Assembly: GCA_017431945.1 (NCBI GenBank)
Contig: JAFRJZ010000016.1
Location: 1 to 34,274 of the forward strand
From: Candidatus Saccharimonadota bacterium
Lineage (GTDB): Bacteria; Patescibacteriota; Saccharimonadia; Saccharimonadales; Saccharimonadaceae
Direction of reading: 5' to 3'
DNA length: 34,274 nucleotides
Positions within the stretch are counted from its first letter, which is position 1. Every line of letters begins with the position of its first letter. The position numbers and the translations under genes were made by a program. This document shows positions 1 through 34,274 of this stretch, one piece after another. Under the pieces are notes generated by a model. It searched no databases. It was not told the origin of the DNA and was given only the letters and a program-made list of their open reading frames with translations.

Positions 1-276
1 AGCGGTTGGCGCCTCCCGACCCAAGCCGAATTCAACACTCTTAAAGGTACCTATACCACCGGAGCTACTTTAACTGCTAGCCCTTGGCTAGGCGTCTACT
101 CTGGCGACTACAACTCTAGTCAGTTCTACCTTGGCGGGTCGTACGGCTATTACTGGTCGTCTACCGCCTACGATAGTAACTACGCGTACTACCTGTACTT
201 CGTTAGTAGCAGTGCCTATGTCAATAACTACAATAAGTACCGCGGGCTCGCCGTGCGCTGCATCTTTAAGTCTTAG
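1..276 (+). CDS. Secreted FISUMP-domain surface protein, C-terminal part (cut by window start)
   Basis: The frame is open from the first base and ends at TAG 274-276, giving the last 91 residues. They show the pattern of the Fibrobacter succinogenes major paralogous domain (FISUMP): a GWRLPTQAEFNTL block at the start, an aromatic YYWSST block in the middle and an RGLAVRCIF end. It is very rich in Tyr, Ser and Gly. Proteins of this kind in Saccharibacteria have an N-terminal signal segment and are thought to sit on the cell surface; the binding partner is unknown. The N-terminal protein fragment at the other end of the window (33816 on) looks like the start of a similar secreted protein. The gene converges on the minus-strand gene at 587-1054, with a 163-nt hairpin between them. 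The domain call is from motif recognition; function is inferred. Confidence 0.75.
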   Translation, partial: SGWRLPTQAEFNTLKGTYTTGATLTASPWLGVYSGDYNSSQFYLGGSYGYYWSSTAYDSNYAYYLYFVSSSAYVNNYNKYRGLAVRCIFKS

Positions 277-365
277 CAACCCCAAGCTCTCCAGAAAAAA
301 CAACTCCCACTTTTTCATAGCATCGTTATTCAAAGCCACCTGGCCGTCGCTAATTTTGTTAGGTT

Positions 366-580
366 TAAGAAGGCGAGATAATGGGGTTTTGTGAGTATTT
401 GTTAAGCCAGACTCGAATTAGAAAAGTAAATTTTATAACATTTTTGCGAACCCTGCGTTAAAAATATCAACACTTACGAAACGAGTGCGCGCTCGCGTTA
501 GCGCACGAGTTTCGCCTAAGTGTTGTATTTTTAACCAAGGCGTGAGCAAACCGTTATAAAATTTACTTTTCTAATTCAAG
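366..580. repeat. Long palindromic element, copy 1 (right end missing)
   Basis: The left 60 bp (368-427) are nearly identical to 16221-16279. From 415 to 577 the DNA is one long hairpin: 415-439 pairs perfectly with 553-577 (25 bp), 457-466 with 526-535, 469-476 with 517-524, 477-482 with 509-514 and 485-490 with 501-506, with a 10-nt loop. The second copy has an outer inverted repeat; here the left outer arm (AAGGCG-AATAATGGGG type, 370-390) has no partner, because sequence after 580 runs directly into the end of the gene at 587. No ORF is credible inside. The stretch 277-365 shows nothing recognisable. It may also terminate the two convergent genes, but it lacks a clear T-run. Confidence 0.8.
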
Positions 581-586
581 GCTATT

Positions 587-1054
587 TTATTTTTCCATAT
601 GCGAACAATCATAACTATACTTCACAGTATAATCCTTCACCCCATACGGCTCCACCGGATAATATTTGACCGCGGTATTAGATAGATTACAAGTGTAGCG
701 ATCATTAACAAAATACCCCTCATAATCAGCGTATTGATGATTATTAAACGCGAGTAGCTGCGTAAGATTAACATACGGCAAGCCAGACTCACTGTACTCA
801 GTCAGCACCCCAGTATCGCCGTTAGCAGTGAGATTATTATAATAATAGGTTTCATAATAAGCCTGTGCAAGCGCTTGCAAGCGATTTTCAACAATTTTGC
901 TAGAACTAAAAAAGGCGTTAATGAACACAGCAAACAGCACCATCACCGCAGTGACGATAATAAGGTATAAGCCGATTTTTTGCTCCATGGTCATCTCGCG
1001 CGCCACTTTGTGGTGGGTGCGCCGGTATGATTTGCGTGTTTTGGACTTAGCCAT
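587..1054 (-). CDS. Small single-pass membrane protein, function unknown
   Basis: 155 residues. A basic cytoplasmic N-terminus (KSKTRKSYRRTHHK) is followed by one hydrophobic segment at about residues 26-48 and an extracytoplasmic tail with two Cys (in CNL and DCSH) that could form a disulfide. I do not recognise the family. The start ATG at 1054 lies exactly 6 nt after a TAAAAT box (complement of 1061-1066), so the mRNA is probably leaderless. It is divergent from pyk with only 39 bp between the start codons, so the two promoters overlap face to face and may be co-regulated or compete. The 3' end abuts the palindromic element ending at 580, which may have replaced part of the original 3' flank. 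Confidence 0.7.
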   Translation of the reverse strand: MAKSKTRKSYRRTHHKVAREMTMEQKIGLYLIIVTAVMVLFAVFINAFFSSSKIVENRLQALAQAYYETYYYNNLTANGDTGVLTEYSESGLPYVNLTQLLAFNNHQYADYEGYFVNDRYTCNLSNTAVKYYPVEPYGVKDYTVKYSYDCSHMEK

Positions 1055-1093
1055 AACTATATTTTATCATAATTTTTATGGTAAAATAAGTAT
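1055..1093. promoter_or_regulatory. Divergent leaderless promoters for the 155-aa gene and pyk
   Basis: The 39-bp gap carries a plus-strand TAAAAT at 1082-1087 with 6 nt to the pyk ATG, and a minus-strand TAAAAT (complement of 1061-1066) with 6 nt to ATG 1054. With the usual 7-nt distance from -10 box to start site, both transcripts would begin at or next to the A of ATG. Each -35 region would fall in or near the other gene's initial transcribed region. Confidence 0.6.
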
Positions 1094-2527
1094 ATGAGCA
1101 AACTTTTTAAGCGTACCAAGATTCTCGCTACCGTCGGTCCCGCGGTGGACAGCCAGGATAAGATTACCGAGATGATTATGGCGGGGGTTAATGGTTGTCG
1201 GTTTAATTGTTCACATGGTGATGATGCCGAGCGTTCGCGCCAGCTCAGGTGGGTGCGTGAGGCCGCCAAGCTTAAAGGCCGCTCAGTTGCTACGGTGTTA
1301 GATTTACCAGGCCCCAAGATTCGCCTCGGTGCGCTAAAAGATAATCACTTAGCGGTCAAGGCTGGCGACCAATTGACTCTTGACTACGCCTTGAAAGAGC
1401 ATAGCGGCGGTAAGATTTTACCAGTAAAATACAATTTAGCCAAAAAGGTACAGATATCCGAACCAGTGTATCTGGCCGACGGCACCATCCAAGCCAAAAT
1501 CACCGAAATCACCTCCGACACCGCAATCAAAATTGAAATTATCAACGACGGCACGCTGATGAGCCACAAAGGCATCAATCTCCCCGACACCGACTTTGGT
1601 GGCGACATTTTAACCGAGCAAGATTTAGCTGAAATTGATTATGGGACCCAGGAAGATTTTGACTACATTGCCATGTCATTTGTCCAGAGTGCCGATGATA
1701 TTAAAAACTTACGCAAAATCTTAAAAACCAAAGATTCCGACATCAAGATTATCGCCAAGATTGAAACCAAACAGGCGATTAGTTCGGACGCAACTCTACG
1801 GGCTATCGTCAAGGCCACCGACGGCATCATGGTGGCGCGTGGTGACATGGCGGTTGAGGCGGGCGCCGAGGTGGTACCAATTGTCCAACGCAAACTAGTG
1901 GCGCTGTGTCGCGAATATTCTAAGCTCTGCATTGTCGCCACCCAGATGATGAACTCCATGGTAGAAAATCCCGCTCCCACTAGGGCCGAGGTTAGTGATG
2001 TCGCCAGCGCCGTCATTCAAGGCGCCGACGCCGTCATGCTATCAGACGAAACCGCCAACGGCGAGTATCCTGTTGAAACCGTCAAAGCCATGAAGCGCGT
2101 AATTTTGTTCACCCAAAATCATTCCCATGTCAGCCTCATCGCTCACGAACCAGTAGGGAAATACCACAATTACGACGCCATCGCTTCCTCAGCCGTAGGG
2201 CTCGCCGAGCAAATCAACGCCGATATATTAATCTGCCAGACCGCCACCGGCGAAACTGCTCGCGCGGTAGCAGCCAGCCGGCCCAACTTGCCAATTCTCA
2301 CCGTTACCAGCAATCCACGCATCGCCAACCAAATGGCGCTCTACTACGCCAATTCAGCCTTTATCCGCCACTTTACCGAAGATTATGGCGTCAAATTAGC
2401 CGAAGAACTCAAACATTCAGGTTATTTACAATTACAACCAGACCGCGAGGAAATCGTGGCTGTGATTATTTCGGGTGGTAAAAATCGCAAGGGTGGCACT
2501 GATACAATACAAATTCGTTATATTTAA
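1094..2527 (+). CDS. pyk: Pyruvate kinase
   Basis: 477 residues, normal length for the family. It converts phosphoenolpyruvate and ADP to pyruvate and ATP, the last step of glycolysis, in the cytoplasm. Visible family blocks: KILATVGPA near the N-terminus, RFNCSHG (about 36-42), DLPGPKIR (about 70), the active-site strand IIAKIETK (about 219-226), MVARGDMAVE (about 245-255, metal/substrate site), ATQMMNSM (about 281-288) and PTRAEVSDVA. The C-terminal allosteric-type domain is present. The ATG sits 6 nt after a TAAAAT box, so translation is probably leaderless. pgk follows after 9 bp and is read from its own Shine-Dalgarno site, so the two form a lower-glycolysis operon. Confidence 0.95.
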   Translation: MSKLFKRTKILATVGPAVDSQDKITEMIMAGVNGCRFNCSHGDDAERSRQLRWVREAAKLKGRSVATVLDLPGPKIRLGALKDNHLAVKAGDQLTLDYALKEHSGGKILPVKYNLAKKVQISEPVYLADGTIQAKITEITSDTAIKIEIINDGTLMSHKGINLPDTDFGGDILTEQDLAEIDYGTQEDFDYIAMSFVQSADDIKNLRKILKTKDSDIKIIAKIETKQAISSDATLRAIVKATDGIMVARGDMAVEAGAEVVPIVQRKLVALCREYSKLCIVATQMMNSMVENPAPTRAEVSDVASAVIQGADAVMLSDETANGEYPVETVKAMKRVILFTQNHSHVSLIAHEPVGKYHNYDAIASSAVGLAEQINADILICQTATGETARAVAASRPNLPILTVTSNPRIANQMALYYANSAFIRHFTEDYGVKLAEELKHSGYLQLQPDREEIVAVIISGGKNRKGGTDTIQIRYI

Positions 2528-2536
2528 AGGAGGCCC

Positions 2537-3607
2537 ATGTTCCACAAAAAAACCATTCGCGACATCAATATCAAAGATCAAACTATACTAGTCAGGACTG
2601 ATTACAATGTACCGGTAGTAGATGGCGAAATTACCGACACCAACCGCATCACCGAAAGTTTCCCTACTCTCAAATACCTACTTGACCAAGGCGCCAAGAA
2701 GATTATCATCATCTCGCACATGGGGCGACCAAAAGGCCAAAAAGTTCCCGAACTATCTCTAAAACCAGTCGCCAATGTGCTCGCCGAAGGCTTGGGAATA
2801 AAGGTAGATTTTGTTGACGATGTCAGTGGTCCCGAAGTTAAGATGGCGGTAGAAGATTTGAAAAAAGGCGAGATTCTATTACTCGAAAACCTACGCTTTT
2901 GGTCAGGCGAAGAAGCCAATTCCGAAGATTTTGCCCACGAAATTGTTGACTCCACTCACGCCGATTTGATAGTAGAGGACGGCTTTGCGGTAGTTCACCG
3001 CGCACACGCCTCCACCGACGCTATTGCCCATTTAATCCCAGCGGTGGCAGGACTTCTAGTAGAAAAAGAAGCCACCGCTCTTAGTAAAGTCATGACAAAC
3101 TCCGAGCATCCAATGCTGGTAATTATCGGTGGTGCCAAAGTTGAAGACAAACAACCCCTCATTGAAGCCTTTCTCCCCCTTGCCGACAAAATCGCTGTCG
3201 GTGGCAAAATCTCTGCCGATGGCTACACAGCCAGCGACGCCAAGATTTATGTTGCCGAAGATTTTGATACTGACGGTGCTGGTGCCAAACTCGATATTGG
3301 CCCCGTCGCCACCGCCGAAATCGCCAAGTTAATTAGCGAAGCTCAGACGGTGATTTGGAACGGTGTCCTCGGCAAAGTTGAAGACCCCGCTTTTGATACT
3401 TCATCAACCATAGTAGCCAAGCTACTTGGCGAGAATTCCAAGATTTTCTCGGTTATCCTCGGTGGTGACACCACCAGCTTTGTCAGGCACCTCCAAAAAG
3501 AGTCGCCCGACCTCAAATATTCCTTAGTATCTACTGGCGGTGGCGCCGCCCTAGAATTCCTCCTCGGTCAGCAACTCCCCGGTATTGAAAACTTAGAAGA
3601 CAAATAA
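2537..3607 (+). CDS. pgk: Phosphoglycerate kinase (short, divergent)
   Basis: 356 residues, about 35-50 shorter than typical bacterial enzymes. It transfers a phosphate from 1,3-bisphosphoglycerate to ADP. Recognisable blocks: RTDYNVP (20-26), SHMGRPKG (about 60), LLENLRF (about 115), GGAKVEDK (about 198-205) and STGGGAALE near the C-terminus. The start ATG follows a strong AAAGGAGG site at 2527-2534 that overlaps the end of pyk. Oddities: the segment after GGAKVEDK that normally reads IGGxMAYTFL is shortened and changed, the usual GPxGxFE loop reads WNGVLGKVED (about 273-282), and the GGGDTxAA nucleotide loop reads LGGDTTSF. It is still very likely the cell's PGK, since it is paired with pyk and the substrate-binding N-domain is intact. 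Confidence 0.9.
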   Translation: MFHKKTIRDINIKDQTILVRTDYNVPVVDGEITDTNRITESFPTLKYLLDQGAKKIIIISHMGRPKGQKVPELSLKPVANVLAEGLGIKVDFVDDVSGPEVKMAVEDLKKGEILLLENLRFWSGEEANSEDFAHEIVDSTHADLIVEDGFAVVHRAHASTDAIAHLIPAVAGLLVEKEATALSKVMTNSEHPMLVIIGGAKVEDKQPLIEAFLPLADKIAVGGKISADGYTASDAKIYVAEDFDTDGAGAKLDIGPVATAEIAKLISEAQTVIWNGVLGKVEDPAFDTSSTIVAKLLGENSKIFSVILGGDTTSFVRHLQKESPDLKYSLVSTGGGAALEFLLGQQLPGIENLEDK

Positions 3608-3611
3608 AAAA

Positions 3612-3688
3612 TGGTACCCGCAGAGGGATTCGAACCCCCGACACCTTGTTCCGAAGACAAGTGCTCTAATCCGCTGAGCTATGCGGGC
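3612..3688 (-). tRNA. tRNA-Arg(TCG)
   Basis: The complement folds as a 77-nt cloverleaf with encoded CCA. The acceptor stem GCCCGCA pairs with TGCGGGT (G1-U72 wobble), the anticodon stem is CTTGT/ACAAG with loop CTTCGGA, giving anticodon UCG (reads CGA), and the T loop is TTCGAAT. It starts 4 bp after the pgk stop and faces the operon. Confidence 0.9.
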
Positions 3689-3747
3689 ACGCCCTAATTA
3701 TATCATAAACCCTACCCAAACTCCACCGTGTGTTGTATAATATAGTT

Positions 3748-4125
3748 ATGCTTACTACCGCAATGTTTAAATGGTGGTATACTGATGGTTGGAAAACTTT
3801 TTTCAACGGTTTTTTGGAGCGCTTGAGTGCCGTTGCCGACCAATTTTCTATCGGTACGCTATTTAAAACGCTGTTTTATCCTTTTCGCCAAATTGATTCC
3901 GGCCAGCTAGTCAACGCTTCCATTAGTGAACGCTTCCAGGCCTTTATCGCGCGCACGATTTCGCGGCTTATTGGTGCCTGTATTCGCTTGGTAGTCGCTG
4001 GTACCGGCATTATGGTGCTGGCCCTGACTGTGATTATTGGTTTTATTGCTAATATTATCTGGCCACTAATACCAATTGCACCAGTTGTTTGTATCGTTCT
4101 AACTATCATGCAGGTGGTATTTTAA
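3748..4125 (+). CDS. Small membrane protein preceding the AAA+ gene
   Basis: The ATG at 3748 is chosen because TATAAT (3736-3741) ends 6 nt before it; upstream codons would lie in the promoter. 125 residues. An amphipathic N-terminus (MFKWWYTDGWKTFFNGF) and a middle region with LFYPFRQID are followed by a long C-terminal hydrophobic stretch of about two membrane segments (about residues 75-125). It stops 1 bp before the AAA+ gene at 4127, so the two are translationally linked and probably work together at the membrane. I do not know a named family; the gene pair looks like a CPR-specific unit. Confidence 0.75.
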   Translation: MLTTAMFKWWYTDGWKTFFNGFLERLSAVADQFSIGTLFKTLFYPFRQIDSGQLVNASISERFQAFIARTISRLIGACIRLVVAGTGIMVLALTVIIGFIANIIWPLIPIAPVVCIVLTIMQVVF

Positions 4126-4126
4126 A

Positions 4127-6532
4127 ATGGATGCGCAGATTGATCCAAACAGCATTCGCATCAAATCCGCCAAACTTGGCAAGACTTTTGAAAGTCCCGC
4201 TCTGCGTGTGTTGTTAGTATTTTTGGCAATTATCCTTATCTTCGGTGGATTAGCACTTATAATACTCGTTAAAATTTCGCTGGGCTGGCTGATGGTCGCG
4301 GTCGCGATGCCGATTATCATGCTACTTTACTGGTCTAAACACGCGCTAATTAATCCACCCTTGCAGAAAAACCAGGGAATTACTGGCCTGCTTGATGCCG
4401 AGTGTCTGACGCTAATCAAGGATACACCGACCACCGCGTCGCTGGCCGAGATGATTCCTACGACCAAAAGTGGCAATTTCTTCCTATCGCGGATGGAGCT
4501 TCACCCTGAGCTGTTTAAGCAACTGGCCGAGGCTTTGGGACCAGACTCAGCCCCGATTCTAACAAAAGCCTTGGAGATTCGCACCACTACTGATTCCTCC
4601 TCGGTTACGGGAGCAATATTAGCGGTAGCAATGATTGAAGTTTATCCCGACCACGATAATTTTCTGCACCGGATTCAGCTTGAATTAACCGACCTATACC
4701 AAGGCATTGGCTGGTACAATCATATCGCCGAAGCTATCAAAGCTCACAATCGCAAGGTGCGTACTGGCGGTATTGGGCGCGATTTTGCTTTTGGCTTTAC
4801 ACCACTGTTGCAACGCTTCGCTACTAATATCTCTACCGCTACTAATGTCTACACTTACCTACCCCGCGGTAGCCGAAGTGAGGTTATTGACAAAATGATT
4901 CAAATATTTTCAAGCGATGGCCGGCAAAATATCGCGCTGGTAGGACCACTAGGTAGTGGTCGCACGACGCTGATTTATGCTTTTGCCGAGCGTTTACTAG
5001 ATGCCGAGAGCAAGGTGCCAGCAAGCCTCAAATTCCGCCAAGTGTTTTTCCTGGATGCGATTTCGCTAATTAGTGCAGTGGGTGAGCGGGGCGAACTTGA
5101 GACTCTAGTTACTCAGCTAATCAACGAAGCTTATAACGCCAAAAATGTGATTATCTGCCTTGATAATGCTCACTTATTCTTTGAAGAGGGTACTGGCTCG
5201 GTGGATATTTCAAATATTTTATTACCCTATCTTGAAGCGGGTAGGCAACGCATCATTCTGTCAATGGACGAGCAACGCTTTCTTGAAATTTCCAGCAAAA
5301 ATGTCGCATTGTCTAGTTCGCTAAATAAAGTTTTGGTCAAGCCTACCGACGAGCAGGACACTCTGCTAGTACTCCAAGACCAAGTGCCGATGATTGAATA
5401 TAAAAACCATGTTTTTTACACTTATCGCGCACTCAAAGAGGCCTACCGCTTGAGCCTGCGCTACATGTATGACATTGAGATGCCAGGGCGGGCGATTAAG
5501 TTACTAGAAGCCGCCGCCAATTATGCCGATAATAGTATCGTTAGTGCACACACTTTGCAGACCACGATTCAAGAGACTCAAGGGATTAAAGTCGGTGGAA
5601 GCGCCGATAATACTAGTACCGAGGAACGCGACAAATTATTAAACCTTGAAACTCTCATTCACGAACGGATGGTAGACCAAGCCGAAGCAGTGTCGGCGGT
5701 GAGTAATGCTTTAAGGCGAGCGGTGGCAGGGGTGCGTAGTGAAGGTCGGCCGATTGGCACTTTTCTATTCCTGGGCCCGACAGGTGTTGGTAAGACCGAG
5801 TTAGCCAAAGCTATCAGCGAAACTTATTTTGACGGCGAGAAAAACATCATCCGCTTGGATCTAAATGAGTTTGTAATGGCAAGCGATGTGGCAAAATTGA
5901 TTGCCGATGGGGCCGAGAACGAACTCAGTCTGACCGCACAGGCGATGAAACATCCGTTTTCGGTAATTTTACTAGACGAGATTGAAAAGGCTCACCCCCA
6001 AGTATTAACAACGTTATTACAACTGCTAGACGAGGGAGTATTAAGAGATGAAAAAGGTCACGAAGTGAGCTTTCGCGATACAATTGTCATTGCTACCAGC
6101 AACGCAGGAGCAAACGAGATTCGTGAGCGGGTGAGTAGCGGTCAAAACCTCGCTGATTTTAAGGATCAGCTAATTGACGAGTTGATAAATAGCAACCAAT
6201 TTCGCCCTGAATTTCTGAACCGGTTTGATGAAATCTGTCTGTTTAAGCCTCTAGGTAAGCCAGAGCTCAAACAAATCCTCGCACTGATTATTAAGTCGGT
6301 AAACCAAACTTTGGCACCACAAAAAATCACCGTCACGCTAGACGAGGCCGCTACCGAAATCTTAGTAGAACATGGTTATGACCCGCGAATGGGGGCGCGC
6401 CCGATGCGTCGAATCGTCCAAAAAACCGTTGAAAATATCGTGGCCAAGCGTGTACTGACTGGCGATATCGCTAGTGGGGCCACGCTCAATATTACTGGCG
6501 CCGAGGTGGCAGGCGAGTTAGAAAATCAATAA
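4127..6532 (+). CDS. Membrane-anchored ClpB/ClpC-type AAA+ ATPase with degenerate first ATPase domain
   Basis: 801 residues. Two membrane segments near the N-terminus (about 24-46 and 50-68) replace the usual Clp N-domain. A middle helical region is followed by D1 and D2. D1 has a P-loop GPLGSGRT (273-280) in which the essential Lys is Arg, and a Walker B ending DN (346-347) instead of DE, so D1 is probably not a normal ATPase. D2 is intact: GPTGVGKT (550-557), LLDEIEKAHP (DE at 617-618), sensor-1 ATSNAGAN and arginine finger RPEFLNRFDEI. The GAPPGYVG pore loop that normally follows the D2 DLNEF-type strand is absent, as is an LGF/VGF ClpP-docking loop. It therefore probably does not feed ClpP. 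A membrane-bound chaperone or remodelling role with the 125-aa neighbour is inferred. Confidence 0.85.
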   Translation: MDAQIDPNSIRIKSAKLGKTFESPALRVLLVFLAIILIFGGLALIILVKISLGWLMVAVAMPIIMLLYWSKHALINPPLQKNQGITGLLDAECLTLIKDTPTTASLAEMIPTTKSGNFFLSRMELHPELFKQLAEALGPDSAPILTKALEIRTTTDSSSVTGAILAVAMIEVYPDHDNFLHRIQLELTDLYQGIGWYNHIAEAIKAHNRKVRTGGIGRDFAFGFTPLLQRFATNISTATNVYTYLPRGSRSEVIDKMIQIFSSDGRQNIALVGPLGSGRTTLIYAFAERLLDAESKVPASLKFRQVFFLDAISLISAVGERGELETLVTQLINEAYNAKNVIICLDNAHLFFEEGTGSVDISNILLPYLEAGRQRIILSMDEQRFLEISSKNVALSSSLNKVLVKPTDEQDTLLVLQDQVPMIEYKNHVFYTYRALKEAYRLSLRYMYDIEMPGRAIKLLEAAANYADNSIVSAHTLQTTIQETQGIKVGGSADNTSTEERDKLLNLETLIHERMVDQAEAVSAVSNALRRAVAGVRSEGRPIGTFLFLGPTGVGKTELAKAISETYFDGEKNIIRLDLNEFVMASDVAKLIADGAENELSLTAQAMKHPFSVILLDEIEKAHPQVLTTLLQLLDEGVLRDEKGHEVSFRDTIVIATSNAGANEIRERVSSGQNLADFKDQLIDELINSNQFRPEFLNRFDEICLFKPLGKPELKQILALIIKSVNQTLAPQKITVTLDEAATEILVEHGYDPRMGARPMRRIVQKTVENIVAKRVLTGDIASGATLNITGAEVAGELENQ

Positions 6533-6541
6533 TTTACTAAA

Positions 6542-8173
6542 CTAAATTACCCGGCTAATTTCATCTAGTGTCGTATCGCCCCTCAGCACTGCCAACATGC
6601 CCTTTTGTTCTAGTGTCAACATCCCATGGCTACGCGCCGTTTCTTCTATTGCATTGGTATTGATATCGCGCACATCACCGCGAATAAACGCTTGAATATC
6701 TTCCGATACCACTAGTTGCTCCATAATCACCGTCCTACCCGAATAACCAAATGGCGCATCGTCGCTAGCGATTGGTTTATAAAGTTTTAAATTATCTAGA
6801 TTCACACCATTCGTTCGCTCTGCTATATCTGGTACGCCATCTAGTACTTTACGCACATAATCTCGCGTCGCTTCATCGGGTTCGTACTCTTCTTTATTAT
6901 CAGCCAACTTACGCACCAAGCGCTGCGCCACTACCAACCTAATTGAGCTTGAGAAAATCGGATTTGTGCCAATCATATCAATCATCCTTGAAAACGCCGC
7001 TGAAGTAGAATTTGCGTGGAATGATGACAGTACTAAGTGCCCCGTAATCGAAGCCTGAATCGCCGTCCTAGCGGTGTCTGGGTCGCGCACCTCGCCCACC
7101 ATTACTACATCTGGGTCCAAACGCAACACCGAACGCAACCCCTCAGCAAACGAACCACCTCGCCCAGTGTTGATTGGAATCTGCGAAATACCAGTAATGC
7201 CGTATTCTATCGGGTCTTCCAAAGTGATAATCTTGCGGTCACTAGTATTTAAGGCGTTTAGCATTGAATATAGCGTGGTTGACTTACCAGAGCCCGTCGG
7301 GCCAACCATCAGTACTAGACCGCGGGGGTGTGAAATCACCTCATCTATCTCGGCTCGCTCTTCATCGGTCAGACCTAGCAAGTCCAAATTCAACAAAGTC
7401 TCATCAAAGTTGAACAACCTTAGTACTGCATCTTGTCCATACATAGTCGGTACCGTTTCTACGCGGATGTTCAGCAAATGCGACTTACCATCTGCTTCAT
7501 ACACATCTTTTTGCATATGCCCAGACTGTGGCGTTCTTGCAGCGCTTGATAAGTTTGTTCGTGACGACAACTCACCCATCAATATACGATAACGGTCGCG
7601 ATCTAAATTGGCCACTGGATGCAAAATCCCATCTACACGCATCCTTACCCGGATTTCATTACGCATATTTTCAATATGAATATCCGAAGCATTTAATTTG
7701 TCGGCTTGGTCGATTAAAAAGTCAAACACTCGGTCACTTGACACTGAATTTAGAGTTTTGCTTACCTCGTCAATCGTCTTGCTGTCGCCTTCTGACGCGA
7801 TTTTGATATCGTCGTATACAACTTCTTTTGGTGGATCGTAGCGGCGCATAAAAACCCGATAAGCCGAGTCAGATACTAGGAAAAACTCTACCTTTTCGCC
7901 TTCATCATTGTATTTTTTACGCAACTCCGTCACCGTACTCTTGGGCGTATGGCTAGTAATCAAAAACTGAAATGGTCTCTCACCCCCACCATCATCTAGT
8001 GGCACTATATAATCGCGGTGCATCCGTTCAACATCTAGCATGTCGGGTGCCAAATCAATATCATTCTCAAAACTACGCGTATCTAAGTAGGGAAGCCCTA
8101 GTATCGAAGCCCGCTTTTTGGCAGCTTGCTCCTCGTTCTCTCGCCGTTTTTGCTGTAATTTTTCTTCATCCAT
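6542..8173 (-). CDS. pilB: PilB/GspE-family type IV pilus or type II secretion assembly ATPase
   Basis: 543 residues from ATG 8173, chosen because it lies 7 nt after TATAAT (complement of 8181-8186, with TGC in front); the longer reading frame would start inside the promoter. Domains: a short divergent N-terminal region, an N2-type domain (DFLIDQADKLNASDIHIE, about 165-185), the P-loop GPTGSGKST (about 290), the Asp box ITLEDPIEY, Walker B DPDVVMVGEVRDPDTA and the His box GHLVLSSFHANS. ATP hydrolysis by the hexamer drives pilin assembly at the inner membrane. The tetracysteine zinc loop usual in the C-terminal part of PilB/GspE is missing: no Cys is present after the His box. It is divergent from the 8244 membrane-protein gene. 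pilB is used as a family label; PilB and GspE cannot be separated here. Confidence 0.88.
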   Translation of the reverse strand: MDEEKLQQKRRENEEQAAKKRASILGLPYLDTRSFENDIDLAPDMLDVERMHRDYIVPLDDGGGERPFQFLITSHTPKSTVTELRKKYNDEGEKVEFFLVSDSAYRVFMRRYDPPKEVVYDDIKIASEGDSKTIDEVSKTLNSVSSDRVFDFLIDQADKLNASDIHIENMRNEIRVRMRVDGILHPVANLDRDRYRILMGELSSRTNLSSAARTPQSGHMQKDVYEADGKSHLLNIRVETVPTMYGQDAVLRLFNFDETLLNLDLLGLTDEERAEIDEVISHPRGLVLMVGPTGSGKSTTLYSMLNALNTSDRKIITLEDPIEYGITGISQIPINTGRGGSFAEGLRSVLRLDPDVVMVGEVRDPDTARTAIQASITGHLVLSSFHANSTSAAFSRMIDMIGTNPIFSSSIRLVVAQRLVRKLADNKEEYEPDEATRDYVRKVLDGVPDIAERTNGVNLDNLKLYKPIASDDAPFGYSGRTVIMEQLVVSEDIQAFIRGDVRDINTNAIEETARSHGMLTLEQKGMLAVLRGDTTLDEISRVI

Positions 8174-8243
8174 TACTATTATTATAGCACAAGAATTTTG
8201 ATAAAACCTCACAATTTATAATTCTTATGCTATAATATAATAT
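8174..8243. promoter_or_regulatory. Divergent extended -10 promoters for pilB and the proline-rich membrane protein
   Basis: Minus strand: TGCTATAAT with TATAAT at 8181-8186, 7 nt from ATG 8173. Plus strand: TGCTATAAT with TATAAT at 8231-8236, 7 nt from ATG 8244. Both fit leaderless initiation, and neither has a convincing -35 box, as expected for extended -10 promoters. Confidence 0.6.
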
Positions 8244-9380
8244 ATGAGCACTCCGTCTCGTTCAGTTTGGTCGGGCCAATCATCTAATTTGCGCCCCAAG
8301 CCTGGCATTCAACCAACGGCCAGTACTTCTGCTATGCCCAATATGCCCACCAACACCCCTACTGGCACTCCTGCTCAGCCGATTACTAGCAATACTCCCG
8401 CTATGCCTAGTATCCCTCTCGCTCCCGCTCAACCCGTTACACCCACTCCGTCCCCTGCTCCCGTCCAGCCGATTTCTTCGACTACTCCGCCACCTGTTAC
8501 ATCTACACCACCTCCCACTTCTCGACCTTCTCCGCGTCCTGCCTCTGACGATATTATCATACCTCCCTCTGAACCCGCCCAGCCTAAGAACAAAAAACCT
8601 CTCATCATCGGCGCCATTATCGTAGCCGGCGTCGCTGTCATTGCTGGCTTGATTTTCTTGCTCACCGGTAGTTTGCGTGGCTCCGCTCCCGTCGAAGCCA
8701 CCGACGCCAAAGGCAAGTTCAACATCTATGCCAACTATCTCCTCTTTGGCACCGACTCCAAAGACCCTATCCCCGATTACAACCCAGAAGAACTATACAC
8801 GTTCGAAAGCGTTTTTAACCAAATAGAAAAATTTCACAACGGTACTGATGAAACAATCACTATTGAAACCAATGAAACAAATTCACAATACATTAATAAA
8901 TTAAAAAATTTGTTTGATGATTTTTACAATACTTACAGTACGGAGACATCTGAAATAGCAGGGGATATTAGTGAATATAAAGAATCAATAGATTTTATAC
9001 ACGCGTATGTAAATTTCATCCCGCCCTCAGACGAAGATATTTTAGCAACTACCGACTCTGATTTTAAGGAGCTTTATCAAGTTTTCTACGACCTTGGTTC
9101 TGATATTGGCGAAGATTACGGTGATTATAATGTAAAGAATGCAGAAGCCATAGTCGAACTCGCCAAAATTTATGAAGAAGCAGGATGCGATTTTAACCAA
9201 GATGTCGAAACTGCCATTACATGTCTAGAAAATGCTAACATCTCGGAAGAATCAATTACTAAATTAGACGAAATCGATACAATTCTTTTAGATAATGAAT
9301 CTAAAATGGCGACAATTGTCAGCGATTCCGCGGATGATTTTATAGATCAATGTTGGAGTGTTAAAAATGAAATACGCTAA
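8244..9380 (+). CDS. Proline/threonine-rich single-pass membrane protein
   Basis: 378 residues. Residues 1-110 are low-complexity Pro/Thr/Ser (TPTPSPAPVQPIS type) and would be cytoplasmic. After the basic KNKKP comes one strong membrane segment (about 118-140), then an acidic extracytoplasmic domain with three Cys towards the C-terminus. Base composition changes sharply: the Pro-rich part is C-rich, and from about 8800 the gene is AT-rich, suggesting a domain of different origin or relaxed codon use. The leaderless start lies 7 nt after TATAAT. It overlaps the next gene by 14 nt, so it is probably co-translated with the VirB6-like protein. A role in a type IV secretion or pilus complex is inferred from context only. 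Confidence 0.7.
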   Translation: MSTPSRSVWSGQSSNLRPKPGIQPTASTSAMPNMPTNTPTGTPAQPITSNTPAMPSIPLAPAQPVTPTPSPAPVQPISSTTPPPVTSTPPPTSRPSPRPASDDIIIPPSEPAQPKNKKPLIIGAIIVAGVAVIAGLIFLLTGSLRGSAPVEATDAKGKFNIYANYLLFGTDSKDPIPDYNPEELYTFESVFNQIEKFHNGTDETITIETNETNSQYINKLKNLFDDFYNTYSTETSEIAGDISEYKESIDFIHAYVNFIPPSDEDILATTDSDFKELYQVFYDLGSDIGEDYGDYNVKNAEAIVELAKIYEEAGCDFNQDVETAITCLENANISEESITKLDEIDTILLDNESKMATIVSDSADDFIDQCWSVKNEIR

Positions 9381-11922
9381 CTTTAAGAAAAAAGGTTTTT
9401 TGTCAGTTATTGTATTGGCTAGTCTTTTTGCCTTTATTACGACAGGTGTTGTTTTTACTAATGAAGCCCATGCGGCTTCTTCGTGCAAAAATTGTAAGTG
9501 CGCGCAACTAGCTTTTGATGTTAGCGAGAAGACAAAGAAGGGAAACAAAACTACAACCGAAAACTACGCAGCTTATAGTAAAGCGTATTGTGCGCCAGTA
9601 GATGCAGATGGTAAAATTACAGGCAAATTCGAAGTAGTTACGAATGAATTCATAGAACAGGGTATTGATAGAAAAAGCACCGATGTAAAAAAGATAAAAA
9701 ACTGGGCCAGCGGGATGATTGTCGATGATGTAACCGACAGTGGAATTACCATAACCTTGTACAATAAGACTAAACAAGGCAACAAAAAGTATAAAAAGAC
9801 AGAATCATCTCGATATCAAACTGAAACAAAAGGCAAAAAATGGGAGGATATTTATAACGGTTTTGGTAATGGGTTGACCTCTGCTACGCTCAAACAGAAC
9901 AACACAACTACGACTTATAAATTTGCAAAAGTCCTCTCTGGCGAAACAAACGAAAATGGCGATCTCACCGTAGAAGCTAACCCAGATGATCCCAAAGATC
10001 CCAACAACGCCGGCTCTGCTGGCGACAGCGATGACGCCGATCCATGCTATAGCGGTGCTGGTGTACTTGGGCATATTATCTGTCCGTTACTCAAAAACTT
10101 TGGCGAACTTGCCGACTCGGCTTATGTCAACTGGATTCAGCCATCACTAATGCTTGAGCCAGAATTAGTTAGCGACAATGCCAACAATGGCACTTTTGCT
10201 GGTTGGCAAATCTTCCAAAACTTTGCCAACATCGCCTTTATCATCATGCTTCTCATAGTGGTGCTTTCTCAGGTTACTGGCGTAGGCCTGTCTAATTACG
10301 GTATCAAAAAGACCTTGCCCAAACTCATTGTTGCTGCTATTCTTATCAATCTCTCGTATATTATTTGTCAGCTAGCAGTTGACCTATCAAATGTTCTCGG
10401 TGTTGGACTAAAGAGCCTAATGGACGGTTTGACTGCTGACATTCAAGGAAATTTGGCTTCCGTTAATGAGGTAGTATTCAACGAAGAAGCCAGGACTAAT
10501 GTCTCTGCCTTAGGAGACGCTAGTGATATCGCCTCCCTCGCTCTACTTGCTGGCGTTATTGCTGGCGCCGGCACTCTATTAGCTCAAGGTATGGCAGTGC
10601 TCTTGCCACTTTTGCTAGCCGCCATCACAGTTGTTATAGCCATCATATTCTTCTTTATTCTTTTATCAGTTCGCAAAGCTGGTGTGGTATTATTGGTAGT
10701 TCTGTCACCTATCGCTTTCGTTTGCTACATGCTGCCAAATACCAAGAAATTATTCGACCGCTGGCTCAAAGCCTTTACGGGCTTATTGTTGCTATTCCCA
10801 ATTTGTGGTCTTATCATTGGTGGCGGTGATTTCGCCTCTACTATCCTACTAAATGTCAATGCTGGTGGTGGCGAAAAACTCGATTTCTTCTTCGCTCTCA
10901 CCGCGATGATAGTCGGTATCGTGCCAGTATTCTTTATTCCAATGCTCCTCAAGAGTTCTATGTCTGGTCTTGGTAATATCGGTGCCAAGATTGGTGGTAT
11001 GAGTAGTAGATTGAATAGGGGTACTAGGGGCAAGGTCGATAAAGCGGTCAGGAATTCAGATCGCTATCAGGGCTGGGAGCGCAATAACGCCATGCGACGC
11101 GCTCAAAGAATTAGTGATAGATACCAAAGACGTTCAGATCGCCTAGGTCGCAAAGGTAAGACTCTCAATGATGCTCAAATGCGTCGTTTTGCTCGCAACC
11201 AAGCAATATTAGCCAAAGGTTTTGATGAAGATCTTGCCGCTCGTGAGAACGTTATCACCAACAACAGTGCACTTGCCAATGATAACGTAGCATTACAAAG
11301 AGGATTAGAAGAAGCTATTTTGAATAATGATGAACTGGGTATTCGTGCTTATCAAAATGTCTTATCCAAGAAAGGTGAAGATGGTCGTGAAGCCGTTCAT
11401 CAGGCTATGAAGAACGCCGAAAAGAGGGCCGACGATTCGAACGAAAGGCGCAGTGTTAGTGCCGAAGCTGCCAAGACTTACTCAGCTAACCTCATGAATA
11501 ATTGGGCTTCTGACTATATGTCTAGCAATCGCTCCACCTTTGACTACGCTAAGAAAAATCAAAATATCGGCGCAAAAGATGAAAACGGCGAGATTATTCA
11601 GCAAACTACTATGGAAGACAACGAAGCTAAATCTGCCCGAAGCCTCAAGGCTGCTAATTTGCCTGGCACAGACGAAGGCGAACTTACTCGCTATATTGAA
11701 AAGGCTAGAGCTGGCGGATTTGATGAAGACGATCTCAAAGCTTTGCGTGCAGTTACTGATGAAGCTATGTCTAATGAAAATATCAGAGGCAGTCTCAAAG
11801 GCAAACAACTTGATCTGGTACAGCAACTGCACGAAGCGGCTGGTGGCGGGGGTGATTCAGGGTCTAATCGTGGCAGTGGCTCTTCCAGGAGAGTAGGTGG
11901 CTTCCGTCGTGGTAGAAGATAA
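9367..11922 (+). CDS. VirB6/TrbL-like polytopic membrane protein of a type IV secretion-like system
   Basis: 851 residues from ATG 9367, which begins a clean signal peptide (KKKGFLSVIVLASLFAF... ending HAA at about 35-38). A secreted domain with a CKNCKC cluster follows. From about residue 280 to 535 there are five or six membrane segments, including LIVAAILINLSYIICQLAVDLS and SVRKAGVVLLVVLSPIAFVCYMLPN, the layout of VirB6/TrbL channels. The last ~300 residues are a charged, Arg-rich, helix-prone cytoplasmic tail ending in a Gly/Ser/Arg stretch. VirB6-type proteins form the inner-membrane channel of type IV secretion systems and occur widely in CPR genomes with pilus genes. The start overlaps the previous gene by 14 nt. 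The family call rests on topology and a few motifs. Confidence 0.65.
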   Translation: MKYANFKKKGFLSVIVLASLFAFITTGVVFTNEAHAASSCKNCKCAQLAFDVSEKTKKGNKTTTENYAAYSKAYCAPVDADGKITGKFEVVTNEFIEQGIDRKSTDVKKIKNWASGMIVDDVTDSGITITLYNKTKQGNKKYKKTESSRYQTETKGKKWEDIYNGFGNGLTSATLKQNNTTTTYKFAKVLSGETNENGDLTVEANPDDPKDPNNAGSAGDSDDADPCYSGAGVLGHIICPLLKNFGELADSAYVNWIQPSLMLEPELVSDNANNGTFAGWQIFQNFANIAFIIMLLIVVLSQVTGVGLSNYGIKKTLPKLIVAAILINLSYIICQLAVDLSNVLGVGLKSLMDGLTADIQGNLASVNEVVFNEEARTNVSALGDASDIASLALLAGVIAGAGTLLAQGMAVLLPLLLAAITVVIAIIFFFILLSVRKAGVVLLVVLSPIAFVCYMLPNTKKLFDRWLKAFTGLLLLFPICGLIIGGGDFASTILLNVNAGGGEKLDFFFALTAMIVGIVPVFFIPMLLKSSMSGLGNIGAKIGGMSSRLNRGTRGKVDKAVRNSDRYQGWERNNAMRRAQRISDRYQRRSDRLGRKGKTLNDAQMRRFARNQAILAKGFDEDLAARENVITNNSALANDNVALQRGLEEAILNNDELGIRAYQNVLSKKGEDGREAVHQAMKNAEKRADDSNERRSVSAEAAKTYSANLMNNWASDYMSSNRSTFDYAKKNQNIGAKDENGEIIQQTTMEDNEAKSARSLKAANLPGTDEGELTRYIEKARAGGFDEDDLKALRAVTDEAMSNENIRGSLKGKQLDLVQQLHEAAGGGGDSGSNRGSGSSRRVGGFRRGRR

Positions 11923-11935
11923 TCAACTTTTGTGA

Positions 11936-12137
11936 TATAATAGAGTAGACATTAACATTTAAATCCACAAACTTATGATGATAAGTTTATTCTTGTAAAA
12001 TACAGCGGGCGGGTGACGTCGCCTGGGGGTCCCCCACAAGCGTTAGCGCAGTGGGGGAAAATGCGACGGCAGGACCCGCCCGCCACACTATTTTACGAAA
12101 ATAAGCTTATCATAAAACTTGTGGATTTATAGAAAGG
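11936..12137 (+). promoter_or_regulatory. pnp promoter and giant hairpin leader
   Basis: TGATATAAT with TATAAT at 11936-11941 predicts a start near 11948 and a ~195-nt leader, unlike the leaderless genes around it. 11961-11970 pairs perfectly with 12119-12128; further inside, 11975-12002 pairs with 12088-12115 with small bulges; the tip is the structured motif 12005-12083. The Shine-Dalgarno AGAAAGG (12131-12137) lies directly outside the stem, 7 nt before the pnp ATG. In Escherichia coli a leader stem cut by RNase III mediates PNPase autoregulation; the same logic is inferred here. Confidence 0.7.
12005..12083 (+). ncRNA. Structured RNA motif, copy A (at the tip of the pnp leader)
   Basis: Helix 1 is 12005-12014 with 12074-12083 (10 bp). 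An asymmetric internal loop has GA on the left (12015-12016) and GCAGG on the right (12069-12073). Helix 2 is 12017-12022 with 12063-12068. GGGGG (12025-12029) precedes helix 3, CCCCCAC (12031-12037) with GTGGGGG (12051-12057), capped by GCGTTAGCGC. Copy B at 28832-28913 has the same loops, the same third helix and different but complementary helices 1 and 2. No known family comes to mind. Confidence 0.7.
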
Positions 12138-12144
12138 TTTTTTT

Positions 12145-14328
12145 ATGGAAATCATCAATCCTAGTGGCGCCAAAGTCACCAAACTCACTACCAATTTTTG
12201 TGGTCGCGAACTCTCGCTTGAAATCAATCGCGTTGGCTTCCGTAGTACTAGTAGCGTACTCGTCACCTACGGCGACACCGTCGTGCTCGGCTCAGTCGTA
12301 GTCGGCACTAAGCCAGTCGTACAAGACTTCTTCCCGTTATCGGTAGAATACGAAGAAAAGTTTTACGCCGCTGGCAAAATCAGCAGTTCTCGCTTCATCA
12401 AGCGCGAAGGCAAGCCTTCCGACAACGCCGTCCTCGTAGGTCGCCTCATCGATCGCCCCATCCGCCCACTTTTTCCCAAAGGCTATCGCCAAGAAATTCA
12501 AGTTGTTACCACCGTCCTCTCTATGGACCCGAGTTTTCGCCCTGATGTGATTGCTATGCTTGCCGCTTCGTCCGCTTTGATGAACGCCGGCGTGCCTTTT
12601 GATGGCCCCGTAGCTGGTGTTCGCATCGGCCAAGTTGACGGCGAGTTTAAGGCCTTCCTTAGCCCAGAAGAACGCGAAGCTTCTCCGCTTGACCTCGTAG
12701 TCGCTTGTAAAGACGGCAAAATCATGATGGTTGAGGCCGGCGCCAAAGAGGTTCCCGAAGCTACCATTATTGACGCGATGCGTTGGGCACTCGAGGCTGT
12801 TCAGCCCGTCCTTGACTTGCAGCGTGAACTCAGGGCTCATGTCGACGTTCCTGAGCAAGAATACGAACTCGTCTTGCCTAGCGAAGAAATCAAGCAAAAA
12901 GTCCTCAACTGGACTGCTGGTAAATTTGGCGAAAAAGGTAGCAAAGTACGTGGCAATGTCATGGAGCGCGCTCAAATTCTTGACGACATCAAATACGCCA
13001 TGCACGACGAATTTGCTCTTGAACTCGGCCAAGGCGACACCGACAATGAAAAGGTCGCTTGGTATGACGATAATCTACGCGACCAATACGACCAAGCCTT
13101 TGAGCTAGCCGTTCACGCCGAAGTCCGTCGTGGCATCCTTGAAGACGGCGTTCGCCCTGATGGCCGTAAACTTGACGAGGTCCGCCCGCTTTCATCTCAG
13201 GTCGGTATCTTACCTCGCACTCATGGCTCATCGCTTTTCACCCGTGGTGTTACGCAGGCTATGAATATCGTCACCCTCGCACCACTTTCCTTCGCTCAAT
13301 TAGTTGACACCATGGAGGTCACCGACGGCAAGCGTCGCTACATGCATCACTACAATGCACCACCTTATACCGTAGGCGAACCCGGTCGCATCGGCTCTCC
13401 TGGCCGTCGTGAGATTGGTCATGGTTACCTCGCCGAACGCGCCCTGCTCCCCGTCCTTCCTAGCGAAGAAGATTTCCCCTACGCCATCCGTAGCGTCACC
13501 GAGATTATGTCGCAGAATGGCTCCACTTCCATGGCCGCCACTTGTTCTAGCTGTCTTGCACTCATGGATGCCGGCGTGCCTTTGAAAGCGCCTGTGTCGG
13601 GTGTCGCTATGGGCTTAATGGTAGATGTTGAAAAGGGCACCGAAATTACCGCCGAGCATCTTGACAAAGCCTATGTCCTCACTGACCTCATGGACGCCGA
13701 AGATTTCGCTGGCGATATGGACTTCAAGGTCACTGGTACCAAAAAGGGAATTACCGCCCTCCAAATGGATATGAAAGTTCATGGCTTGCCAATTGAAATT
13801 ATGGAAAAGGCCATCAATCAGTCCAATGCCAGCCGCGCTCATATTTTGAAACACATGCTTTCGGTCATTCCTGAGCCTCGTGACCACATTTCAAAATACG
13901 CTCCACAAATTGAAAAAGTTCAAATCAATCCCGACCAAATCGGCACCATTATCGGCAAGGGCGGTGAAACCATCAACAAAATCACCACCGAAACTGGCGC
14001 CAGTGTTGATGTTGAGGAGTCTGGTCTTGTTACCATTTCTGGTAGCAATCCCGAGGCTATTGATAAGGCGGTCAATTGGATTAAATCCCTTGTTGAAGAG
14101 CCCGAAGTTGGCAAAATCTACGAAGGTAAAGTCGTCAGCATCAAAGATTTCGGTGCTTTTGTGAACATTTTACCAGGCACTGACGGCATGCTCCATGTTT
14201 CGCAGATTTCCGACAAGCGCATCAACAAAGTAGAAGATGTTCTCAAAGTCGGCCAGACCGTACGTGTCCGCCTAGTCGCCATCGACGACAAGGGTCGCCT
14301 CTCACTCAGCATGCGCAACCTTGACTAA
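12145..14328 (+). CDS. pnp: Polyribonucleotide nucleotidyltransferase (PNPase)
   Basis: 727 residues, standard length. It degrades RNA 3' to 5' by phosphorolysis and is a core part of mRNA turnover. Order: first RNase PH domain (about 10-230, includes GRLIDRPIRPLFPKGY), helical linker, second RNase PH domain (about 310-545, includes GVRPDGRKLDEVRPLSSQVG, RTHGSSLFTRG and the active-site region LMDAGVPLKAPVSGVAMGL), KH domain with IGKGGETI (about 603-610) and S1 domain (GKIYEGKVVSIKDFGAFVN, about 655-675). The catalytic half looks intact. It starts at ATG 12145 after AGAAAGG. It is transcribed alone, from a promoter with a giant hairpin leader to a terminator at 14343. Confidence 0.96.
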   Translation: MEIINPSGAKVTKLTTNFCGRELSLEINRVGFRSTSSVLVTYGDTVVLGSVVVGTKPVVQDFFPLSVEYEEKFYAAGKISSSRFIKREGKPSDNAVLVGRLIDRPIRPLFPKGYRQEIQVVTTVLSMDPSFRPDVIAMLAASSALMNAGVPFDGPVAGVRIGQVDGEFKAFLSPEEREASPLDLVVACKDGKIMMVEAGAKEVPEATIIDAMRWALEAVQPVLDLQRELRAHVDVPEQEYELVLPSEEIKQKVLNWTAGKFGEKGSKVRGNVMERAQILDDIKYAMHDEFALELGQGDTDNEKVAWYDDNLRDQYDQAFELAVHAEVRRGILEDGVRPDGRKLDEVRPLSSQVGILPRTHGSSLFTRGVTQAMNIVTLAPLSFAQLVDTMEVTDGKRRYMHHYNAPPYTVGEPGRIGSPGRREIGHGYLAERALLPVLPSEEDFPYAIRSVTEIMSQNGSTSMAATCSSCLALMDAGVPLKAPVSGVAMGLMVDVEKGTEITAEHLDKAYVLTDLMDAEDFAGDMDFKVTGTKKGITALQMDMKVHGLPIEIMEKAINQSNASRAHILKHMLSVIPEPRDHISKYAPQIEKVQINPDQIGTIIGKGGETINKITTETGASVDVEESGLVTISGSNPEAIDKAVNWIKSLVEEPEVGKIYEGKVVSIKDFGAFVNILPGTDGMLHVSQISDKRINKVEDVLKVGQTVRVRLVAIDDKGRLSLSMRNLD

Positions 14329-14342
14329 TAGGCGCTTCAAAA

Positions 14343-14369
14343 ACCCCGCTCAGTTTAAGCGGGATTTTT
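14343..14369 (+). terminator. Rho-independent terminator of pnp
   Basis: CCCGCT (14345-14350) pairs with AGCGGG (14358-14363) over a 7-nt loop, followed by ATTTTTG. The A-run on the other side means it could also work for the convergent adenylate-kinase-like gene. Confidence 0.85.
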
Positions 14370-14978
14370 GCTGTATTCATAAAGTTTGTCTATCATCTCT
14401 GCAAACACTTCATCGCGCGATTGCTCACCGTTTATCCATATCAATAACCCCATTTCATCATATTTTTTCAGCACCGGTATCGTTTTAGTCTTAAATTCAT
14501 CAATGCGCCTCCGGAACACATCTATATCTTCATCATCGGGGCGTTCACCGCGGTCTTGTAAATTCTTCGCTTCGTACCAACGCTTCCTCGCTTCTTCGCT
14601 TGAAATTTCTAAAAACACCACCGCCTTAATCGGGTGCCTAGCCCCCTCTGCTACGCTCATCACTTGGGTTTCCTCGCCAATCCAGCGCCCAATTGACGAT
14701 AGCACTAGCGGCTTATTCCATAAATCGCGCCTTTCAAAATATGGTAGTACCCATTCATAAAATAAGTTAGTCGGTAGCAACTGCCCGCTCGCCGTAATTG
14801 ATGGCGTATCCATTTTAGCCTCCATCGCCCGAATAATCAGCCCCGACGACAAAAACTTACCATCTAGCACCTCAGCCAAGCGCATCCCTTGTGTATCCTT
14901 ACCACTCATCGGCAAGCCAAAAATATTCACCGAGCCTTCGCCCAACCACTTTTTAATTGCGTCTATTTTTTCATCCAT
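14355..14978 (-). CDS. Adenylate-kinase-like nucleoside monophosphate kinase
   Basis: 207 residues. The P-loop is GLPMSGKDTQG (about 21-31), where typical adenylate kinases have GxxGxGKGT; the Gly after Lys is Asp. An RGERPDDED segment with an RRRIDEF helix (about 145-165) matches the lid/LID-Arg region, and VVFLEISSEEARKRW the core strand before it. It probably transfers a phosphate between nucleotides, but the substrate may not be AMP. ATG 14978 lies 6 nt after TATAAT (complement of 14985-14990), and that box touches the grpE stop codon at 14991, so it can be made leaderless on its own and also be read through from hrcA-grpE. The 3' end overlaps the pnp terminator. Confidence 0.75.
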   Translation of the reverse strand: MDEKIDAIKKWLGEGSVNIFGLPMSGKDTQGMRLAEVLDGKFLSSGLIIRAMEAKMDTPSITASGQLLPTNLFYEWVLPYFERRDLWNKPLVLSSIGRWIGEETQVMSVAEGARHPIKAVVFLEISSEEARKRWYEAKNLQDRGERPDDEDIDVFRRRIDEFKTKTIPVLKKYDEMGLLIWINGEQSRDEVFAEMIDKLYEYSKNPA

Positions 14979-14990
14979 AACCGCATTATA

Positions 14991-15449
14991 TCATTTATGC
15001 GTCACTTTGACCATCGCTGGTCTCAATACTTCACCTTGATACAAATATCCCGGGCGCAGAGTCTCGGCGATTACCTCTTTCTCGCCTTCACTATCATCCA
15101 CCATCACTGCGTCATGAAAGTCTGGGTTAAACTCCACCCCTACTTTTGAATCAATTTTTGCAAGTTCTAAGTCCGTCAAAGTCTTATCAAGATTTTTTGC
15201 CAGTGGCGCTAATTGTTCTGAGTAGGCGGCTATCGCGCGGTCAATGTCGTCTAGCAGGGGTAAAAACTTACTCACCGTCGCTAGGCGTGCCATATTTTGA
15301 GCCTGGGTTTTTTGTAAATCTACTTGCTTGCGGTAGTTTTCAAAATCCGCTCTAGTGCGCTGTAAATCATTGGTCAAAGAAGCTATTGTCTCTTCTAACT
15401 TTACTGTTTCGGCACTCTTATCCGCCCCTGGTTTTTTGGTATTTTTCAT
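14991..15449 (-). CDS. grpE: Nucleotide exchange factor GrpE
   Basis: 152 residues. GrpE releases ADP from DnaK in the Hsp70 chaperone cycle. The N-terminal half is a long coiled coil (about residues 15-70, with [15 protein letters not shown], the family signature), followed by a four-helix region (LLDDIDRA) and the C-terminal beta domain ([32 protein letters not shown]). The start overlaps the hrcA stop as ATGA and has GGAGGA upstream, so it is coupled to hrcA. dnaK and dnaJ are not next to it in this window. Confidence 0.94.
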
Positions 15450-16168
15450 AATGTTTCCTCCAACATTTTACCTGCTCGGCTCACTAGCCACATTACTCGC
15501 CCGTAATTTTGGCGCGTCGGTCCCAGCACCCCGATATAACTATTATCCGAAAACGGCGAGCGAAACTTGCTAATCACCAGCGACACCTCTGAGGTACTAC
15601 CAATCGGATTCTCGTGCCCAATAAATATATTTAGTGGCTTGCCCGGCGCCGCCTCGCGCAGCCATGGCTCTAAGTTATCCAGTAATTTTGCCACCGCCTG
15701 CACGCGCCCTGCATCCACAAACTCTGGTTGGGTAAACAGGCGCGAAATCCCGGCTAGGTACAATTGATCGCCAATCGTCGCCAGCCCCAAGTTGCCGGTC
15801 AACTCCACCAGGGAATCAACCGCCCCGCGAATCGCATGGTCGGCTCGCGATTGCGAACTCACTCGCACCTCTAGCACGCGGTTACCGCGGTCTAGTGACT
15901 TATCCGCCTTCTCATTCACCTTCTCCGGATTCTCTGCCAAAGTGTTCACATAATAACGATAGCCCGCGTCAGTTGGGATACGGCCAGCCGAGGTGTGGGG
16001 CTGAGTAATCAGACCAAGGCTCTCCAGCCTCGCCATCTCTGCCCGAATCGTCGCCGATGACACATTAAAAAGTTTTGCCAAGGTCACGCTCCCTACCGGC
16101 GCCGCAATCTCGGCATATTCCTCAATAATCGCAAACAATATCTCACGCTGCCTATCGGTAATTTCCAT
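15446..16168 (-). CDS. hrcA: Heat-inducible transcription repressor HrcA
   Basis: 240 residues, shorter than the ~340 usual. HrcA represses chaperone operons by binding CIRCE. The N-terminal winged helix is clear: [13 protein letters not shown]-like start, [30 protein letters not shown] (about 25-55), then the [16 protein letters not shown] signature (about 58-73). A GAF-like core and the C-terminal IGPTRMxY-type block ([15 protein letters not shown]) follow; the inserted dimerisation domain looks reduced, which explains the length. The ATG is 6 nt after TATAAT (complement of 16175-16180), and a CIRCE-like operator covers the -35 zone, so the operon is autoregulated. Confidence 0.94.
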
Positions 16169-16174
16169 ACCTCA

Positions 16175-16212
16175 ATTATATCATATTAGCACTACTCCCG
16201 CAAGAGTGCCAG
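16175..16212 (-). promoter_or_regulatory. CIRCE operator and leaderless promoter of hrcA-grpE
   Basis: TTAGCACTA (16186-16194), nine spacer bases, GAGTGCCAG (16204-16212). The CIRCE consensus is TTAGCACTC-N9-GAGTGCTAA, so the spacer is exact and three of 18 arm positions differ. The minus-strand -10 box is the complement of 16175-16180, placing CIRCE over the -35 zone, where HrcA would block RNA polymerase. Confidence 0.8.
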
Positions 16213-16220
16213 TAGAAATT

Positions 16221-16342
16221 AAGAAGGCGGAATAATGGGGTTTTGTGAGTATTTGTTAAGTCAGATTTGAATTAGAAAAATGCCACCCGAAGGGAGCATT
16301 TTTCTAATTCAAGTCACGAACAAGACCCCATTATTCGCCTTT
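16221..16342. repeat. MITE-like palindromic element, copy 2 (complete)
   Basis: Terminal inverted repeats: 16224-16245 against 16321-16341, about 20 of 22 positions pairing (AAGGCG, AATAATGGGG core). Inside, 16268-16283 pairs perfectly with 16296-16311 (16 bp) around CACCCGAAGGGA. The left 59 bp match 368-427. It lies between the hrcA promoter and the mazF promoter, and no ORF is inside. Confidence 0.8.
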
Positions 16343-16376
16343 TCTCATTTTTTTCAACAAGGTATCAGGCTAGCGC

Positions 16377-16431
16377 TTGACTTTTGTTATCCTTTTTGAT
16401 AAAAATTGCCAGCATCAACTAAAATAGGGAG
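16377..16431 (+). promoter_or_regulatory. Promoter and ribosome site of the MazF-like gene
   Basis: TTGACT at 16377-16382, a 17-bp spacer and TAAAAA at 16400-16405 give a start near 16412. GGGAG (16427-16431) lies 6 nt before ATG 16438. This gene has a normal leader, in contrast to the leaderless core genes nearby. Confidence 0.5.
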
Positions 16432-16437
16432 ATTTTT

Positions 16438-16839
16438 ATGGACAACGAATCAAATAAAAAACACTTCACAGAATGGATTGGATTGAAAGAAAAACTTCAT
16501 TTTGGTAATTCTGCTCCCAGAATATCCGAAGGCGATATTTGGTGGTGTAGTTGCGGTGAAAATGTCGGTATTGAAATAAATGGCAAGAGCAAACTTTTTT
16601 CTCGTCCAGTTTTTGTCTATAAAAAACTCGGCCACCTCGGTTTTATTGGTATCCCCCTAACCTCACAATCCAAATCTGGCTCGTGGTATGTAAAAATTGA
16701 TTTTCAAGGTAAAAATCAAACTGCAGTTTTGTCGCAAATCAGAACTTTTAGTATATCTAGATTATCAAGTCGTATGGTAGAATTAGACATTTCCGATATT
16801 CAAAAAATAAAAAAAGCGCTACTGAACTTTTTGAAATAA
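16438..16839 (+). CDS. MazF/PemK-family toxin-like endoribonuclease, no antitoxin gene beside it
   Basis: 133 residues. After a ~30-residue N-terminal extension comes the PemK/MazF pattern: EGDIWWCSCGENVGIEINGKSKLFSRPVFVYKKLG (GDIWW strand, G-E-N-x-G-x-E loop, RP strand), then FIGIPLTSQ, a VLSQIRTFSISRL strand (the QIRTF motif with catalytic-type Arg and Ser) and the closing helix. Members cut mRNA at short sites and are normally paired with an antitoxin just upstream; here the upstream 270 bp hold only the CIRCE promoter and a palindromic element. AT-rich composition and a normal promoter set it apart from its neighbours and hint at transfer. A candidate small RNA is read towards its 3' end. 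Confidence 0.8.
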   Translation: MDNESNKKHFTEWIGLKEKLHFGNSAPRISEGDIWWCSCGENVGIEINGKSKLFSRPVFVYKKLGHLGFIGIPLTSQSKSGSWYVKIDFQGKNQTAVLSQIRTFSISRLSSRMVELDISDIQKIKKALLNFLK

Positions 16840-16919
16840 ATATTCCCAACTCTTGCGAGTTGGGCCGCGGGTACTCCCGAATGTAATTTCATTATAGCAT
16901 ATACCCAGTTTTCCGTCAA
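16834..16919 (-). ncRNA. Candidate small RNA with consensus promoter, convergent to mazF
   Basis: On the minus strand TTGACG (complement of 16914-16919), 17 bp and TGC-TATAAT (TATAAT is the complement of 16891-16896) form the best promoter in the window. Transcription would start near 16884. The RNA would hold a small hairpin (16868-16879, CGGG/CCCG) and an 8-bp stem with a GCAA tetraloop (16845-16852 with 16857-16864), followed by AATATTTATTT. No start codon gives an ORF. It would overlap the last codons of mazF. On the plus strand the same stem lacks a T-run. Confidence 0.5.
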
Positions 16920-16951
16920 CTCCATCATTCGCCTTCCATTCTCTAATTTTG

Positions 16952-16966
16952 TGGTATAATATAACC
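16952..16966 (+). promoter_or_regulatory. Extended -10 promoter of the phosphoketolase operon
   Basis: TGGTATAAT with TATAAT at 16955-16960, and 6 nt to ATG 16967. No -35 box is visible. The transcript is predicted to start at the ATG. Confidence 0.6.
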
Positions 16967-17950
16967 ATGACCGGGTTGGGCATCAAACGATACCATCACC
17001 ACTTTGTTGACTACGACAAAATCCGTCGTCGTATTCGTGCTTGCGATTATATGAGCGTAGCTCAACTTTTCCTGCAAAACAATTTCTTACTTCAAAGGCC
17101 TCTTACCAAGAATGATATCAAGCCCAGGCTCCTCGGCCATTGGGGCACTTGTCATGGTATCAATACTATTTACGCTAACCTCCGCGCTATTTACCACAAG
17201 GGCGAAAAGTTTTCTATCGTGGTCGGTCCTGGGCATGGCTTTCCGGCACTTCAAGCCAATCTCTTCCTTGATGGTGACCTCGCCAAGGTAGATAAACGCG
17301 CCTTGCGCGATCAAAAGGGCCTAGAATATATCTGCAAGCATTTCTCTTGGCCCGGCGGTTTTCCTTCGCATGCTAGCCCCATCACACCCAATGTCATTTG
17401 TGAGGGCGGGGAACTCGGCTATGCTCTGGCTACCGCTTATGGCAAAGCACTTGGTCATCCCGAAAAGACTATTGCTGTCATCATTGGCGATGGCGAACTC
17501 GAGACCGCTACAGCCATTGATTCACTTAATCTCGTCAAACTCGTCGGTAGTGGCAACAATGGCACAGTTTTACCGATATTGCAGCTCAATGGCTACAAAA
17601 TTTCTGGCCCCACTATTTATGGTCGTAAATCCGACAGGGAACTCAGCGAGCTGATTCGTGGTTTTGGCTACACTCCGGTTCATATTAGGGATGACAGCCC
17701 CGAAACTTTCCAAAGCGCTTTTAAAACAGGCCTCAGGCACCAACATCCATTTTACATTCTCCACACCAAAAAAGGCGACACCGGCCCCACCAAGTTAAAC
17801 AACCAGCGCATCGCCGATAATTACCTCGCTCACCAGATTCCTCTGCCCAATGCCAAGACTGATGACACTGAATTACACTACCTTGAAGCTTGGCTCAAAA
17901 GTTACCATTTTGACGAACTTTTTGACCCCCAGAAAGGATTTACCCTATGA
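16967..17950 (+). CDS. Phosphoketolase, N-terminal (PP domain) half as a separate protein
   Basis: 327 residues from ATG 16967, chosen because upstream codons lie in the TATAAT box. It matches the first half of xylulose-5-phosphate/fructose-6-phosphate phosphoketolase: HWGTCHGIN (about 50), VVGPGHGFPA (about 85), FPSHASPITPN, EGGELGYALATAYG, the thiamine-diphosphate site IIGDGELETA (about 175) and VLPILQLNGYKISGPTIYGR. Normal enzymes are single chains of ~790-820 residues that cleave the sugar phosphate to acetyl phosphate. Here the chain stops at ELFDPQKGFTL, the natural PP-Pyr linker. The stop overlaps the next start as ATGA. The two chains probably assemble into one enzyme. Confidence 0.9.
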   Translation: MTGLGIKRYHHHFVDYDKIRRRIRACDYMSVAQLFLQNNFLLQRPLTKNDIKPRLLGHWGTCHGINTIYANLRAIYHKGEKFSIVVGPGHGFPALQANLFLDGDLAKVDKRALRDQKGLEYICKHFSWPGGFPSHASPITPNVICEGGELGYALATAYGKALGHPEKTIAVIIGDGELETATAIDSLNLVKLVGSGNNGTVLPILQLNGYKISGPTIYGRKSDRELSELIRGFGYTPVHIRDDSPETFQSAFKTGLRHQHPFYILHTKKGDTGPTKLNNQRIADNYLAHQIPLPNAKTDDTELHYLEAWLKSYHFDELFDPQKGFTL

Positions 17951-19143
17951 TGGAACGCCCTAATCTTAACCCTATCCAGCAAAAGCAAAACTTTTTTTCC
18001 GCTCTCACGCTCGGCATGCTACTTGAGCATCAAATGCGCCAAGACCCGCATTTTTATCTTTTCTCTCCCGACGAAACCACCAGCAACAAACTCCACCAAG
18101 TCTACCAGACCAACGCCCGCGCCTGGGCGATGCCGGTGAAACCTTGGGATTTACCTGAGAGTCCCGATGGTCGTATCGTTGAGATGCTTTCCGAAAATGT
18201 TCTCTTTGCCACCATGGTTGGCCACTTGATGAACGGCGAATCGGCGATGATGACTAGCTACGAAGCCTTTTTCAATATCATTACCTCGCAACTCATCCAG
18301 CACATCAAATTCCTTCAACAGTCCGACGATGTCAAATGGCGCCCCAAGATTCCCGCCGTCAACCTGCTCTCTACCAGCACTTGTTGGCGTCAAGACCATA
18401 ATGGTTTCACTCATCAAGCCCCAGCCCTAATCTCGACTTTGCTTAGCTTGCCAAGTAGCAAGGTCAACTGTCTCTTCCCGGTTGACGATATGGCTGCCGT
18501 AGCCGCCTTTAGCCACATGATTACCTCTAAAAATGTTGTAAATCTTACAACATTTAACAAAACCGAAGAACCGCGCTGGCTCACCGAAGGCCATGCTAAG
18601 CGCCAACTCCAAAATGGCGGCATCATTACCTTTGATTTTGTTTCTCATCCCCGCCCCGACATCATCTTTACCTCCGCTGGCGACATCGCCACCCGCGAAA
18701 CTCTCTATGCCATCAAAATCCTTCGCGAAGATTTGCCAGAGGCCAAGATTCGCTTCATCAATATCGGTGCTCTCAGCTATAAGGCTATCGGCACCACCAG
18801 CCATCCGCTCAGTCAAGCCGATTTTGACCAGCATTTTACTACCGACAAACTCATCCTCGCTAATTTTCATGGCTACCCTGACGCTCTGGCTAATATTCTC
18901 GCCGAGTATGCAGACAAAAAACGCCTCCGCGTCCATGGCTTTACCGATCGCGGTACCACCACTACGCCGTTTGAGATGCTGAGTATGAATCAAGCTTCGC
19001 GCTATCACCTTGCGATGGATGTCGCCAACCAGTACAACCGTACCGACCTGCTTATCAAATACCGTGACATTCTCCGTCAAAATCAAGCCCACGCCCACAA
19101 GTTTGGCACCGATCTCTCGCTCATCACCGACTTCCACATATAG
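17947..19143 (+). CDS. Phosphoketolase, C-terminal (Pyr and C domain) half as a separate protein
   Basis: 398 residues. It matches the second half of phosphoketolase: FSPDETTSNKL (about 38-48), MMTSYEAFFNIITSQLIQHIKFL (about 100), LLSTSTCWRQDHNGFTHQAP (about 138), a C-terminal phosphate-site region IRFINIGAL and GFTDRGTTTTPFEML. It has its own Shine-Dalgarno AGAAAGGA (17931-17938) 8 nt before the ATG, so it is a real start, coupled to the stop of the N-terminal half. The two halves total 725 residues, with a shortened linker and nothing essential obviously missing. Acetyl phosphate from this enzyme would give ATP through an acetate kinase not seen here. Confidence 0.9.
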   Translation: MMERPNLNPIQQKQNFFSALTLGMLLEHQMRQDPHFYLFSPDETTSNKLHQVYQTNARAWAMPVKPWDLPESPDGRIVEMLSENVLFATMVGHLMNGESAMMTSYEAFFNIITSQLIQHIKFLQQSDDVKWRPKIPAVNLLSTSTCWRQDHNGFTHQAPALISTLLSLPSSKVNCLFPVDDMAAVAAFSHMITSKNVVNLTTFNKTEEPRWLTEGHAKRQLQNGGIITFDFVSHPRPDIIFTSAGDIATRETLYAIKILREDLPEAKIRFINIGALSYKAIGTTSHPLSQADFDQHFTTDKLILANFHGYPDALANILAEYADKKRLRVHGFTDRGTTTTPFEMLSMNQASRYHLAMDVANQYNRTDLLIKYRDILRQNQAHAHKFGTDLSLITDFHI

Positions 19144-19161
19144 TATGCTATAATAGACCCT

Positions 19162-19854
19162 ATGGAAATCTTTATTTTAATTATCGTTATTATTATTTTG
19201 GCCGAAACCACCATTCTTTTCATCAAGTCAAATGACAAAATCAACATCACTGGTAATACTAAGCGCAAGGTTTATGTTGACACTTCGGCTCTGATGGACA
19301 ACCGCCTCATTTCCGTCGCCAAGACTGGCTTTATCGGCGATGATATCATCATCCCGCGTAGCGTTATCCGCGAGATGCAAATTCTCGCCGATGGCAAAGA
19401 CCACGAAAAACGCGTTCGCGCCCGCGTTGGCCTTGATAATGCTAATGAGTTGGAACGCATCGTCCATTTTAATACCACCATCCTCCAAGATCCCCTTGAT
19501 CGCACCCCAGTAGACGAACGCCTCATAGAACTCGCCAAGGAGAATCATGGCCTCATCCTCACCAACGATTTTAATCTCAATAAAGTTGCCACCACTGAAC
19601 ATATCGGCGTTTTAAACTTAAACGATTTGCAAATTGCCCTGCGCAATGAGTACAAACCTGGCGAAAGATTTAATATCAAAATCGTCAGTGAAGGTAGTAA
19701 TCGTGGCCAGGGCGTCGGCTATTTACCGGACGGCACCATGGTGGTAGTCACCGGCGCCAAATCCAAACTCGGCACCACCGTCTCCATCGAACTCACCCGC
19801 TACCGCCAAACCTCCGCCGGCAAGATGATGTTCGCAAAGTTAACTAAAGGTTAA
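19162..19854 (+). CDS. Membrane-anchored PIN-TRAM domain protein (YacL type)
   Basis: 230 residues. One N-terminal membrane segment (about 2-21), then a PIN nuclease domain with acidic residues at D40 (VDTSALMDN), in IPRSVIREMQ (about E76) and in LTNDFNLNK (about D135), and a C-terminal TRAM-like beta domain (about 168-230, GQGVGYLPDGTMVVV, GTTVSIELTRYRQTSAGKMMFAKL). PIN domains cut RNA; TRAM binds RNA. The related Bacillus YacL is a membrane PIN-TRAM protein of unclear role. TGCTATAAT (TATAAT 19149-19154) ends 7 nt before ATG, so it is probably leaderless even though it follows the phosphoketolase genes by 18 bp. The last 11 bp overlap the convergent PBP gene. Confidence 0.85.
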   Translation: MEIFILIIVIIILAETTILFIKSNDKINITGNTKRKVYVDTSALMDNRLISVAKTGFIGDDIIIPRSVIREMQILADGKDHEKRVRARVGLDNANELERIVHFNTTILQDPLDRTPVDERLIELAKENHGLILTNDFNLNKVATTEHIGVLNLNDLQIALRNEYKPGERFNIKIVSEGSNRGQGVGYLPDGTMVVVTGAKSKLGTTVSIELTRYRQTSAGKMMFAKLTKG

Positions 19855-22477
19855 GTGTACCAGTCGCTTCGTACCCAGCTTGATCGGTAATCTTGATGGT
19901 AGCAGACTTCTCATTGCCTTTCAGCGTGTAATTCGCATCAAAGTTATTACTACTCGCCGCTCCACTATCCACTACTTTACCATCTACTTGCAGTTCATAG
20001 TTCGCTAACCCCATAGACCCTAATGATATTGATATTCTTATCTTATCACCACTCTTATATAGGCTCGCCGAAGGCGGTCGGTAACTACAATCATCTTCTT
20101 CGTCGCGGTTGTAAGGTTCTGGCACATTCCAAACTTCGTGCTTGGTTAGCGGGTCGGTTGTCTTAGTCACCGTCACCGAAATCTTTTGTTCATCGGGCGT
20201 ACAAGACGAAGCTAACTTGTGTGTGTATTTATTAAACTCTAAAGTAGTTGTAGAGGTATTAGAATGCTTAGCGTTAAACCAGCTCGGCCAAATATCCGTC
20301 TTGCCACCAATGTTGAGAGTCTGGATACCAGCCGGCTTCACTGGTTGGTCGCCCGATTTCCATTTACCTTCATTAGCATAAAGTTCCAAATGCACTGGAC
20401 CCATATAATCATTAACCACACGACGCACGATGTCATTAGAGCTACTGGCTAGCCCTGCGCCGTCGTGATTGCCATTCCAAACTACCGTCGACACAGCAGT
20501 TGAGAAGCTCGCCATCCACGAATCCTTAGTTACTGCACTATTGGCGGTGGTAGTAGTACCAGTCTTGCTACCGGTCCACACACCATTTACTCTAAACCCA
20601 TAAGAGTTAGCCTGCGAGCCAAACACTAGGCTACGGGCGGATGCATCACCGAGGATGTCTTCTACCATGTAGGCGACTTGCTCATCTACTACGCGCTCAC
20701 CGTCGTTATCCTCGTATTTTTCAATTACATTACCAGAGGCGTCTTTGAGTTCCATTACATAAGTGAGGTCCTTGTAAACACCACCGCGCGCCAGCGAAGC
20801 ATAAGCATTTGCATGCTCTATTGGAATTACATTACAGCCCGAACCAATCGCCATTGATAAACCTGCGGTCTCATTGTCTTTACAATAGTTCTTATCGCCC
20901 AGTGCGTGCGCGGTCGCCAAACCATTATCAATACCATTAATATATAGCGCTTTCACGGCAGGGATGTTCAAAGAGTTAGCCAAGGCTTGGCGAATTGTCA
21001 CATTACCATAGAACCTACCAGTATAGTTACGCAACGCACAATTCCCGCGATAGCCCGAGCAATAAATCGCATCAATATTTTCGTCTTTGAGCACTGAACC
21101 AGGACCATAATTCGTACCCTCGCGCTCCATAAACAGCCCAGTATAGTCCAAAATCGGCTTAATGGTAGAACCTGGCTCTAGTGGTGAAGTCGCAGCGTTT
21201 ACCTCGCCATATACCGGAGTATTCCAGTCGGCCGAACCGACCATCGCAATCACCTGACCAGTCTCAACATCTACCGACGACAGGGAAATATTATCACTAC
21301 GGTTCGCATACATCATACTCGCACCGGTCGCCACCGCTGCTTCAGCCATCTGCTGTGCGCGATAATCTAGCGAGGTAGTAATGGTAAAACCACCTGAGCG
21401 CATCGTCTGGATGCCGTATTTTTCTTCTAGCAAATCTTTTACTTCTAGTACGAAGTGCGGAGCCAAGATGTTTTCGTATTGAGTGGTTTCAGGCTTGATT
21501 TGGTCCAAAATCGCCACTTGCTTGGCTTCATCGGCCTGCTCTTGGGTGATATAGCCCATCTCGGTCATCACATCTAACACCTTATGCTGGCGCTCTAGTA
21601 GCATCTCGTTGCCCGCGGTATTGTAAGGATTCAGTACACCCGGGTTATTTGGAATCGCCGCAATCAAGGCTGATTCAGCCAAGGTCAAATCCTTCGCCGA
21701 TTTGCCAAAATAAGTCTGCGCGGCACTCTCTACACCGTTACGACGTCCACCATATGGCGACTCATTGAGATACATCGTGATAATCTGCTCTTTGCTGTAC
21801 ATTTTCTCTAATTCAAGCGAGAGAATCAACTCTTTAATCTTACGCGGAATACCAGTCACCGTACGGTCACCCGCTTCGTCCGAGAAATAAACTTGCTTTA
21901 CCAACTGTTGGGTCAGCGTGGAACCACCCTGGACACCCTGCCCCGTAGCAGTTGACATTACCGCACGAATAATCGCACCAAAGTCTACCCCGCTGTGATT
22001 ATAAAAGTTCCTATCCTCAATTGCTACCGTCGCTTGGCGCATCGACTCGGCGATTTCATCACCATTTACTACTAGGCGGTAATCACCATCGCCCTTGTCT
22101 TCCCACAGCACTTCGCCGTTGCGGTCTTTATAAACATTTACTGTATCCTTCACGCTCAACTGATCTAGCTCAATTGAAGCCACTTGATTCTTATAATACA
22201 AGAATAGCGCCCCCACCGCAATAATCGCGAGCAAAATAATCGCTGCAAAAATCTTACCAATTCTCTTCAGGCCAGCCTTGGAAAACCAATAGGCTTTCAC
22301 TCGCTTCCACTGGAAATGCGCCCAGAATCGCTTCCACGGATCTTTCGGCAAATCATCTAGTCGCTTGGCCTTTTCGCGCGCCTTGCGGTCCATTTTCTGT
22401 TTTCGTTGATAAGAAAGGCTAGAATAAACCTTCATAGCCCCATTTTTTCGCTTATAATTCCTCGCTTTTTTTGCCAT
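19844..22477 (-). CDS. Class A penicillin-binding protein (bifunctional peptidoglycan synthase)
   Basis: 877 residues. A long basic cytoplasmic tail (about 1-75) is followed by one membrane segment (about 76-97). The glycosyltransferase family 51 domain has AIEDRNFYNHSGVD (about 150-163), GGSTLTQQLVKQ and KIKELILSLELEKMYSKEQI. The transpeptidase domain has EPGSTIKP (catalytic Ser in STIK, about 438), the SLN motif (about 505) and KTGTTTT (about 640). A C-terminal ~180 residues form beta-rich extracytoplasmic modules with Cys and a final LKGNEKSATIKITD domain. It polymerises and cross-links peptidoglycan outside the membrane. The ATG is 6 nt after TAAAAT (complement of 22484-22489), leaderless. 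It is divergent from tyrS. Confidence 0.93.
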   Translation of the reverse strand: MAKKARNYKRKNGAMKVYSSLSYQRKQKMDRKAREKAKRLDDLPKDPWKRFWAHFQWKRVKAYWFSKAGLKRIGKIFAAIILLAIIAVGALFLYYKNQVASIELDQLSVKDTVNVYKDRNGEVLWEDKGDGDYRLVVNGDEIAESMRQATVAIEDRNFYNHSGVDFGAIIRAVMSTATGQGVQGGSTLTQQLVKQVYFSDEAGDRTVTGIPRKIKELILSLELEKMYSKEQIITMYLNESPYGGRRNGVESAAQTYFGKSAKDLTLAESALIAAIPNNPGVLNPYNTAGNEMLLERQHKVLDVMTEMGYITQEQADEAKQVAILDQIKPETTQYENILAPHFVLEVKDLLEEKYGIQTMRSGGFTITTSLDYRAQQMAEAAVATGASMMYANRSDNISLSSVDVETGQVIAMVGSADWNTPVYGEVNAATSPLEPGSTIKPILDYTGLFMEREGTNYGPGSVLKDENIDAIYCSGYRGNCALRNYTGRFYGNVTIRQALANSLNIPAVKALYINGIDNGLATAHALGDKNYCKDNETAGLSMAIGSGCNVIPIEHANAYASLARGGVYKDLTYVMELKDASGNVIEKYEDNDGERVVDEQVAYMVEDILGDASARSLVFGSQANSYGFRVNGVWTGSKTGTTTTANSAVTKDSWMASFSTAVSTVVWNGNHDGAGLASSSNDIVRRVVNDYMGPVHLELYANEGKWKSGDQPVKPAGIQTLNIGGKTDIWPSWFNAKHSNTSTTTLEFNKYTHKLASSCTPDEQKISVTVTKTTDPLTKHEVWNVPEPYNRDEEDDCSYRPPSASLYKSGDKIRISISLGSMGLANYELQVDGKVVDSGAASSNNFDANYTLKGNEKSATIKITDQAGYEATGTLNL

Positions 22478-22541
22478 AACCCCATTTTACCACATTTTTC
22501 ATAAACTTGTAGATTTTTCTTGGCTAATGTATAATAAAAAA

Positions 22542-23861
22542 ATGAAATTATCTGAAGAATTAATCTGGCGCGGTTTTTCCGCCGAAACTACTATCAAAAA
22601 TCCAGCCGACCTCGACACTCGCGAGCCCAAGAATTTTTACTGGGGTGCCGACCCTTCTGCCGACTCGCTCACCATCGGCAATCTTGCCGCCCTCATGATG
22701 TGCGCCTGCTTTGTCCGTCACGGCTACAAACCGTATTTATTAGTCGGTGGCGCCACCGGCCAAATCGGCGACCCCAAGGAAAACGGCGAACGTGAACTCA
22801 AGCCTCTAGAAGAAGTTGAACACAACAAAAATTGTCTCAAAGCCCAAGTAGAGAAGATTATAGGGAGCGCGAATGACTTTTCGAGGGGGCTTTGCGACAA
22901 CGGGAGCAACGCCAGCGAGTCGCCCCATAACGATGGGCGCGACGAAGCGTCCCGAGAAAAGTTCGTTCGCGCGACCTTAGTCGATAACTATGATTGGTTT
23001 AAAGATATGAAATATTTGGATTTCTTGCGTGAAATCGGCAAAAACTTCTCTATGACCCAGCTCTTAGACCGCCAATTTGTCCAAAATCGCATCGGCGCTG
23101 GCGGCTCCGGTATCTCTTACGCCGAATTCAGCTACACTTTGATACAGGGTTACGATTTTCTTCACCTCTATCGCAAATATGGGGTCACTCTCCAGCTCTG
23201 TGGCGCCGATCAATATGGCAACTGTACCTCTGGTATTCACCTTATTCGCACCCTTGAGAACGCTTCGGCTGATGTTTGGGCTACACCCCTGATTATTGAT
23301 CCTATCACTGGTCGCAAATTCGGCAAATCCGAAGGCAATGCCATCTGGCTTTCCAGCAAAGATAATGGCCAAGGCAATTCCACCTCTGTTTTTGATTTTT
23401 ACCAATTCTGGCTCAACCAGCCCGACGAAGCTGTGGAAAACTTCCTCAAAATCTACACTCTCCTTGATAAGCCTGAGGTCGATGACATTATGACTCGCCA
23501 CCGCGAGCACCCCGAACAGCGTATCGCGCAGAAGGCTCTAGCTCAAGGTGTCACAGCAGTCGTCCATGGTCCTGATGAAGCTAAGGCGGTATCAGACCTT
23601 ACTACGGCCCTATTTACCGCCAAATCGCCTAATATGGCCGAATTAGAGCATTTTGCTCATTTACTCCCTGCGATTTCGTTGGGTACACCCATCACCGACG
23701 CTCTCGTTACCTCCGGTCTCTGTACCAGCAAGTCCGAAGCCCGCAAATTTATCAAACAGGGAGCCATCTCTGTCAATGGTACCAAAGTCACCGCCGAAAT
23801 CACCCTTGACACCCCTGGCCTCCTCAAGCGTGGCAAAAATAAATTCGCCTTTATCAAATAA
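22542..23861 (+). CDS. tyrS: Tyrosyl-tRNA synthetase with a palindrome-encoded insertion
   Basis: 439 residues from ATG 22542, 6 nt after TATAAT (22530-22535). Class I synthetase that charges tRNA-Tyr. HIGH is seen as LTIGNL (about 48-53), the tyrosine pocket as YAEFSYTLIQGYDFLHLY and CGADQYGNCTSGIHLI, KMSKS as KFGKS (about 258-262), and an S4 RNA-binding domain closes the protein (SKSEARKFIKQGAISVNGTKV). Between EKIIGS and LVDNYDWFKDM (about residues 109-144) lies an extra ~30-residue hydrophilic segment encoded by a palindrome at 22867-22972; ordinary TyrRS has a short helix there. The insertion keeps the frame and the flanking motifs are intact, so the enzyme is probably active. Confidence 0.93.
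   Translation: MKLSEELIWRGFSAETTIKNPADLDTREPKNFYWGADPSADSLTIGNLAALMMCACFVRHGYKPYLLVGGATGQIGDPKENGERELKPLEEVEHNKNCLKAQVEKIIGSANDFSRGLCDNGSNASESPHNDGRDEASREKFVRATLVDNYDWFKDMKYLDFLREIGKNFSMTQLLDRQFVQNRIGAGGSGISYAEFSYTLIQGYDFLHLYRKYGVTLQLCGADQYGNCTSGIHLIRTLENASADVWATPLIIDPITGRKFGKSEGNAIWLSSKDNGQGNSTSVFDFYQFWLNQPDEAVENFLKIYTLLDKPEVDDIMTRHREHPEQRIAQKALAQGVTAVVHGPDEAKAVSDLTTALFTAKSPNMAELEHFAHLLPAISLGTPITDALVTSGLCTSKSEARKFIKQGAISVNGTKVTAEITLDTPGLLKRGKNKFAFIK
22867..22972. repeat. In-frame palindromic element inside tyrS
   Basis: 22867-22886 pairs with 22951-22972 (GCGCGAA, ACTTTTC core, two small bulges), and an inner arm 22886-22898 pairs partly with 22938-22953. The loop holds further short inverted repeats. 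The segment is GC-rich relative to its surroundings and codes for a low-complexity Asn/Ser/Asp/Arg peptide not expected in TyrRS. Confidence 0.7.
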
Positions 23862-23900
23862 TAAAAATTAGACCACATAGCGGCCTAGTTGTAAACCCCC

Positions 23901-23985
23901 TGGTGCCCGGAGTGGGACTTGAACCCACACGAGTTTCCTCATTCGATTTTAAGTCGAACGCGTATACCAATTCCGCCATCCGGGC
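23901..23985 (-). tRNA. tRNA-Leu(TAA)
   Basis: The complement is an 85-nt class II tRNA with encoded CCA: acceptor GCCCGGA/TCCGGGC, anticodon stem TTCGA/TCGAA with loop CTTAAAA (anticodon UAA), a long variable arm and T loop TTCAAGT. Confidence 0.92.
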
Positions 23986-23997
23986 TCACGATATTAA

Positions 23998-24071
23998 TGG
24001 AGGTACCTGCCGGAATTGAACCGGCGTACGCGGTTTTGCAGACCGCTGCGTAACCACTCCGCCAAGGTACC
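23998..24071 (-). tRNA. tRNA-Cys(GCA)
   Basis: The complement is a 74-nt cloverleaf: acceptor GGTACCT/AGGTACC, discriminator U, CCA encoded, anticodon stem GCGGT/ACCGC with loop CTGCAAA (anticodon GCA). It lies 12 bp from tRNA-Leu, same strand, probably one transcript. Confidence 0.92.
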
Positions 24072-24092
24072 ATAACCCTATTTTATCATATT

Positions 24093-25013
24093 TTAGGCCG
24101 TCTGCATCAAAATTATCCCCACTACCGCCAGTACTGTCGCCACCAAATGCACTAGCACCGTCTTGCGATCCAATTTTTCCCGCCCAAAACTCGGCCATAG
24201 TATTGTAAACACCACCCCGAGCAAAAACACCGATATTGGCATCAAAGTCTTGGTAATCGCCGAAGCCATCGCCATCGCTGGCGCGATAATCAAGGCCGAA
24301 TAATTTACAAACTCATGCCCCAGCCACACCACAAAATCCGTCACTATCGCTATCCAAGCTTTTAAGCCCCCGCGTCGCATCACATACTTAAATCGCTTGC
24401 GCCACGCCTTAAACCACACCGCCAGAGCCACATCAACCAGACCCCGCCCAATCATCACATAAAACATCATCGTAATAAAATCAATCTCTGGTGCCACCTC
24501 CACAATCAGCGTGTTCGCCAAAGTGCCCATCGCCACTTTAATCAGCATCAGCCCCACCATCTTCAGTCGCGTCTTCTGACTACGCTTGTGCGACGACAAT
24601 ATAATCAGCGCCGGCGCCGCCATCAATATCGCAATCGCTACTAAGTGCAATACCGACACTTCGCTATGCAGCAGCCACCACCCCCATCCCAAGTAAAATA
24701 TCGGTGATAATTGCTCTACAATCGCTACATCAGTTGATTCATCTTTTGCCAGGGCAATATAGTAGGGAATCAAACTCAGTCCAAATATCGCACCTGCCGC
24801 CACTAACCACAGCGCTCCGCCTACCGTTATCGCTTGCAAGCCAAAAACCAGCGCCACCATCAAGGCTGCGATTAGATAGCCTGGCCCAGAAAACACCTTG
24901 CGTGATTGCGGTAATTTACCCTTAAAAAACACATCAGTGATATAGTTGTCAAAAAATACGCCCAGCGCCATCAGCACTGCTGCTACAATTGCCAGTACTA
25001 CCCAGAGTTCCAT
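24093..25013 (-). CDS. EamA/DMT-superfamily 10-TM transporter
   Basis: 306 residues from ATG 25013, chosen because it follows a GGAG site and overlaps a short upstream ORF as TGATG; the open frame extends upstream only through the promoter. About ten membrane segments in two halves, the second half starting near VGLMLIKVAMGTLANTLIV, matches the drug/metabolite transporter layout. The substrate cannot be told. Expression probably depends on the short ORF at 25013-25045. It precedes tRNA-Cys and tRNA-Leu on the same strand. Confidence 0.85.
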   Translation of the reverse strand: MELWVVLAIVAAVLMALGVFFDNYITDVFFKGKLPQSRKVFSGPGYLIAALMVALVFGLQAITVGGALWLVAAGAIFGLSLIPYYIALAKDESTDVAIVEQLSPIFYLGWGWWLLHSEVSVLHLVAIAILMAAPALIILSSHKRSQKTRLKMVGLMLIKVAMGTLANTLIVEVAPEIDFITMMFYVMIGRGLVDVALAVWFKAWRKRFKYVMRRGGLKAWIAIVTDFVVWLGHEFVNYSALIIAPAMAMASAITKTLMPISVFLLGVVFTILWPSFGREKLDRKTVLVHLVATVLAVVGIILMQTA

Positions 25014-25045
25014 CAAATTTTCTCCAAAGCAAACAAAATAACCAT
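25013..25045 (-). CDS. Leaderless 10-codon upstream ORF coupled to the transporter
   Basis: ATG (complement of 25043-25045) lies 7 nt after TATAAT (complement of 25053-25058). It encodes MVILFALEKI and stops at TGA, which shares its A with the transporter ATG. GGAG inside this ORF serves as the Shine-Dalgarno site of the transporter. This looks like leaderless entry followed by translational coupling. It is too short to prove by composition. Confidence 0.45.
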   Translation of the reverse strand: MVILFALEKI

Positions 25046-25067
25046 ATCCATTATTATAACACAAAAC

Positions 25068-25097
25068 CAAAAATAGGGCCGCTTCTCGAGCGACCCC
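25068..25097 (-). terminator. Terminator of the DUF1704-like gene
   Basis: On the minus strand GGGTCGCT (complement of 25089-25096) pairs with AGCGGCCC (complement of 25076-25083) with one mismatch, and TATTTTT follows. Confidence 0.75.
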
Positions 25098-25116
25098 TTT
25101 AATTACCCCCATAGAT

Positions 25117-26514
25117 TTAGAAGAAGCCAGCCATATAGATGACTACATCGTTGCGTCCATTAAATTTGTCGGCAAAATCGTCGTCATCCAGCCACCCGCT
25201 TACATAGGCAGATTGCAGCTCGCCAGGTTCAAGTGTCGACAAGTTTTTCATATAAAAATATTTTTCCTCATACTTATACTCGTCATCATACTCATCTTCG
25301 TATTTAGCTAAGCCACTTATTCTTAAGTACCCCTCCAGTTCATTACAATCCTTCAAAAAGGCATATTTTACCATTTTTCTAGTATTGCTCTGGCCCAGGA
25401 ACGCTTTTGCAGTTACATCCCAAGTTTTTTCACGCGCCTCAGTTTTATCAAGGCCGTATTTCAGACAATAACGATAAATCCGCTCTGCCGTAACCGCAAA
25501 GTTGCAGTCGCGCCGTCTAGCGCAGTCAACTGCCAACGGCAAGAACGGCTCTGGCATTCCTTCTAGGTCTTTTACATAGACATATGAGCTCCTAGCATAG
25601 CCAGCATAATTCGAGTCATCCGAGCTCTTCGCCAACACCAAAGCTAGTGGCGTTAGTGGCGAATCTTTACCGAGCATCATTGATATGAATGTCTCAGTCG
25701 TTGCCAAAGTCCGAAAATGCCCGTCAACTTCGCGCGCAATCAGCGCCAGCAGCCCCTCACCGTCAACGATACAATTTTTTGGCACACCTATGGTTAGTTC
25801 ACCGTCTTCAAAGACAACACCAACTTTATCATAATCTCCGATTTTTACCTCGAGACCGCCTCTGTGGTCATTGAAGTACCGACAGATAATTGGCTCTTTC
25901 AATAGATGCAGTAATGCTGTTCGCAGGCTTTGCGCTACAGTATCGGCGCCGTAAATCGCCGCTTGGATACTTTTGCGTATTCGCAATGCATCTAGTGTCA
26001 AATGAGATTCAACATCCTCATATATATTCCACCCTCGAAGTGCGATACTTTCAGCGAATTTTGCCACTTTTTTATCAGGAGCACCATAAAGCATTTCCAA
26101 ATTCTCCGAAGCTTTTTCTGGATAACCTTTCAGCACCGCTTCTAGAAATTTTTTCATGCCCAACGTTTCGCTGAGCCGCGCTGCTATCAAGCAGTCCACA
26201 AACTCCGCCTGCGCTTGGCATTCGTCTTCCAGGATTTCAATATTTACCAAAATATTAGATAGCCCCTGGGCCAAAAACTGCAACTCATCGCAGCATTCGA
26301 TGATTTTCTTCTCATCATATTTGAATTCCGGATTAAAAAATCCCTTTGAATTCATGAAGCATTCCTTTAACTCATCATAATTCACAGGTTTTAACGTTTT
26401 CTCGATATCAATTTTTGCCCAAATAGTTGATAATTTTGGCGGCAAATCCATATCAAAATTTTCACTATACTCAAAAAGTCTGTCCCTTAGCACGTAAATC
26501 AACTCCTTCCTCAT
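25117..26514 (-). CDS. DUF1704 (MATCAP/KIAA0895)-like protein with a broken metal site
   Basis: 465 residues. The order of elements fits DUF1704: helical N-terminal half, RIRKSIQAAIYG, a VGVVFEDGELTIGVP strand pair, then LIAREVDGHFRTLAT where family members have an HExxxH metallopeptidase motif; the first His is Arg (REVDGH). The family's QEGLA block appears as YAGYA, also lacking its Glu. The block resembling RxxRG...FTKDxxYLxGL is seen as AKAFLGQSN...VKYAFLKDCNELEGYL. It is therefore probably a pseudo-peptidase. The acidic YEDEYDDEYKYEEKY run is near the C-terminus. It has its own promoter and terminator. ATG 26514 is kept, though GTG eight codons later follows AAGGAG. The family assignment is by eye, moderate. 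Confidence 0.5.
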   Translation of the reverse strand: MRKELIYVLRDRLFEYSENFDMDLPPKLSTIWAKIDIEKTLKPVNYDELKECFMNSKGFFNPEFKYDEKKIIECCDELQFLAQGLSNILVNIEILEDECQAQAEFVDCLIAARLSETLGMKKFLEAVLKGYPEKASENLEMLYGAPDKKVAKFAESIALRGWNIYEDVESHLTLDALRIRKSIQAAIYGADTVAQSLRTALLHLLKEPIICRYFNDHRGGLEVKIGDYDKVGVVFEDGELTIGVPKNCIVDGEGLLALIAREVDGHFRTLATTETFISMMLGKDSPLTPLALVLAKSSDDSNYAGYARSSYVYVKDLEGMPEPFLPLAVDCARRRDCNFAVTAERIYRYCLKYGLDKTEAREKTWDVTAKAFLGQSNTRKMVKYAFLKDCNELEGYLRISGLAKYEDEYDDEYKYEEKYFYMKNLSTLEPGELQSAYVSGWLDDDDFADKFNGRNDVVIYMAGFF

Positions 26515-26571
26515 CTTGTTAATGTGCGACTTCTTTTATCAAAAGTAATAACGTATTATATAATTATACCA
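26515..26571 (-). promoter_or_regulatory. Promoter region of the DUF1704-like gene with ATACGTTAT motif
   Basis: TGGTATAAT with TATAAT as complement of 26563-26568. A second overlapping TATAAT (complement of 26555-26560) runs straight into ATACGTTAT (complement of 26548-26556). The same ATnCGTTAT word lies ahead of the next two genes of the block. Confidence 0.5.
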
Positions 26572-26622
26572 CGCTTGGGCTTAAAAGTCAAGTTTAATAG
26601 GGATAAGGACTTAAAACAGGGC

Positions 26623-26657
26623 ATTAAAAAGGCCCTCTTATTGCAAGGGGGCCTTTC
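26623..26657 (-). terminator. Terminator of the HTH gene
   Basis: AAAGGCCCTCTT (26628-26639) against AAGGGGGCCTTT (26645-26656), 12 bp with one mismatch. On the minus strand a TTTTTAAT run follows. Confidence 0.85.
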
Positions 26658-26691
26658 AAGGCTCTTTTCCTGATGGCGAATACGCTTTGGC

Positions 26692-27402
26692 TCAGGATTG
26701 TTGTAAGAGATATCCGCCATTTATGTAGAGCCGCGTCAGTCTTATCCGGGCATTCTTTGCTCGTCTCAGGACCTTACGTCTTTCGCTCCACGAGTAACCA
26801 TGGAGTTTCAAGGCTTTTTTATTACCCCAGACTTTGGCGATTGCCAGATCGTATAATTCTCTGGCTTCAGCCTCGGTACACCCTGACATTTCGGCACACT
26901 CCTTAAAAGAGCATATCTTCTTGGTCAGAAGTCCAAGCCTCAGGCACAGCACCCGGTATTCCCGGGTCGTCAACAATCCATTTAGGATTCGCGAGAATTT
27001 AGTGATTCTCGCCTCTGAGAATTGTTGCCGACTTTCGTACTCACCAATGGTGCCGTATTTTTCGGTTATCTCGGGGTTCACCGTCTCACCGAGCAGTTTT
27101 GTCAAAAACGCTCTGACAAAGTAAGAATCGCGACTTTCTATAAAAAGAAATTTCGCATCCTTCACTGCTTCGGTGATTTCCGTCGCTGTCTGATAGTCCA
27201 CTCCATCGTAGTCGTAGATTGTCGGATAGTTATGGTTTGCTGGGTCTTCGACTGCCCGCACTGTCATTACGAGTGACGTTACGGGCATATTTTTCATGAC
27301 CCAGATAGTCTTATCGCTGAGGTCTTTGCAATAACCCCAGCTTCTGTCCTCCAGCTCCTTTATCAACTGGGCTCTCGATTCTACTGAGGCTATTGTCCTC
27401 AT
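26692..27402 (-). CDS. Sigma-70 region-4-like helix-turn-helix protein
   Basis: 236 residues from ATG 27402; ATG 27414 is possible but sits directly against the AGAAAGG site. The N-terminal 130 residues are unrecognised. About residues 145-200 read RILNGLLTTREYRVLCLRLGLL...SFKECAEMSGCTEAEARELYDLAIAKVW, the shape of sigma-factor region 4 (LTxREyxVLxLRxGL, then HTH). The C-terminal tail is basic (SWSERRKVLRRAKNARIRL), suited to DNA or RNA. It may be a transcription factor or a phage-type late activator; no sigma region 2 is visible. It is preceded by a ~240-nt leader with short ORFs and followed by a terminator. Neighbours share the CGTTAT motif, so it could be their regulator (inference). Confidence 0.6.
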   Translation of the reverse strand: MRTIASVESRAQLIKELEDRSWGYCKDLSDKTIWVMKNMPVTSLVMTVRAVEDPANHNYPTIYDYDGVDYQTATEITEAVKDAKFLFIESRDSYFVRAFLTKLLGETVNPEITEKYGTIGEYESRQQFSEARITKFSRILNGLLTTREYRVLCLRLGLLTKKICSFKECAEMSGCTEAEARELYDLAIAKVWGNKKALKLHGYSWSERRKVLRRAKNARIRLTRLYINGGYLLQQS

Positions 27403-27419
27403 CGTCTTAACCATCCTTT

Positions 27420-27464
27420 CTAAGGTTGCCCCCAGCGCCAAACACGGTCACCAGGGGCATGCAT
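27420..27464 (-). CDS. Possible 14-codon leader peptide with two Trp
   Basis: ATG 27464 encodes MHAPGDRVWRWGQP and stops at TAG 27420-27422, overlapping the ribosome site of the HTH gene. No good Shine-Dalgarno is upstream. Stalling or coupling at this site could control the downstream start. Weak evidence. Confidence 0.25.
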   Translation of the reverse strand: MHAPGDRVWRWGQP

Positions 27465-27569
27465 GAAAAACTTCTTTTACAGTTAATAACGGATGCAATG
27501 TAAATTTGTGCACAATAGGAAACCAGCCAGCTTTATTGCCAGCCGGTAGATGTGGATCACCTCCTTATG

Positions 27570-27602
27570 CTAGCCATAATCGATAACGAATATTCTCCTC
27601 AT
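27570..27602 (-). CDS. Possible 10-codon leader peptide with strong ribosome site
   Basis: ATG 27602 encodes MRRIFVIDYG, preceded by AAAGGGGGTG with 5 nt spacing. TAG is followed 2 nt later by the 15-nt orphan Shine-Dalgarno. The CGTTAT motif lies inside it. Confidence 0.35.
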   Translation of the reverse strand: MRRIFVIDYG

Positions 27603-27682
27603 TTTTTCACCCCCTTTCTATCCATCCAGGTGTTTTTCAGATCTAGAGAATATATTGAAGTTTATAACACAGCGGTTGCTGG

Positions 27683-28249
27683 CTATTCCTCGAGATCCAG
27701 AGGTTTATAGCATTCATTCACATCAGTGAAATAAATCGCATAATCCTCAAAGTGCTTCTCTTGACCTTCTTTGTCGTAGGTGTAAGGACTGTACCCCCTC
27801 TGCCCCTGCAATATGTCCCAGTTAGTTGAGTCTGTAGAAGACTCTAACCTCTGGTAGATATGCCCCAGCATGTAGGTAATACCGCCTTCCACCGTCACAA
27901 AGGTCGCGAACTTCCTCTCTTTGCGATCGATATTCACGCGGTCGCCTAACAAAGAGAGTAATTGTTTTAGCTTACCTTCGCTGACCTGGGATAAGAGCTT
28001 ATGCTCTATCCTCACTACTGGCGAGGTTCTAATCACCGATTCGTCTGCAAACTCTCCCTGAGGGTAGTTGTAGACATTGCCTATCAGTGACACATTATCT
28101 CGCTTCTCTGGGATTAGCACGCAGTTTTTGCGTTCTACAATCGCCAGAAAAGTTCCGATAACTTCCCCTCGTCTTGAGCCGTACTCGATTTCCGGATACG
28201 GGAATCGTAACTGCCAGTTCTCCAACCAGCAGAGCTCACTTATCTTCAT
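27683..28249 (-). CDS. Unknown 188-aa soluble protein
   Basis: ATG 28249 is chosen for AAAGGAGG 8 nt upstream; the longer frame would start before that site. It encodes a soluble, mixed alpha/beta, acidic protein with no signal or membrane segment. It begins KISELCWLENWQLRFPYPEIEYGSRRGEVIGTFLAIV and ends in an acidic PLDLEE. I do not recognise a family. A promoter TTGATT-17-TATAAT on the minus strand (TATAAT is the complement of 28390-28395) lies far upstream, giving a ~140-nt leader with the ATCCGTTAT motif (complement of 28298-28306). It heads the three-gene minus-strand block and may be co-transcribed with the HTH gene. Confidence 0.6.
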   Translation of the reverse strand: MKISELCWLENWQLRFPYPEIEYGSRRGEVIGTFLAIVERKNCVLIPEKRDNVSLIGNVYNYPQGEFADESVIRTSPVVRIEHKLLSQVSEGKLKQLLSLLGDRVNIDRKERKFATFVTVEGGITYMLGHIYQRLESSTDSTNWDILQGQRGYSPYTYDKEGQEKHFEDYAIYFTDVNECYKPLDLEE

Positions 28250-28297
28250 ACTCTCCCCCTCCTTTCTCATATAGGTGCGGAAATAACTTTATCAGCG

Positions 28298-28306
28298 ATA
28301 ACGGAT
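28298..28306 (-). promoter_or_regulatory. ATCCGTTAT motif ahead of the 188-aa gene
   Basis: One of four ATnCGTTAT copies on the minus strand (26548-26556, 27486-27494, 27583-27591, here), each in an upstream region of this block. Flanked by TATATAC and CGCTGATAAAG. Confidence 0.4.
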
Positions 28307-28421
28307 GTATATAAAAAGTGAAAAAATTAAAGCCTTTTTAAACTTCCAAGGGGTCAAAAACACCCGTTTTACAACCTCTTCACTCCTTATTATATCACAC
28401 TTTGTCAAAAAAATCAAGTCA

Positions 28422-28430
28422 TGCTATAAT
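28422..28430 (+). promoter_or_regulatory. Extended -10 promoter of tRNA-Thr
   Basis: TGCTATAAT with TATAAT at 28425-28430, 10 nt before the tRNA. Confidence 0.6.
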
Positions 28431-28440
28431 TTTAGGGCAT

Positions 28441-28516
28441 GCCGACTTAGCTCAGCTGGTAGAGCAGCCGCCTTGTAAGCGGCAGGTCGTCGGTTCAAGT
28501 CCGACAGTCGGCTCCA
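28441..28516 (+). tRNA. tRNA-Thr(TGT)
   Basis: 76-nt cloverleaf with encoded CCA: acceptor GCCGACT/AGTCGGC, anticodon stem GCCGC/GCGGC with loop CTTGTAA (anticodon UGU), T loop TTCAAGT. Confidence 0.93.
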
Positions 28517-28518
28517 AG

Positions 28519-28570
28519 ACCTTACGGTGCCGTTTGACGGTCCCTCGCGGTACCCACCCCTCTGGGGTAT
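28519..28570 (+). repeat. Hairpin block sharing words with the 33598-33731 leader
   Basis: CCTTACGGTGCCGTTT (28520-28535) matches the complement of 33598-33613 in 15 of 16 positions, and CCCTCGCGGTACC (28542-28553) resembles 33666-33677. GGTGCCG pairs with CGGTACC, and ACCCC/GGGGT forms a second hairpin. It lies between tRNA-Thr and rpmG. Confidence 0.45.
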
Positions 28571-28616
28571 ATAGGGGTTGATTAACTTATCATTTTATGC
28601 TACAATAAGGATAATT

Positions 28617-28826
28617 ATGGCTAAAAAGAATAATACTAAACGCAAGTTGGTTGGGCTCGTCTCCGAAGAGTCTGGTATTCGTCAGTATTACACCAAGAAG
28701 AACACCATGAACACCCCCGACAAACTTTCTCTGCGCAAATACGACCCAGTTCTCCGCAAACACGTCGTCTTTACCGAGACCAAGAAAAATCTCGGCCGCA
28801 ACGAAGTCAAAGAAAAGAAGCGTTAA
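28617..28826 (+). CDS. rpmG: Ribosomal protein bL33
   Basis: 69 residues from ATG 28617 ([20 protein letters not shown]), the natural start. A component of the large ribosomal subunit. The block [37 protein letters not shown] is the bL33 signature. The family's zinc-binding Cys pairs are absent, so it is the Cys-free (C-) type. TGCTACAAT (28601-28606) is 10 nt upstream, so the leader is only a few nt. tRNA-Thr lies upstream and structured motif B follows 5 bp after the stop. Confidence 0.93.
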
Positions 28827-28831
28827 GCACA

Positions 28832-28913
28832 CTGGACGGGTGACACATTTTTCGGGGGACCCCCACGAGCGTTTAGCGAAGTGGGGGATAAAAATGTGGC
28901 AGGACCCGTCCAG
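28832..28913 (+). ncRNA. Structured RNA motif, copy B (rpmG 3' region)
   Basis: Helix 1: 28832-28841 with 28904-28913 (10 bp). Internal loop GA (28842-28843) against GCAGG (28899-28903), identical to copy A. Helix 2: 28844-28852 with 28890-28898 (9 bp, AT-rich, unlike copy A). GGGGG, then helix 3: 28860-28866 with 28881-28887. It ends 3 bp before the TGC of the tRNA-Trp promoter and has no T-run, so it is not a plain terminator. Confidence 0.7.
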
Positions 28914-28916
28914 TTA

Positions 28917-28925
28917 TGCTATAAT
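28917..28925 (+). promoter_or_regulatory. Extended -10 promoter of tRNA-Trp/trpS
   Basis: TGCTATAAT with TATAAT at 28920-28925, 9 nt before the tRNA. Confidence 0.65.
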
Positions 28926-28934
28926 GTTTTTTAT

Positions 28935-29009
28935 AGGGGCGTAGTACAACGGCTAGTATAACGGTCTCCAAAACCGTCGATGCGAGTTCGATTCTTGCCG
29001 CCCCTGCCA
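28935..29009 (+). tRNA. tRNA-Trp(CCA)
   Basis: 75-nt cloverleaf with encoded CCA: acceptor AGGGGCG/CGCCCCT, discriminator G as usual for Trp, anticodon stem ACGGT/ACCGT with loop CTCCAAA (anticodon CCA). It lies 20 bp before trpS, the enzyme that charges it. No UCA anticodon is seen, consistent with UGA as stop. Confidence 0.94.
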
Positions 29010-29029
29010 GATTAAACAGGGGATTATTT

Positions 29030-30058
29030 ATGCAAACTATTCTTACCGGCATCCGTACCAACGAAGAACCCACCATCGGCAATTATCTAGGCTCATACGT
29101 GCCTATGATTAATGCCGCTCACCAGCACGCTGGCGAGTTTGAGATTAATATGTTTATCCCTGACCTCCATTCCTTTACCACCCCTATTAATCACGCTGAT
29201 TTTTATGACCAAACTTTGAAAGGTATCAAATATTACATCGCTGCTGGACTTGATATTGACAATCCTCACATCCATGTCTATCGCAATTCGCACGTTCCGG
29301 CTCACGCCGAACTTTGCTGGATTTTGGACTGTTTTACCTACTTCGGTGAAGCCGCCCGCATGACCCAGTTCAAGGAGAAATCTGCCGAATTGAAAGAAAA
29401 TGCCGTCTCGGTCGGTCTGTTTAATTATCCAATTTTGATGGCCGCCGATATTTTACTTTACAATTCCAAATACGTACCTTTAGGCGAAGATCAATTCCAA
29501 CACCTCGAGCTCTGCCGCGACGTCGCTAGCCGTTTTAACCGTAAATTTAAGCAAGACATCTTTACTATTCCAGTTTCCGAGGCTGAGCAGATTAAATTCA
29601 TGGGGCTAGAGAATGGCCTTCGCATCCGCTCCCTTACTGACCCCAGTAAGAAAATGAGCAAAAGTAGCAAGGCCGAAAAATCCAAGATTTCGCTCTCTGA
29701 CGACCCTAAGACGGCTGCCAGCAAGATTATGTCTGCCACCACTGATAGCGTGGGCAAGATTAGTTTTGATATGTTTAATCAGCCCGGCATTTCTAATCTC
29801 TTGCAGATTGAGGCCCTGATCAACAATGTCCCGCTCCAGGATGTCATCAGCACTTGGGCAGGTGAGACTCATTATGGTGACCTCAAGCAAAAAGTCGCCT
29901 CCTCAGTCAGCGAATTTCTCGAAGATTTCCAGGGCAAAGTCGCCCAGATTAGCGACGCCGACATCGAAAAGGTACTCGAAAAAGGCGAAGCATACGCCAA
30001 CGAAGTCGCCAACGCCAAACTCTACGCCGTCCAAAAGCTCGTGGGTCTGCGCCGATGA
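29030..30058 (+). CDS. trpS: Tryptophanyl-tRNA synthetase
   Basis: 342 residues, normal length. It charges tRNA-Trp. The HIGH motif appears as PTIGNYLG (about 14-21), the tRNA/amino-acid region includes NMFIPDLHSFTTP and LFNYPILMAADILLYNSKYVPLGEDQFQHLELCRDVASRFN, and KMSKS as KKMSKSSK (about 206-213). It starts at ATG 29030, with AGGGGA upstream. There is no separate promoter between tRNA-Trp and trpS, so the pair is probably one transcript from TGCTATAAT at 28917. The stop overlaps the next gene as ATGA. Confidence 0.96.
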   Translation: MQTILTGIRTNEEPTIGNYLGSYVPMINAAHQHAGEFEINMFIPDLHSFTTPINHADFYDQTLKGIKYYIAAGLDIDNPHIHVYRNSHVPAHAELCWILDCFTYFGEAARMTQFKEKSAELKENAVSVGLFNYPILMAADILLYNSKYVPLGEDQFQHLELCRDVASRFNRKFKQDIFTIPVSEAEQIKFMGLENGLRIRSLTDPSKKMSKSSKAEKSKISLSDDPKTAASKIMSATTDSVGKISFDMFNQPGISNLLQIEALINNVPLQDVISTWAGETHYGDLKQKVASSVSEFLEDFQGKVAQISDADIEKVLEKGEAYANEVANAKLYAVQKLVGLRR

Positions 30059-30957
30059 TTAAGCCATCAGGCGCCCTCCGCACCGGCAAAAAATTCAGTA
30101 AACCTGCCATGTCACGCGTCATCAACGGCGATACTGAACTCACTGAGGCGCCGGTCGCCCCCGAGAAAATCCGCCTTGATCACCTTTTGACCGACCAATA
30201 TCCCAGCTATAATCGCTCTACTTTACAAAAATTCATCAAACAAGGCTTTGTTACCATCGATGGTGAAGTCGCCACAAAACCCAATCAGTCCGTATTGCCA
30301 TCTGCTAAGATCAAACTTAATTTACCGCCAGAAGACAGGGAATTACCTAGAATCCCAGTAATTTACGAAGATGATAATGTATTGGTGTTAAACAAACCCG
30401 CCGGCTTGCTTAGTATGGCCAAGGGCGAATATTGTCCTGAGCCTACTCTCGAGGATTATGGCCTCCTAGTTCACCGTCTCGACCGCGATACTTCAGGGGT
30501 AGTAATTTTAGCCAAAAACCTTGAGGCCCAAAAAATGCTCCGTCGCCAATTTCAAGACCGCAAAGCTCACAAGACTTATTACGCCATCGTTGAAGGTCAC
30601 CCTAAGGAGCCAGAAGCTTTGATTGACCTACCGATTGAGCGCAATTTCAAACGCCCTAATACTTTTCTTATCACGCCAAACGGAAAGGCCTCTCAGACTC
30701 ATTACAAAGTTATGAAACAAAATGCTTCATACTCTCTGTTAGAATTAAAGCCCACTACCGGCCGCACTCATCAGCTCAGGGTGCATTTGCAATATCTCGG
30801 TACGCCGATTCTCGGCGACCGCGTCTATGGCTCCGCCGATGCTACTAAAGCCCCTCGGCTTTATCTTCATGCTTATCAGCTTGAAATTACCATTCCCGAG
30901 GGCCAGCGCCGTACTTTTACCGCCCCCCTGCCACCGGAGTTCAAAGATGTTCTTTGA
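30055..30957 (+). CDS. RluA/RluD-family pseudouridine synthase
   Basis: 300 residues. It isomerises uridine to pseudouridine in rRNA or tRNA. A ~35-residue basic N-terminal extension is followed by an S4 domain (RLDHLLTDQYPSYNRSTLQKFIKQGFVTIDG, about 40-75), the catalytic HRLDRDTSG (about 139-148, Asp nucleophile), KTYYAIVEG and the TGRTHQLRVHLQYLGTPILGDRVYG block (about 237-262). RluD is the closest well-known type, but the target site cannot be told. It overlaps trpS by 4 nt and the holB-like gene by 11 nt, so it is coupled to both. Confidence 0.92.
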   Translation: MIKPSGALRTGKKFSKPAMSRVINGDTELTEAPVAPEKIRLDHLLTDQYPSYNRSTLQKFIKQGFVTIDGEVATKPNQSVLPSAKIKLNLPPEDRELPRIPVIYEDDNVLVLNKPAGLLSMAKGEYCPEPTLEDYGLLVHRLDRDTSGVVILAKNLEAQKMLRRQFQDRKAHKTYYAIVEGHPKEPEALIDLPIERNFKRPNTFLITPNGKASQTHYKVMKQNASYSLLELKPTTGRTHQLRVHLQYLGTPILGDRVYGSADATKAPRLYLHAYQLEITIPEGQRRTFTAPLPPEFKDVL

Positions 30958-31693
30958 TGATCTTAGTCAAATTCCCGAGATTGCTCTTAGCACTGGCTGC
31001 TCAGTATTTGTGGTTAACCAACCGGGCGAAAAGAACTTAGAAAGGGCTTTTTCCGCGGACCGTAAGCTTGGGCGTTCGCCCCTTGGGACGCGGACAGCGC
31101 CCTTGAGCGTGTCCGCGGAAAAACGCCCTTTTAAGTTCTTTTTACGACCTACTGATAAACCATCCATCACAGTAGAGCAAGTTCGCGATTTCACCGCGCA
31201 GTTTAGCACCAAACAACAGCAGGGTATCCTCGCCGTCATCACTCCCGCCGACGCCATGAGCGCCTCCGCCCAAAATGCCTTTCTTAAAAACTTAGAGGAG
31301 CCCGCTCCCTATATTCACTACGTCCTCATCACCACCAACCCCGCCAAGCTTCTACCTACCATCCTTTCTCGTGCCCAAGTTTTTTATCACAAAACCGTCA
31401 ATTCTCTCAGCCAAAAGCCCACCGCCACCCCTGAAGTTCAAAACCTCGCCAAGCAACTTATTACCGCTAAACCTACCGACCTCCCTGCACTCGCCACCAC
31501 CATCAGCAAGTCAAAAGACGCTCGCACCTACGCCCTTGACATTACTGCCACCGCAATTGAGCTTCTTTATAAATCCTATTTCAAGACTCACAACCCCGCC
31601 TTTCTTGACAAAATCCCCCGCTTCACTATGCTTTATGACAATCTTGCTATGAACGGCCATATTAAACTTCACCTCGTTGCCGATTTATGTTAA
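30947..31693 (+). CDS. holB: DNA polymerase III delta-prime-like clamp-loader subunit with a palindrome-encoded insertion
   Basis: 248 residues from ATG 30947, overlapping the synthase gene. It is recognised by KPSITVEQVRDFTAQFSTKQQQGILAVITPADAMSASAQNAFLKNLEEPAPYIHYVLITTNPAKLLPTILSRAQVF, the delta-prime core (sensor-1 region TTN and SRAQ arginine finger). The usual N-terminal P-loop domain start is missing or very short, as is seen in reduced delta-prime proteins. Residues about 28-66 (ERAFSADRKLG...SAEKRPFKFF) are encoded by a 114-bp palindrome and have no counterpart in the family. The stop TAA is part of the -10 box of the next gene. The symbol is a family label. Confidence 0.8.
   Translation: MFFDDLSQIPEIALSTGCSVFVVNQPGEKNLERAFSADRKLGRSPLGTRTAPLSVSAEKRPFKFFLRPTDKPSITVEQVRDFTAQFSTKQQQGILAVITPADAMSASAQNAFLKNLEEPAPYIHYVLITTNPAKLLPTILSRAQVFYHKTVNSLSQKPTATPEVQNLAKQLITAKPTDLPALATTISKSKDARTYALDITATAIELLYKSYFKTHNPAFLDKIPRFTMLYDNLAMNGHIKLHLVADLC
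31029..31142. repeat. In-frame palindromic element inside the holB-like gene
   Basis: 31029-31060 pairs with 31111-31142: 31 base pairs with one single-base bulge on each side. The 50-nt loop holds GGGCGTTCGCCC and more partial repeats. The length is a multiple of three with no stop, so the gene stays open. It matches neither the tyrS element nor motif A/B in sequence. Confidence 0.8.
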
Positions 31694-31703
31694 AATATAA
31701 ATT
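31688..31703 (+). promoter_or_regulatory. Leaderless promoter of the TPR gene, overlapping the holB stop
   Basis: TGTTAAAAT with TAAAAT at 31691-31696. The first three bases are the holB stop codon. There are 7 nt to ATG 31704. Confidence 0.6.
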
Positions 31704-32450
31704 ATGATTGGTATAACCATTATCTTATTATTTTGCGTCTATCTGGTCTTTCTATTTCCCGATACTACCAGGGCCGAAGAAAAGCCCGCTCACAGTGCCC
31801 GGTACACCGCCCAGATGCGCAAACTCTGGCAAATCGCCCAAGATTCCATGAAGGAAAGAAAACCTCTTCGGGCCGAGAAGGCACTCCTCACCATTCTTAA
31901 GTTTGATGAAAAAAATGCCGCCGCTTACAACCGCCTTGGCATCCTCTACGCCAAGTCGCAAAAGTTTGATGAGGCCATTGAATGCTTTGAAATTGCTCAG
32001 TCGCTTGACGACAACCCATCTTCACTACATAACGCCGGCTTGATTTACCTAGAAACTGGCGCTTACGAAAAGGCCGCCATGGCCTTTGAACAGGCCATCA
32101 AGCTTGAAGGCGACTTGCCCGCTCGTTTTATCGCTCTCGCCAAGGCTAAGGAGAAGCTTGGCAAGCGCAAAGAGGCCATTGATGCTCTCGAGAGTGCCTA
32201 TGAGCTTGACCGTTCTGCTAACACTCTCCGCCAGATTCTCGCCATCTACGAGTCGGCTGGCGACGCTGAAAATATCGCTGCTACCACCGCACGCATTGAG
32301 CGCCACATTACCGATTCTGCTCTCGCCAAACAAAAGAAATCTCGCTCGAGCACTCGCTCGCGTTCTAATACTCGCTCCACCTCCCGCCCTACTACCCGTA
32401 CGCGCTCAGCTTCTACTACTCGCACTCCCTCCCGTCGCAAAGTTATCTAA
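31704..32450 (+). CDS. Membrane-anchored TPR protein with basic Ser/Thr/Arg tail
   Basis: 248 residues. One N-terminal membrane segment (about 3-20), then four or so tetratricopeptide repeats (about 50-190; AAAYNRLGILYAKSQKFDEAIECFEIAQSL and PSSLHNAGLIYLETGAYEKAAMAFEQAIKL are canonical), and a C-terminal ~45-residue low-complexity tail built of SRS/TRT repeats ending RRKVI. TPRs bind partner proteins; the basic tail could bind nucleic acid or acidic lipid. The partner is unknown. It is probably leaderless. tRNA-Ala follows 30 bp after the stop. Confidence 0.85.
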   Translation: MIGITIILLFCVYLVFLFPDTTRAEEKPAHSARYTAQMRKLWQIAQDSMKERKPLRAEKALLTILKFDEKNAAAYNRLGILYAKSQKFDEAIECFEIAQSLDDNPSSLHNAGLIYLETGAYEKAAMAFEQAIKLEGDLPARFIALAKAKEKLGKRKEAIDALESAYELDRSANTLRQILAIYESAGDAENIAATTARIERHITDSALAKQKKSRSSTRSRSNTRSTSRPTTRTRSASTTRTPSRRKVI

Positions 32451-32466
32451 AACCGCAATTTTGTGG

Positions 32467-32472
32467 TATAAT
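32467..32472 (+). promoter_or_regulatory. -10 box of tRNA-Ala
   Basis: TGGTATAAT, with TATAAT here, 8 nt before the tRNA. Confidence 0.55.
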
Positions 32473-32480
32473 CTACCCAT

Positions 32481-32556
32481 GGGGCGTTAGCTCAGTTGAT
32501 AGAGCGCAGCATTCGCATTGCTGAGGTCGCGAGTTTGAATCTCGCACGCTCCACCA
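32481..32556 (+). tRNA. tRNA-Ala(CGC)
   Basis: 76-nt cloverleaf with encoded CCA: acceptor GGGGCGT/ACGCTCC with the G3-U70 pair that marks alanine tRNAs, anticodon stem CAGCA/TGCTG with loop TTCGCAT (anticodon CGC). Confidence 0.93.
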
Positions 32557-32560
32557 AAAA

Positions 32561-32598
32561 TAAAAAAGAAGCCACTTGTGGCTTGTTTTTTATTTTTT
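32561..32598 (+). terminator. Terminator after tRNA-Ala
   Basis: GCCAC (32571-32575) pairs with GTGGC (32578-32582), extended by A-T pairs on both sides, then a long T-run (32586-32598). Confidence 0.85.
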
Positions 32599-32599
32599 A

Positions 32600-32637
32600 G
32601 GAGCGTAGCGTGATTATTTATCTTGCACGCTCCACCA
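32600..32637 (+). repeat. Truncated tRNA-Ala acceptor-end duplicate
   Basis: GCACGCTCCACCA (32625-32637) repeats the 3' end of tRNA-Ala (32544-32556) exactly, 81 bp downstream. GGAGCGT (32600-32606) is complementary to ACGCTCC, so the piece can fold as a mini acceptor stem with CCA. It lies between the terminator and the DUF3800 promoter. Confidence 0.6.
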
Positions 32638-32663
32638 TTTTACTAGACAAAACCGCAAAAATA

Positions 32664-32750
32664 CGCTACAATATAATCACTGGGCTGACCGCGAGGTCTT
32701 GGTCCACCTGAAGGTGGGGTAGACCCCCACCACTTTGGTCTAATGGAGGT
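32664..32750 (+). promoter_or_regulatory. Promoter and structured leader of the DUF3800 gene
   Basis: CGCTACAATATAAT (boxes at 32667-32672 and 32672-32677) predicts a start near 32684. The leader begins with GACC-GCGA-GGTC (32687-32698, GNRA loop). Then CCACC-TGAA-GGTGG (32704-32717) and GGTGGGG-TAGAC-CCCCACC (32713-32731) share bases and exclude each other. GGAGGT (32745-32750) is the ribosome site. Conserved RNA motifs upstream of DUF3800 genes have been reported in comparative surveys. Confidence 0.55.
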
Positions 32751-32752
32751 AA

Positions 32753-33433
32753 ATGAAAGAGTTAAGCATATTCATCGATGAGTCCGGTGACTTCGGAGAT
32801 TATGATCCGAAGTCTCCTTTTTATATCATTGGCATAGTAGCGCATAACCAAGATAATGATATTGCAGGGCACATCCATAATTTAGACAAAACCTTAAAAA
32901 ACACCACTCTCAAGCGCAACTTTATTCATGTCGGGCCACTCATCCGCAGAGAGGCCGAATATAAATATATGACCATAACAGAGCGCCGACGAATTTTATG
33001 GAGACTTATCAAATTTACTACAAAAACAGATCTTTTATTTAAAACTTTTTATATAGAAAAGAAACATATCGGTGACGACTACGAAATGATTACCAAACTA
33101 GCTCGCCAGCTTTCAGACTTTATCAAGCAACATTATTCCTTCTTTCTCTCGTTTGATACCATCAAACTTTATTACGATAATGGTCAAGCGGGAGTGATGA
33201 AAATAATCATATCAGTTTTTACCACCCTTTTTGATAATGTAAAATACAAAAAATCTTTGCAAAAAGATTATAAATTGTTACAAGTAGCAGATTTGGTCTG
33301 CACAGCTCGGTTGACAGAGTTAAAAATGGAGCGAAAGTCCCTCTCTCGTTCAGAGCGCAATATTCTTGGTAGCGATAAAGAAATCAAAAAGGCCCTCTTA
33401 AAACCCCTAAAAAGAAAAGAATTCAAAGATTAA
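32753..33433 (+). CDS. DUF3800-family protein (putative RNase-H-fold accessory protein)
   Basis: 226 residues, normal for the family. The N-terminal SIFIDESGDFGDYDPKSPFYIIGIV (DESG motif, residues 8-11) and the C-terminal LLQVADLVCTARLTELK match DUF3800; the family's acidic residues are thought to form an RNase-H-like active site. Function is unproven; members are common in accessory and mobile regions. AT-rich composition and a tRNA-Ala fragment just upstream suggest acquisition. It has its own promoter and structured leader; no terminator is seen directly after it. Confidence 0.85.
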   Translation: MKELSIFIDESGDFGDYDPKSPFYIIGIVAHNQDNDIAGHIHNLDKTLKNTTLKRNFIHVGPLIRREAEYKYMTITERRRILWRLIKFTTKTDLLFKTFYIEKKHIGDDYEMITKLARQLSDFIKQHYSFFLSFDTIKLYYDNGQAGVMKIIISVFTTLFDNVKYKKSLQKDYKLLQVADLVCTARLTELKMERKSLSRSERNILGSDKEIKKALLKPLKRKEFKD

Positions 33434-33517
33434 TGGCAGAACAAGTTTTTGTCGCCCTAGTTTTTATTGTTGTGTTTTTTACAACATTTTTTGTAATGTA
33501 AATAAGCAGAAGTGTGA

Positions 33518-33815
33518 TATAATGAAAGAGCAATAATCTAGTCAGAATAAAACTCGTCAAGTTTTTATTAGTACATTCGTTATCATAATCAACTTAGAAA
33601 CGGCATCGTAAGGGCTGTCAGCGAGTTGATTATGATAAATTGATGAGTTGACTAGATTATTGCACCCCTCGCGGTGCCGTTTTTAGCATCTATTGTTCTC
33701 GTTAGACTGTTCTAAACGGCACCACGAGGGGGAGGAAATAAATAAGGGGGGGAGGAGGGGAAAAGAGGTAAAGGGGGAGGTCATTAAAGATTAAAAAGAA
33801 AGGTATAAAACGAGA
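33518..33815 (+). promoter_or_regulatory. Promoter and ~290-nt structured leader of the last surface-protein gene
   Basis: TGATATAAT (TATAAT 33518-33523) predicts a start at about 33530, exactly at hairpin 1: 33530-33544 with 33649-33663 (15 bp perfect), 33551-33560 with 33640-33649 (one mismatch), 33580-33594 with 33624-33638 (15 bp perfect). Hairpin 2: 33665-33685 with 33713-33731 (about 18 bp). A G/A tract with repeated GGAGG-like words (33726-33780) follows, then AAGAAAGG (33796-33803) before ATG 33816. This accounts for the gene-free stretch; 33434-33517 shows nothing else. Confidence 0.65.
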
Positions 33816-34274
33816 ATGAAATGGTCATACGAGAATATTAAGACCAATAGAACAAATAGTAGTAGCAATAAAGGTGCATTTGTAAGTCTTTTGAATAATA
33901 AGAAATGGAAGATTAATCGCTATACTAGTACTGGTATAGTCAGTATTAGTGGCTTAGCAATTCTTTTGTTAGGCCTTTTTGTCTTACCTTTATTATCTGC
34001 TAGCAAACCCACTCATGCCGCTACACCAATAGAGCCTACTATCTCCATCATTCCCGCTTCTGGTATTACTATGGATATGACTCCAGCTGGAGGTGCAGCT
34101 GGTAGTTTTGGTACTGCTACAGCATCTGTTACGGTAAACTCTACTAATGTGAGTGGTTATACCCTTACTATGAATACTGAAACCACTGATCCAGACTTAA
34201 AGAATAGTAAGATAGACTATACTGATCCAACCAAAGCAGACTTAAAGATTACTAACCTCACTACTTCTACTACT
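33816..34274 (+). CDS. Secreted surface protein, N-terminal part (cut by window end)
   Basis: 153 codons, open to the window end. A basic Asn/Ser-rich cytoplasmic start (about 1-38), one strong hydrophobic segment (about 43-63, SGLAILLLGLFVLPLLSASK) and an AXA-like THAA site near 69 form a signal peptide or anchor. The mature part is Thr/Ser/Gly-rich, low in Cys and beta-prone (ATASVTVNSTNVSGYTLTMNTET). This matches the N-terminal halves of Saccharibacteria surface proteins whose C-termini carry FISUMP-like domains such as the one at 1-276, but the full domain content is outside the window. The start is set by AAGAAAGG about 12 nt upstream; ATG 33821 is in another frame. Confidence 0.75.
   Translation, partial: MKWSYENIKTNRTNSSSNKGAFVSLLNNKKWKINRYTSTGIVSISGLAILLLGLFVLPLLSASKPTHAATPIEPTISIIPASGITMDMTPAGGAAGSFGTATASVTVNSTNVSGYTLTMNTETTDPDLKNSKIDYTDPTKADLKITNLTTSTT

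Follow-up and report, generated by a model that had tools for sequence, protein, structure and literature searches.

The window analysed here (the whole stretch of 34,274 nucleotides from contig JAFRJZ010000016.1) raises the question of how a long hairpin can come to lie within a conserved clamp-loader gene and leave its reading frame intact. The gene encodes a 248-residue DnaX/delta′-like protein (P0001, 30947-31693) that matches the Pfam family DNA_pol3_delta2 (PF13177, E 2.7e-20). Two 32-nt arms within it (31029-31060 and 31111-31142), 88% complementary and 50 nt apart, make up a palindrome of 114 nt, or 38 codons, which keeps the gene frame. Its local inverted-repeat score was 26, whereas the maximum was 10.5-12.5 each time when the whole window was dinucleotide-shuffled 12 times, and its RNA was predicted to fold with -64.9 kcal/mol (z -8.0), equalled by none of 200 shuffles. 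The in-frame palindrome proposed by an earlier, sequence-only reading of this DNA is therefore real.

That reading had left it to orthologues to reveal whether the same residues occur without a palindrome. All 60 relatives searched (60 of 60) yielded a match, and the residues were found in none of the aligned orthologues, so the proposal withstood this check. The figure of about 38 added residues holds for the length of the palindrome, but only about 29 are new. The net gain relative to ungapped orthologues from the same genus is 29 codons (SADRKLGRSPLGTRTAPLSVSAEKRPFKF, 31052-31138), because the left arm, encoding EKNLERAF, is ancestral coding sequence. The ancestral junction runs from NQPGEKNLERAF directly into FLRPTDK, as in the orthologue PDDAEIEIKNAFLLKPEQK, and the segment inserted into the clamp-loader protein includes SADRKLGRSPLGTR. 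The features at this site are as follows.

30947-31693, + strand: holB/delta′-like clamp-loader gene that carries the insert, assigned by PF13177 and orthologues.
31029-31052, + strand: left arm AAAAGAACTTAGAAAGGGCTTTTT, old gene sequence encoding EKNLERAF and the template that was copied, from gapless orthologue alignment.
31052-31138, + strand: net in-frame insertion of 87 nt (29 codons), from orthologue alignment.
31057-31114, + strand: core, GGACCGTAAGCTTGGGCG ... AGCGCCCTTGAGCGTGTCC, the same as the core at G000:C5:7197-7254, from core matching.
31075-31095, + strand: nested 21-nt sub-module TTCGCCCCTTGGGACGCGGAC in the loop of the core, missing from the C5 copy, from comparison of copies.
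31119-31142, + strand: right arm AAAAACGCCCTTTTAAGTTCTTTT, the left flank inverted, which meets the old right flank at a run of T.

Further downstream, a DUF3800-XI RNA motif (RF02975, 50.4 bits) lies at 32681-32728 on the + strand, just upstream of a 226-aa open reading frame (32753-33433).

A second insert of the same kind is carried by tyrS.

22527-23861, + strand: tyrS gene with the second insert; its start may be a later ATG.
22862-22977, + strand: tyrS palindrome with both arms (22862-22881 and 22958-22977).
22875-22970, + strand: net in-frame insertion of about 32 codons, consisting of the core GGGAGCAACGCCAGCGAGTCGCCCCATAACGATGGGCGCGACGAAGCGTCC and the right arm.

The tyrS palindrome is also real, with an RNA fold z of -6.5. 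Its stem alone scored 11, within the shuffle maximum and thus not significant by length, so its status rests on copies of the core elsewhere and on orthologues. Neither orthologues nor solved TyrRS sequences contain the approximately 32 codons, and the core recurs between different arms at C13:33432, C12:10232 and C21:25018. The two palindromes had been described as unrelated. This is correct for the arm sequences, but each core is a member of a repeated family, and the two are the same kind of thing although they differ in sequence.

When the genome was searched with the holB palindrome, no second full copy was found, but matches to the core were many. The holB core is that of G000:C5:7197-7254 with the 21-nt piece nested in it. 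With up to two mismatches, this sub-motif occurred in 83 of 174 genomes of the same genus, against one match listed for a reversed-motif control. A search of 393 genomes of the order for a longer form gave 8 that carry it, every one from the genus of the window's genome, even though 155 other genera were sampled. Across 84,980 species genomes, the matches listed for the exact pattern were all to Saccharibacteria metagenome-assembled genomes (MAGs), recovered from the gut of sheep, goat, buffalo and roe deer. The palindrome is thus one copy of a dispersed family of small hairpins, with a core of about 60-110 nt, in one genus of Saccharibacteria; copies were located by searching and in retrieved stretches of sequence, and were sampled by a single sub-motif, so families that do not carry it are undercounted. 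Sub-modules are nested in one another and inner stem layers are common to some copies; at L124 a nested 33-nt sub-module is all that distinguishes the two genomes compared. The general process suspected from two palindromes is borne out by the recurrence of the core throughout the genome and the genus, and by comparable inserts in at least 14 conserved genes. A single exact 17-nt match in viral contigs, in a stretch with no palindrome, was taken as chance, and carriage by phage was rejected.

Several other repeats were seen. Long AT-rich inverted repeats whose stems resemble GAATTAGAAAA (409-583, 16216-16350, L040 and L042) apparently form a second palindrome family, and a related form lies in frame in ileS of G095 (L189). 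A minimal 19-nt core, TTTGCCCCTTGGGACGCTC, is flanked by inverted repeats at L089, L105 and L102; at L089 and L105 these look copied from the neighbouring tRNA gene. At L048 the 3′ end of a tRNA-Ser-like gene recurs downstream, and the core motif separates the two copies. The G082 orthologue (L249) of the insertion at L241 retains only the right half of the element, from which elements seem to decay by deletion.

We compared 50 copies, as well as filled and empty sites, all from MAGs; pairs close enough for comparison at the nucleotide level were few. The two arms within a copy matched with a median score of 14.25; arms from different copies scored 4.0, the same as shuffled arms. Cores from different copies matched at 18.0, against 7.5 when shuffled. 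Since arms match between copies no better than shuffled arms, the shared terminal repeat that usually marks a transposon is missing. The stem arms are instead specific to each site: one is the original gene sequence, and the other is its reverse complement, added together with the core, although some sites had the inverted repeat beforehand.

The murG genes of G071 (L123, filled) and G082 (L233, empty) are one such nucleotide pair. The empty site reads GACGAAGGTTTGAAGGA followed directly by TTCGTC, and the filled site reads GACGAAGGTTTGAAGGATTTTTCC, the core and GGAAAAACCTTCAAAACCTTCGTC. What was added is the core, which has a short T5CC/GGA5 stem, followed by GGTTTGAAGG in reverse complement. 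The inverted copy is that of the adjacent 10-11 nt, and it rejoins the gene at TTCGTC, part, together with GACGAA, of a pre-existing 6-nt inverted repeat. The site is empty in more distant orthologues too; the insert was therefore gained in the G071 gene. Further nucleotide pairs were available for leuS (L126 filled, L234 empty), for L242 compared with L250 and L255, and for L237 compared with L251. The inverted flank copy is bounded by microhomology in murG, leuS, L242 and L237. The matching stretches at entry and at return are short, and they were read by eye at these few sites.

The added arm is on the 3′ side in holB, tyrS, murG, leuS, miaA and L242, and on the 5′ side in L237 and L136. 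Synthesis can thus make either strand, and neither gene strand is privileged. A rule that the 5′ arm of the coding strand is always the original held for the first five genes and was broken by L237 and L136. In ileS, valS and ligA the alignment leaves the old arm ambiguous. How the core is oriented with respect to the original arm followed no consistent rule, and at a methyltransferase site in two close species (L136/L235; G077/G166) the same core is present in opposite orientations.

The explanation we favour, with some reserve, is that a mobile hairpin core is inserted by template switching, the nascent strand folding back on the core and copying its own flank. Insertion would take place during DNA synthesis. 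A growing 3′ end would switch by microhomology onto a core hairpin and copy the core; the new core would then fold back, and synthesis would go on along the strand just made, so that the flank is copied in inverted form. The 3′ end would finally rejoin the original template at a short repeat, such as TTCGTC in murG or the T run in holB. The new hairpin may in turn serve as a donor or be reinvaded, giving nested sub-modules and shared inner stem layers. Selection would retain only in-frame insertions in tolerant loops, where the segment would be translated as an extra loop. SbcCD is a hairpin nuclease, and its absence may let such palindromes persist. SbcD scored above the cut-off in none of 60 genomes of the order and in 13 of 14 control genomes. 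As it was undetected across the order as sampled, its loss was rejected as the sole cause and would be permissive at most.

The closest known case is that of the Rickettsia palindromic elements (RPEs), palindromic repeats of approximately 100-150 bp that have repeatedly inserted in frame into genes for conserved proteins of a reduced genome; they have no known mobilising enzyme, their terminal repeats are 12 bp long and the peptide they encode is conserved (PMC2229807, PMC10969869). The Saccharibacteria elements resemble them as palindromic repeats of about 100-150 nt present in many copies, in frame and open, in conserved protein genes. They differ in that family-specific terminal inverted repeats are replaced by arms that score between copies like shuffled ones, in that genes differ in the frame and orientation in which they read the core, so that no peptide is conserved, and in that the host belongs to a different phylum. 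We file them as in-frame palindromic elements apart from RPEs, the latter being taken by their description.

It is possible that these elements are more conventional, since a core that is dispersed but confined to one genus resembles a mobile element with an unrecognised enzyme. In the form of a non-autonomous RPE- or MITE-like element served in trans by an unrecognised transposase, with arms made complementary afterwards by quasi-palindrome correction of the flanks, we consider this rather unlikely. The cores do act like mobile repeats, occurring in both orientations and nested, and at the methyltransferase site the arms of G077 and G166 differ in concert (ATTAT in one, ACAGT in the other). 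MITEs such as NEMIS, RUP, ERIC and YPAL are small non-autonomous elements with long stem-loops that may fuse into open reading frames (PMC2229807). They have shared terminal inverted repeats and usually target-site duplications, whereas no conserved terminal inverted repeats were present among the 50 copies in the arm comparison, and the nucleotide pairs at murG, leuS and L124, few as these sites are, had neither a shared terminal repeat nor a target-site duplication. In REP/REPIN-RAYT systems the palindromes are likewise short and dispersed, and they may move as single-stranded hairpins, but the arms here have no family consensus and the enzyme was not detected: Y1_Tnp/RAYT had no match in the window's own genome (G000) or in the element-rich genomes, and 8 of 174 genus genomes have one. 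It was ruled out as the mover on this ground. A reverse transcriptase was rejected likewise, as RVT_1 occurs in 98 of 174 genus genomes but is absent from several element-bearing genomes, among them G061, G066 and G080. The window's own genome has two reverse-transcriptase genes (G000:C11:658-1377 and G000:C7:28413-29114). Finally, the second arm is extra length in holB, murG and leuS, and flank correction would add none.

Some sites had an inverted repeat before insertion, which speaks against the template-switching account. In pheT (L068/L190) the empty gene of G071 has GGATTTAACGTGGAA...TTCCACGTTAAATCC, arms identical to those of the filled gene of G082, and the empty relative in the L243/L253 pair has a similar, though imperfect, form. 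The pheT of G108 has a different core-less repeat. At pheT and L243/L253, insertion into an existing hairpin therefore fits as well. As a general account, with cores entering the loops of pre-existing hairpins by target preference and all arms being old features of the genes, it is improbable: the empty relative at murG has just 6 nt of the 24-nt stem, and leuS, L242, L237, tyrS and holB gain most of one arm with the core. Separately, the core-less pheT orthologues L190 and L191 have long inverted repeats of different sequence.

The fate of the inserts in expression was examined from their reading frames. Inserts lie in loops of murG, obg, ligA, uvrB, truB, ileS, pheT, leuS, uvrD, valS, trmD, a methyltransferase gene, miaA and tyrS; apart from tyrS and holB, the names are those we take these genes to have from recognising their protein sequences. 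Empty orthologues were identified at the protein level for 13 genes and holB, and one loop can hold different inserts in different species. The 34 intragenic inserts all have a length divisible by 3 and contain no stop in 1410 codons of the gene frame, while the other five frames have 1.5-4.9% stops; part of this set was chosen for a long spanning frame, and the part derived from orthologues was not so chosen. Different genes use one and the same core in different frames and in either orientation, reading it as APWDA, PLGR or SQGA/PRGER. Judged by these frames, the inserts are probably translated as a tolerated extra loop. Their removal from the mRNA appears unlikely because the gene frame stays open through the 34 inserts, and the open frames together with the different readings of the core disfavour splicing or bypass. 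A small intron, a byp-like bypass element or another segment removed or skipped in expression, for which the strong RNA hairpin might speak, is accordingly very improbable; no Rfam intron match was found in seven element-bearing sources including the window. Chance or faulty assembly, a concern with metagenome assemblies, is extremely improbable, as scores are far above shuffles, the frame is conserved and copies recur in independent MAGs from all four hosts.

Insertion by template switching has precedent in part. Template switching is established as creating and repairing hairpins, and the mutations it produces are perfect inverted copies of local sequence that can maintain stems (PMC8794818). 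Those described use local sequence only, whereas the loop of the Saccharibacteria elements holds a dispersed, foreign core. A literature search for palindromic elements in Saccharibacteria or Patescibacteria found no relevant paper, subscription papers and preprints lying outside its range. Tentatively, therefore, and rather less firmly than the mechanism itself, we suggest that these elements may represent a new class of mobile DNA, transposase-free, whose terminal inverted repeats are remade at each target by fold-back synthesis on the hairpin core and which gains stem layers as it moves. We know of no mobile DNA element that copies its hairpin ends from neighbouring target sequence.

To our knowledge, the way in which RPEs and other in-frame palindromic elements spread has been a question since their first description. 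In these Saccharibacteria, close relatives offer many filled and empty sites, and these reveal the insertion product, a core plus an inverted copy of the flank, and a replication-based, transposase-free route thereby becomes directly testable. The product also explains how long perfect hairpins can originate within genes in one step. Pieces of hairpin have spread into essential genes of tiny gut Saccharibacteria and left the genes unbroken, and these inserts are probably a running source of new loops in the essential proteins of a reduced bacterium.
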